This document shows positions 1-45,817 of a stretch of 45,817 bases of DNA, piece after piece. A program made the translations under genes and the position numbers. The first letter of the stretch is position 1. The number at the start of each line of letters is the position of its first letter. The stretch spans positions 3,384-49,200 of the forward strand of contig MFUP01000006.1 in assembly GCA_001785735.1 (NCBI GenBank), in the 5' to 3' direction. This stretch comes from Candidatus Nomurabacteria bacterium RIFCSPLOWO2_01_FULL_33_24. GTDB lineage: Bacteria; Patescibacteriota; Minisyncoccia; Phycocordibacterales; MFUP01. Below the pieces are notes generated by a model. That model ran no database searches, was not told where the DNA came from, and saw only the letters and a list, made by a program, of their open reading frames with translations.

Positions 1-1
1 C

Positions 2-1765
2 ACCATCTCTGGTTTAACCGCTGGCACAACTTATTACTATCGAATTATTGGTTCTAATAGCGCTGGTTCTGCTCAAGGATCTCAAATTTCTTTTACTACC
101 ACTACTAGTGGGGGAGGAAATGTTCCTATTATCACTACCACTAGTGTTTCTGGGGTTGGACAAACTTATGCTACTTTAAATGGAACTTACAATGATAATG
201 GAACTGGATTAAACACTACAGTTTATTTTCAATACGGAACTAGCTCTAGCAATTTAAACTCAACTACTGGGTCAACAACTTATAGTTCTAGTTCAGATAT
301 TTTTAACAATAATATTTCTAGTCTTTCATCCGGAACTACTTATTATTTTCGAGCGGTTGGCAATAACTCAAACGGAACTGCCTATGGATCTATTTTAAGT
401 TTTTTTGTTCCGACTTCAGGCGGTGGGTCAGCCCCAAGCATTACCACTAATTCGGCCTCCGGAATAACTAATAGTTCTGCTGTTTTGAATGGTTATTATA
501 ATGCTAATAACGATAATACTACTACTTACTTCCGTTATGGAACTAGCTCTAGTAATTTAAATCAAAACACTGCTTCGGTTTCTCAAGGAAATGGATCAGG
601 AATATTCAGCAATGCTATTTCTAATTTAAACAATAATACTACTTATTATTTTCAAGCGGTGGGATGGAATAGTAATGGCTATACTAATGGGACAATTTTA
701 AATTTTACTACAGGATCTGGAAATGGAAATGGACTGATTCCAACAGTAGAAACTACTATTGCTACTCTAACTGCTGACACCACTACCCGATTAAATGGTT
801 TAGTTATTTCTACCGGAGCTGTTTCAACCAATGTTTGGTTTGAATGGGGGTCAGCTATTAGTCTAGGGAAAACAACCGCTGTCCAATCAATTGGTTCCGG
901 GACAAATATTAGCTTCAATGACTCCTTGTCTGGTTTAAATACTAATAGTATCTATTATTTTAGACTTGTTGGGCAAAACCAATATGGAATTGATTACGGA
1001 GAAATCAGAATTTTTAGAACCCAAGGATCTGGTTATATAGAAGTGCCGATTTCTAATAGCCCCAATAGTCTTGTTTCTCTTGAAATTGAAACATCCTATG
1101 AAGATATTTTTGTTGGGGATAGTTTAACTTACATAATTACTTATACAAACACTAGTAACAAAAGTTTAAAAAATGTTATTTTAAGAGTGGCTTTGCCAAA
1201 CGAAATAGAATTTTCAAGATCAGACGAAGGACGCTTTTCTGAATCTAGTCATGAGTTATCAATTAATCTTGGAACCCTAGCTCCTTATGAAAAAGATTCT
1301 CTTAGAGTTAGAGGAGATGTTTTAAACACCGCCAAAGGAAAAGAAATTTTAGTTACTACCGCCGCTCTTGTTTACACCGATTCTTCTAGTAATATTCAAA
1401 ATGAAGTAATTGCTTACATCTTGAATTATGTTTTAGAAAATAAAGGAAACGGAGGATTAGTAGCCGGTCTTTTTGGAACAGATGGTTTTTTCCCTAGTAG
1501 TTTGTTTAGCTGGCTCTTACTTATTTTAGTGATCCTAGGAATAGTTTATGTTGGCCGAATGGTTTACGACAGAGAATCTCCCGCCTTTGCTGTGAGAAAG
1601 CAAAACAATAATTCTAATAACAGAAATACTAATATCAGCGATAATGAATTTGATGCTTATAATGAATATAAGCGTAGCCAAATGTATTACAACAGCCAAA
1701 ATAGTTTCCCAAAATCAGAATCAGGACAAGGAGGACCGCCATCTTTCTTAAGAGAAAATATCTAA
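2..1765 (+). CDS. Surface protein with fibronectin-III-like repeats, DUF11-like domain and C-terminal TM helix (5' partial)
   Basis: Frame is open from nt 2 through the tracked ORF 485..1765. Repeats of the type GTTYYFRAVGxNSxGxxYG recur about every 100 aa (near nt 22, 331, 636, 943). DUF11-like stretch 'SLEIETSYEDIFVGDSLTYIITYTNTSNKSLKNVILRVALP', then TM 'LFSWLLLILVILGIVYVGRMV'. Confidence 0.8.
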   Translation, partial: TISGLTAGTTYYYRIIGSNSAGSAQGSQISFTTTTSGGGNVPIITTTSVSGVGQTYATLNGTYNDNGTGLNTTVYFQYGTSSSNLNSTTGSTTYSSSSDIFNNNISSLSSGTTYYFRAVGNNSNGTAYGSILSFFVPTSGGGSAPSITTNSASGITNSSAVLNGYYNANNDNTTTYFRYGTSSSNLNQNTASVSQGNGSGIFSNAISNLNNNTTYYFQAVGWNSNGYTNGTILNFTTGSGNGNGLIPTVETTIATLTADTTTRLNGLVISTGAVSTNVWFEWGSAISLGKTTAVQSIGSGTNISFNDSLSGLNTNSIYYFRLVGQNQYGIDYGEIRIFRTQGSGYIEVPISNSPNSLVSLEIETSYEDIFVGDSLTYIITYTNTSNKSLKNVILRVALPNEIEFSRSDEGRFSESSHELSINLGTLAPYEKDSLRVRGDVLNTAKGKEILVTTAALVYTDSSSNIQNEVIAYILNYVLENKGNGGLVAGLFGTDGFFPSSLFSWLLLILVILGIVYVGRMVYDRESPAFAVRKQNNNSNNRNTNISDNEFDAYNEYKRSQMYYNSQNSFPKSESGQGGPPSFLRENI

Positions 1766-1783
1766 TTAAATTAAAAATTAATC

Positions 1784-1813
1784 AAAAAATCCCTGCTTCC
1801 GCGGGGATTTTTT
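1784..1813 (+). terminator. Rho-independent terminator
   Basis: AAAAAATCCC-tgcttccgcg-GGGATTTTTT inverted repeat just after the stop codon, with T-run. Confidence 0.8.
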
Positions 1814-1832
1814 GATGCTATAATTTTTAAAT

Positions 1833-2279
1833 ATGCTTATCAAAAACTTAGAAGAAATGAAAAAATTAGCTGAACGGTTTATTAAATCAATTGATCAACC
1901 GTTAGAAAACAAAGCGACTATTGTTGGTCTTTATGGCAATTTGGGTTCCGGGAAAACGGCTTTTGTAAAAAAAGTAGCTGAGGTTTTAGGAATTAAAGAA
2001 CATGTCATTAGCCCTACTTTTGTTATTTTTAAAAATTATAAATTAAACAAAAGCCGTTTTCAAAAACTTGTTCATATTGATGCTTATCGGTTAGAAGACG
2101 AAGAAGCGTTAAATAAATTAGATTTTTCTAAAATAATTGAAGACCAGAACAACCTTGTTTTAGTTGAATGGGCAAATCAAGTTGTTAGCGCCTTACCAAA
2201 AGATCATCTTAGAATAAATTTTGAATATATAAATGACCAGACGAGAAACATAAAAGTAGATGATAGAATAGAGAGATGA
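1833..2279 (+). CDS. tsaE: tRNA threonylcarbamoyladenosine biosynthesis ATPase TsaE
   Basis: Walker A 'GLYGNLGSGKTAFVKKVAEVLGI', 'SPTFVIFKNY', 'HIDAYRLED', 'LVEWANQV' typical of TsaE/YjeE. Confidence 0.9.
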   Translation: MLIKNLEEMKKLAERFIKSIDQPLENKATIVGLYGNLGSGKTAFVKKVAEVLGIKEHVISPTFVIFKNYKLNKSRFQKLVHIDAYRLEDEEALNKLDFSKIIEDQNNLVLVEWANQVVSALPKDHLRINFEYINDQTRNIKVDDRIER

Positions 2280-4690
2280 TTAAAAAAAGCGACAAAAAAA
2301 CTCTTATTTTACTTGATGCCCATGCTATTATTCATCGGGCTTATCATGCCCTTCCCGACTTTTCTTCTAGTAAAGGAGAGCCGACAGGAGCTTTATACGG
2401 TCTTTCGGCGATGCTTATTAAAATTATTTGGGACCTAAAACCCGACTATTTAATTGCCTGTTATGATCTTCCAGAAAAGACTTTCAGACATGATGCTTAT
2501 GACAATTACAAAGCAGGGAGAGAAAAAATCAGCGATGATCTTATTCACCAACTTGAAAAATCAAAAGAAGTTTTTAAAAGTTTTAGTATTCCCGTTTATG
2601 CTCAGTCGGGATTTGAAGCTGATGATATTTTAGGAACAATAGTTGAAAAAACAAAAAATAAAAAAGATTTAAATATTATTATTGCTTCTGGCGATCTTGA
2701 TACTTTGCAATTAATTAATGATAAAAAAGTTCAGGTTTATACTCTAAGAAAAGGATTAAATGATACTATTTTATATGATGAAAAAGCTGTTAAAGACAGG
2801 TTTGGTTTCGCTCCAGAATTACTAGTTGATTATAAAGGACTTAGAGGAGATCCTTCCGACAATATAATCGGAATTTCTGGTATCGGTGAAAAAACAGCTT
2901 CTTCTCTAATAACAAATTTTGGTTCATTGGAAAATATTTATAAAATTATTAAAAAAGACTCATTTGAATTAATAAAAGCAGGGATTAAACCCAGAGTGAT
3001 AGAACTCTTAAGAGCTGGAGAAGACGAAGCTTTCTTTTCAAAAACATTAGCTCGAATAAGGAGAGACGCCCCAATTAAATTTTCTCTTCCCAACAAAGAA
3101 TGGAAAGAAACAATTAAATCAGGGAACATAGAAACTTTATTTAGAGAACTTGGATTCAAGAGTCTTCAAAATCGTTTCAATCAGCTTTTTGGGATAATTG
3201 AGAATCCTAATTCTAAAGATCAAAACCAAAGATTCTTGCTCCAGACTTCAATGGCGAGTCAGGAAAAACAAAAAGAAGAAAAAGAAATCGGTGTCGCCCT
3301 TTGGCTTTTATCATCTAATTTATCCAACCCCACCCTAGAAGATATTTTAGAATTTGAAAATAGCCATGATTTTAATCAAGCCAAAAATAAAATATTAAAA
3401 AAAATTAAAGAAGAAAAATTAGAGTATGTTTATAAAAATATTGAATTACCCATCATTCCCATTATCGAAGAAATGGAAAAACATGGAATTTTAATTGATT
3501 TAAATTATATCAAAAAACTATCCATTGATTATCATCAGCAATTAGAAAAACTGGAACATAAAATTTGGGAAGAGGCCGGAGGGAAGTTTAATATTAATTC
3601 TCCTAAACAAATGGCAGAAATACTCTTTGATAAACTAAAATTAATTCCTCTTGGAGATAGAATTAAAAAAACAAAAGGCGGGGCTCGATCAACTCGAATA
3701 TCAGAATTAGAAAAATTAATAGGTACTCACAAAATTATTGATGAAATCATTGATTATCGTGAACTTCAAAAATTACTTTCAACCTATATTGATGTTATCC
3801 CAAGAATGACCGAAAAAGATAATCGTTTACATGCTAAATTTATTCAAACAGGAACTACTACCGGAAGATTTTCCTCAGTCAGCCCTAATCTCCAAAATAT
3901 TCCTATTAGAAGCGATTTAGGAAAAAAAATTCGTAATGCTTTTATCGCTTCTCCTAATCATAAATTAATTGCTTTTGATTATTCTCAAATTGAACTTCGA
4001 ATTGCCGCTCTTTTATCTCAAGATAAATATTTTTTACAAATCTTTACAGAAAAAAAAGATATTCACAATGCCGTGGCCTCTAGAGTTTTTGGTGTTTCTG
4101 AAGAGAAAGTTGATCCCGAGATGAGACGACAAGCTAAAGTTATCAATTTTGGGATTATTTATGGAATGGGAGTATTAGCTCTTCAAAAAACATTAAAATC
4201 TAACAGAGCCGAAGCCAAAAAATTTTATGATGATTATTTTCAAAAGTTTCCTAGATTAATAGCTTATTTAGAAGAGATAAAGGACTCAGCTCGAAAAAAT
4301 GGATACACAGAAACTCTTTTTGGAAGAAGACGCTATTTCCCCGAGATTAAATCTAAACTTCCCTTTATTAGAGCGATGGCCGAAAGAATGGCTATCAACG
4401 CTCCTATCCAAGGAACCTCCGCCGATATTATTAAATTAGCTATTAGTCAGGCAGATAAAGTTATTATTGAAGCTAAATTAAAAAATAAATGCCACCTAGT
4501 TCTTCAAGTTCATGATGAATTAATTTATGAGGTAGATGAAAAAATTATTCACGAAGCGGTAAAAATAATAAAATCAGCCATGGAAAAAAATATTTCTCAA
4601 GAATTTTTAAAAAATAAAAAAGAAGTCCCAATCACGACAGATATTTCTATTGGTTCTAATTGGGGAGAAATGACAAAAATTAGGGGGTGA
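2276..4690 (+). CDS. polA: DNA polymerase I (5'-3' exonuclease plus polymerase; short middle region)
   Basis: N-term 'LILLDAHAIIHRAYHALPDF', 'DYKGLRGDPSDNIIGISGIGEKTASSL'; C-term family A motifs 'DYSQIELRIAALLS', 'RRQAKVINFGIIYGMG', 'LQVHDELIYEV'. Start overlaps tsaE stop (ATGA). Confidence 0.95.
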   Translation: MIKKSDKKTLILLDAHAIIHRAYHALPDFSSSKGEPTGALYGLSAMLIKIIWDLKPDYLIACYDLPEKTFRHDAYDNYKAGREKISDDLIHQLEKSKEVFKSFSIPVYAQSGFEADDILGTIVEKTKNKKDLNIIIASGDLDTLQLINDKKVQVYTLRKGLNDTILYDEKAVKDRFGFAPELLVDYKGLRGDPSDNIIGISGIGEKTASSLITNFGSLENIYKIIKKDSFELIKAGIKPRVIELLRAGEDEAFFSKTLARIRRDAPIKFSLPNKEWKETIKSGNIETLFRELGFKSLQNRFNQLFGIIENPNSKDQNQRFLLQTSMASQEKQKEEKEIGVALWLLSSNLSNPTLEDILEFENSHDFNQAKNKILKKIKEEKLEYVYKNIELPIIPIIEEMEKHGILIDLNYIKKLSIDYHQQLEKLEHKIWEEAGGKFNINSPKQMAEILFDKLKLIPLGDRIKKTKGGARSTRISELEKLIGTHKIIDEIIDYRELQKLLSTYIDVIPRMTEKDNRLHAKFIQTGTTTGRFSSVSPNLQNIPIRSDLGKKIRNAFIASPNHKLIAFDYSQIELRIAALLSQDKYFLQIFTEKKDIHNAVASRVFGVSEEKVDPEMRRQAKVINFGIIYGMGVLALQKTLKSNRAEAKKFYDDYFQKFPRLIAYLEEIKDSARKNGYTETLFGRRRYFPEIKSKLPFIRAMAERMAINAPIQGTSADIIKLAISQADKVIIEAKLKNKCHLVLQVHDELIYEVDEKIIHEAVKIIKSAMEKNISQEFLKNKKEVPITTDISIGSNWGEMTKIRG

Positions 4691-4705
4691 GATATAATAA
4701 TCCCA

Positions 4706-5206
4706 ATGGATAATATTAATGAACAAAACGAAGACAAAGAGGTAAAAATTCACCACTTTCTTGCCTATAGTCCGATGATTTACTTAATTGGATTAATTGC
4801 AGGTTTTTTTGCTGATATTCTTTATCCCGTGAAAATTATTCCTGAAACAATTGTTTTGCCGATAGGCTTTGTTTTAATTATTTTATCCCCAATGTTAATT
4901 TTATGGGCTCAGCACTCTTCTCGTAATTTTAGAAAAGAAAAAAAACTCGCTAAAATAGAGACAAAAGATTTTTGTAAAGGACCATATAGACTTACCAGAA
5001 ATCCAACCTATCTCGGTTTGTTTTTTTTAGTTTTAGGCTTTGGTATTTTAGCCAATGCTATTTTAATTGTTTTAATGGCAGTAATTTCTTTTTTAATAGT
5101 CAATTTTATCTTTCTTAAAAAAGAGGAGAAACTCTTAGAAAGAAAATTCGGGGGAGAATATCTTGAATACAAAAAGTCAGTTAGACGCTGGCTTGGCAAA
5201 AAATGA
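4706..5206 (+). CDS. Isoprenylcysteine carboxyl methyltransferase / phospholipid methyltransferase-like membrane protein
   Basis: Hydrophobic segments plus 'GPYRLTRNPTYLGLFFLVLGFGI...EEKLLERKFGGEYLEYKKSVRRW', the ICMT-type C-terminal signature. Confidence 0.8.
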   Translation: MDNINEQNEDKEVKIHHFLAYSPMIYLIGLIAGFFADILYPVKIIPETIVLPIGFVLIILSPMLILWAQHSSRNFRKEKKLAKIETKDFCKGPYRLTRNPTYLGLFFLVLGFGILANAILIVLMAVISFLIVNFIFLKKEEKLLERKFGGEYLEYKKSVRRWLGKK

Positions 5207-5910
5207 TCCATTTATTTTATGGTAATGATATTGATAAGCGCCGAACCGCTTATGAGAAGCTTTTCAATAAACAAAAAAGTTCTTTCTTTTTAATGAATGA
5301 TTTTGATTTTAATAAAGAGGAATTTGAAAATCTTATTTATGCTTCCGGTCTTTTTGTTGATAAATATTTTATTATTCTTGAAAATGTTTTGGAAAAAGAT
5401 GAAATAAAAGAATTTATCTTAAAGAAATTGAAAGACTTATCAGAATCCAATAATAATTTTGTTTTTATTGAGCAATCTTTATCAAAAAATATAGTTGATA
5501 AATTTAAAAAATATACCGAAAATATTAAATTATTTGATTTGCCTAAAACAATTCCCAAGGGAAGATTTCATCTCTTTGATCTAACAGATGTCCTGGGGAA
5601 AAAAGATAAAAAGGGTTTATGGATTTTATTTCAAAAAGCAATTAATTCTGGAATAATCCCAGATGAAATTATTGGTATTTTTATTTGGCAAATTAAAATG
5701 ATATTTTTAGTTAAAAATGAAAAAAATTACTCACCTCAATTAGGAATTAAACCTTTTGTTTTTGCAAAGGCTAAATCATTTAGTCGTAATTTTACAGATG
5801 CGGAACTTAAAAATTTATCATCTAAATTAATAACTCTTTATCATGAAAATAGGCGTCAAGCAGGGAGTTTGGAAATCAATTTAGAAAAATTTATTTTAGA
5901 ATCTATTTAA
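5203..5910 (+). CDS. DNA polymerase III delta subunit-like (HolA family)
   Basis: Starts 'MIHLFYGNDIDKRRTAYEKLF'; delta-like layout ending 'AGSLEINLEKFILESI'. Confidence 0.65.
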   Translation: MIHLFYGNDIDKRRTAYEKLFNKQKSSFFLMNDFDFNKEEFENLIYASGLFVDKYFIILENVLEKDEIKEFILKKLKDLSESNNNFVFIEQSLSKNIVDKFKKYTENIKLFDLPKTIPKGRFHLFDLTDVLGKKDKKGLWILFQKAINSGIIPDEIIGIFIWQIKMIFLVKNEKNYSPQLGIKPFVFAKAKSFSRNFTDAELKNLSSKLITLYHENRRQAGSLEINLEKFILESI

Positions 5911-5924
5911 AACCAAGAAACAAT

Positions 5925-5965
5925 AAAGCCTCTAAATACAGACTAGGCTAAATTTAGAGGCTTTT
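5925..5965 (+). terminator. Rho-independent terminator
   Basis: AAAGCCTCTAAAT ... ATTTAGAGGCTTTT perfect inverted repeat followed by T-rich sequence. Confidence 0.8.
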
Positions 5966-6167
5966 ATTTTTAGGGTCAACAAAAAAGCTGACCAAACGAT
6001 TTTTCCCTTTTTAAGATGATTTTGAAATAACAATAATTTTGTGAACAGATAAACTTCTATGAATTATGACTAACTGCCAAAGTTAAAGATATCTTAACAA
6101 AAAATCATCCAGTTTTATTATAACTAATTTTTATAAAAGTAAAAGTCTTTTATGTGGATAAGATTAA

Positions 6168-6551
6168 TTATTCAGGAAGAAGACATCCAGTTTTTTCTGC
6201 CAAATTTTCTAAGGGAATTACTCCCTCAACTTTTTCTCCATCAGAAAATTCCCAAGTTGGGTATCTGACAATCCCTTTATCTTGGCACTCTTGTTTCATG
6301 CTTTTATCTTGATTGGAACACTCCTGATAAGGGAGAAAATCAACCGATTTTCCAAACATTTCTTTTTGGGTAGCGCAAGCCGAGCACCAAAAAGCGCCAT
6401 TAAAAATAGCTCCCTGATTTCCCAAGCACTGGGCGAATTCATCATATTTAGCCGGTTCCCTTGGTTTTTGGGAATCAAGATAGGCAAAAATTAATATTGC
6501 CAAAACAACCACTACGATTATCACTATTGTTATAATTGTTTGTTTATTCAT
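6168..6551 (-). CDS. Membrane-anchored thioredoxin-fold protein (CxxC)
   Basis: N-terminal TM followed by 'CLGNQGAIFNGAFWCSACATQKEMFG' and 'VRYPTWEFSDGEKVEG', resembling thioredoxin-like domains associated with VKOR. Confidence 0.7.
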   Translation of the reverse strand: MNKQTIITIVIIVVVVLAILIFAYLDSQKPREPAKYDEFAQCLGNQGAIFNGAFWCSACATQKEMFGKSVDFLPYQECSNQDKSMKQECQDKGIVRYPTWEFSDGEKVEGVIPLENLAEKTGCLLPE

Positions 6552-6704
6552 TTCATTAAAAACTTTTAATTATTAAAAATTAATTATTAGACCAACCCCG
6601 CTAAATTTCTAACAGGGTTCATATTTTTTATTATACCACAAGTGGTATCCCTTTTCTTTTTGATTCTTGCCCTCGACCAATTTTTTCTCCGAAGTTCAAA
6701 CTTG

Positions 6705-6775
6705 TCCCCCCACAAGGAATCGAACCTTGGTCAATTGCTTAAAAGGCAACTGCTTTACCACTAAGCTATGGGGGG
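6705..6775 (-). tRNA. tRNA-Lys(UUU)
   Basis: Reverse complement CCCCCCATAGCTTAGTGGTAAAGCAGTTGCCTTTTAAGCAATTGACCAAGGTTCGATTCCTTGTGGGGGGA folds as a cloverleaf; anticodon loop CTTTTAA. No encoded CCA. Confidence 0.93.
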
Positions 6776-6857
6776 GGTTATTAGTGATTGCTTCAATAAA
6801 GATAACATAACATAATAACCTTATGAGGTCTATTGTTTCAATTAAGTATGGTCAAAA

Positions 6858-7727
6858 ATGATTAAAATTCTTTTTTTATTAATCATAATAACTTTAATCA
6901 TCCTATTTTCTTTCGGAGTACCTACCGAAGACACGATAAATAATAGTTTGGTCATATCTAATGTTTTAGTTGATAATAATACCGCCAGCGAGAATATTTG
7001 GTTAGATTTTACACCAAGTTCAGTTTTAATATCAGAGGAAAAAAATCAAAAAACCAAAGAAATTATCAATCCTAATATTGATTTTGATACCAAGTATTTA
7101 TTGGGCAAATTAAATTATCAAAATGACTCTCGTTTTATAGAGGTTTCTTTGGAGGACTCTGTTAAGTCAGGAATGTATTTAAGAAAAGAGACTTATCTAG
7201 CTTTTAAACAAATGACTCAAGATGCCAAAAAAGACAAAATAGATTTAATTATTATTTCCGGTGCTAGAAACTTTGAAACTCAAAAGAATATCTGGGAGAA
7301 TAAATGGTCCGGTTTAATTGGCGATTATTACCTAATAGAAGATGAATATAATAAAGCAACATCTATTTTGGAGCAAAGCGCCATGCCTGGCACATCACGA
7401 CATCATTGGGGGACTGAGATAGATTTAAATAATTTAAACAATAGTTATTTTTATGGGGGTGAAGGATTGAAAATTTATAATTGGTTAGCAGAAAATGCTT
7501 CTAAATATGGCTTTTGCCAACCTTATTCAACGCAAGATTCTCGTTCTGGCGGTTATCAAGAAGAAAGATGGCATTGGTCATACCTGCCGACTTCTTCTGT
7601 TTTTACACAACAATATTCCTCCCTTGTTAAAAATGACGATCTTAGTGGTTTTTTGGGGGACCACTTAGTTTCAGAACTTAAAATAATAGTTAATTATGTA
7701 TTAAATATTAATAGAGAATGTTTATGA
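6858..7727 (+). CDS. D-alanyl-D-alanine carboxypeptidase, VanY/M15 family
   Basis: 'MPGTSRHHWGTEIDLNNLNN' and 'ERWHWSYLP' M15B metal-binding motifs; N-terminal TM/signal anchor. Confidence 0.85.
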   Translation: MIKILFLLIIITLIILFSFGVPTEDTINNSLVISNVLVDNNTASENIWLDFTPSSVLISEEKNQKTKEIINPNIDFDTKYLLGKLNYQNDSRFIEVSLEDSVKSGMYLRKETYLAFKQMTQDAKKDKIDLIIISGARNFETQKNIWENKWSGLIGDYYLIEDEYNKATSILEQSAMPGTSRHHWGTEIDLNNLNNSYFYGGEGLKIYNWLAENASKYGFCQPYSTQDSRSGGYQEERWHWSYLPTSSVFTQQYSSLVKNDDLSGFLGDHLVSELKIIVNYVLNINRECL

Positions 7728-8200
7728 AAAAAAAAGAAGTAATTTTAATTATTCATAATGTCCGTAGCGCCTATAATGTTGGTTCAATTTTTCGCACCGC
7801 TGAAACAGCTGGAATAAATGAAATTTATTTAACCGGATATACTCCCGCTCCGGTTGATAAATTTGGCAGGGGCAGAAAAGATATTGCCAAAGTATCTTTA
7901 GGGGCAGAAAAAATAATTCCTTGGAAAAAATTTTCTAAAATTAGAGAAGTTTTAATAAAATTTAAAAAAGAAAATTATTTTATAGTAGCGATTGAACAAT
8001 CAAAAAATTCTTTTGATTACAAAAAAGTAAAACCGCGACAAAAAACTGTTTTTATTGTTGGAAATGAAATTAAAGGGCTTGATCAAAAAATTTTGAATAA
8101 ATGCGAGGTGATAGCAGAAATACCAATGAAAGGAAAAAAAGAATCATTAAATGTCGCTGTTTCCGTCGGAATAGCTTTGTTTAGGATCCTAAAAATTTAA
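7724..8200 (+). CDS. TrmH/SpoU-family RNA methyltransferase
   Basis: 'IIHNVRSAYNVGSIFRTAETAGINEIYLTGYTP', 'FIVGNEIKGL', 'IPMKGKKESLNVAVSVGIALF' SpoU motifs. ORF track start is 7718; 7724 looks better. Confidence 0.88.
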   Translation: MKKKEVILIIHNVRSAYNVGSIFRTAETAGINEIYLTGYTPAPVDKFGRGRKDIAKVSLGAEKIIPWKKFSKIREVLIKFKKENYFIVAIEQSKNSFDYKKVKPRQKTVFIVGNEIKGLDQKILNKCEVIAEIPMKGKKESLNVAVSVGIALFRILKI

Positions 8201-9023
8201 GTTTCTGGTGTTGAGAACAAAAATGAGCGCTTCGGCTCCCTATTTTTATTCTAGTAATAACACCAGAGCATCCTTTTTTAAAACACTTTTTACCCGTTTG
8301 TTGGTAAGCTTTATGATGTAGTTGATATTTTCCTTTTTGGCCATCAATATTAAAATAATCAGAAATTGAATCACCCCTAAGTTTTATCGCTTTTCTAAGA
8401 ATTTTTTTCATAACCACAAACATCTTTTTTATTTTAAAAAGAGGAATATTTTCCGCTTTTGTTTCCGGGTGAATTCCTGCTTCCCAAAGTATTTCATCGG
8501 AATAGATATTGCCAATACCGGCAATAACTTTTTGATCCAATAAAACTTGTTTCATTTTTCTTTTTTGTGATTTTATTATTTTTATAAATTTTTTAATTTT
8601 TAAATTAAAACCCAGTGGTTCTGGTCCTAAAGATAGAGGGGAATTAAGAAGAGTAATTTTTCCGAATTTTCTTAAATCGCTAAAAGCCAAGTTTTTATTA
8701 CCCCTAAAATAAAAAATAACATGGATATATTTATTTTTTTGATGATTATTAAAAAGAAGATGACCAGTCATTTTTAGATGGATTAAAATAGTTTTCTGAT
8801 TATTAAGCTGAATTAAGATATTTTTTCCTCTCCTCTTAATACTAACTACCTTACTTCCAATAACTTCTTTTTTAAATTTTTTAAAATAAATAGGATTTTT
8901 TATAGTTTCTTTTTGGTGAGGATTAGAACTTTTCAAATTTGTCCAAATACCCTTTATTTTTAAGCCTAAAATTACTTTTCTTAAATCACGAACGGTTGTT
9001 TCTACTTCTGGAAGTTCTGGCAT
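8181..9023 (-). CDS. mutM: Formamidopyrimidine-DNA glycosylase
   Basis: 'MPELPEVETTVRDLRK', 'KMTGHLLF', 'DLRKFGKI', 'QKVIAGIGNIYSDEILWEAGIHP', C-terminal zinc-finger-like cysteines. Confidence 0.93.
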   Translation of the reverse strand: MPELPEVETTVRDLRKVILGLKIKGIWTNLKSSNPHQKETIKNPIYFKKFKKEVIGSKVVSIKRRGKNILIQLNNQKTILIHLKMTGHLLFNNHQKNKYIHVIFYFRGNKNLAFSDLRKFGKITLLNSPLSLGPEPLGFNLKIKKFIKIIKSQKRKMKQVLLDQKVIAGIGNIYSDEILWEAGIHPETKAENIPLFKIKKMFVVMKKILRKAIKLRGDSISDYFNIDGQKGKYQLHHKAYQQTGKKCFKKGCSGVITRIKIGSRSAHFCSQHQKLKFLGS

Positions 9024-9025
9024 AA

Positions 9026-9613
9026 TTAATTTTCTCCTCCGTTCCCCAAGATTTTTAGAGCTCCTTTTACTCGATTGCTGGTCCCAACAATTTCATCTGG
9101 TATTTTTTTCAGGGCTTCTCGAGCTTCTGATGATTTATATCCCAGAGATAGTAAAGCTTCTAAAACATCGGCCTCGTCTTTAAATATTTTTTCAAACCCC
9201 CCTTTTTGTAGTCCTAATTTATCTTTAAGTTCCAAAACTATTCTCTCGGCTGTCTTTTTTCCAATCCCAGAAATTTTAGTTAAGTAAGAAGTATTACCAG
9301 AACCAATAGCCTTGCTCAGTGTTTCTACTGGCGCCAAAGAAAGAATACCCAAACTAGATTTTGGCCCAATCCCAGAAACTCCTATTAGTTTTTCAAAAAA
9401 AGATAATTCCTCATTATTATAAAATCCATATAAATCTAAGGAATTTTCTCGAACAGCTTGATAGATAAAAAGAGAAACATTCCCCTTTTCCTTTTTTTTA
9501 ATTTTAGAAAGAGTATTAGAGGAAACATATATTTTATAACCCACTCCTCCTGTCTCGATTACGACAAAATCTGAAGCAACCAAAGTTAATTTTCCGCTAA
9601 TTTGATAAATCAT
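9026..9613 (-). CDS. ruvA: Holliday junction DNA helicase subunit RuvA
   Basis: 'MIYQISGKLTLVASDFVVIETGGVGYKIYVS', 'LIGVSGIGPKSSLGILS', 'KISGIGKKTAERIVLELKDKL'. Confidence 0.93.
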   Translation of the reverse strand: MIYQISGKLTLVASDFVVIETGGVGYKIYVSSNTLSKIKKKEKGNVSLFIYQAVRENSLDLYGFYNNEELSFFEKLIGVSGIGPKSSLGILSLAPVETLSKAIGSGNTSYLTKISGIGKKTAERIVLELKDKLGLQKGGFEKIFKDEADVLEALLSLGYKSSEAREALKKIPDEIVGTSNRVKGALKILGNGGEN

Positions 9614-9676
9614 ATAAATAAGTATAGCCTATTATAAAATATGGATAAAGCTTTATTTTTATAGTATGATTGAATT

Positions 9677-10378
9677 ATGATTTATAATCAGCATAGAAAA
9701 ACAGAGAGAGCAGAACAAGGAAAATATATTGAAAAATTTTTTCTTGGGGAAATTCTTCGCTCGCAATATCTTAAAGTTCTTGGGATGACCCCAGAACAAA
9801 TAAAAGAAAAAAACATAGAAGATTTTAATATTTATGAAAAAATTTTAAAAGAAAGAGAACCTAGATATGAAGATAAACTTCGCTTAATGAAGGAAACTCA
9901 ACCTTGGAGTGATGCAACGAATCCCAAGAATCAATATGCCAGAGAATTGCGTATCTTGGTCGCCAAAGGATTAATGGGAGATAATTTTGATAATTCCCGC
10001 CTTCTTTATTACACCGCCTTAGAAACCCACTTAGATATTTTTAATCAAACTGATGCTATGTTTGAATATTATGACAAATCAGGGAAAAATCTTATTTGTA
10101 GACTCACTTTTGATTTAAAAACTACTGTCGAAATAGGTGGAAGTATTTTAAATATTTCAGAAAGCGAGGCTGATGATATTGAAGAAAAAATGGCTGAGAT
10201 AAAGCAAAATTCACAAAAGTTTCGGGAAATGGGAGAAATTTCAGAGGAAGCCCAAAATCTTAAAAAGGAAATAGAGATAAAAAAAGATATTTTGATGGAA
10301 AAAATCAGAAAACACCTTAATAAATGGTCTAAACAGATTGTGAAAGGAATTCATAAATATGAACTTGACATGGTTTAA
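9677..10378 (+). CDS. Conserved hypothetical protein
   Basis: Full-length 233-aa ORF in coding-dense context; weak resemblance to a D...DxK nuclease-fold core ('TDAMFEYYDKSGKNLICRLTFDLKTT'), unproven. Confidence 0.6.
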   Translation: MIYNQHRKTERAEQGKYIEKFFLGEILRSQYLKVLGMTPEQIKEKNIEDFNIYEKILKEREPRYEDKLRLMKETQPWSDATNPKNQYARELRILVAKGLMGDNFDNSRLLYYTALETHLDIFNQTDAMFEYYDKSGKNLICRLTFDLKTTVEIGGSILNISESEADDIEEKMAEIKQNSQKFREMGEISEEAQNLKKEIEIKKDILMEKIRKHLNKWSKQIVKGIHKYELDMV

Positions 10379-10434
10379 AATCATTGCTATTCTAAATATA
10401 AAGAAAAGTATTTTTTAAAACAAAAAATTGAGTT

Positions 10435-10794
10435 ATGAACTATAAAACCGAAGAACATAAAAATGAGAGAGTGGTTGCTAATAGTATTTTTGGCACAATA
10501 AAATTATTAATAATGCCTTGGAAAGGAGAACATAATCCAGATTTGGGGTGGTTAAATGATTTTAACACTTCCGAAGAAGGAATTTTTAAGGTATTTTGCC
10601 AAGGGTGTGGCATTCACACAATAGACACTGAGAAAATAATGAAATCTCGTTTTGAAGAAGCTGGGAAATTAGAAGATTTTAATAGTATTGATTGGAAAAA
10701 TAATTATCTGCATTTAAATACTTGTGAATTTTGTTTGATCAATGCCCCGGTTTCTACTATGGAAATAGTTGTTAAAGAAATACCGCCTATCTAA
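10435..10794 (+). CDS. Hypothetical protein with CxxC pairs
   Basis: 119-aa ORF with 'FCQGCGIHTID' and 'CEFCLI', possibly metal binding. Confidence 0.6.
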   Translation: MNYKTEEHKNERVVANSIFGTIKLLIMPWKGEHNPDLGWLNDFNTSEEGIFKVFCQGCGIHTIDTEKIMKSRFEEAGKLEDFNSIDWKNNYLHLNTCEFCLINAPVSTMEIVVKEIPPI

Positions 10795-10846
10795 CAGAGT
10801 GGTATTTTTATTTGCTTTCCTAAGGTATTTTTGATAATATTTTGTT

Positions 10847-11104
10847 ATGCCCATAACTAAATCGGCCCAAAAAGCTCTAAAAGGATCTCTTCAGAAGAAG
10901 GTTTTTAATGATCGTCGGAATAGGGCAATGAAGCAATCCATAAAAAAAATAGAAAAACTTGTTAAAGAAAACAAGAAACCAGAAGCCAAAAAACTATTAA
11001 GGGTTGCCTATCAAGCCATTGACAAAGCTGTTAAAAGAGGAATAATAAAAAAGAACACTGCTTCTCGTAAGAAATCCCGTCTCTCAAGAATTACCAAATC
11101 TTAA
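10847..11104 (+). CDS. rpsT: 30S ribosomal protein S20
   Basis: 'MPITKSAQKALKGSLQKKVFNDRRNRAMKQSIKKIEKLV...IDKAVKRGIIKKNTASRKKSRLSRI'. Confidence 0.93.
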   Translation: MPITKSAQKALKGSLQKKVFNDRRNRAMKQSIKKIEKLVKENKKPEAKKLLRVAYQAIDKAVKRGIIKKNTASRKKSRLSRITKS

Positions 11105-11112
11105 AATTACTC

Positions 11113-11691
11113 ATGGTCTTTGAGCAAATTAAAGTTGGGATAATGGAAAACTTCTCTTATCTTATTGGCGACAAAAAAGAAGGAGCTTTGATAGATCCCG
11201 GGTGGGATAGCCAGAAATTATTAAAAATTGCCGGGAAAAAAAGATTAAAGATAAATAAAGTACTTTTAACCCACAGTCATTATGATCACCTTAATGATTT
11301 AGAAGAAATAACAAAAGAAACCAAAGCCCAAGTTTTTATCCATCAATTAGAAACTTTTGAAAATAAAAATATAGAAATAAAATATATAAAAGATAATGAC
11401 ATAATAAATGTTGGTAATATAAAAATTCAAGTCATTCATACTCCGGGACACAGCCGTGGCAGTGTCTGTTTTTTATTTGATCAAAAATTATTAACTGGCG
11501 ATACTTTATTTATTGGATCAATCGGAAGAGTTGATTTAGAAGGGGGAAGTGAAGGAGAAATGTTTCAGAGTTTAAAAAAGTTAAGTGAATTAGATAATAA
11601 AATAGAAGTTTACCCAGGACATCATTATAGCGATCCTTTAAAATCAACCATTGGACAAGAAAAAGCTAATAATCCCTTTATGAAGTTTTAA
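11113..11691 (+). CDS. MBL-fold metallo-hydrolase (glyoxalase II-like)
   Basis: 'LLTHSHYDHLNDL', 'VIHTPGHSRGSVCFLFDQKLLTGDTLF', 'VYPGHH'. Confidence 0.9.
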   Translation: MVFEQIKVGIMENFSYLIGDKKEGALIDPGWDSQKLLKIAGKKRLKINKVLLTHSHYDHLNDLEEITKETKAQVFIHQLETFENKNIEIKYIKDNDIINVGNIKIQVIHTPGHSRGSVCFLFDQKLLTGDTLFIGSIGRVDLEGGSEGEMFQSLKKLSELDNKIEVYPGHHYSDPLKSTIGQEKANNPFMKF

Positions 11692-11713
11692 ATTCTTATG
11701 GTAATTTTAAGTT

Positions 11714-11839
11714 ATGTGTATTTGGAAGATAATTAAAATAATCCTCTTTATCTTATTAATAATCTTTATAATAGAATTGATTCAAGGAAATGTTGGCGAG
11801 TTCCGACTTCTTAAATGGGGCCTAAGAGCTTTGTTTTGA
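11714..11839 (+). CDS. Putative 41-aa small membrane protein
   Basis: Short ORF below the track cutoff: MCIWKIIKIILFILLIIFIIELIQGNVGEFRLLKWGLRALF; strong single TM helix. Confidence 0.4.
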   Translation: MCIWKIIKIILFILLIIFIIELIQGNVGEFRLLKWGLRALF

Positions 11840-11863
11840 CTTTGACAAAACATCTTTCCTTTC

Positions 11864-11938
11864 TGGTGCTCCCGACAGGAATCGAACCTGTATTACAACT
11901 TCCGCAAAGTTGCGTCCTATCCGTTGAACGACGGGAGC
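11864..11938 (-). tRNA. tRNA-Arg(GCG), CCA encoded
   Basis: Reverse complement GCTCCCGTCGTTCAACGGATAGGACGCAACTTTGCGGAAGTTGTAATACAGGTTCGATTCCTGTCGGGAGCACCA; anticodon arm CAACT-TTGCGGA-AGTTG. Confidence 0.9.
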
Positions 11939-11939
11939 T

Positions 11940-12413
11940 TTAAAATCCTAGGCGATCCATTATTTTTTCGGAAATTGGTTCAGTTATTTCTTTTTCAGGC
12001 AAGGAGTTTTTTAGTGTTTCCTTTATAAACCCCTCTTTTTTTTCAGGAAGAGGAATAACTAAAATTGGCATAATTTTTCTTTCTGATAACAAAAGCAAAT
12101 TATATATTTTTTTCTCATCATCATATTTTACCCAAAAGTGCTTTAGTTTTTCATAAGGATATAGTATATCTTTTATTCTTACTCCATTTTTATCTATTAT
12201 GTATTTAATCATTTCTGGTTTTTGTAAATTTATTATGATTAAAGTAAAAACTCCAATTAAAATAAAAATACCAAATAATAAATTTTTGAAAATTATTGAA
12301 GCCACACTACTAGCTACGGCAATAGTCCCCATGGCCCAATACCAATCAACACTTCTTTTTTTAGGATCATATTCTAATGCTTCCCACTCTATGTTATTAT
12401 TACTATTTTCCAT
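11940..12413 (-). CDS. Hypothetical two-TM membrane protein
   Basis: 'EWEALEYDPKKRSVDWYWAMGTIAVASSVASIIFKNLLFGIFILIGVFTLIIINLQKPE'; soluble C-terminal part. Confidence 0.65.
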   Translation of the reverse strand: MENSNNNIEWEALEYDPKKRSVDWYWAMGTIAVASSVASIIFKNLLFGIFILIGVFTLIIINLQKPEMIKYIIDKNGVRIKDILYPYEKLKHFWVKYDDEKKIYNLLLLSERKIMPILVIPLPEKKEGFIKETLKNSLPEKEITEPISEKIMDRLGF

Positions 12414-12486
12414 ATATAAACTTTAACAGATTGTCACCCGAAATACTATATGTTATCTAGGGTGGTATAATAAGGTTATAAATTAA

Positions 12487-12573
12487 GGAGAGGTGGCTGA
12501 GTGGTTGAAGGCACCGGTCTTGAAAACCGGAGATCGTGAAAGCGATCCGTGGGTTCAAATCCCACCCTCTCCG
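12487..12573 (+). tRNA. tRNA-Ser(UGA)
   Basis: GGAGAGG...CCTCTCC acceptor, anticodon arm CCGGT-CTTGAAA-ACCGG, long variable arm GATCGTGAAAGCGATC, T-arm GTGGG-TTCAAAT-CCCAC. No encoded CCA. Confidence 0.95.
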
Positions 12574-12575
12574 TT

Positions 12576-12971
12576 ATGAGACTAATAGGAATTGATTATG
12601 GACAAAAAAGAGTTGGAATTGCTGTTTCTGATGAAGAAAATAGGATTGCTTTTCCTAGAACAATTTTAAAAAATGATAAACACCTTTTGGATTTAATTGA
12701 GAAAATATGTCAGGAAGAAAAAATAGATAGAATAGTCATGGGAGAATCATATAATTGCCAAGGAAAATCAAATAAATTAATGGAAAAAATTATTTCCTTT
12801 AAAAATGAATTAAAAAAGAAGCTAAAGCTTCCAATTAAATTAGAAAAAGAATTTATGACCACCATTGAAGCTCGTCGTTATCAAGAAAATAAAAAAGAAG
12901 TTGATTCCTCGGCGGCGGCTCTTATTTTACAACGTTATTTAGATAGATTAAATATAAAGCGAAAAGATTAA
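12576..12971 (+). CDS. ruvX: Putative Holliday junction resolvase YqgF/RuvX
   Basis: 'MRLIGIDYGQKRVGIAVSDEENRIAFP' and 'DSSAAALILQRYLD'. Track start 12549 lies inside tRNA-Ser; 12576 is the plausible start. Confidence 0.88.
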   Translation: MRLIGIDYGQKRVGIAVSDEENRIAFPRTILKNDKHLLDLIEKICQEEKIDRIVMGESYNCQGKSNKLMEKIISFKNELKKKLKLPIKLEKEFMTTIEARRYQENKKEVDSSAAALILQRYLDRLNIKRKD

Positions 12972-13032
12972 CTATTTTTAGGAAAAGCAACCCTATTTTA
13001 TTTTAAAGGCAGTCAAGATATAATAGTAAGTA

Positions 13033-14118
13033 ATGAAATATTATTCTCGCAATAGATTTTTTCCTGTCCCTAATTTTTTAATGAGACCTTCTGTGGGTTT
13101 TGATATTTCTGATCGATCAATTAAATTTGTTGAACTCATAGAACGGGGGAAAGTGATTTGCCTTGGCAAGTTTGGAGAAAAAAGAATTCCTCCAGGAGTT
13201 ATTGAATCAGGAAAAATAAAAAATGTTGAGGAATTTAAGAAAATTCTAATTTTTTTAAAGGAAAAATATAATCTTAGTTTTGTGCGTGTTTCTCTCCCTG
13301 AACAACAAGTTTATATTTTTAAATTGAATTTGCCAGAAATTAAGAATGGTAAAATTCGTGATGCCCTAGAACTTCAATTAGAAAAACATATTCCTATTTC
13401 AGCCGCCGAATCAGTTTTTGATTACGATTTTATTAATAGTAAAAAAGAAGGAGGATATAATTTTCAAGTAGCGGCTCTGCCTAAATCCATCATTGAAAGT
13501 TATTTAACACCACTTAAAGAATCTGGTCTTGTTCCAATTGGATTTGAAATTGAAGCTCAAGCTATCTCTAGGGCGGTTATTCCTTATGATAGTCAAGACA
13601 CCTTTATGATAATTGATTTTGGAGAAACTAGAACAGGAATCTCAATTGTTAGCCAAGGAATTGTTTGTTTTACCTCCACTATTGATATTGGGGGGCATAC
13701 TTTAACAAAAATTATTCAAAAAAGTTTTAAAGTTAGTTTTGAAGAAGCTGAAAAAATCAAAAAAGAATATGGTCTTAAAAAAGACCCAGAGCGAAAAGAG
13801 GTTTTTTCTATTCTATTAAATATTATTTCAGTTTTACGCGATGAAATAAATAAACACTATATTTATTGGTATACCCATAAAGATGAGGACAACAAACAAA
13901 GACCAAATATAAAAAAAATAGTTTTATGTGGTCGCAACTCTAACCTGATAGGTTTTGTTGATTATCTTTCAATGAGTATGAGAACTAAAGTAGAACTTGG
14001 CAATGCTTGGGTAAATATAAATTCCTTAGAAAAATATGTTCCTGAAATATCAGCCAATGATTCAATGGGCTACACAACCTCTATTGGTTTAGCTTTAGGG
14101 GATTTTTGCCATGATTAA
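13033..14118 (+). CDS. pilM: Type IV pilus assembly protein PilM
   Basis: 'VGFDISDRSIKFVELIERGK', 'IIDFGETRTGISIVSQG', 'IDIGGHTLTKII', 'IVLCGRNSNLIGFVDYLS' actin-like PilM. Confidence 0.88.
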   Translation: MKYYSRNRFFPVPNFLMRPSVGFDISDRSIKFVELIERGKVICLGKFGEKRIPPGVIESGKIKNVEEFKKILIFLKEKYNLSFVRVSLPEQQVYIFKLNLPEIKNGKIRDALELQLEKHIPISAAESVFDYDFINSKKEGGYNFQVAALPKSIIESYLTPLKESGLVPIGFEIEAQAISRAVIPYDSQDTFMIIDFGETRTGISIVSQGIVCFTSTIDIGGHTLTKIIQKSFKVSFEEAEKIKKEYGLKKDPERKEVFSILLNIISVLRDEINKHYIYWYTHKDEDNKQRPNIKKIVLCGRNSNLIGFVDYLSMSMRTKVELGNAWVNINSLEKYVPEISANDSMGYTTSIGLALGDFCHD

Positions 14119-14650
14119 TCTTCTTACCCTTGAAGAGAAAAAAAATATTAAGCGAGATTATAATATTCGCCTAATAATTATCTCCCTCTCCTTTCTTCTA
14201 ATAATTGTTGTTATTGCTATTGCTTTTTTATTACCATCATATTTTTTATCATCAATTAAGGAAAAAATTTCTTCCCAAGAGTTAGAAAAAATAAAAATCA
14301 GCCAAGATTTTTCGGACGAAAATATAATTTCTGAAATTATTCAAGAGACAAATATGAAATTATCCCTATTGTCTGATTATGACAATAAGCTAGTAGTTTC
14401 CAAAGATATCATTGAAGCAATTTTAGAAAAAACAAAGGGGAAAATCGAAATCAGTGAAATTTATTTTACCAAAAATAATAATTCTCCCAGCACTATTGAT
14501 TTAAAGGGGACAGCTTCTAGTCGAGAAAGTTTATTGTTGTTTACAGAAGACATAGAAAGAGAAGATCAATTTTCTGAAGTTAATTTGCCTGTTTCTAATC
14601 TTGTTAAAAATAAAGATATAAAATTTAATTTTAATATCATCATGCCTTAA
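14111..14650 (+). CDS. PilN-like protein
   Basis: Follows pilM with overlap; starts 'MINLLTLEEKKNIKRDYNIRLIIISLSFLLIIVVIAIAFLLPSY', one TM then periplasmic domain. Confidence 0.7.
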   Translation: MINLLTLEEKKNIKRDYNIRLIIISLSFLLIIVVIAIAFLLPSYFLSSIKEKISSQELEKIKISQDFSDENIISEIIQETNMKLSLLSDYDNKLVVSKDIIEAILEKTKGKIEISEIYFTKNNNSPSTIDLKGTASSRESLLLFTEDIEREDQFSEVNLPVSNLVKNKDIKFNFNIIMP

Positions 14651-14658
14651 ATATTGTT

Positions 14659-15213
14659 ATGAATCAAACTTACAAAAATAACACTTTACTGATAATTATT
14701 ATCTTAATAAACATACTGGCTATTTCTGCCTATGTTTATCTTTTTCAATCCGTTAAGCAAGCCAATCAACGCAATTCTCTTATCTCTAGTGAAATCAAAA
14801 ATTATTCTGAAAATAAAGACAGAATTATTTCTTTAAGAAATATAATAAAATCAACAGAAGAAGAAAGAGATAATCTTAACTCCCATTTTATTGATAAAAA
14901 TAAAATTAATCACTTACTTGATTTGATCGAAAAAATAGGAGAAGATTCCAAAACAAATCTTGAAATTAATTCAGTTAATTTATCACCCAAATCAAGCGAT
15001 AAAAATAAGAATATTCTAAAAATAGATTTCAAAGCTAGTGGCTCTTTCCAAAATATTTCTAAGCTACTTTTATTGCTAGAAAATGCTCCACTAGAGTTTG
15101 ATTTTGAAAAAGTATATTTTAATAAAACTGAAAACGAGAGAAAAGAAGAGTCAGAAGATATTTTTGATTTGTGGAATAGTAGTTTTACTATTAATCTCAT
15201 AAGCTTTTTATAA
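14659..15213 (+). CDS. PilO-like protein
   Basis: N-terminal TM, coiled coil, 'FQNISKLLLLLENAPLEFDFEKVYF'; third gene of the pil-like operon. Confidence 0.65.
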   Translation: MNQTYKNNTLLIIIILINILAISAYVYLFQSVKQANQRNSLISSEIKNYSENKDRIISLRNIIKSTEEERDNLNSHFIDKNKINHLLDLIEKIGEDSKTNLEINSVNLSPKSSDKNKNILKIDFKASGSFQNISKLLLLLENAPLEFDFEKVYFNKTENERKEESEDIFDLWNSSFTINLISFL

Positions 15214-15220
15214 TCTTAAA

Positions 15221-15553
15221 ATGTTTCCTTTCTTAAATAAAACTAAAAATAGACCATTTAAAGATATAAATAATCTAGAGATTCATCCTAGAAGAGATTG
15301 GAATACTTTTATTAAAATATTTTTCGTCTTAATTGTTTTGATGATTATTTTTAATTTATATCTTTTTTCCCAAATAAACAGAGAAGAAATATTCCAAATC
15401 AGCGAAGATAATATAACCAAAGGAAAAACTATTGATAGGAAAAACTTAGAAGAAATTCTTAATTATTTTGATAAAAAAGATCAAAAGTTTAACGAAATCT
15501 TAAAAAGTAATTTTGACCAAATAACACCATCAAACGAATTTCCGATTCAGTAA
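15221..15553 (+). CDS. Hypothetical single-TM protein of the pil operon
   Basis: 110-aa ORF with one TM ('FIKIFFVLIVLMIIFNLYLFSQI') directly downstream of pilO-like gene. Confidence 0.55.
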   Translation: MFPFLNKTKNRPFKDINNLEIHPRRDWNTFIKIFFVLIVLMIIFNLYLFSQINREEIFQISEDNITKGKTIDRKNLEEILNYFDKKDQKFNEILKSNFDQITPSNEFPIQ

Positions 15554-15582
15554 AGTAATCCTTTTCTATAGGTTTTTTTCTT

Positions 15583-15657
15583 TGGTGCCCCTGGGAGGAA
15601 TCGAACCTCCATCTAGAGCTTAGAAGGCTCTTGTTCTGTCCGTTGAACTACAGGGAC
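15583..15657 (-). tRNA. tRNA-Arg(UCU), CCA encoded
   Basis: Reverse complement GTCCCTGTAGTTCAACGGACAGAACAAGAGCCTTCTAAGCTCTAGATGGAGGTTCGATTCCTCCCAGGGGCACCA; loop CTTCTAA. Confidence 0.94.
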
Positions 15658-15665
15658 GTCTAAAA

Positions 15666-15739
15666 TGCGCGCTGAGGGACTTGAACCCCCGGCCTACCCG
15701 GTGTAAACGGGTTGCTCTAGCCAACTGAGCTAAGCGCGC
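15666..15739 (-). tRNA. tRNA-Val(UAC)
   Basis: Reverse complement GCGCGCTTAGCTCAGTTGGCTAGAGCAACCCGTTTACACCGGGTAGGCCGGGGGTTCAAGTCCCTCAGCGCGCA; loop TTTACAC. No encoded CCA. Confidence 0.95.
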
Positions 15740-15841
15740 AAACCTGCTTGAATAATCATACCATACCTTATTTTTATCTATTTTTCAATGAAAATGGCCA
15801 GGCAACACTAAGTGTTTTGTTTATGTGATAATATAAAAATA

Positions 15842-16552
15842 ATGAATTTAAAAGATAAAATCTTATATGAAGACAATGATTTATTGGTTGTAAATAAACC
15901 AGCTGGCTTAGCGGTCCATAGCAACGGAAGAACAGAAGAAAAAACCTTAGTCGATTTTTTGTTAGAAAAATATCCAGAAATTAAAAATATTGGTGATAAT
16001 CCAATTCGTCCAGGGATTGTTCATAGATTAGACAAAGATACTTCAGGAGTTTTAATTATTGTTAAGAATCAAAAAAGTTTTTTATTTTTGAAAGAACAAT
16101 TTCAAAATAGGGAAGTAAAAAAAGTTTACCAAGCTGTTGTTTGGGGATGGTTAAAAGATAATGAAGGAATGATAGATAAACCAATTGGAAAAAGCCGAAA
16201 AGATTTTCGGCTTTGGTCTGCTCAGCGCGGAGCTCGGGGCGAGCTCCGCGACGCTATTACTAAATATAAAGTTTTAAAATATTTTAAAGTTGAAAAAAAT
16301 AAATTTTCTTTAGTGGAAGTTTATCCTAAAACAGGCCGAACCCACCAAATAAGAGTCCATTTCAAATATTTAAGTAATCCAATCGTCTGCGATCTTTTGT
16401 ATGCTCCAAAAAGAGTTTGTCCCATTATTAGAATTTCTCGTTTGGCCCTTCAGGCTGTTTCAATAGAATTTAAAAAACCTGACGGGGGAATATTAAAAAT
16501 AGAAGCCCCATTATCAGAAAATATTCAAATAGCCCTTGATAAAGCGCTCTAA
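15842..16552 (+). CDS. RluD-family 23S rRNA pseudouridine synthase
   Basis: 'VVNKPAGLAVHSNG', 'PGIVHRLDKDTSGVLIIVKNQ', 'PKTGRTHQIRVHFKYLSNPIVCD'. Track start 15812; 15842 better. Confidence 0.9.
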   Translation: MNLKDKILYEDNDLLVVNKPAGLAVHSNGRTEEKTLVDFLLEKYPEIKNIGDNPIRPGIVHRLDKDTSGVLIIVKNQKSFLFLKEQFQNREVKKVYQAVVWGWLKDNEGMIDKPIGKSRKDFRLWSAQRGARGELRDAITKYKVLKYFKVEKNKFSLVEVYPKTGRTHQIRVHFKYLSNPIVCDLLYAPKRVCPIIRISRLALQAVSIEFKKPDGGILKIEAPLSENIQIALDKAL

Positions 16553-16576
16553 CTATGCTAAATTAATATTTATTAT

Positions 16577-17065
16577 ATGAAGACAACAACAATAAAATTT
16601 TCTCCAGTAGATATTGAAAAAAGGAAAAAATTAGACATCCGTTCAGGAGATACAATTAAGGTTTGGTCAAAGATTGAAGAAAAAGGCAAAACTCGTCTCC
16701 AAGCTTTTGAGGGTCTTGTTTTAGCTAGAAAGCATGGAACAGAATCAGGAGCTACTTTTACTGTTCGCAGGATCGCTAGCGGGATAGGAGTGGAGAAAGT
16801 GTTTCCACTTTATTCTCCAATGATTGATAAAGTTGAAATTGTAAAAAGAGCGAAAACAAGAAGATCAAAATTATATTATATTAGGGAAAAAGCCGCCAAA
16901 GAAATCAGAAAGAAAATGAGATCCCTTGCTTTTTCAAGCCAAGAGATTGAATCAGAAATTGGGGAACCTAAAAACGATGATAAGTTAATTGATCAAGAAG
17001 AAGCAAAAATAGAAAACAAAGAAAAAACTCTTTCTGAGACAGAAAATTTAGAAGTAGCCAAATAA
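16577..17065 (+). CDS. rplS: 50S ribosomal protein L19 with charged C-terminal extension
   Basis: 'DIRSGDTIKVWSKIEEKGKTRLQAFEGLVLARKHGTESGATFTVRRIASGIGVEKVFPLYSPMIDKVEIVKRAKTRRSKLYYIR'. Confidence 0.94.
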   Translation: MKTTTIKFSPVDIEKRKKLDIRSGDTIKVWSKIEEKGKTRLQAFEGLVLARKHGTESGATFTVRRIASGIGVEKVFPLYSPMIDKVEIVKRAKTRRSKLYYIREKAAKEIRKKMRSLAFSSQEIESEIGEPKNDDKLIDQEEAKIENKEKTLSETENLEVAK

Positions 17066-17075
17066 AATGATAATC

Positions 17076-17159
17076 GGGCAGGTGGCGAAACTGGTAGACG
17101 CGCAAGCTTGAGGGGCTTGTAGGAGTAATCCTGTGGAGGTTCAAATCCTCTTCTGCCCA
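17076..17159 (+). tRNA. tRNA-Leu(GAG)
   Basis: GGGCAGG...TCTGCCC acceptor, anticodon arm CAAGC-TTGAGGG-GCTTG, long variable arm, T-loop TTCAAAT. No encoded CCA. Confidence 0.93.
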
Positions 17160-17210
17160 CTTTTCTTTTACTAGATACTTTAAGTTAAATATTCTATACT
17201 GATTTTTATG

Positions 17211-17285
17211 GTGCCTATAGTGTAATGGTTCGCACGGAAACCTGTGGAGTTTTAAGTCCCGGTTCAAATCCGGGTAGGCACCCCA
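17211..17285 (+). tRNA. tRNA-His(GUG), CCA encoded; genomic G at -1 (17210)
   Basis: GTGCCTA...TAGGCAC acceptor, loop CTGTGGA, T-arm CCCGG-TTCAAAT-CCGGG, C73 followed by CCA; preceding G can pair with C73. Confidence 0.94.
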
Positions 17286-17358
17286 TAATTAGAATTTATT
17301 ACAATAATAGGTTTAAGATGGCATGGAAATAAATTTGGCATACTCTTAATATTAATAT

Positions 17359-18399
17359 ATGGAGAAGATAGAAAAATTAAAAGAAACACCCTTGTTTGAG
17401 AAACTAAAAAGTAAATTTGGTAAAATTTGTGGTTTAGCTGTGTTAATGATAATTTCCTCATCTGCTTTTCCCGGTGAAGCCAACGCTCAAAAAGAAACGG
17501 GGGACACAATAAAAACAAAATTCTTTTTTGACCAAAATGATATTAACGAGGAATCAAAAAAACATGTTTTTATAGACCAAGATACTCTTCCCATCAAAGA
17601 ACTTTATTTGATTGGAGAAAAATCACTATTTAACAGAAGAGATAGATTTGCTGAGTCAATTGACTCAGCTTTAGCAAAGGGAGAAATTGATACAACTAAC
17701 AAAAACTTAAACATAATGAAGGTTAATTTTTTAGATGCCGGTTATTATTTTGCGGGAGCAATATATCTTCCAACTATTAATACTATATTTTTAAATGAAA
17801 ACTCTTCTTCCGGGACAAGCGAAAAAAAATCAGAAGAAGAAGAAGAATATGCTTTTCTAGTTTCTAAAACAAATATTTCTCATGAATTTTTCCATTATTT
17901 CTATGATAATTGCCTTAACCAAGAGGGATATCTTGGTCCCCCAGTAGCGGAAATATTATCAACGGCCATTATTAATACATACAAAAGATTCGGTTCTCTT
18001 AATAAAAGTAGATTAATAGGTGGAAATATTGATGAATATCTAAGTGGGGTTGATATTCAAAATGAAAAAGAAATTTTATCTTTTTGTCAAAAATTAACCA
18101 GTAAAATAGATATCATTTCTTTAAAAAGAACTTCAGATGATTTAATTACCGAAGAAGATGTTATTAAAGAATTAAAAAGATTAAAATTTGGTGAGTTTTT
18201 GGACGAGTATTTGGCTCGTGTTTATAATGGGGTCCTAGGAAATACTTCTTCCAAGGTTAAAAAAATTTTCGAGGATAGTAATATTCCAATAGGAGAAAGA
18301 CTTTCTGACGAAAATCTAAATGAGATATATTATAATCCTACTAAAGAAGAAATTGAACTTTTAAAATCTATGAAGTGGAATAATAAACCTCTAATATAA
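17359..18399 (+). CDS. Putative secreted zinc metallopeptidase-like protein
   Basis: Signal-like 'ICGLAVLMIISSSAFPGEANAQ' and 'KTNISHEFFHYFYDNC' (HExxH = HEFFH). No family recognised. Confidence 0.55.
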   Translation: MEKIEKLKETPLFEKLKSKFGKICGLAVLMIISSSAFPGEANAQKETGDTIKTKFFFDQNDINEESKKHVFIDQDTLPIKELYLIGEKSLFNRRDRFAESIDSALAKGEIDTTNKNLNIMKVNFLDAGYYFAGAIYLPTINTIFLNENSSSGTSEKKSEEEEEYAFLVSKTNISHEFFHYFYDNCLNQEGYLGPPVAEILSTAIINTYKRFGSLNKSRLIGGNIDEYLSGVDIQNEKEILSFCQKLTSKIDIISLKRTSDDLITEEDVIKELKRLKFGEFLDEYLARVYNGVLGNTSSKVKKIFEDSNIPIGERLSDENLNEIYYNPTKEEIELLKSMKWNNKPLI

Positions 18400-18428
18400 A
18401 ATTAAAACAGATTTGATATAATTTAATT

Positions 18429-19433
18429 ATGAAAGAAGATTTTGAAAAAGGACTAAATATGTTTCATAAAATTGCCAAAGGAAGTGCTCAAAATACTACT
18501 CCTAGAGAAAAAGCAGAAATAAATCTTGAGAAAGATGACCAAATTACAGAAATGGCTGATTTTTTATTATCTAAAAAAGAATCCCAAGAAGAAATCTATG
18601 AAATTCAAAAAAAGAAAGAAAAAATAGTCAGAAAATTTAAACTGGCTCTTAAGAGTTTGGACGACAATAAAATAGAAAAATTAAAACAAAAAGAAGAGGA
18701 AATAATGGTAGATTTTAAAGGAGGAAAATTAATAACAGAAGAAAAAGAAATTACTTTAGGGGAATTAGTAACAGACGGTGATTGGGGAATTAAATATTAT
18801 CTTGGAGAAACAATCCCCAGAATAGTAAAAAAAGAATTTTTATTAGCAAAAGCCAAAAGAGAAATATTATTATTACTTAATGATCAAATAATTATCAACG
18901 AACTTAGTTCTCCAACTGATGAACTGAAAAAAAAGGCTTACCGAGGAATAGAAAGCAGAGAAGAAAATAATCTTCAGCCGGGAATAATTGCTGAACGAAT
19001 GGTTAAAAATTTAATTAAAAAAGAAACAATTGATAAAGATATTGATTTTAGAATTATTGAAGCAGATGTCTATCAAGATGTTGAAGAAAAAATAGATTTT
19101 ATTATAAAAAGGAAAAACAAAAACAGAGGAGTAGGAGTTCAAGCTTCTAATGTTTTTGGGATTCAATTTACTATTAATACCAATGAAAAAGTATTAGAAA
19201 GAAAAAAAAGACAAATTAGATATGCCAAATATCAAGCTAGACAAGAAGGAATAGGAGATATAATTTTAGTAAATATCCCGATCAATGATGTTATGAAAGT
19301 TTATAATGAATGGCAAGAGAAAAAATCTTCTGGAGGACCAGATAAATTATGGAAGATTGAAACAAAGAAAAAAATTTTTAAAAATGTTTTAAAAGGAATA
19401 CTATCCGAGGAAGAAATAAATCAATTAATTTAG
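18429..19433 (+). CDS. Hypothetical protein, possibly nuclease-fold
   Basis: 334-aa ORF; C-terminal 'VEEKIDFIIKRKNKNRGVGVQASNVFGIQFTIN' weakly recalls a restriction-endonuclease-like core. Confidence 0.55.
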   Translation: MKEDFEKGLNMFHKIAKGSAQNTTPREKAEINLEKDDQITEMADFLLSKKESQEEIYEIQKKKEKIVRKFKLALKSLDDNKIEKLKQKEEEIMVDFKGGKLITEEKEITLGELVTDGDWGIKYYLGETIPRIVKKEFLLAKAKREILLLLNDQIIINELSSPTDELKKKAYRGIESREENNLQPGIIAERMVKNLIKKETIDKDIDFRIIEADVYQDVEEKIDFIIKRKNKNRGVGVQASNVFGIQFTINTNEKVLERKKRQIRYAKYQARQEGIGDIILVNIPINDVMKVYNEWQEKKSSGGPDKLWKIETKKKIFKNVLKGILSEEEINQLI

Positions 19434-19448
19434 GGTATAATTATCTTT

Positions 19449-19568
19449 ATGGCAAAAAGAAGCACAGGAGTAGGAAAAATGAAAAAGTCACGTTCTAAAA
19501 AGACCAAAAAGAGACTGGCAATTAAAGCTGAAATGTTGGCTAAAAAAGCTAGGAAAAAACACAAATAA
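19449..19568 (+). CDS. Putative 39-aa highly basic protein
   Basis: MAKRSTGVGKMKKSRSKKTKKRLAIKAEMLAKKARKKHK; below ORF cutoff; ATG shortly after preceding gene. Confidence 0.5.
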   Translation: MAKRSTGVGKMKKSRSKKTKKRLAIKAEMLAKKARKKHK

Positions 19569-19615
19569 GTCTATTTTATTAGTGATAAACAAGGACTCTA
19601 TTTTTTAGGTTTTTG

Positions 19616-19644
19616 TTGACTCGCTACAGAAAATATATTAGAAT
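19616..19644 (+). promoter_or_regulatory. Predicted sigma70-type promoter for the SPFH gene
   Basis: TTGACT (19616-19621), 17-nt spacer, TAGAAT (19639-19644), upstream of ATG at 19678. Confidence 0.45.
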
Positions 19645-19677
19645 AAAAAGATTATCAGTTTAATTTAAATAAATATC

Positions 19678-20562
19678 ATGCTGTTTTATTTGATTATAAT
19701 TATTCTTGCAGTATTAATTTTCTTTTTTGGGATTAGAATTGTTCGACCCACTCACCGAGCAATTATTGAAAGATTTGGAAAATACAATCGTTTTATTGAC
19801 CCTGGTTTTTCTTGGATTATCCCAATTATTGATAAATTAATAAAAGTTAATATTACTGAACAAATGGTAGATGCTATGCCCCAAGAAATAATTACCAATG
19901 ATAATCTTAATGCCACTGTTGATGCCCAAGTATATTTCAAAGTCAGAGATGATGAACAAAGTGTTAAAAATTCTCAATACAATGTTGCCAATTATCAGCT
20001 TCAAATTGTTAACTTAGCGAGAACAACTCTTCGTAATATTATTGGGACCCTTACCCTTAGATCAGCTAACAGTGAACGAAATAAAATAAACGAAGAACTC
20101 CTTCGTGTTCTTGGTAAGGAAACACACAATTGGGGAATGGAGATTGTTAGAACAGAACTTAAACAAATTGATCCTCCTCAAGATGTTCAAGAAACTATGA
20201 ATAAAGTTGTTAAGGCTGAAAATGAAAATATCGCTGCTCTTGATTTTGCTAATGCAGTGGAACGAGAAGCAGATGGATTAATGAGATCAGAAATTAAAAA
20301 AGCTGAAGGAGTAAAAAGGGCCAATATCCTTAGGGCTGAAGGTGAGGCGGAAGCAATTAAATTAGTTAACGAAGCCGCTGAAAAATATTTTATCGGGAAT
20401 GCTCAAATATTGAGAAAAATTGAGGCAGTAGAATCATCTTTAAAAGAAAATTCTAAAATAGTTGTTCCAAGTGGAGGGGAATTAGTAAACATGATTGGAG
20501 ATTTTGCCGGAATTACCCCAGTAAAATTAAATAGGAAAGAAACAAAAATAGAAAAAGAATAA
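19678..20562 (+). CDS. SPFH/band 7 (stomatin-like, slipin) protein
   Basis: N-terminal TM, 'IVRPTHRAIIERFGKYNRFIDPGFSWIIPIIDKL', 'ANILRAEGEAEAIKLVNEAAE'. Confidence 0.93.
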   Translation: MLFYLIIIILAVLIFFFGIRIVRPTHRAIIERFGKYNRFIDPGFSWIIPIIDKLIKVNITEQMVDAMPQEIITNDNLNATVDAQVYFKVRDDEQSVKNSQYNVANYQLQIVNLARTTLRNIIGTLTLRSANSERNKINEELLRVLGKETHNWGMEIVRTELKQIDPPQDVQETMNKVVKAENENIAALDFANAVEREADGLMRSEIKKAEGVKRANILRAEGEAEAIKLVNEAAEKYFIGNAQILRKIEAVESSLKENSKIVVPSGGELVNMIGDFAGITPVKLNRKETKIEKE

Positions 20563-20630
20563 ATTAATATATAAAATAAATAAAAATAATCTCCCTAAAG
20601 GTTGTTTTTTATTTCTGGTATAATTTAATT

Positions 20631-21752
20631 ATGAAAAACTTTTTTTTCGCTATTAGAAATAAAATTACTAAATCTTTTTATAAACTAATTTTTAAAAAGA
20701 TTTTTTTTATAATAGACCCTGAAGTTGTTCATGATCGAATTATAAAAGTAGGACAGTTTTTAGGATCCAATTTTCTTACTAGAGAGATAACTAAATTATT
20801 TTTTTATTATTCTCATAAAAATTTAAAACAAAATATCTTAGGTATTGATTTTCCGAACCCTATTGGACTAGCAGGTGGTTTTGATAAAAATGCTCAAATA
20901 ACAGACATTCTTCCCTCAATCGGTTTTGGATTTATGGAAGTTGGTTCTATCACAGGAGCCCCTTGCGAGGGAAATTCAAAACCAAGGTTATGGAGATTAA
21001 AAAAATCCCGAGGATTAATAGTTTATTATGGTTTAAAAAACGAAGGGAGCGAAAAACTCTCAAATAAATTACAAAAAAAATCTTTTAAAATTCCTCTTGG
21101 AATAAATATTGCTAAAACAAACAATAAAGAAACAGTAGAGCTTGAAGCAGGAATAAGCGATTATCAAAAAGCCTTTAAAAAATTCACTGAAATAGGAGAT
21201 TATTTTACTATTAACATCAGTTGCCCCAATGCTTTTGGAGGGCAACCATTTACAAATCCCGCCTACTTAGACGTTCTTCTTACAAGAATTGATAAAATTT
21301 TAACCAAAAAGCCAGTTTTTTTAAAAATATCCCCTGATTTAACAGAAAGAGAGATTGACAAAATTATTGAAATATCAAAAAAACATCATGTTAATGGTTT
21401 TATTTGTACCAATCTTACTAAACGCAGAGATAATAAAAATATTGTTGAAAATAATATTTCTGAAAAAGGTGGTATAAGTGGAAAAGTCATTAGTGAACTA
21501 TCAAATAATTTAATTAGTTATATTTATAAAAAAACAAAAAGAAATTTTGTCATCATTGGTTGTGGGGGAGTATTTACTGCCGAAGATGCTTATATAAAAA
21601 TAAAAGCTGGAGCTTCTCTCGTTCAACTTATTACAGGGATGATTTTTGAAGGGCCACAATTGATAAGCACAATTAATCAAGGTTTGGTGAAATTATTAAA
21701 AAAAGATGGACTAAATAATATTTCTGAAGCAGTCGGACTAAGTCATAAATAA
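20631..21752 (+). CDS. pyrD: Dihydroorotate dehydrogenase (quinone), class 2
   Basis: 'NPIGLAGGFDKNAQITDILPSIGFGFMEVGSITG', 'NISCPNAFGGQPF', 'GGISGKVISELSNNLI', 'IIGCGGVFTAEDAYIKIKAGASLVQLITGMIFEGP'. Confidence 0.93.
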   Translation: MKNFFFAIRNKITKSFYKLIFKKIFFIIDPEVVHDRIIKVGQFLGSNFLTREITKLFFYYSHKNLKQNILGIDFPNPIGLAGGFDKNAQITDILPSIGFGFMEVGSITGAPCEGNSKPRLWRLKKSRGLIVYYGLKNEGSEKLSNKLQKKSFKIPLGINIAKTNNKETVELEAGISDYQKAFKKFTEIGDYFTINISCPNAFGGQPFTNPAYLDVLLTRIDKILTKKPVFLKISPDLTEREIDKIIEISKKHHVNGFICTNLTKRRDNKNIVENNISEKGGISGKVISELSNNLISYIYKKTKRNFVIIGCGGVFTAEDAYIKIKAGASLVQLITGMIFEGPQLISTINQGLVKLLKKDGLNNISEAVGLSHK

Positions 21753-21780
21753 TTTTTAATAAATTTGTTATAATCTTATT

Positions 21781-22503
21781 ATGAAAAAAATTCTGATAGT
21801 TGGGGGAACATCTGGAATTGGAGAAGCTTTAGCTGATATTATTTTAGCTGATGGTCACAAAGTTGGAGTTATTGGGAGAGCAAGTGAAGAATTAATTAAA
21901 TTAGACGAAGATGTTAAGAATGAGGCCATTATAAAAATGGTTGACATTAGAGATCAAGATAGGGCCATTAAAGTTGCAGAAGATCTTATAAAAGAATTAG
22001 GAGGATTGGATATATTTGTAATGAATGCGGGAGTGGGAAATGATAACCAAGAACTTAATTGGGAAAAAGAAGAAACAGTGATAGATATTAATGTTTCTGG
22101 TTTTGTCGCCCTAGTGGATGTGGCTTTTAATTATTTCAAAAAACAGGGTCATGGACAGATTATCGGATCATCGTCCGTGGTCGCTCTTCGGGGAAATAGG
22201 ATTTCTCCAGTTTATAGCGCTTCCAAATCATTTGATTCTCGATATTTAGAAGGTCTAAGACAAAAAACTCATAAATTAAATTTACCAATAATAATTACAG
22301 ATTTAAAACTTGGCTTTGTTAACACAAATTTTATTAAAAGAAGAATTCCTAACTTTTTAAAAATTTCAGCCAAGAGAGCAGCTTATCAAATATATAAAAC
22401 AATTAAAAAAGAAAAAGACAAAACAGTTTATATTCCCAAAATCTGGAGATTTGTTGGCTGGATTTTGCAAGCAATGCCCCCATGGCTATATAACAAATTG
22501 TAA
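21781..22503 (+). CDS. SDR-family oxidoreductase
   Basis: 'ILIVGGTSGIGEALADIIL', 'MNAGVG', 'GSSSVVALRGNRISPVYSASKSFDSRYLEGLR' (S-YxxxK). Confidence 0.92.
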   Translation: MKKILIVGGTSGIGEALADIILADGHKVGVIGRASEELIKLDEDVKNEAIIKMVDIRDQDRAIKVAEDLIKELGGLDIFVMNAGVGNDNQELNWEKEETVIDINVSGFVALVDVAFNYFKKQGHGQIIGSSSVVALRGNRISPVYSASKSFDSRYLEGLRQKTHKLNLPIIITDLKLGFVNTNFIKRRIPNFLKISAKRAAYQIYKTIKKEKDKTVYIPKIWRFVGWILQAMPPWLYNKL

Positions 22504-22537
22504 TTATTATTTTGTGTTTTTTTGCTATACTTTGAAG

Positions 22538-22891
22538 ATGAGAAAATATATTAAAAGTTTAAACAATGCTCTCAAAGGATTAAGGACAGTTTGGCTAGAA
22601 GAAAAAAATTTTAGATTAGAAACAGTTCTTTCAGCCATTGTTCTTGTTCTTGTTTTTGTTTTTCAATTATCTATTTTTGAATCCTCTTTTATTATTGTCG
22701 CGATCATCTTGGTTTTAACGGGAGAAGTCATTAATACTGTTATAGAAGATTTATGTGATAAAGTTGAACCTCAATTTAATGAAGTAATAGGAAAAATTAA
22801 AAATATGGCCGCCTCTTTTGTTCTTATTAGTTTCCTAGGGGCTATTTTGATTGTGATTTTTGTTTTTATTAATCATTTTTTATTAACCTAA
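22538..22891 (+). CDS. Diacylglycerol/undecaprenol kinase family protein
   Basis: 'SLNNALKGLRTVWLEEKNFRLE', 'GEVINTVIEDLCDKVEPQFNEVIGKIKNMAASFVLI'. Track start 22451 overlaps previous gene; 22538 better. Confidence 0.88.
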   Translation: MRKYIKSLNNALKGLRTVWLEEKNFRLETVLSAIVLVLVFVFQLSIFESSFIIVAIILVLTGEVINTVIEDLCDKVEPQFNEVIGKIKNMAASFVLISFLGAILIVIFVFINHFLLT

Positions 22892-22895
22892 AAAT

Positions 22896-22919
22896 AAAAG
22901 GGCGCCAATCGCCCTTTTT
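22896..22919 (+). terminator. Rho-independent terminator
   Basis: AAAAGGGCG-ccaat-CGCCCTTTTT. Confidence 0.85.
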
Positions 22920-23161
22920 GTTGTTTTGTAGCAGAGATTTCAATGTCCTGCCATTGGTTTAAAACCATTCTTACGAGTATCTACCTCGTTCTTTTTAAAA
23001 AACCGAATATGTTAATTACTAATATTTTAGCTATCTTTAACAATAAAATCAAATTAGTTTTCCACTTTTTAACAAATTAGAAATATTCTCCATAATTTCT
23101 CTAATTTTGCTATAATAGAAACAATAATTAAAGGTCAGATATTAAAAATTAATAATTATAA

Positions 23162-23398
23162 ATGCATATGAAATGGTCAATACTTTATAACATCATTGCT
23201 ACTATCTCTGGAACATTTGGAATATTAGCTTTAATAGGAGCTTGGACAGCTAGCAGTAGTGGAACTGCTTTTGGATTTACCCAAAGTCAGTTATACAATG
23301 ATGCTCATGGGCTAATATTATTAGCTATTCTTTTTGCCATCGGGACCCTTGTTCACCACAACAATGAGGATGATAAAAAAAATAGCAAATTAATATAG
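23162..23398 (+). CDS. Hypothetical two-TM small membrane protein
   Basis: 78 aa: 'IIATISGTFGILALIGAWTA...HGLILLAILFAIGTLVHHNNEDDKK'. Confidence 0.6.
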   Translation: MHMKWSILYNIIATISGTFGILALIGAWTASSSGTAFGFTQSQLYNDAHGLILLAILFAIGTLVHHNNEDDKKNSKLI

Positions 23399-23413
23399 TT
23401 TTTTGGAATTAAT

Positions 23414-23471
23414 TCTCTAACATAAATAAAAATTCTCCAATTAATTGGAGAATTTTTATTTATGTTAGAGA
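23414..23471. terminator. Perfect 58-bp palindrome, probable bidirectional terminator
   Basis: TCTCTAACATAAATAAAAATTCTCCAATT|AATTGGAGAATTTTTATTTATGTTAGAGA between convergent genes. Confidence 0.75.
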
Positions 23472-23480
23472 GATTCTTTC

Positions 23481-26400
23481 TTATCTAAATAAACTAGTCA
23501 AAGCATCAAGAATTTTCGCTGTTAGTGTCTTTGTGGGGATTTTATAATTTGAATAGCTAAATTGACAGAAGTTTGTTGACCCATCCCAAGTTCCCCCAGA
23601 GTTAGCGCAATCAGTTGCTGGATCTCCTCCTCCGCCTCCTCCGCTATTTCCACAATCTGAAGAACAAGTAGTTGGGGTTTCATTTCCCTGACAAGCGCCA
23701 TCCCCACAATAAAATGAAGTTCCCCCACAATCAGAAGCGCAAGAAGAAGAATCTTCAGTTGAGGCGCAAACATTGTCTCCGCAATAACCGGAGTAACTCC
23801 CTCCTCCACCACTACCACAATCTACTGGGCATGATGATTGGGTTTCATAACTATCACAAGTTCCGTTGCCACAATAAGCACCATTACTTCCGCTCATATT
23901 ACAATAACTTCCATCCCAAGTTCCCCCAGCTTGAGCGCAAGCAGTTGATCCGCTTCCGCTTGATCCACAATCCGAATAACAACTGCCACTACTCTCCCCA
24001 GAATCACAAGTGCCGTTATAGTTACAAGCAGTTGATCCGCTTTCGCTTGATCCACAATCCGAATAACAACTGCCACTACTCTCCCCAGAATCACAAGTGC
24101 CGTTATAGTTACAAGCAGTTGATCCGCTTCCGCTACTACAACCACTTACCCAAGTAGTGGAACAACTTTTTACCGTGCTTGTTCCTGGGTAAACATAATT
24201 ATTCATTGAACTATCAAAAAGAGCATTTCCCATACTATGACAACCACTTCCTAATAGATTTATTTGTTCTGAAGTACAGGTGTTTGTCTCCCCGGTATTA
24301 TTGCTTGATGTTTGACACCATCCATTAGTGGTACTGCCCACATTCCATGTCCAGACACAACTATTATTTTGACAAGCGCTTTGACTAGTATAGTTCCCGC
24401 AACTTGAGGTTAAACTAGAATTACAATCAGTAGGACAAGAAGAAGATTCTCCTGATCCACAAACATTATCTCCGCAATAACCGGAATATTGTTCCTGTAA
24501 AGGACAAGTGATTACATTTGTTCCAGAAATATCATAACAAAGACCATTATAATCTTCTTGGGTATTCATACAATAACTTCCACTATCATAATGAGGGTGA
24601 AATCCAGAAGGACATTTTCCAGAAGTTGTTCCTCCACAATCCGTTGGACAAGAATTAACCGTTTCTGTTCCATCACATACATAATTTCCGCAATATCCTC
24701 CACTATAACTTTTCGGTTGGCAGTAAGAATTACCACTATCAGAAGGAGCATACCACTCACAAGTAGTATCAGCAGTACAAGCTGATTGAGTAGTAAGAAT
24801 CCCACAACCCACTTGGTTATAATTTATTGCTGGGCAAGTTATTTTAGTGGTCCCATCAGTTCCCAAACAAGTCCCACTATAGTTTTCGCTATCATTGATA
24901 CAGAAACCACCTGACTCGGGATGCCAGTGAAATCCAGAAGGACATTTTCCAACAGTAGCACTACAATCTCTTGAACAAGAAGTTACTGATTCATCCCAGT
25001 TACAGGTTCCATCTCCGCAATAACCTTGGGTTGATCCTGAAATACAAGTATTAGTTATTGAATCCCAATAAGCTGGAGCAGGACACTTTGGTTGATTGTT
25101 AATTCCCACTGGACAATTTTCTGTGCTGTAAGTGTTTGAATCTAAATATCCAGGATAAGTTAAACTACAAGAACGAACATTATTTAATTGACAATATCTT
25201 ACCCCGTTTGTATTCCACATACTATAAGCAAATCCCGGACATGAATTTTTATCCCCAGGATATTCTTTTTGCCCACAATCTTTAAAACAGGTGGATTGGG
25301 TCTCGTTACTATCGCACCAACCATTACCACAATAACTCTGTAGAGGTTCTGGAGAACGAAAATCAATACATTCTCCAAAAATCAGACAACCATCAATCCC
25401 TATTTTTTCTTCTCGATATTGGCTACTACCACAAGGCTCCGGGTAATAACTAGGACAGGCTTTAGGATAAGGATATGGCGCTGGTGTTGTTGGTTGGGGA
25501 ATTGGACGAACATAACAAAGCGTCTTAGCTTTTTCAAAATCCCCGGTATTAATTGCCTTTATACATTCATTAGTAGGACCCTGATTAAAATCCACAGGCG
25601 GTTTATAATACGGATCAGTTCGGTACGGATCAGTTCGGAGAGAATCAATATCCTTGTAATAATTAGGATCAAATATTTCCGTCTGAACAGGAGGAGGAAC
25701 ATTTAGACGATTGGTGTATTTCAGATAAACCTCACCGGCGTCAAAAATTCCCTTTTGAGCTCCAAAAGTCATACACTCAATAGAGTTATTTGGATCATTA
25801 CAGAATTTAGAACATGATTCTGGTCCAGTACAACCGCCTGGCCCAGCCATATTTATTGGTGATTCAAAATCATCGGTTTCAAACTCCTCAGGATTAAACT
25901 CTTTAGATTTAAATTGGTCAAATATTTCTCTTCTTTTTATGTCTTGATTAACATGAAACTCAAACTCTTTTTTTATATTGTCAACCACAAATTGAGCATT
26001 AGGATGTTCCTGGGATAATTTTTCAAAAGTCCCATCACTTAATATTTCTTTGGTTGCTTGTAAGCATTTATTTCCAATTTCTGGATTAAAAGCCCCTTCC
26101 TCGCATTTCATTGGGGAAAATCCCATTTTTTCTTTCATTATTTGGTCAATTTTTCTTCCGACATCAAACTCACCCTTAAATTTATCAGGAATAAACTGCT
26201 CGCAAGCCATTGGGTCAAGAATACATTTGTTAAAATCAATATCAGTATTTTCTATGGTTCTCATAAATTCTAAAGACTTGTCAAACTCTCCTTTAGTAAT
26301 GAAACCCATTTTTACTCCAATTTCTCCGCAAGCGGTCGCTAACCCAAAATTAATCTTTTTATCCGGAGCAAAGGCCTTATCGCAAGTTTTTTTTATATTG

Positions 26401-27293
26401 CTTTTCCCGATAATTTCTTTTCCGTCTGGGGTTATTAAAACCATATCTTCCATTCCTTTTTTCTGATAATTGATTACTTCAGTTACTTGTTTTCTGGCCA
26501 AAGATAATTCTTCTGTTCCTTCCGCCCCAAAAATTTCAATAGCGATAATATCGCAAATGGCCGGGGAATTGGGACGGAGGCAAACAAGCCCCGCTTCTTC
26601 AGCCGTTATTACTCCAAGTTCTGCATATTGTCCTTTAGCTAAGGCATTTTCTAATTTAATAATTGGGTCAATATTTTTAACCCTACTCAATTTTTCTTTA
26701 GGAATGAAAATATCAATAGACTCAGATTCTTCCTCACTCAGCATCTTGGTTGCCTCTAAGCAACTAATCATTTGTTTTTTATTTAATTTATTAAAAGGCA
26801 AACTACAAATATCCATTGTTACCCCGGCCTTTTCGACAGTCGTTATAATTTTTTCTGAAGCATCTATTTTTTCCTTTGTTAATCCTAATTCTTCTGCAAA
26901 TTTTTTATCTTTCTTAGCAATTTCTTTAGCTAGTTCTAATATTTTATTATTTAATTCTTCTGGTTTTACTTCATTTAATTCTCCCAATACTTTGTCTTTA
27001 TATGATTGAGCAAAATCAAGCTGACTCTCAGTATAGACATTGTGTTTTTCGGCTAAATTAATTACTTCATCAAATTCGGTGTCTAGTTTTTCATCAAAGA
27101 TTTGTTTACATTCATCTTTAGCGGTACATCCTAAGTCTTCTGCTAAAGATTGTAATTCTGTCGGGATATCACTTTCTAGATTTTCCGTCTGGGCTAAAAC
27201 TATTGTTCCTAAAAATACAAAACCAGCTACTAAAAGAACTACAAACAATATCTTTTTATAGCTATTAATGATACTCATAATATTTTTGTTCAT
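23481..27293 (-). CDS. Large secreted Cys-rich repeat protein (CGxGxCDxxETxxxCxxDC repeats)
   Basis: 1270 aa, N-terminal signal/TM 'ILFVVLLVAGFVFLGTIVLAQ', helical N-half, C-half with many repeats such as CGNGWCDSNETQSTCFKDCG and CGDGTCNWDESVTSCSRDC. Confidence 0.85.
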   Translation of the reverse strand: MNKNIMSIINSYKKILFVVLLVAGFVFLGTIVLAQTENLESDIPTELQSLAEDLGCTAKDECKQIFDEKLDTEFDEVINLAEKHNVYTESQLDFAQSYKDKVLGELNEVKPEELNNKILELAKEIAKKDKKFAEELGLTKEKIDASEKIITTVEKAGVTMDICSLPFNKLNKKQMISCLEATKMLSEEESESIDIFIPKEKLSRVKNIDPIIKLENALAKGQYAELGVITAEEAGLVCLRPNSPAICDIIAIEIFGAEGTEELSLARKQVTEVINYQKKGMEDMVLITPDGKEIIGKSNIKKTCDKAFAPDKKINFGLATACGEIGVKMGFITKGEFDKSLEFMRTIENTDIDFNKCILDPMACEQFIPDKFKGEFDVGRKIDQIMKEKMGFSPMKCEEGAFNPEIGNKCLQATKEILSDGTFEKLSQEHPNAQFVVDNIKKEFEFHVNQDIKRREIFDQFKSKEFNPEEFETDDFESPINMAGPGGCTGPESCSKFCNDPNNSIECMTFGAQKGIFDAGEVYLKYTNRLNVPPPVQTEIFDPNYYKDIDSLRTDPYRTDPYYKPPVDFNQGPTNECIKAINTGDFEKAKTLCYVRPIPQPTTPAPYPYPKACPSYYPEPCGSSQYREEKIGIDGCLIFGECIDFRSPEPLQSYCGNGWCDSNETQSTCFKDCGQKEYPGDKNSCPGFAYSMWNTNGVRYCQLNNVRSCSLTYPGYLDSNTYSTENCPVGINNQPKCPAPAYWDSITNTCISGSTQGYCGDGTCNWDESVTSCSRDCSATVGKCPSGFHWHPESGGFCINDSENYSGTCLGTDGTTKITCPAINYNQVGCGILTTQSACTADTTCEWYAPSDSGNSYCQPKSYSGGYCGNYVCDGTETVNSCPTDCGGTTSGKCPSGFHPHYDSGSYCMNTQEDYNGLCYDISGTNVITCPLQEQYSGYCGDNVCGSGESSSCPTDCNSSLTSSCGNYTSQSACQNNSCVWTWNVGSTTNGWCQTSSNNTGETNTCTSEQINLLGSGCHSMGNALFDSSMNNYVYPGTSTVKSCSTTWVSGCSSGSGSTACNYNGTCDSGESSGSCYSDCGSSESGSTACNYNGTCDSGESSGSCYSDCGSSGSGSTACAQAGGTWDGSYCNMSGSNGAYCGNGTCDSYETQSSCPVDCGSGGGGSYSGYCGDNVCASTEDSSSCASDCGGTSFYCGDGACQGNETPTTCSSDCGNSGGGGGGDPATDCANSGGTWDGSTNFCQFSYSNYKIPTKTLTAKILDALTSLFR
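23941..24134 (-). repeat. 87-bp in-frame tandem repeat within the Cys-rich protein gene
   Basis: Units start at 23941 and 24028 with a partial third at 24115; near-identical; encode GSTACNYNGTCDSGESSGSCYSDCGSS-type 29-aa units. Confidence 0.9.
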
Positions 27294-27304
27294 TTATTTG
27301 TAAA

Positions 27305-27568
27305 TTATTCAGCAAAAGGATTTAAAGTATTTTTAGCTGACTCAAATGGATTAGTCTCTAAACCCTCAAGTGGATTTTCGACCGCAAATGGGTTAGCTTC
27401 TTTAGCAGCCGCTTCTCCAGCCGCTAAAGCTCGATCATCATTTTGAGCTTTTATATCAGCTTTAGCTGTTTCATAACCTTTATTATATTGCGATGAACTA
27501 TACCAGTAGCCACCGCCTATCACAATAATCAGCAGTAGTATTACTATTACCCAAGTATTTTTACTCAT
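27305..27568 (-). CDS. Hypothetical single-TM protein
   Basis: 87 aa: 'MSKNTWVIVILLLIIVIGGGYWYSSSQYNKGYETAKADIKAQ'; just upstream of the Cys-rich gene, same strand. Confidence 0.6.
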   Translation of the reverse strand: MSKNTWVIVILLLIIVIGGGYWYSSSQYNKGYETAKADIKAQNDDRALAAGEAAAKEANPFAVENPLEGLETNPFESAKNTLNPFAE

Positions 27569-27769
27569 AATTACTTTTTTCGTCTTTTTTATAATAAATT
27601 TTAAAAGACGTATAATTACCCTCCTTGACTAAAAGAGGGGATTAAAACAACATTAACAAACAAACAAATGGCTAAAAATAGTCATTAATTTCTAATTCTA
27701 TTATATAACGAGTTGTCAAATACCCAACATTAGTTTTCCACAAAAGAAAATATCTGATATAATAAATTT

Positions 27770-28366
27770 ATGAAATTTGGTAGTATTGGTATGATTTTAG
27801 CATTGTTAATTTTTCTGGCCATTATTGTGCTAGGTGGGTATATGTTAAGTAATCAGAAAAACAGAGAAAACAAAACAACCACTATTAATGAGGATTTTGT
27901 AGGGGATAAAATAAAATTAGAGACAAACCAAGGGGATATCTTAATTGGTCTTTATTCTGATATGTCTATTACCACCGAAAATTTTAAAAAACTTACTGAA
28001 AATAAAATTTATGATGGAGTAATTTTCCACAGAGTAATTGATGGATTTATGATTCAAGGAGGAGATCCAACGGGGACAGGTTATGGAGATCCTAGTATTG
28101 AAAGTATTCAAGATGAGTTTACCCACAATGGTGGTAATTTAAACATAAGGGGGACAATTGCCATGGCCAATTCAGGGCCAAATACTGGGTCAAGTCAATT
28201 CTTTATTAATTTAGTTGATAATAGTTTTCTCAATGATAAGCACCCTGTTTTTGGGGAAGTGATAAAAGGAATGGAGATTGTAGATAAAATTGCTAAAGTA
28301 GAGACTAATGAAAATGACAAGCCATTAGAAGATGTTGTTATTTTAAAGGCTTCTCTTGCTAAATAA
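27770..28366 (+). CDS. Membrane-anchored cyclophilin-type peptidyl-prolyl isomerase
   Basis: 'ETNQGDILIGLYSDMSITTENFKKL', 'GVIFHRVIDGFMIQGGDPTGTGYG', 'IAMANSGPNTGSSQFFINLVDN'; N-terminal TM. Confidence 0.93.
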   Translation: MKFGSIGMILALLIFLAIIVLGGYMLSNQKNRENKTTTINEDFVGDKIKLETNQGDILIGLYSDMSITTENFKKLTENKIYDGVIFHRVIDGFMIQGGDPTGTGYGDPSIESIQDEFTHNGGNLNIRGTIAMANSGPNTGSSQFFINLVDNSFLNDKHPVFGEVIKGMEIVDKIAKVETNENDKPLEDVVILKASLAK

Positions 28367-28428
28367 TCAGTGAACATTATGTGATTCGGGGGTTGACTAT
28401 TTTATTAAAAAAACCTAATATTATTAAT

Positions 28429-28448
28429 AAGCCCTTGGGGGCTTTTTT
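28429..28448 (+). terminator. Rho-independent terminator
   Basis: AAGCCC-ttgg-GGGCTTTTTT upstream of secE. Confidence 0.7.
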
Positions 28449-28470
28449 ATAAACATAAATTGCTAGTAGG

Positions 28471-28650
28471 ATGAAAATCACTCAATATTTAAAAGATACC
28501 AGAGGGGAGTTAAAACATGTTAATTGGCCAACCAGAAAACAAACAATAGTTTTTACTATTATTGTTATTGCTGTTTCAATTTTTGTTGCTTATTATCTAG
28601 GGTTCTTTGATTTTATCTTCTCTTGGCTTATGAAAAATTTAGTTTTATAA
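28471..28650 (+). CDS. secE: Preprotein translocase subunit SecE
   Basis: 59 aa below ORF cutoff: MKITQYLKDTRGELKHVNWPTRKQTIVFTIIVIAVSIFVAYYLGFFDFIFSWLMKNLVL; ELKxVxWPTR motif and directly upstream of nusG. Confidence 0.93.
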   Translation: MKITQYLKDTRGELKHVNWPTRKQTIVFTIIVIAVSIFVAYYLGFFDFIFSWLMKNLVL

Positions 28651-28651
28651 T

Positions 28652-29197
28652 ATGTCCAAACAAGAATTAAAATCAGAAAGAAATTGGTATGCTATTCACA
28701 CTTATGCTGGATATGAAAATGCTGTCTCCCGAAATTTATTACAAAGGATTGAATCTCTGGGAATGCAAGACAAGATTTTTAATGTTATTGTTCCAATTGA
28801 AAAAAAAATAAAAATAAAGGCGGGGAAAAGAACCGAGGTTGAAGAAAAAATTTACCCCGGTTATGTTTTAGTAGACATGATTGTGACTGATGATTCTTGG
28901 TATGTTGTTAGAAATACCCCCCGAGTGACTGGTTTTGTTGGTTCGGGAGTTCATCCAGTCCCCTTAAACAAAAAAGAAGTAGATTCTCTATTTAAAAAAA
29001 TGGAAACCGATGTTACCAAACATAAGATTGACTTCAAAATAGATGAAAATGTTATTATCATTGACGGCCCTTTTAAGGAACAAGAAGGTAAAATTAACGA
29101 GATTGATGAAGAAAGGGGAAAAATAAAAGTTTTAGTATCAATGTTTGGGAGAGAAACACCATTAGAGTTAGATTTTCTTCAAATTAAAAAAATATAA
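28652..29197 (+). CDS. nusG: Transcription termination/antitermination protein NusG
   Basis: '[22 protein letters not shown]', '[32 protein letters not shown]', KOW '[15 protein letters not shown]'. Confidence 0.95.
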
Positions 29198-29199
29198 TT

Positions 29200-29625
29200 A
29201 TGGCAAAAAAAATATTAAAAAAAATAAAACTTCAAATTCCGGCTGGTAAAGCTACTCCGGCTCCACCACTAGGGCCAACCTTGGGTCAAGCTGGTGTTGC
29301 TATTCAAGATTTTGTAAATAGATTTAACGAAGCGACTAAAAATAAAGTTGGAGAAACATCCTCGGTAATAGTTTCTGTTTACGAAGACAGAAGTTTTGAT
29401 TTCATTATAAAAACACCGCCTGTTTCAGGTTTGATTTTAAAAGCGGCTGGAATAGAGAAAGGTTCTGGTAAAAATTTAGTTAAAAAAGCTGGAAAGATTA
29501 CCAAAGCCCAAGTGAAAGAAATAGCTGAGACAAAAATGCCCGATCTCAATGCTAATGATATTGAAACGGCGATGAAAATAGTAGAAGGAAGCGCTCGCTC
29601 TATGGGGATAGAAGTGGTTGGATAG
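29200..29625 (+). CDS. rplK: 50S ribosomal protein L11
   Basis: '[39 protein letters not shown]', '[28 protein letters not shown]'. Confidence 0.95.
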
Positions 29626-29638
29626 ATTTAAAATTTTT

Positions 29639-30301
29639 TTATAATAAATATTTTTTTATATCTAAAAGAGATGTTAGTTGAGGACAATTGATGCTCTTAA
29701 TTTTTTCATCAACATTAACCAAGATTGACTCAATTCCCATTTCCTTCGGAATAAGATAATCGGACATTAGCTGATCACCGATATACAAAAATTCATTCGG
29801 TTTTTTGTTGGGATATTGAGAAAGCCAAAATTTATAAGCTGATTGATCTGATTTTGAAAAATTATCTTTAGAGATAATGTGTGAAAAGATTTTTTCTTTT
29901 AATCCCAATTTTTCTAATTTATCTTTTGCATTTTTAAAATTTGAACCAGTTATTAAGTCTATATTTTTATATTTATTTTTTAATTTTTCTAATAAATTAA
30001 TTACTTTCTTATCTTTAACCAAAAATTTTGAAAGATCAGCTTTTTCCAAAGCTTCCTGAATTTTATTTTGAGCGGCTGGTATCCCTAATACTTTTAAAGA
30101 TTGACTCCCGCTTAATCCTCTTCCATTTTTATACAAATCCCCAAATAGTTTCTTTGCTTTTAGAAGAGATACTTTTTTAATTTCACTAATTTTTTTATAA
30201 AGATATATTTGGATTAATTCATTTACCTCGGGTGATTTTGGATAAAGTGTTTGATCTAAATCAAAACCGATAATTTTTATTACATTTTTGTAATATATCA
30301 T
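29639..30301 (-). CDS. HAD-superfamily hydrolase, resembling pyrimidine 5'-nucleotidase subfamily
   Basis: 'IGFDLDQTLYPKSPEVNE', 'DLITGSNF', 'EFLYIGDQLMSDYLIPKEMGIESILV'. FDLDxTLYP start resembles SDT1-type enzymes. Confidence 0.8.
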   Translation of the reverse strand: MIYYKNVIKIIGFDLDQTLYPKSPEVNELIQIYLYKKISEIKKVSLLKAKKLFGDLYKNGRGLSGSQSLKVLGIPAAQNKIQEALEKADLSKFLVKDKKVINLLEKLKNKYKNIDLITGSNFKNAKDKLEKLGLKEKIFSHIISKDNFSKSDQSAYKFWLSQYPNKKPNEFLYIGDQLMSDYLIPKEMGIESILVNVDEKIKSINCPQLTSLLDIKKYLL

Positions 30302-32697
30302 TTTTGATAATTTATATAATAAATTGCTATTTCACCCAAAGGATATTTTAGTCTTTTAGAATATTTTGTTAAAAGGTAATTACAAATTTGCTCATCTTCT
30401 TTTATTTGAGAAAGAGAGTGGTTCATAAAAACAGCTGTTCCATAAACTTTATGACCAAATACATTTGCCTGAAAAAAGGCCAAGAGATCAGATTGGGGAT
30501 TAGTTTTCCCAGCGTAGTATTCTGTTAAAATTGGATTATTATGCATTACCCCTTTCTTTTCAAGATAAGTAATTGCTTTTTCTATTATATTTATCCCTTC
30601 GTAATTTTCTAATCTATCTAATATTTTACTTTCTGGCCTTTTATCTATTTTTTGTGCTTCTTTAATAAAATAAGCCACTCCACTATTATTATCTAAATCC
30701 AAAATATTATCATTTAATTTTATCGGGCCACTCGATTTGTCAATTTCACCAACTGGTTTTGAAGGTTCAGAAAGTATTTTTTTTGTTCTTTGCTCTTCCG
30801 TTAACAATAAAATATTTGCCCTATTAGAAAGAACATACATATCACCACTTTTTAATCCCAACCCGTTTTGAATGGAAGAAAAATAAGCATCATGAAGGCC
30901 AAAAATATTTTCTGGATAAGCATTCACTATATTATGAGCTCTAACGATATGAAATGAATAGAGAGTGTTGTTCTTGATAAAAAAAATGTCGTGGGTTAAA
31001 CAAGGATCATGAGTAAATTTTTCTTTTTTTGTATCTGGATCAACGGAAATTGTCATATCATTTATCGGGTCAAATCGCTGGATGATGGTAGCTTTTTTCT
31101 TGTTTTGGTTAAGTATTTTAATTGTTTCTTTTAGTTGATCAAAGCCAAAATATGATCGGGTTCTTTCCCCGTATGAATATGACCCATCATGGTCATATCT
31201 TAGCAATTGACGTTTATATTCTTCTCTCATCGCCTCGGTGCTATATTCTCCTTGTTTATATAATATTGGCATTTTTTTAAGAGAGCTTGAAACTTTTCGG
31301 TAAATTGTTAAAACAGAAGCTGTTCGAGATAATCCCTTCCAAACATCGCCATGTTCCTCGGTAATCCCCCGGATATATATTTTTTGTAAAATTCCTTTAT
31401 GGACATCAAGAAAATTATCACCATCTATGATAATAGAAGGTAAACTATCTTTGTTTATTTTAAAAATAAGATCAAAGTCCTGAATAAATGAATAATTATT
31501 TTTAGCCGCAATATTTGCTCTAGCCGCTTGAGTACCAATATCTATTCTGTGTAAAATATCCATTTCATAATTTTCAAATTGGTTGCTATCCGCTAAATAT
31601 TTAAGAAGGGGAGTGAGAGAAGGAGAAATTAATTCAAAAACTTCTTTACAAACATCAAAAGCAAGGCAAGTAACTGAAATATTATTATCCCTAGTATTTA
31701 CCCGATAATAAAATTTTTTATCAGTGATCATTTTTACTTGTGATTCAAGGGGAATTTTTTCTTTTCCTACCAAAGTATTTTTTTGAACAAATAGTTTAAA
31801 TGGAGTATCATTTATAATCTCAGTACTTATCCGGCCAAGTTCTGCTCCAAGTAATAATTGTTCCATTGGGGACAATAAATTCTTTTTTTCTTTTAGAAAT
31901 TTCATTAATGAATAAGATAAAAGAAAAACATCATCTGATGATATAAAATATATTTTATTACCAATTTTTATATCAAGTCGCACTTGTTTATTGTCCCTAG
32001 CGACTTTAAATGGTACTTTGAATAAGTCCTTAAACTGTTTCACCCTGATTTTAGGTGGTTGGAGGTGTTGAAAATCTTTCGGATTTAATTTAGTAGCAAC
32101 TTTCTTTTTTTTGGGTAACTTGGAAATTATCTCAATCATTTCGTTTAAGGAATCATAATATATTTTCTTTTTCTCATTTACCCCTCGCAAAGCTTCATAT
32201 AGTTCAAGGCTAATTTTTGGTTTTAACCACTGTAAATATGAATTAAGAATTTTACCACTCCCCTTATTTTTATGAGTAAAAATTGGAAGAACAATAATAT
32301 CTTCTCGAAACAGATTAATAATATCCTTATTGATATTAGGATAATGAGGAGAACGAGCAATACCATTCATTATATAATTTCCCTTCTTTTCAGGATCAAT
32401 TCCATTTAAAAGAACCTGAAGAAGATTAGTGCTTGGGGCAAAAGTTTCTGATTCCTCAGAAAAAAGAATCAAATATTTCATGGTTGGGTGAGCGAGGGAA
32501 TTAATTATCATTCTTTCTACTCCATCTCGATTAACGATTAATGGTCCAAGCACAGAGGTATTTATTCTATTTTTTTCTTCCAATTCATTTAATACTTGTC
32601 CGGGAGCGGTAGTATTTGTACATATTCCAACCACTCCCAACCTTCCTTCTGCGGGAATTGTTAAAATTGCATCAATAATTGGAAAACCTTCATTCAT
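30298..32697 (-). CDS. MtrA/DUF4346-like domain fused to a thymidylate-synthase-like domain
   Basis: N-term 'GPLIVNRDGVERMIINSLAHPTMKYLILFSEE...LLQVLLNGID...GIARSPHYPNINKDIINLFREDIIVLPI' matches MtrA-type pattern. C-term 'SYGERTRSYFGFDQLKETIKIL...HDPCLTHDIFFIKNNTLYSFHIVRAHNIVNAYPENIFGLHDAYFSSI' matches the ThyA Cys/Arg/Asn core. Confidence 0.7.
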   Translation of the reverse strand: MNEGFPIIDAILTIPAEGRLGVVGICTNTTAPGQVLNELEEKNRINTSVLGPLIVNRDGVERMIINSLAHPTMKYLILFSEESETFAPSTNLLQVLLNGIDPEKKGNYIMNGIARSPHYPNINKDIINLFREDIIVLPIFTHKNKGSGKILNSYLQWLKPKISLELYEALRGVNEKKKIYYDSLNEMIEIISKLPKKKKVATKLNPKDFQHLQPPKIRVKQFKDLFKVPFKVARDNKQVRLDIKIGNKIYFISSDDVFLLSYSLMKFLKEKKNLLSPMEQLLLGAELGRISTEIINDTPFKLFVQKNTLVGKEKIPLESQVKMITDKKFYYRVNTRDNNISVTCLAFDVCKEVFELISPSLTPLLKYLADSNQFENYEMDILHRIDIGTQAARANIAAKNNYSFIQDFDLIFKINKDSLPSIIIDGDNFLDVHKGILQKIYIRGITEEHGDVWKGLSRTASVLTIYRKVSSSLKKMPILYKQGEYSTEAMREEYKRQLLRYDHDGSYSYGERTRSYFGFDQLKETIKILNQNKKKATIIQRFDPINDMTISVDPDTKKEKFTHDPCLTHDIFFIKNNTLYSFHIVRAHNIVNAYPENIFGLHDAYFSSIQNGLGLKSGDMYVLSNRANILLLTEEQRTKKILSEPSKPVGEIDKSSGPIKLNDNILDLDNNSGVAYFIKEAQKIDKRPESKILDRLENYEGINIIEKAITYLEKKGVMHNNPILTEYYAGKTNPQSDLLAFFQANVFGHKVYGTAVFMNHSLSQIKEDEQICNYLLTKYSKRLKYPLGEIAIYYINYQK

Positions 32698-33547
32698 TTT
32701 TCCAAAAATTATTTAAATAGTCTGATAATAAATATTTAGTGAATATATTAATATTTTTTGAAAAGCAATAAATTTTCGGATTAATATTAAAATGATTTGC
32801 CATTTCATCCAAAAATTGGAGACAACAACCACATGGAACCACAGGACCCTCATGTTTATTAGAAGTTAACCCAATGTGAGTAATATTGTAATCCCTATTC
32901 ATGAAAGCTGAAAGGAGAACTGTCATTTCAGCATGAATAGTTGTTTTTTGATCATATCCGGAATATTGGGCGCCAAAATAAATATTTTCTTTAGTAATTA
33001 TGGCTACTCCATATTTTGTCGCCGAATCATGTGTTGGAAAATTTCTCTCTAGTGCTTTTTGAGACCATTCTCCCAATAACTCTTCTGGTTTTTTATCTTT
33101 TTCCCTTTTAATTTTATTTTCGGAAAGTATTCTTTTTTTTATACTCTCTAAATTAGTAGCTGGTGGACAATAAAAAGGAATAATACTGGTGATATCTTTT
33201 GTAAAAAATAATTTTTTCCCCTCCTTATTTATTACTTTATAAGATAATTTGTTCTTAGTTCGACGAACATAATCAATTAAAATTTTTATTATTATTGGAG
33301 ATGGATTATAATCAACATCTTCTGTTAAAGTAATAATCTCATTTAAGCCAAAATCATTATGTTGTACCCCCTTAATAAGTACCCCTTGCTCTGAGGAAAT
33401 AAATAATAAATTAGTTTTTGATTCAATTATTCCGCTTAAATATTTTTTTCCAGATAAAGAAAAACCAAGAGAAACAGTTCGAGGATTAGTATCTTTTTTT
33501 AAGACACATAAATCAAGAGATTTCTTTAAGGTTGATAAAATATCCAT
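32690..33547 (-). CDS. Two-domain cytidine deaminase-like protein
   Basis: C-domain 'TIHAEMTVLLSAF' and 'VVPCGCCLQFLDEMANHF' (HAE ... PCxxC). N-domain looks like a degenerate CDA fold. Confidence 0.75.
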   Translation of the reverse strand: MDILSTLKKSLDLCVLKKDTNPRTVSLGFSLSGKKYLSGIIESKTNLLFISSEQGVLIKGVQHNDFGLNEIITLTEDVDYNPSPIIIKILIDYVRRTKNKLSYKVINKEGKKLFFTKDITSIIPFYCPPATNLESIKKRILSENKIKREKDKKPEELLGEWSQKALERNFPTHDSATKYGVAIITKENIYFGAQYSGYDQKTTIHAEMTVLLSAFMNRDYNITHIGLTSNKHEGPVVPCGCCLQFLDEMANHFNINPKIYCFSKNINIFTKYLLSDYLNNFWKNE

Positions 33548-33556
33548 GTTATTTTA

Positions 33557-34462
33557 TCAGAACAAATTGGTATTACTTCTTAGCTTACTAACACTCAATC
33601 CGGCAGTTTCCCAATCATAATGAAGAATTTTTTTAATCAAATCATGAAATAAATGAATTTTGTCTCGTTCTAATCTATGAAACATTTGCTCAGAACGTTT
33701 ACTAGAAAGTCTAATAGTAGGCCTAAAAGGCATTGGAAAAGCATAATAAGGGATAAGTGAATTATCTCCTGCCTCAACCAAAATAACTGAAATAGGTTTT
33801 CTTAAGTGTTCAATGGCATAGTCAATCCGATGACTTCCGTCACAGATTATATAAAAATCATTTAGACCATTATATTGAATACCGTAGTTTATCAGAGAAG
33901 CATTTGAATTAAAAATATCAAATTGTTTTATAAAACTTACTTCATCTATGAAAAAGTTTTCTAAATAACGATTAGCAAGATGGTGTAAATTTTCTTTGGC
34001 GTCAAGAGTATAAAAATTGTTAAATCTTTGACTAAGTTTATCAAGATCAATAAAACCACCTCTTAAGTGATAAGTATGTTTCTCAATTATCGGTGGAAGC
34101 ATATGAAATTCACCGCGATCTTCCCAATCATATTTTACAGCGTACTTTAATTCATTTATTCTCTCTCCTTCGTTCTTTAAAAAATCATCAACAGTTTTGA
34201 TTATTTCAAGTTGATTTTCATAAATTGTTGGTTGAGGGGAAAATAGAGGATAGTGGACACCATTTATTTCTATTGTAGGAGATACCCCCATTGACTTTGA
34301 TGGATGAACGGTGACTATAGAAAATTTTGCTTTTTTGTAAGGTTTTATTTTTTCTTTCTCTTTATTATATAAGCCCCTAAAGCTAATGTTTTTTAGAAAT
34401 TCCTTTAATTTTTCAAAAGAGACTATCTCTTTTAGGGTTAATTTATGCTTCATAATATCCAA
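33557..34462 (-). CDS. ParB/sulfiredoxin-like 'DGSHR' domain protein, function unknown
   Basis: 'FYIICDGSHRIDYAIEHLRKPISVILVEAG' resembles the ParB-like DGxHR motif; conserved-looking C-term 'PTIRLSSKRSEQMFHRLERDKIHLFHDLIKKILHYDWETAGL'. Confidence 0.5.
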   Translation of the reverse strand: MDIMKHKLTLKEIVSFEKLKEFLKNISFRGLYNKEKEKIKPYKKAKFSIVTVHPSKSMGVSPTIEINGVHYPLFSPQPTIYENQLEIIKTVDDFLKNEGERINELKYAVKYDWEDRGEFHMLPPIIEKHTYHLRGGFIDLDKLSQRFNNFYTLDAKENLHHLANRYLENFFIDEVSFIKQFDIFNSNASLINYGIQYNGLNDFYIICDGSHRIDYAIEHLRKPISVILVEAGDNSLIPYYAFPMPFRPTIRLSSKRSEQMFHRLERDKIHLFHDLIKKILHYDWETAGLSVSKLRSNTNLF

Positions 34463-34529
34463 GTATATCTTAATTTTTCACTAATGAAAACAGTCTCACT
34501 TTTACTTTAATCATGTTAAAATGGCTTTT

Positions 34530-35714
34530 ATGAAAGACAAACAAATAGAAAAACTTATTAAACTAGAACAAAAAAGACAGAAAAATGTCATTAATTTGAT
34601 TGCCTCGGAGAATTATGTTTCTAAAGATATTTTAAAGACTCTTGGATCTCAACTCACAAATAAATATGCCGAAGGGTATTCCAAACTTCGCTACTATGGC
34701 GGTAATAAATTTGTTGATAAGATAGAAAATTTGTGTCAGAAAAGAGCTTTAAAACTTTTTAAACTTTCTTCCAAAAAATGGCATGTCAATGTTCAACCTC
34801 TTTCTGGTTCGCCAGCTAATTTGGCTGTTTATCTGGCTTTGGTTCCCTTTAGCCACTCACAGGGCAAGTCACGGGGAAAAATTATGGGAATGTCTTTATC
34901 TCATGGAGGTCATTTAACTCATGGCAGTAAAGTTTCTGTTTCAGGAAAATTTTGGAAACGAATTTCTTACGGAGTGAATAAAAAAACAGAACTTTTAGAT
35001 TATCAAGAAATAAAAAAAATTGCTCTCAAAAATAAACCTCATTTAATTATAGCTGGTTTCACTGCTTATTCTCGGAAAATTGATTTTAAAAAATTTAGAG
35101 AAATAGCTGATTCTTGTGGCGCTTATTTTATGGCTGACATGGCTCATCTGGCTGGCTTAATAGCCGGAGGAGCATTTCCTTCACCCTTTAAATATGCCGA
35201 CGTTGTTACTACTACCACCCATAAAACTTTGAGAGGGCCAAGGTCCGGATTAATCTTTTGTCGAAAGGAATTAGCTTCTAAAATAGATAAATCGGTTTTT
35301 CCAGGGCTTCAAGGAGGTCCCCATTTGAACCAAATTGCCGCCTCAGCGGTGGCCTTAAAAGAAGCTATGAGTCCCTTATTTAAAAAATATACTCAACAAA
35401 TAATTAAAAACTCTAGAATCTTGGCTGAAGAATTAAAAAAACTTGGTTGGCGGATAATTTCAAAAGGAACTGACAATCATTTAGTCTTAGTTGATACTTG
35501 GATGAACGGAAAAGGGATAGGAGGAAAAGAAGCTAGCGAAAAATTAGAAAAAGAAAATATTATAGTTAATAAAAATACGATTCCATTTGATACTAGATCC
35601 CCAATTGATCCCTCAGGGATTCGTCTAGGGACAGCGGCTGAAACCACTAACGGATTAAAAGAAAAAGATTTTATTAAAATTGCTAAAAAAATTGACAATA
35701 TTTTAAGAAAATAA
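34530..35714 (+). CDS. glyA: Serine hydroxymethyltransferase
   Basis: 'NLIASENYVSKDI', 'YAEGYSKLRYYGGNKFVDKIE', 'VTTTTHKTLRGPRSGLIFCRKE' (PLP Lys), 'PSGIRLGTAAETTNGL'. Track start 34521. Confidence 0.94.
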   Translation: MKDKQIEKLIKLEQKRQKNVINLIASENYVSKDILKTLGSQLTNKYAEGYSKLRYYGGNKFVDKIENLCQKRALKLFKLSSKKWHVNVQPLSGSPANLAVYLALVPFSHSQGKSRGKIMGMSLSHGGHLTHGSKVSVSGKFWKRISYGVNKKTELLDYQEIKKIALKNKPHLIIAGFTAYSRKIDFKKFREIADSCGAYFMADMAHLAGLIAGGAFPSPFKYADVVTTTTHKTLRGPRSGLIFCRKELASKIDKSVFPGLQGGPHLNQIAASAVALKEAMSPLFKKYTQQIIKNSRILAEELKKLGWRIISKGTDNHLVLVDTWMNGKGIGGKEASEKLEKENIIVNKNTIPFDTRSPIDPSGIRLGTAAETTNGLKEKDFIKIAKKIDNILRK

Positions 35715-35773
35715 GAATAAGTGAATTTAACAATAACAATAAAAGAATTAAAAGAAAAATAATGAGAAATAAT

Positions 35774-35823
35774 TTTAATTTATAGCATTAACATACGATC
35801 GTATGTTAATGCTATAAATTAAA
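35774..35823. promoter_or_regulatory. Perfect 50-bp palindrome sharing a core with a second site upstream of the paaX-like gene
   Basis: TTTAATTTATAGCATTAACATACGA|TCGTATGTTAATGCTATAAATTAAA; overlaps stop codon of the paaX-like gene. Confidence 0.7.
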
Positions 35824-36391
35824 TAAGCCCAAATTTCTTTTTTAAATGCAGTTCGTTGTCTATATTTTCCGCCAAAATGAAACGCACATATTTTTTGGCA
35901 TTATAAAATTCAATAATGAATTCAATTTTTGTGCTACATGGATATGGACATACAAAAACTGATTTTTGAAGCTCAATCAGCCCCATCTCTCGAAAATGTA
36001 AGCGTAGGGAATCGCGCAATCTCCTTAACTTTTCCGGAACATCAAAAATTATTATGCGCCATTTGCCGTCCCACTTTACTGGTCTTTTTATTTCCATTTT
36101 ATCAATATTGAAACGCAGGGCTTTTTTCTTGCCGTTTTCATTTAGAATGAGAGTGGTAGTGCCGTCTTTATTATGTTGCTCTTTTAATAAATGTGAAGAA
36201 TAAAGGGAATTAATAGCTCTTTCCAGGGCTTGCCGGTTTATTTTCTCCCATTCTTTCGGTATCCGATTTAATATCCACCATTGTTTTTTGGGTGAGCGGG
36301 TAAGTCCCAAGGTCAGCCCGGAAAGTAAAAGCAAAAGTATTTTCTTTTGAATTGTGCCGACTTTTTTAAAATTTTTTCTCATACAGTGCAT
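35819..36391 (-). CDS. PaaX-family-like regulator with Cas2-like C-terminal domain
   Basis: 'KVGTIQKKILLLLLSGLTLGL' wHTH-like start and 'WDGKWRIIIFDVPEKLRRLRDSLRLHFREMGLIELQKSVFVCPYPC' Cas2/PaaX-C-like pattern. Confidence 0.75.
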   Translation of the reverse strand: MHCMRKNFKKVGTIQKKILLLLLSGLTLGLTRSPKKQWWILNRIPKEWEKINRQALERAINSLYSSHLLKEQHNKDGTTTLILNENGKKKALRFNIDKMEIKRPVKWDGKWRIIIFDVPEKLRRLRDSLRLHFREMGLIELQKSVFVCPYPCSTKIEFIIEFYNAKKYVRFILAENIDNELHLKKKFGLI

Positions 36392-36393
36392 TA

Positions 36394-36425
36394 TAGCAAA
36401 TGTATACGATCGTACACTAATGCTA
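36394..36425. promoter_or_regulatory. Imperfect palindromic operator-like site upstream of paaX-like and NUDIX genes
   Basis: TAGCAAATGTATACGATCGTACACTAATGCTA shares TAGCA, ATACGATCGTA and TAATGCTA with the 35774-35823 palindrome. Confidence 0.6.
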
Positions 36426-36462
36426 AGTTGGTTTTTGGTGTGGTAAGGTATATAATATTAAA

Positions 36463-36952
36463 ATGAAAATTCCGATTGTAAATGAACAAGATGAGATAAT
36501 AGGGTATAAGGACAGGGAGAATCGTCATTCATGCGATATTATTCGCATAACTGCCGTTTGGATCACGGATGAGAACGGCAATATATTACTTCAACAAAGA
36601 AAGTTAACGAAAAAATATAATCCAGGTAAATGGGGTCCGGCTGTCGCTGGAACAGTGGAGGAAGGCGAGACTTATGAAAGCAACGCATATAAGGAAATGG
36701 AGGAAGAAATCGGCCTTAAGAATGTTTCACTTATAAAATCTCAAAAATTTTATGGTCTTTCAAACACTGGGAAAAGATTTTTCCAATTGTATACGGCGCA
36801 AATTCCCAGAGAGAGAGAGAGAGTTAATAATTGAAGAAGAGGAGGTTGAACAAGTAAAATGGTTTACGAAAGAAGAACTAACAAAATATTTAAATGAAAA
36901 ACCTGGTGAATTTGTTGGATTTATGCAAGATGCAAAATTTCTTTTAGAATGA
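36463..36952 (+). pseudogene. NUDIX hydrolase, frame disrupted at an (AG)8 tract
   Basis: ORF 36463..36834 has 'GPAVAGTVEEGETYESNAYKEMEEEIGL' NUDIX box; continuation 'LIIEEEEVEQVKWFTKEELTKYL' is in a different frame after AGAGAGAGAGAGAGAG at 36808-36823. Confidence 0.8.
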
Positions 36953-36953
36953 T

Positions 36954-37376
36954 ATGAAACTCAAAATAAAAAAACTGCATAAAGATGCGAAACTGCCGAA
37001 GTATCATCATCCCGGAGATGTCGGGCTGGATTTGTATGCGATGGAAGACATTGTTATTTTGCCTGGCGAGCATGCCAGGATTTGGCACGGATTCGCGCTT
37101 GAATTTCCAGAAGGATACGCCGCCATCATAAAAGATAAATCAAGTATTTCTAAGAATGGGCTTCATACTATGGGTGGAGTTTTTGACGCTGGTTATCGCG
37201 GAGAATACAACACGCATTTAGTAAATTTATCCGATAAACCCTATACTATTGAAGCGGGCGACAAAGTTTCTCAACTTGTTATTTTTCCAGTCGCGCTTGT
37301 AGAAGTTGAAGAAACGGGCACACTTAGCGAATCTGTCCGCGGACAGGGAGCTTTCGGATCAACTGGAAAAAAATAA
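36954..37376 (+). CDS. dut: dUTP diphosphatase
   Basis: 'HPGDVGLDLYAMED', 'IIKDKSSISKNGLHTMGGVFDAGYRGEY', 'RGQGAFGSTGKK' dUTPase motifs. Confidence 0.92.
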   Translation: MKLKIKKLHKDAKLPKYHHPGDVGLDLYAMEDIVILPGEHARIWHGFALEFPEGYAAIIKDKSSISKNGLHTMGGVFDAGYRGEYNTHLVNLSDKPYTIEAGDKVSQLVIFPVALVEVEETGTLSESVRGQGAFGSTGKK

Positions 37377-39064
37377 TGGAGGAAAAGATAAAAAATTTAA
37401 TAAAAAACGCGTTAAAAAATCTTGGCATTAAAGGGGCAGATTTTATTGTAGAGCACCCGGATGATTTGAAGAATGGCGACTATTCGACGAATGTGGCTTT
37501 AATTTACGGAAGTATTTTAAAGTTTGAAAAAGGACATCCCAGAGAATTTGCTAAAAAAATAAAGCAGGAAATGATGAAAAATCTACCTTTAGAAATTAAT
37601 CGAGTAGAAATAGCTCTAACCGGCTTTATTAATTTTCGTCTATCAAAAGAATTTTTTGCCGACAGGCTTCAAACAATTCTAAAAGAGAAAGATAAATTTG
37701 GGAAAAATAAAAAATTAAAAGGACAAAAAATAATGGTTGAATACACTGACCCCAATCCGTTTAAGGAGTTTCATATAGGGCATTTGATGAGCAATACCGT
37801 AGGTGAAGTAATTTCACGCTTGGTTGAATGGAATGGAGCAGAGGTAAAAAGAGCCAACTATCAGGGAGATGTCGGGATACATGTGGCTAAAGCTATTTGG
37901 GGAATTCTTCAGAAAAAAGATCAATCTATTGATAGTATTCAAAGTTCTGCCCAAGCTTATATCCAAGGCGTGACGGCGTATGAAGAAAACGAAAAAGCAA
38001 AAGAAGAAATAAAAGAGATAAATAAAAAAATATATAACCGTAGTGATTCTGAAATAAATAAAATTTACAATCAAGGAAAAAAATTAAGTTTGGAACATTT
38101 TGAGAAAATATATAAAAAACTTGGCACTAAGTTTGATTTTTATTTTTTTGAAAGTGAAGTTGGGGATGAAGGAAAAGAAATTGTTGAAGAATTTTTAAAT
38201 AAAGAAGTTTTTAAAAAAAGCGACGGAGCTATTATTTTTGAAGGAGAAAAATACGGTTTACACACTCGAGTCTTTTTGAATTCCGAGGGACTTCCCACCT
38301 ATGAAGCCAAGGAACTTGGTTTGGTAAAAAACAAATATAAAAAATATAAATTTGATACATCAATATCTGTTACTGGAAACGAAATTAATGAGTACTTTAA
38401 GGTGTTATTGAAAGTAATGGAGTTTGTTCTTCCAAATTTGGCTAAAAAAATTAAACACATTTCTCACGGAATGCTTCGTTTACCAACTGGCAAAATGGGT
38501 TCTCGAACAGGAAATGTTATTACCGGAGAATCTTTAATTCAAGATATGGAAAAATTAGCCCTAGATAAAATTAAATCTTCTAACCGTGAGTTTACGGAAA
38601 AAGAAATAAAAGAAATTTCAGAAATAATTTCAGTAGGGGCAATTAAGTATTCAATTCTAAAACAATCAATTGGGAAAGATATTATTTTTGATTTTAAAAA
38701 GTCACTTTCATTTGAAGGAGACTCTGGTCCATATCTTCAATATAGTTATGTCAGAGCTTTGTCGGTAACAGAAAAATCAGAAATTAAATCTTCATCAAAA
38801 AATTTTACAAATAAAAATATAGAATTGGAACATCTTTTATATCGATTCCCGAAAGTTATAGAACGAGCGATGAATAATTACGCTCCTAATTATGTTGTTA
38901 CTTATTTAATAGAACTAGCTAAATCCTTCAATAATTTTTACAATAATTCAAAAATTATTGGTAGTCCTGAAGAATCTTACTATTTAGCCCTTACAAAAGC
39001 TTTTGCCCAAGTGCTCAAAAATGGCCTGACCGTTCTTAGTATTAAAACTCCAGAAAAGATGTAA
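37376..39064 (+). CDS. argS: Arginyl-tRNA synthetase
   Basis: 'VEYTDPNPFKEFHIGHLMSNTVGEVISRL', 'GDVGIHVAK', 'LRLPTGKMGSRTGNVITGESL', C-terminal DALR-type domain. Confidence 0.95.
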   Translation: MEEKIKNLIKNALKNLGIKGADFIVEHPDDLKNGDYSTNVALIYGSILKFEKGHPREFAKKIKQEMMKNLPLEINRVEIALTGFINFRLSKEFFADRLQTILKEKDKFGKNKKLKGQKIMVEYTDPNPFKEFHIGHLMSNTVGEVISRLVEWNGAEVKRANYQGDVGIHVAKAIWGILQKKDQSIDSIQSSAQAYIQGVTAYEENEKAKEEIKEINKKIYNRSDSEINKIYNQGKKLSLEHFEKIYKKLGTKFDFYFFESEVGDEGKEIVEEFLNKEVFKKSDGAIIFEGEKYGLHTRVFLNSEGLPTYEAKELGLVKNKYKKYKFDTSISVTGNEINEYFKVLLKVMEFVLPNLAKKIKHISHGMLRLPTGKMGSRTGNVITGESLIQDMEKLALDKIKSSNREFTEKEIKEISEIISVGAIKYSILKQSIGKDIIFDFKKSLSFEGDSGPYLQYSYVRALSVTEKSEIKSSSKNFTNKNIELEHLLYRFPKVIERAMNNYAPNYVVTYLIELAKSFNNFYNNSKIIGSPEESYYLALTKAFAQVLKNGLTVLSIKTPEKM

Positions 39065-39098
39065 ATTAAAGGATAAATTTGTGTTAAAATAGGGAATT

Positions 39099-42000
39099 AT
39101 GGAAGATAAAAATAACGACAAGTCAGAAGCAGCGCTTCGAGAAGAGCGTATTTTAGAGTTTTGGGAAAAGAATAAAATTTTTGAAAAATCTTTGGAAAAA
39201 CCCGCACCGCGCGGCGAATTTATTTTTTACGAAGGTCCGCCAACTGCCAACGGCTATCCGGGGATTCACCATCTTGAATCTAGGGCTTTTAAAGATTTAA
39301 TTCCTCGTTTTAAAACTATGCAAGGTTTTTTTGTTCCCCGAAGAGCTGGTTGGGATACCCATGGTTTACCAGTTGAAATTGAAGTAGAAAAAGAATTAGG
39401 AATAAAATCAAAAAAAGAAATAGAAGAACTTGGAATTACTGAATTTAATAAAAAATGTAAAGAGAGTGTCAATAAATATGTAAAAAAGTGGGGAGAATTC
39501 ACAGACCGAATTGGTTTTTGGCTTGACCAAGAAAATTCCTATTCTACTTTTAACCCAAGTTATATGGAATCTATTTGGTCAATTATAAAAAAAATAGAAG
39601 ACCAAGGATTACTCTATAAAGATTACAAAGTTCTGCCGTGGTGTCCGCGTTGTGAAACAGCTTTATCCAGTCATGAATTAGCTCAAGGATATAAAGGGGT
39701 TGAAGATCCAGCTGTTTTTATAAAATTTAAACAGATAGACAAAGATGAATATTTTTTAGCTTGGACAACTACTCCATGGACATTACCGGGGAATATTGCC
39801 TTGGCGGTTGGTGAAGCTGTTGACTATGTAAAAGTTAAAGTTGACGGAGAAGACTTATGGTTAGCTAAAAGTCGGGCAAAAGAAATCTTACCAAATGTAA
39901 AAATTTTAGAAGAAATTAAAGGAAAGTATTTAATTGGAAGGAAATACGAACCATTATTTTCTTACTTATCTGATCTGTTGCCTGAAAATGAGAAATTTAA
40001 ACTAATGACTGCTTATCAAATTTATCCGGCTGATTTTGTTTCCACTGAAGAAGGAACAGGGATTGTTCATACGGCGGTAATGTATGGAGCAGATGATTTT
40101 GATTTGGGAACAAAATTTGATTTACCAAAATATCATCTTATAAATGAAAAAGGAGAATTTATAAAAGAAACCGGAACTTTAGCGGGGAAATTTGTTAAAG
40201 ATGCGGACAAAAATGTAATAGAAGAATTAAAGAAAAAGAATCTTTTATTTAAAGAAGAAAGAATAACCCACACCTATCCGTTCTGTTGGCGTTGTCAGAC
40301 TCCTTTGATTTATTTTGCCCGTGATTCCTGGTATATTCGGGTGTCCAATTTAAGGCAGGAATTAATTGATGAAAACCAGAAAATTCATTGGGAGCCAGAA
40401 TATATTAAAAATGGACGATTTGGAGAATGGCTTAGAGAAGTAAAAGATTGGGCTATTTCTCGAGAGCGATACTGGGGAACACCCTTACCAATCTGGCAGT
40501 GTAATAATTGTGATCATAAAGAAGTTATTGGAAGCATTGAAGATATAAAAAAGAAAACTACTAATGGAAATAAATATTTTGTCATGCGTCACGGAGAAGC
40601 ACTCAACAATACAGAAAATATCGCGTCAGGTAAAAATCCCAAATGGGATAAACTTACAGATAATGGTAAAGAACAAGTAAAAAACAAAATACCAGAAATA
40701 GAAAAATTAAATATAGATTTTATTATAAGTTCCCCGTTTAATAGAACAAAACAAACTTCCGAAATTATTTCTAAGGGGATAGGGAATAAAGAAATTGTTT
40801 TTGATGAAAGAATGGAAGAAATTGACATAGGTGTTTTTGAAGATAAAGATATTAAAGAATATAGAAAATTTAATTCAACGATTGAGGAACATTTTATTAA
40901 AAGACCTGAAAATGGAGAAAATCTTATGGATGTAAAATGTCGTGTAGGTGATTTTATTTATGAGATAAATAAAAAATATAATAATAAAAATATTTTAGTG
41001 GTTGCCCACAGCGAATCTTCTTTTATGCTTTTTTCTTCGGCCCACGGATTAACTCAACAAGAAACAAAAGATTTATTAGATAAGGACGACGAAAATATAA
41101 CTTTTATTAATAATGCAGAAATTAAAGAATTAGATTTTTCTCCAATTCCTCATAATGAAGAATACGAATTAGATCTTCATCGTCCTTATATAGATAGAAT
41201 TGTTTGGAAATGTGAAAAATGCAAAGGGGAAATGGAAAGAGTGAAAGAAATAATTGATGTTTGGTTTGATTCAGGGGCGATGCCTTTTGCCCAAGATCAT
41301 TATCCCTTCGAAAATAAAAATTTTGTGGATGAATTTGGTTATCCTGGCGACTATATTGCTGAAGCCATTGATCAAACACGAGGTTGGTTTTATACTCTTC
41401 ACGCCATTGGTATTTTAATGGAGAAAGGAAAGGCCTATAAAAACGTTGTTTGTCTTGGACATATTTTAGATTCAAAAGGAAAGAAAATGTCTAAATCAAT
41501 TGGGAATATGGTTAATCCTTGGGAAATGATAGATAAATATGGCGTAGATACATTACGTCTGTGGATGTATTCAGTTAATCAACCGGGAGAGCCAAAAAAC
41601 TTTGATGAAATAACGGTTAAAGAGAATAAAAGAATTTTGACCATTCTTGAAAATATTGTTAAGTTCTATGAACTTTACAAGGAAAATGCTTCTCGATTTA
41701 GCTCGGGATGGTCATCCAGTAATAATGTATTAGATGACTGGATTCTTACCAAACTAAATAAATTAATATTTGATTCCACTAATAATTTAAATAATTACAA
41801 AATATTAGAACCAACTCGAGAGATAAAAGATTTTATTTTAGATTTTTCTCAATGGTACATTAGACGATCAAGGGATAGACTTAAGAGTGAAAACGAAAAT
41901 GACAAGCAATCAGCCTTAATAACCACTAAATTTGTTTTATTAGAATTATCTAAACTTATGGCCCCATTTACCCCCTTTATGGCGGAAAATGTTTACAAAA

Positions 42001-42563
42001 GAACAGGAGGTGATTTAGAAAGTGTCCATTTGGAAAAATGGCCATCAGTTTTAAAAACTTTCTGGGGGAAAGTAAAAGTAGATTTAGAATTAATAGAAGA
42101 AATGAAAAAAGTACGAAAAATTGTTTCCTTTGGGTTAGAAGCGCGAGAAAAAGAAGGAATAAAAGTTAGGCAACCATTATCTGAAATTCAAATAAAAAAA
42201 AATCTTTCTAAAAAATATTTTGATCTCATAAAAGATGAATTAAATGTAAAAGAAGTTATTTTTGATAGCAAGATGAAAGAAGAAATAAAATTGAACACAA
42301 ATATTTCTCCGGAATTAAAACAAGAAGGACAATTTAGAGAGTTAACCAGAAGTATTCAGGAATCGAGAAAAAAAGAAAACCTAACGCCAAGTGATCAAAT
42401 TATTTTAACTATTGAAACCAATAAGGATGGGCAAGAATTAATTAAGAAATTTGAAAATAATCTAAAAAAAGTTGTTTTGTCAAAAGAAATAAAATTTGAA
42501 CAAAATAATAGTGAAGAAATAATGATAAACAATTTATCTTTCAAAATTAAAATAGAAAAATAA
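39099..42563 (+). CDS. ileS: Isoleucyl-tRNA synthetase with inserted histidine-phosphatase domain
   Basis: 'FYEGPPTANGYPGIHHLESRAFKDLIPRFKTMQGFFVPRRAGWDTHGLPVE', 'LAWTTTPWTLPGNIALAVG', 'DSKGKKMSKSIGN'; insertion 'YFVMRHGEALNNTEN...ISSPFNRTKQTSEII...ILVVAHSESSFML'. Confidence 0.93.
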   Translation: MEDKNNDKSEAALREERILEFWEKNKIFEKSLEKPAPRGEFIFYEGPPTANGYPGIHHLESRAFKDLIPRFKTMQGFFVPRRAGWDTHGLPVEIEVEKELGIKSKKEIEELGITEFNKKCKESVNKYVKKWGEFTDRIGFWLDQENSYSTFNPSYMESIWSIIKKIEDQGLLYKDYKVLPWCPRCETALSSHELAQGYKGVEDPAVFIKFKQIDKDEYFLAWTTTPWTLPGNIALAVGEAVDYVKVKVDGEDLWLAKSRAKEILPNVKILEEIKGKYLIGRKYEPLFSYLSDLLPENEKFKLMTAYQIYPADFVSTEEGTGIVHTAVMYGADDFDLGTKFDLPKYHLINEKGEFIKETGTLAGKFVKDADKNVIEELKKKNLLFKEERITHTYPFCWRCQTPLIYFARDSWYIRVSNLRQELIDENQKIHWEPEYIKNGRFGEWLREVKDWAISRERYWGTPLPIWQCNNCDHKEVIGSIEDIKKKTTNGNKYFVMRHGEALNNTENIASGKNPKWDKLTDNGKEQVKNKIPEIEKLNIDFIISSPFNRTKQTSEIISKGIGNKEIVFDERMEEIDIGVFEDKDIKEYRKFNSTIEEHFIKRPENGENLMDVKCRVGDFIYEINKKYNNKNILVVAHSESSFMLFSSAHGLTQQETKDLLDKDDENITFINNAEIKELDFSPIPHNEEYELDLHRPYIDRIVWKCEKCKGEMERVKEIIDVWFDSGAMPFAQDHYPFENKNFVDEFGYPGDYIAEAIDQTRGWFYTLHAIGILMEKGKAYKNVVCLGHILDSKGKKMSKSIGNMVNPWEMIDKYGVDTLRLWMYSVNQPGEPKNFDEITVKENKRILTILENIVKFYELYKENASRFSSGWSSSNNVLDDWILTKLNKLIFDSTNNLNNYKILEPTREIKDFILDFSQWYIRRSRDRLKSENENDKQSALITTKFVLLELSKLMAPFTPFMAENVYKRTGGDLESVHLEKWPSVLKTFWGKVKVDLELIEEMKKVRKIVSFGLEAREKEGIKVRQPLSEIQIKKNLSKKYFDLIKDELNVKEVIFDSKMKEEIKLNTNISPELKQEGQFRELTRSIQESRKKENLTPSDQIILTIETNKDGQELIKKFENNLKKVVLSKEIKFEQNNSEEIMINNLSFKIKIEK

Positions 42564-42564
42564 T

Positions 42565-43149
42565 ATGTATAAAATTTATCAAACAGAGGGATTGGTGATT
42601 GAAGGAAGATCATTAGGCGAAGCAGATCGGTTTTTAACCGTTTTTACTAAAGATTTTGGAATGATTCAAGCTCAAGCTCAGGGGGTTCGTAAAATTTCTT
42701 CGAAACTTCGTTATAGTTTACAAAATTTTTCTTATGCCGAAATTGATTTAGTTCAAGGAAAAGAAGTTTGGCGAATTACTAATGCCAAAAAAAAACCACT
42801 TTTAGATCAAGTGATTACTAATTATAAAGTAATGAAAATTACTAATAATATTTTTAATCTTCTCAAACGCCTTTGTCATGGAGAAGAAAAAAATGAATCA
42901 CTTTTTGAGGATATTCTGCGGGGATTTTCTCTTTTATCAAATCCCAAAATAACAATTGATGAAGTAAATAACACAGAATTTGTTTTAGTTCTTAGAATTC
43001 TTCATAGATTAGGATATTGGGGAGAAATAGACGGGATGGCTTCTTTAACAACATCGCCATTTAATTATCTTCTTTTAAACGAAGTTCAACCCCTCCGAAA
43101 AAAAATTATTTCCGAAATAAATAAGTCTCTTAAGGCTACTCAATTATGA
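42565..43149 (+). CDS. recO: DNA repair protein RecO
   Basis: 'YKIYQTEGLVIEGRSLGEADRFLTVFTKDFGMIQAQAQGVRKISSKLRYSLQNFSYAEIDLVQGKEVWRIT'. Confidence 0.85.
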   Translation: MYKIYQTEGLVIEGRSLGEADRFLTVFTKDFGMIQAQAQGVRKISSKLRYSLQNFSYAEIDLVQGKEVWRITNAKKKPLLDQVITNYKVMKITNNIFNLLKRLCHGEEKNESLFEDILRGFSLLSNPKITIDEVNNTEFVLVLRILHRLGYWGEIDGMASLTTSPFNYLLLNEVQPLRKKIISEINKSLKATQL

Positions 43150-43162
43150 TATACTAACCAAT

Positions 43163-45112
43163 ATGGAAGAGAATTTAAAAGATCAAAAAGACAGCCTTGA
43201 TGATTTAAAAAGGAAGTTATATTCCAGAAACAAAGATATTTTGAATAGAGGGAAAATAAGACAAAAAATCAACCCTTCTAAATATGTAATTAAAGATCAG
43301 TGGGGATTAAAACCAAAAGAAGAAACCATAATATCTAGTAGTTGGCAAAAAAATTTAGAAATGAATATGAAAAAATCAAGTAGTGTTTCTATTTTTAAAA
43401 AAATTTTTATTTTTGCTTTTATTTTTTTTATTTTAGCCTTGGGATTTGCTGTTATTAAATTTTTTGGTAATTCTAATGATATTTCAACCAGCAATGTTGG
43501 CATTAACATTCTTGGAAGTACTTTTGCCGAAGGGGGAGAGGAAGTAAATCTTCAAATTGAAATTGAAAATAGAAACAATACACCTCTTGAACTTAGTGAT
43601 TTATTAATTGAATATCCTAAAGGTTCAGGGAGCGCCGAATTTGAACGAATCAGAAAATCCATTGGGACGATTGAATCAGGTCAAACAGCCAATGAAAGTG
43701 TTAAAGTTATTCTTTTAGGGGAACAAGGTAGTTCCAAGGAAGTAAAGGTAACTCTTGAATTTAGAATTCATGGATCTAATGCTGTTTTTCAGAAAGAGAA
43801 AAGTTACCCGATAGTTATCTCCTCATCTCCTATTAGTTTATCAATTGAAGCCCCAGAAAAAACAACTTCCAACCAAGAAATAACTTTAAAAATTATTACG
43901 ACCTTAAATACTCAAAAACCAACTCCAAATATTCGTTTTAAGGTTGAATATCCGGCTGGTTTCCAATTTGAAAGCTCTACCCCAGATCCTTTTTCGGGAA
44001 ATAATCTTTGGGATTTAGGAGATTTGAGTCCTGGAGTTGAAAGAACTATTGTAATTAAAGGAAAACTTTTAGGACAGAGTGGAGATGAACGATCTTTTAG
44101 AATTTATAGTGGGGCCAAAGATTTTAATGATCAATCAGCTATAAAAGTTGTCTATAATTCACTTTTGCATACAATTGCTATTGAACGTCCATTTATTGAA
44201 ATTAACTTATTTATGAATGGCGTCAACGAGGATGAATATAATTTGCCTAGCCAAACAGACACAACAATTAATGTTGAGTGGGTTAATAATTTACCAACTA
44301 AAATTGATAACGTAGAACTGGATATAAGTTTAACTGGAAATGCCTTAGACAAGCATTCAGTGAAAACACTAAATGGTTTTTATGATTCTTCCGAAAATAA
44401 AATTTCTTGGAACAAAAACACTTCCCCAATCTTTTCATCTATTGAGCCGGGGGAAAGGGGATCGGTTAACTTTAATTTTTCATCATTATCTCTTCTTGCT
44501 AATAATCAATCACCAATTGAAAATCCAGAAATCTTTTTAGAAGCTAGTATTAAAGGGCAACAACTAAGTCAAGGAATTATTTCCCAAGAAATCAATAGTT
44601 TGAAAAAGAAAGTGATTAGAATAAATTCTGATCTCCAAATTGTCGCTAAGGGATATTATTATTCAGGGCCTCTTACTAATACTGGCCCAATCCCGCCAAA
44701 GGCTGGAGAAAAAACAACTTACACTATTATTTGGACATTAGCTAATTCGTCAAATAAAGTATCTGGAGCCATGGCTAAAACCACTCTCCCTTTGTATGTT
44801 TCTTGGTTAGGAAATGTTTCTTCCTCATCTGAAGATATTACTTATAACGAACTAACAAGAGAAATAATTTGGAAAATTGGGACAGTAGAAAAAGGAACAG
44901 GATTTTCTGGTCCCACAAAGGAAATAGCTTTTCAAGTTGAATTACTTCCATCAGTTAGTCAAATTGGTAGTACTCCCCAATTAGTATCAGAAACAATTTT
45001 AACAGGCGAAGATACTTTTACTAAGGCTTCATTAAAAGATACCCGAAGTTCTATTAATACTAATCTTTATAATGATATTGGTGGTAGTGGTAATGACAAG
45101 GTGGTAGAATGA
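43163..45112 (+). CDS. Single-TM surface protein with DUF11/CARDB-like domains
   Basis: Cytosolic N-term, TM 'IFIFAFIFFILALGFAVIKFF', then beta-rich repeats 'VNLQIEIENRNNTPLELSDLLIEYP', 'LGDLSPGVERTIVIKGKL', 'KAGEKTTYTIIWTLANSSNKVSGAMAKTTLP'. Confidence 0.75.
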   Translation: MEENLKDQKDSLDDLKRKLYSRNKDILNRGKIRQKINPSKYVIKDQWGLKPKEETIISSSWQKNLEMNMKKSSSVSIFKKIFIFAFIFFILALGFAVIKFFGNSNDISTSNVGINILGSTFAEGGEEVNLQIEIENRNNTPLELSDLLIEYPKGSGSAEFERIRKSIGTIESGQTANESVKVILLGEQGSSKEVKVTLEFRIHGSNAVFQKEKSYPIVISSSPISLSIEAPEKTTSNQEITLKIITTLNTQKPTPNIRFKVEYPAGFQFESSTPDPFSGNNLWDLGDLSPGVERTIVIKGKLLGQSGDERSFRIYSGAKDFNDQSAIKVVYNSLLHTIAIERPFIEINLFMNGVNEDEYNLPSQTDTTINVEWVNNLPTKIDNVELDISLTGNALDKHSVKTLNGFYDSSENKISWNKNTSPIFSSIEPGERGSVNFNFSSLSLLANNQSPIENPEIFLEASIKGQQLSQGIISQEINSLKKKVIRINSDLQIVAKGYYYSGPLTNTGPIPPKAGEKTTYTIIWTLANSSNKVSGAMAKTTLPLYVSWLGNVSSSSEDITYNELTREIIWKIGTVEKGTGFSGPTKEIAFQVELLPSVSQIGSTPQLVSETILTGEDTFTKASLKDTRSSINTNLYNDIGGSGNDKVVE

Positions 45113-45125
45113 TATTTATAAAAAT

Positions 45126-45817
45126 ATGAGAAAAGAGAATAATTTATTAATGGAAAAAATAATTTCGTTGTGCAAAAGGCGAGGCTTTGTTTTTCCGGGT
45201 TCGGAAATTTATGGAGGACTGGCGGGCACTTGGGATTATGGGCATTTGGGCAATGAGCTTTTGCACAATATTAAGCAGTCATGGTGGAACAAATTTGTCG
45301 CCACGCGTGAAGATGTGTACGGAATTCGAGCGGCGATTTTGATGAATACAAAAGTTTGGGAGGCCTCGGGTCATATAGCCGGCTTTGCCGATCCATTGGA
45401 AAACGGCGAGAAATTCAATACGATGTTCAAGACACAAGTTGGAGCGGGGGAGGAGGCGGCGACTTCATACCTCCGTCCGGAAACGGCACAGGGCATCTTT
45501 GTGAATTTTAAAAATACCGTGGATGCTTTTCATCCTAAACTTCCTTTTGGCATTGCCCAGATCGGCAAGGCCTTTCGCAATGAAATTGCCCCGCGGGATT
45601 TTCTTTTCCGTCAGCGCGAATTTGATCAGATGGAGCTGGAATATTTCGTCCGACCAGATGAATGGCATAAATTTTTTGAATATTGGAAAGATGAAATGAT
45701 GGAATGGATGGAAGAAATCGGATTGGATATGAAAAAGATTCACGATGTGGAAGTTGCGGAAGGCGAGCGCGCGCATTATTCCCAGCACACGGTTGATTTT
45801 GAATTTGAATATCCGTT
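45126..45817 (+). CDS. glyS: Glycyl-tRNA synthetase (alpha2 type), 3' partial
   Basis: ATG at 45126, open to window end: MRKENNLLMEKIISLCKRRGFVFPGSEIYGGLAGTWDYGHLGNELLHNIKQSWW...YLRPETAQGIFVNFKN...FGIAQIGKAFRNEIAPRDFLFRQREFDQMELEYF. Confidence 0.93.
   Translation, partial: MRKENNLLMEKIISLCKRRGFVFPGSEIYGGLAGTWDYGHLGNELLHNIKQSWWNKFVATREDVYGIRAAILMNTKVWEASGHIAGFADPLENGEKFNTMFKTQVGAGEEAATSYLRPETAQGIFVNFKNTVDAFHPKLPFGIAQIGKAFRNEIAPRDFLFRQREFDQMELEYFVRPDEWHKFFEYWKDEMMEWMEEIGLDMKKIHDVEVAEGERAHYSQHTVDFEFEYP

Follow-up and report, generated by a model that had tools for sequence, protein, structure and literature searches.

The known makers of thymidylate are ThyA and ThyX, which are unrelated to each other (PMC10733785). 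Other Patescibacteria (loci L004, L005, L008, L012, L017-L020) encode proteins that, like the fusion described here, join MtrA, a ThyA core and a DUF4346-like unit in one chain, and a search of the open-access literature on MtrA-ThyA fusions, DUF4346 and Patescibacteria without thyA/thyX found nothing relevant. Here, we describe a four-gene cassette in a window of 45,817 nt from Candidatus Nomurabacteria bacterium RIFCSPLOWO2_01_FULL_33_24 (GCA_001785735.1; contig MFUP01000006.1, positions 3,384-49,200). We propose, with a probability of roughly 0.55, that this cassette is an alternative de novo dTMP/dTTP route that stands in for ThyA/ThyX in a subset of Paceibacteria; some ultra-small members of this group may make thymine for their DNA in a way not described before.

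All four open reading frames named in a preliminary description of this DNA were found in place on the minus strand (Table 1); the first two genes lie 9 nt apart, and the later ones overlap by 8 and 4 nt. The ParB-like frame had been listed from a TTG at 34462, and an in-frame ATG at 34453 is a better fit to its orthologues. Pfam/NCBIfam profile searches backed all four assignments, and a fold search recovered the MtrA and ThyA superfamilies, in support of the folds first suggested.

Table 1 Features of the cassette and its surroundings (window coordinates).
Feature	Coordinates	Strand	Basis
ParB/sulfiredoxin-like protein, ~298 aa, cassette gene 1	33557..34453	-	Parb-CE match, invariant DGxHRxDY
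Two-domain cytidine-deaminase-like protein, 285 aa	32690..33547	-	PF00383; hhalign domain duplication
MtrA - DUF4346-like x2 - ThyA - degenerate ThyA core fusion, 799 aa	30298..32697	-	PF04208, TIGR03283, fold search, hhalign
MtrA domain, fusion residues ~1-143	32268..32697	-	Pfam, fold search, alignment
ThyA core, fusion residues 425-660	30718..31425	-	Alignments
Degenerate second ThyA-like core, fusion residues ~675-799	30301..30675	-	hhalign, model secondary structure
HAD-family phosphatase, pyrimidine-5'-nucleotidase-like, 220 aa	29639..30301	-	PF13419, TIGR01993, motifs
glyA, serine hydroxymethyltransferase, divergent neighbour, context outside cassette	34521..35714	+	PF00464 1e-160
dut, dUTP diphosphatase, context	36954..37376	+	TIGR00576 6e-33, over cut-off
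nusG-rplK, constant flank on other side of cassette	28652..29625	+	Gene neighbourhood

A search with a three-row alignment of the ParB-like protein identified 10 genomes (the window's and nine others) in which ParB-like, deaminase and MtrA/ThyA genes follow one another at a single chromosomal position, flanked by glyA/dut/argS on one side and rplK-nusG on the other; single-sequence scans of genomes and viral sequences with the 799-aa fusion gave no matches. Its recurrence at this site in the nine other genomes shows that the gene order is not a chance arrangement, and the conserved synteny on which the preliminary description depended is present. The carriers span several Paceibacteria lineages (GC ~31-59%), and the cassette proteins of the nine other genomes are 30-66% identical to those of the window. 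The HAD gene follows the fusion in 8 of 10 carriers; one of the remaining loci is cut by a contig end and the other has a different HAD on the opposite strand. In most carriers glyA adjoins the cassette or is separated from it by dut or one small gene, and dut lies near the cassette in most. Divergence of the cassette tracks that of NusG/RplK, as in core genes. PADLOC anti-phage defence models matched none of the four proteins. The locus is fixed in the core chromosome, and the cassette is probably vertically inherited.

The MtrA domain of the window's fusion is over the gathering score of PF04208 (1.9e-6, 28.1 versus 25 bits), a family matched in 7 of 8 fusion members, and its predicted model matched MtrA in the fold search (E 2.4e-4, probability 1.00). 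His84 is the cobalamin ligand in MtrA (PMC4915002); this cobalt-ligand His is replaced by Phe (Phe86) in every one of the eight aligned members. With that ligand lost, corrinoid-based methyl transfer through the usual His was rejected as a role for this domain. Further along the chain, the window's fusion matched the methanogen-type ThyA model TIGR03283 (9e-19, below its cut-off), while the gathering score of canonical ThyA (PF00303) was not reached and one of eight members matched it at E 0.075. The fold search placed the core in the ThyA superfamily (probability 0.9-1.0, E ~0.01-0.03), with matches to dCMP hydroxymethylases and the CMP hydroxymethylase MilA besides ThyA. Direct hhalign of the core against canonical ThyA was weak (probability 39%, E 3e-4), and the link runs through the ordinary MtrA-ThyA fusions (E 1e-17 and 1e-16), which the core itself matched at E 1.1e-17. 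The first ThyA core is active-looking in its alignments: the nucleophile motif DPCLTHD with Cys566 is kept in all eight members, as are Arg586 and Asn597 in the core. Mapping through hhalign alignments showed that RSxD has become RAHN in 8/8, that THxY has become ANIL (NIL replacing HxY in 8/8) and that the His after the Cys is Leu. Because canonical ThyA residues are missing, the substrate or chemistry of the core may differ, and the altered residues together with the lost cobalt ligand leave the chemistry of the fusion uncertain.

The degenerate C-terminal core matched the ThyA core of ordinary MtrA-ThyA fusions (hhalign probability 88%, E 2.7e-6) and shows the same strand-strand-helix-strand pattern in the predicted model. 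The second DUF4346-like unit also matched these fusions (hhalign E 1.2e-7); when the two units were aligned directly with each other by hhalign, they did not match significantly (probability 1%). The repeated secondary structure in the model and the match of the second unit to ordinary fusions suggest a DUF4346-like duplication, in which assignment of the first unit is tentative. The model itself is moderate (pLDDT 63.5, pTM 0.40), and its domain-level matches alone were used.

Changed substrate-site residues and fold matches to dCMP hydroxymethylases and MilA as well as ThyA would also suit a modified-pyrimidine system, whose ThyA-like core would hydroxymethylate a pyrimidine nucleotide, or change it in another way, to serve DNA modification or the making of a small molecule (compare phage hydroxymethylases, MilA and BcmA). 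Pairs of ThyA-like proteins and hydrolases are known in nucleoside-antibiotic clusters. We consider such a system quite unlikely, however, given a chromosomal locus with core-gene-like divergence, a ParB-like protein with no homologue found in viral contigs or phages, and carrier neighbourhoods in which, among those compared, no glycosyltransferase, DNA-modifying gene or transporter was linked to the cassette; the carriers' source of dTMP would also stay unexplained. The same observations gave no support to the phage base-hypermodification or nucleoside-antibiotic pathways raised in the preliminary description. Phage hypermodification was rejected, there being no phage or mobile context and only weak matches of the fusion in phage comparisons, of its ThyA core to phage ThyA.

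The window's deaminase is over the cut-off of dCMP_cyt_deam (PF00383; 3.6e-6, 27.2 versus 25 bits), which matched all eight members, and does not reach the equivalog cut-off of the curated cytidine deaminase TIGR01354 (36.9 versus 113.65 bits). Its domain is duplicated (hhalign probability 94%, E 1.2e-7): the N-terminal copy is without zinc ligands and dead, and the C-terminal zinc site is intact (H205-x-E207, C239-x-x-C242). The HAD protein is over the cut-off of HAD_2 (PF13419; 6e-12, 46.5 versus 23.8 bits) and below the equivalog cut-off of pyrimidine 5'-nucleotidase (TIGR01993; 3e-11, 43.5 versus 142.9 bits), with catalytic motifs I-IV intact (DxDQT, T118, K150, GD).

The ParB-like protein of the window is just over the cut-off of Parb-CE (PF24392; 6.9e-5, 23.3 versus 23 bits), a match that covers the model's last third. 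Parb-CE matched all nine orthologues (best 2.4e-6), among which DGxHRxDY is invariant. The protein was found in cassettes only, with no homologues found in viral contigs and phages, and is the novel component that it had been taken for. Foldseek of its AlphaFold model (pLDDT 71.7) against PDB and BFVD gave no significant match (none at E <= 0.001); the weak matches listed include sulfiredoxin (TMt 0.42-0.48) and ParB entries. ParABS partition was rejected because no HTH domain matched and no parA-like gene was recognised in the cassette neighbourhoods. CTP, ATP and GTP are all known ligands of ParB folds, which are often orphans (PMC12704722), and the ParB-like protein is the best conserved of the four among carriers, as might be expected of a DNA-segregation or regulatory CTPase that is co-transcribed with pyrimidine genes and reads the CTP/dCTP level. 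Its strict linkage to metabolic enzymes, the missing ParA neighbour and the lack of an HTH or PF02195 match make that role highly improbable.

No ThyA or ThyX was over cut-off in nine of the ten carriers, several of them incomplete MAGs and two at 96% and 98% completeness, versus ThyA or ThyX in 172 of the 191 genomes of the order sample without the cassette (~90%; Fisher p 5e-8, not corrected for relatedness). The carriers may share one ancestor, and the association of the cassette with thyA absence could be one event. One carrier has a sub-cut-off ThyX fragment. On the question of another thyA or thyX, raised in the preliminary description, the window's own MAG has the 5' part of a canonical thyA beside an RNR; it lies on a short, atypical contig (5.3 kb) whose tetranucleotide similarity is the lowest among the pieces compared. 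dCTP deaminase, thymidine kinase and DHFR were not over cut-off in any carrier; DHFR was present in 7 of 8 ThyA genomes tested versus 1 of 6 ThyX genomes. Class II ribonucleotide reductase, FolD and Ung are present in the two near-complete carriers, which therefore make their own deoxynucleotides and guard DNA against uracil; their class II RNR is closest to the triphosphate-reductase model. In these two genomes one-sequence phmmer and motif scans recognised no dTMP kinase (TMK), which was present in the one ThyA-bearing control genome; a small, unassigned AAA_17/18 kinase common to both could be this enzyme. A dedicated pyrimidine-nucleotide operon, in its form as an unusual dTMP supply route, is thus the part of the earlier interpretation that carriers without standard dTMP enzymes support.

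Patescibacteria are usually thought to be symbiotic and to lack nucleotide biosynthesis (PMC12455944), and the cassette could instead serve salvage or clean-up: carriers would take thymine nucleotides from a host or from imported DNA, and the cassette proteins would process pyrimidine nucleotides that come in or are damaged. The deaminase and HAD phosphatase resemble salvage or house-cleaning enzymes, dTMP freed from imported DNA would need no thymidine kinase, and ~19 of 191 non-carriers (~10%) also lack both ThyA and ThyX. These non-carriers count against a de novo route as well, and thyA absence may count once if the carriers are one lineage. We find salvage unlikely because a ThyA core with a conserved nucleophile is unnecessary for it, and because RNR and FolD are encoded in both well-covered carriers, where no kinase for salvaged dTMP was recognised.

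The de novo route that we favour would lead, self-contained, from cytosine to thymine deoxynucleotides. The C-terminal domain of the deaminase would turn a dC nucleotide into a dU nucleotide in place of the missing dCTP deaminase, with the neighbouring dUTPase able to provide dUMP. The ThyA core would then add a one-carbon unit through Cys566, drawn from CH2-THF made by SHMT (the neighbouring glyA) or from a carrier held by the MtrA/DUF4346 part, and probably without DHF formation, because carriers have no DHFR. The ParB-like protein would provide an NTP-dependent step, either an NTP switch or a phosphotransfer like that of the ParB-fold kinases SerK/SbnI, which might cover the missing dTMP kinase, and the HAD protein would strip phosphate from surplus or wrong pyrimidine nucleotides. 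We infer every reaction and their order from the observed anatomy, conservation, synteny, intact catalytic motifs and absence of standard enzymes. Also in favour of the route, distant relatives of the fusion adjoin dCTP deaminase, the usual dTMP context, in other Patescibacteria.

It is unlikely, in our estimate, that the cassette goes further and amounts to a complete third route to thymine nucleotides, one that stands in for dCTP deaminase, ThyA/ThyX, DHFR and dTMP kinase at once. Such a route would act on triphosphates, from dCTP through dUTP to dTTP after the triphosphate-type ribonucleotide reductase, or would use the ParB-like protein as dTMP kinase, and is supported by the contrast in TMK between the near-complete carriers and the ThyA-bearing control. 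The dUTPase adjoining the cassette in most carriers speaks against a dUTP intermediate.

If the de novo reading is true, an enzyme of the ThyA superfamily, remodelled with MtrA and DUF4346 units, would be a third, DHFR-free solution to an essential step and would come with its own deaminase and ParB-fold partner. The ParB fold would gain a place in nucleotide metabolism, and DNA synthesis in some ultra-small bacteria without known enzymes would be explained.

The ParB-like protein resembles SerK, SbnI and sulfiredoxin in its putative stand-alone ParB/sulfiredoxin-type fold, DGxHR motif and lack of an HTH, but it is ~298 aa long and without significant sequence or structure match. The deaminase shares the HxE and CxxC zinc site of cytidine/dCMP deaminases (PF00383) in its C-terminal domain and differs in its zinc-less N-terminal duplicate and in GQYS, which replaces the substrate motif of nucleoside CDA. 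The Rossmann-type domain of methanogen methyltransferase MtrA (PDB 5laa, 5l8x) is recognisable by sequence and fold, but the eight aligned cassette members lack the cobalamin ligand. Ordinary MtrA-ThyA fusions are ~500 aa long, have another domain order and keep RSxD-like and HIY motifs (as in L004, where the fusion adjoins dCTP deaminase and not a deaminase/ParB/HAD cassette). With ThyA (PF00303; methanogen-type TIGR03283) the cassette core shares the superfamily by profile and predicted fold, the nucleophile Cys, the following phosphate-site Arg and the PxN Asn; unlike canonical ThyA, it has lost RSxD and THxY, falls below family cut-offs and is built into a chain of 799 aa that also carries a second, degenerate core, in carriers without DHFR. 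ThyX belongs to an unrelated protein family, and PF02511 is not over cut-off in carriers; its proposed likeness to the cassette is one of function, in that it replaces ThyA, usually without DHFR.

The four minus-strand genes of the preliminary description were recovered exactly as it had placed them; two of the junctions overlap, by 8 and 4 nt, and the third leaves a 9-nt gap. They are bounded by a convergent rplK, whose stop codon lies 13 nt from that of the HAD gene, and by a divergent glyA. Family scans of the four cassette proteins returned HAD_2, MtrA plus a methanogen-type ThyA, cytidine/dCMP deaminase and Parb-CE. Elsewhere in the window, an 1154-aa tRNA synthetase carries a histidine-phosphatase domain (PF00300, 8.7e-28) within its catalytic domain (residues 494-658), and a secreted-looking, Cys-rich repetitive protein of 1270 aa has no Pfam match at E 0.001.

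Coordinates of the cassette and other features discussed
Location	Strand	Feature
Window 29639-34462	-	Four-gene cassette
Window 39099-42563	+	IleRS/ValRS-type class I tRNA synthetase
Window 23481-27293	-	Cys-rich repetitive protein
L026:12307-12912	opposite	Different HAD replacing the fourth gene
L025:7323-7916		HD-domain 5'-deoxynucleotidase-like gene adjoining the cassette
G438 C1:624712-625269		Small AAA_17/18 kinase-like protein
G442 C1:9054-9617		Small AAA_17/18 kinase-like protein

Searching 197 genomes of the order with the 799-aa fusion revealed full-length orthologues in G442 and G438 (57% and 55% identity), while a phylum sample of 380 genomes gave, besides the window, only distant MtrA or ThyA matches. 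Scanning GTDB genomes with an alignment of ParB-like proteins uncovered eight loci from Vogelbacteria, Zambryskibacteria, Kaiserbacteria and unnamed Parcubacteria, G442 appearing a second time; a profile search of 383 further genomes of the class found no member. The order ParB-like, deaminase, MtrA-ThyA, HAD holds at these loci except L028, where the contig ends within the deaminase gene, and L026, which has a different fourth gene. One side is flanked by rplK-nusG and the other by glyA, dut or argS. Carriers with more similar NusG/RplK also have more similar cassette proteins (correlation of pairwise identities r 0.70-0.77, Mantel p 0.001-0.004), a pattern that fits vertical inheritance despite a GC range of about 31 to 59% among carriers.

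ThyA over the curated cut-off was not found in nine of the ten carriers, nor ThyX in any; most carriers are MAGs, and such absences rest on the models used and on genome completeness. The tenth carrier, the window's own genome (67% complete), has a 5,349-bp contig (C11, L055) that ends in a canonical thyA truncated to its 5' part, after a gene for a 1057-aa vitamin-B12-type RNR. This contig is possibly mis-binned, because its tetranucleotide correlation to the window is the lowest found (0.805, versus 0.854-0.963 for the other pieces compared). A 194-genome order sample held ThyA in 127 genomes (a count that takes in weak matches to MtrA-ThyA fusions), ThyX in 49 and both in 3, and 172 of 191 non-carriers had at least one. 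Fisher's test on this difference gave p 5e-8, a value far too small if losses are shared by descent, and carriers may be related to one another. Among genomes at least 90% complete, both enzymes were absent from 2/2 carriers versus 16/168 non-carriers (p 0.01). The roughly 19 non-carriers with neither enzyme over cut-off (e.g., G390, G394, G406 and G414, 97-100% complete) possibly use further unknown routes or are auxotrophs. Many ThyX matches in the order sample fall within open reading frames of 430-670 aa (e.g., G452, G549, G456 and G466), several bearing two Thy1 matches, which suggests that ThyX has been fused or duplicated in this order.

No carrier has a dCTP deaminase over cut-off; the weak hits to this family fit its relative dUTPase, and the window's is its dut gene. 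Thymidine kinase is also absent over cut-off from all carriers, two weak matches falling below it. DHFR over cut-off was likewise found in no carrier. In the tested set DHFR occurs in 7/8 ThyA genomes, 1/6 ThyX genomes and 4/10 genomes with MtrA- or ThyA-type relatives, so carriers resemble ThyX genomes in DHFR content. We read almost completely the carriers G438 (794 kb) and G442 (781 kb) and a single ThyA-bearing control, G132 (601 kb). All three share one family of class II RNR; for that of G438, the triphosphate-reductase model scores far above the diphosphate one, though below cut-off. FolD and Ung were identified by motif in both carriers. Thymidylate kinase is present in the control (PF02223, 3e-21), and no homologue was found in either carrier by phmmer or motif; the two carriers share a small AAA_17/18 kinase-like protein (GITGTIGAGKGT). 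A dUTPase was not found in G438 by motif or by tblastn with the window's dut, a gene that adjoins the cassette in most other carriers.

Since RNR, folate one-carbon enzymes and Ung are present, a dU-to-dT step should be needed, and the cassette fusion is the sole protein recognised in carriers that could make it. One main rival to such a role is that the cassette serves salvage or clean-up in thymine auxotrophs. Because only the fusion fits the dU-to-dT step, dCTP deaminase is missing and a deaminase lies in the operon, the evidence favours a putative dC to dU to dT route. For this route we infer methyl reduction without DHFR, a cargo for MtrA/DUF4346 and a role for the ParB-like protein.

The deaminase is a domain duplication keeping HxE and CxxC in its C-terminal domain only, and the catalytic motifs of the HAD are intact. 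In the ParB-like protein a DGxHRxDY motif is invariant and no HTH was matched in family scans; the moderate-confidence model of this protein gave no significant fold match, weak ones including sulfiredoxin and ParB structures. From N to C terminus, the fusion comprises MtrA, two DUF4346-like units (the first tentatively assigned), a ThyA core and a degenerate ThyA-like core. Within the ThyA core Cys566, Arg586 and Asn597 are invariant, RAHN stands at the RSxD motif, NIL occupies the HxY positions of THxY, and Leu replaces the His after the Cys. In E. coli ThyA the altered positions are folate and ribose contacts, and thus the substrate or cofactor site is likely altered. A modified-pyrimidine pathway is the other main rival to the dC to dU to dT route. 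The cobalt ligand of MtrA, His84 (PMC4915002), is Phe in 8/8 aligned cassette fusions.

MtrA-ThyA-DUF4346 fusions also occur outside cassettes in other Patescibacteria (L004, L005, L008, L012 and L017-L020), and L003 has MtrA and ThyA as separate genes. We found no paper describing these fusions in the open-access literature. A gene that is dCTP-deaminase-like by sequence adjoins the fusion in L004 and the split pair in L003. The ordinary fusions are ~480-600 aa (about 500) and run from MtrA through ThyA to a DUF4346-like unit at the C terminus, whereas the cassette fusion, at 799 aa, has a different layout.

Follow-up and report, generated by a model that had tools for sequence, protein, structure and literature searches.

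The described routes to dTMP employ either ThyA (PF00303) together with dihydrofolate reductase (DHFR; PF00186) or ThyX (PF02511), which makes dTMP without DHFR, as the protein reported here would. The thymidylate synthase (TS) of methanogens is represented by the family model TIGR03283, which has 201 positions, and laboratory studies of archaeal thymidylate synthases have had little continuation (PMC9931769). MtrA (PF04208) is the cobamide subunit of the methyl-H4MPT:CoM methyltransferase; its His84 is the cobalt ligand and Glu54 the partner of this residue (PMC4915002).

Short fusions in the order MtrA-TS-DUF4346 occur in other Patescibacteria (about 480–590 aa; L002-L005, L009, L032-L034 and others). 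They retain the uracil-type Asn and lie in neighbourhoods of a thymidylate type, with dCMP/dCTP deaminase and thymidylate kinase genes recognized by eye; some are located at the NusG/L11 locus. At the level of sequence, therefore, the combination of MtrA, TS and DUF4346 is already known. We found no paper describing such a fusion, although most subscription journals lay outside the scope of the search, and no paper on DUF4346 was found in the literature searched.

The protein considered here (P0001; 799 aa) is encoded on the minus strand at positions 30298–32697 of the window, i.e., the whole stretch of 45,817 nucleotides that was analysed, and begins with an ATG codon. An earlier sequence-only reading had placed the gene correctly, and the plus strand over the same interval contains many stop codons. 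It contains the same three domain types as the short fusions, but differs from them in domain order, in having two DUF4346 domains rather than one, in carrying a second TS half, and in the low identity of the TS domains (about 20–30%). The source genome is 398 kb in size and 67% complete.

Domain make-up and conserved residues of the fusion

Slices of an alignment of 14 homologues were compared by hhalign with slices of the short fusions. The resulting map has five parts, MtrA-DUF4346-DUF4346-TS-TS(degenerate), where two, MtrA and ThyA, had first been perceived; the earlier reading had missed the second TS half as well as both copies of DUF4346. The AlphaFold model of the fusion has a pLDDT of 82.8 and a pTM of 0.71.

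The MtrA-like domain occupies residues 1–150 (32248–32697, minus strand). Residues 45–143 match PF04208 (E value 1.9e-6; 28.1 bits) above the gathering cut-off of 25, the sequences of the MtrA structures 8q3v and 5laa match as well, and residues 18–137 align with the MtrA slice of the short fusions (hhalign 98%, E value 2e-13), so that the likeness seen by eye at the N-terminus holds. The replacement of the MtrA motif SEVQGH by SEESETF was also borne out: His84 of MtrA aligns with Phe86, which is present in 14/14 members, and the position of Glu54 is occupied by Asn or Ser in every one of the 14. Since neither the His that ligates cobalt nor the Glu that partners it is retained, the original description of a repurposed pterin/corrinoid-type module fits with respect to repurposing, while binding of a corrinoid by this domain is unlikely. 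With the pair gone in all members, a corrinoid enzyme was rejected as a candidate. No other Mtr subunits are present among the identified genes neighbouring the fusion.

Two DUF4346/PterinBD-like domains follow on the minus strand, the first at about residues 226–302 (31792–32022; hhalign 92%, E value 6e-7) and the second at about residues 315–412 (31462–31755; hhalign 96.8%, E value 2e-10), with spans of about 261–302 and 317–412, respectively, aligned with the short fusions. The gathering score of PF14251 is not reached by P0001 itself. It is exceeded by the first copy of an archaeal homologue (L063, residues 226–297; 35.5 against 29.6), and weaker matches to the second copy, at about residues 311–405, were obtained in L062, L064, L065 and L066. 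The name of the Pfam family and the company in which the domain is found suggest that these domains handle pterin.

The catalytic TS-like domain comprises residues 423–645 (30763–31431, minus strand) and is supported by TIGR03283, hhalign, and AlphaFold with Foldseek. TIGR03283 matches residues 423–603 (E value 9e-19); the score of 67.8 bits is below the equivalog cut-off of 174.55, and the 799 aa include four other parts besides the TS domain. All 14 members match this model, which is the best family match of their TS domain. The slice of residues 423–650 aligns with that of the short fusions (hhalign 99.5%, E value 2e-22), the catalytic core being aligned at about 492–629. P0001 has no PF00303 match at E ≤ 0.1 in the Pfam search, and only one of the 14 homologues reaches an E value of 0.006; likewise, the fusion has no sequence match to ThyX. 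The predicted TS fold is that of ThyA. The model matches human TS (Foldseek, E value 1.1e-9), and the top structural matches include the phage dCMP hydroxylase 9iqu (TM 0.77 by target length) and the CMP hydroxymethylase MilA. In a viral structure library, only known TS and hydroxymethylase folds are among the named top matches.

The motifs P565-C566-L-T-H569, R586-A-H-N589 and P595-E-N597-I, first recognized by eye as ThyA-like, are present. By alignment, C566 (codon 31000–31002, minus strand), R586 and N597, the uracil-type Asn, correspond to ThyA Cys146 (the catalytic Cys), Arg166 and Asn177. All three are identical in 14/14 homologues, as are R541, N589, R626 and N628. Thus the proposed ThyA-like C-terminus stands as regards the fold, the Cys, Arg and Asn residues and the TIGR03283 match, but the domain is of the methanogen type, and equivalence to ThyA does not extend to the remainder of the pocket. 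The equivalents of Arg126 and Arg127, which are contributed by the partner subunit in ThyA, are variable (K/H/T/N/R and others), His207 is replaced by Asn628, Tyr209 by Leu630, and Asp169 is also changed. On these grounds the substrate pocket differs from that of ThyA: the chemistry at C6 and C5 of a uracil-type base looks preserved, while the alignment implies that the binding of phosphate and ribose must differ.

The second TS half, at residues 695–797 (30307–30615, minus strand; hhalign 95.8%, E value 7e-9, with residues 695–794 aligned to the TS slice of the short fusions), has no Cys at the catalytic place in the alignment and is termed degenerate.

Distribution, gene cassette and other thymidylate genes

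Full-length relatives, the window's own included, number 14: nine from Patescibacteria and five from DPANN archaea. Among 397 genomes of the order, seven carriers were identified, the window's included, and the other six, at 53–59% identity, belong to six different families. A scan of public genomes gave 12 loci, five of them matching contigs of these carriers in length and position, and added two Patescibacteria and the five archaea, which are mostly labelled Woesearchaeota. By title, the bacterial relatives comprise Kaiserbacteria, Vogelbacteria, Zambryskibacteria and further Parcubacteria. Identity of the fusion is 51–73% among bacteria and 41–48% between bacteria and archaea. Since full-length homologues of the window's protein occur in other bacterial families and, at 42–45% identity, in archaea, its conservation is far beyond chance and, judged from these alignments, the open frame is a genuine gene.

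The fusion is the third gene of a four-gene cassette that is present at every locus with enough sequence, its order being changed in one archaeon. In the window all four genes are on the minus strand. The first (P0004; 33557–34462) encodes a ParB/sulfiredoxin-like protein (PF24392, E value 7e-5), and the second (P0002; 32690–33547), which overlaps the fusion by 8 bases, a cytidine-deaminase-like protein with an N-terminal extension (PF00383, E value 3.6e-6). The deaminase family profile matches cytidine deaminase 1ux1 (E value 1e-15), and residues H205, E207, C239 and C242 are invariant. The fourth gene (P0003; 29639–30301) overlaps the fusion by 4 bases, adjoins it in the relatives, and encodes a HAD-family phosphatase (PF13419, E value 6e-12) with nucleotidase-like matches, in which the motif DLD[QH]T is kept (DLDQTF in one member). 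Pairwise identities vary in parallel across the four proteins (correlation of their matrices, r 0.60–0.85), as would be expected if they move together, although shared genome ancestry also explains this. The ParB/sulfiredoxin-like protein is among the most conserved of the cassette (47–81% identity); its AlphaFold model has no global structural match, and only about 30 residues are sulfiredoxin-like. A gene 60% identical to it lies beside a short MtrA-TS-DUF4346 fusion at L028:1-569, which is possibly an intermediate between the two gene arrangements.

Most bacterial cassettes are located beside L11/NusG, usually with divergent genes for serine hydroxymethyltransferase (SHMT) and dUTPase on the other side, and the cassette neighbours overall include dUTPase, SHMT or dCMP-deaminase-like genes. 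In the window, SHMT (PF00464, E value 1e-160) is encoded at 34521–35714 and dUTPase (PF00692, E value 9e-25) at 36954–37376, both on the plus strand. Where this flank is covered by sequence, most bacterial carriers have SHMT next to the cassette, and dUTPase adjoins SHMT in L043, L044, L046, L067 and L068. A PaaX-central/Cas2-like protein is encoded at 35819–36391 of the window, between the SHMT gene and a NUDIX gene, and a minus-strand open frame of 1270 aa at 23481–27293 has no Pfam match at E ≤ 0.01. A phage or defence origin was considered and rejected: there was no PADLOC match, no phage record and no viral contig, only a weak PHROG match to TS, and the cassette partners matched neither defence nor phage families.

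With respect to other thymidylate genes, PF00303 is found in 263/397 genomes of the order. It is absent from the six carriers other than the window's genome (0/6, all 93–100% complete), against 262/390 of the other genomes (Fisher p=0.0014; p=0.007 when the window's own genome is counted). None of the seven further carriers has a match above the cut-off, and the single weak match, an 822-aa frame in G675, seemingly corresponds to the fusion. ThyA was thus not found in 13/14 carrier genomes, the exception being the window's own. Above the cut-off, no ThyX was found in the 14 carriers, no thymidine kinase in the seven tested, and no DHFR in 14/14, with two weak DHFR matches in one archaeon. DHFR is present in 3/3 CPR genomes tested that have a canonical ThyA and absent from 4/5 genomes with a short fusion; the methanogen control sets (M. 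jannaschii and M. acetivorans) match PF00303 and, like the carriers, not PF00186. Given these negative results, most carriers show no dTMP-forming enzyme other than the fusion. Because the assemblies are incomplete and few genomes were compared for DHFR, this pattern is suggestive rather than proof; moreover, about a third of the genomes of the order have no PF00303, and cells that import nucleotides could do without a TS.

The window's genome may have a TS besides the fusion, because a 5.3-kb contig (C11; L021:4963-5349) carries at its end a fragment encoding residues 1–129 of an ordinary ThyA. Misbinning was considered and rejected: the composition of the contig resembles the rest (r=0.956), other pieces of 5.3 kb spanning a range that includes this value, and the fragment is therefore taken as possibly real. 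It adjoins a 1057-aa frame without an identity from family searches, which by eye resembles ribonucleotide reductase. Elsewhere, a genome with a short fusion has a second, different TS-like gene (L015:7268-8221; PF00303 match) with a deaminase-like neighbour. Canonical ThyA homologues of other Patescibacteria (L006, L007, L010, L029, L030, L031, L035, L036, L038, L039) have Asp at the Asn177 position (P[HF]D), i.e., the cytosine type. These are 10/10 of those brought in by the search, which is not a random sample, and they may act on dCMP.

Proposed function and alternatives

On balance, we favour reading the fusion as a thymidylate synthase that has diverged, works independently of DHFR and has domains for pterin handling built in. 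In its favour are the homology and predicted fold of the TS domain, the invariant Cys, Arg and Asn, the conserved cassette with its one-carbon and pyrimidine neighbours, and the lack of other TS types and of DHFR in most carriers; against it weigh the ThyA fragment in the window's genome, the altered pocket and the genomes of the order that have no PF00303. In the proposed reaction, Asn597 would read a deoxyuridine nucleotide, Cys566 of the TS domain would form the usual covalent adduct with its C6, and a one-carbon unit would be transferred from a methylene-pterin to C5. The MtrA-like and the two DUF4346 domains would bind or position the pterin carrier, with no corrinoid carried, while the degenerate half may stand in for part of the partner subunit of a normal TS dimer. 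Preparing the substrate or removing by-products would fall to the cassette partners: the deaminase, acting from the dC to the dU level, the HAD phosphatase and the ParB/sulfiredoxin-like protein. Where adjacent, SHMT would charge the carrier and dUTPase would supply dUMP.

The main rival, which we regard as rather unlikely, is a TS-fold enzyme with a non-thymine product (e.g., 5-hydroxymethyl-dUMP) or a nucleoside substrate, acting with the phosphatase and deaminase in a nucleoside-modification pathway. It is suggested by the loss of the canonical phosphate-binding Arg residues, His207 and Tyr209, and by the phage dCMP hydroxylase and MilA among the best structural matches. The deaminase partner is of the nucleoside type, the HAD partner has nucleotidase-like matches, and ParB-like proteins occur also in phage base-modification clusters. 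However, the uracil-type Asn597 is retained, most carriers have no other TS, dUTPase and SHMT are neighbours, and the searches for defence and phage families and for phage records argue against it.

A second alternative retains DHFR independence but assigns the reaction to ordinary 5,10-methylene-tetrahydrofolate, with a reductase that goes unrecognised recycling the dihydrofolate or a host providing folates, and the extra domains being structural only. The divergent SHMT neighbour is consistent with this, and CPR carry folate-cycling genes (PMC11974145). For the methylene-THF dependence suggested in the earlier reading, the evidence is divided, carriers having no recognisable DHFR but most bacterial ones having SHMT next to the cassette. 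We consider it improbable, since the extra domains contain residues invariant over 14 sequences, the short fusions again join MtrA and DUF4346 to TS but arrange them differently, and PF00186 is absent here yet present in the ThyA genomes tested. Finally, a non-catalytic or regulatory TS relic kept for binding, to which the Cys-less second half and the partly altered first pocket might point, is highly improbable given the invariance of Cys566, Arg586 and Asn597 from bacteria to archaea at 41–48% identity, the conserved cassette, and the lack of another TS in most carriers.

Returning to the pterin-handling synthase, we tentatively propose a wider possibility, namely a third route to dTMP besides ThyA with DHFR and ThyX. 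It would depend on a five-domain synthase that is self-contained, having its own modules for carrier binding and, within the same chain, a TS half that acts as a pseudo-partner. No DHFR would be required, three cassette proteins would take part, and the whole set would have been transferred together between Patescibacteria and DPANN archaea. In the literature searched, most subscription journals lying beyond it, there appears to be no earlier description of the five-part form, of the second TS half or of a cassette shared by bacteria and archaea.

The fusion family would fill the PF00303 gap in some genomes of the order and in some archaea, whose enzyme is missed by searches with PF00303 and PF02511. 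If the proposal is true, the roles of MtrA-like and DUF4346 domains outside methanogenesis become testable, and carrier cells can do without DHFR and without salvage of thymidine. The fusion probably lets these ultra-small cells make dTMP without any of the usual enzymes.
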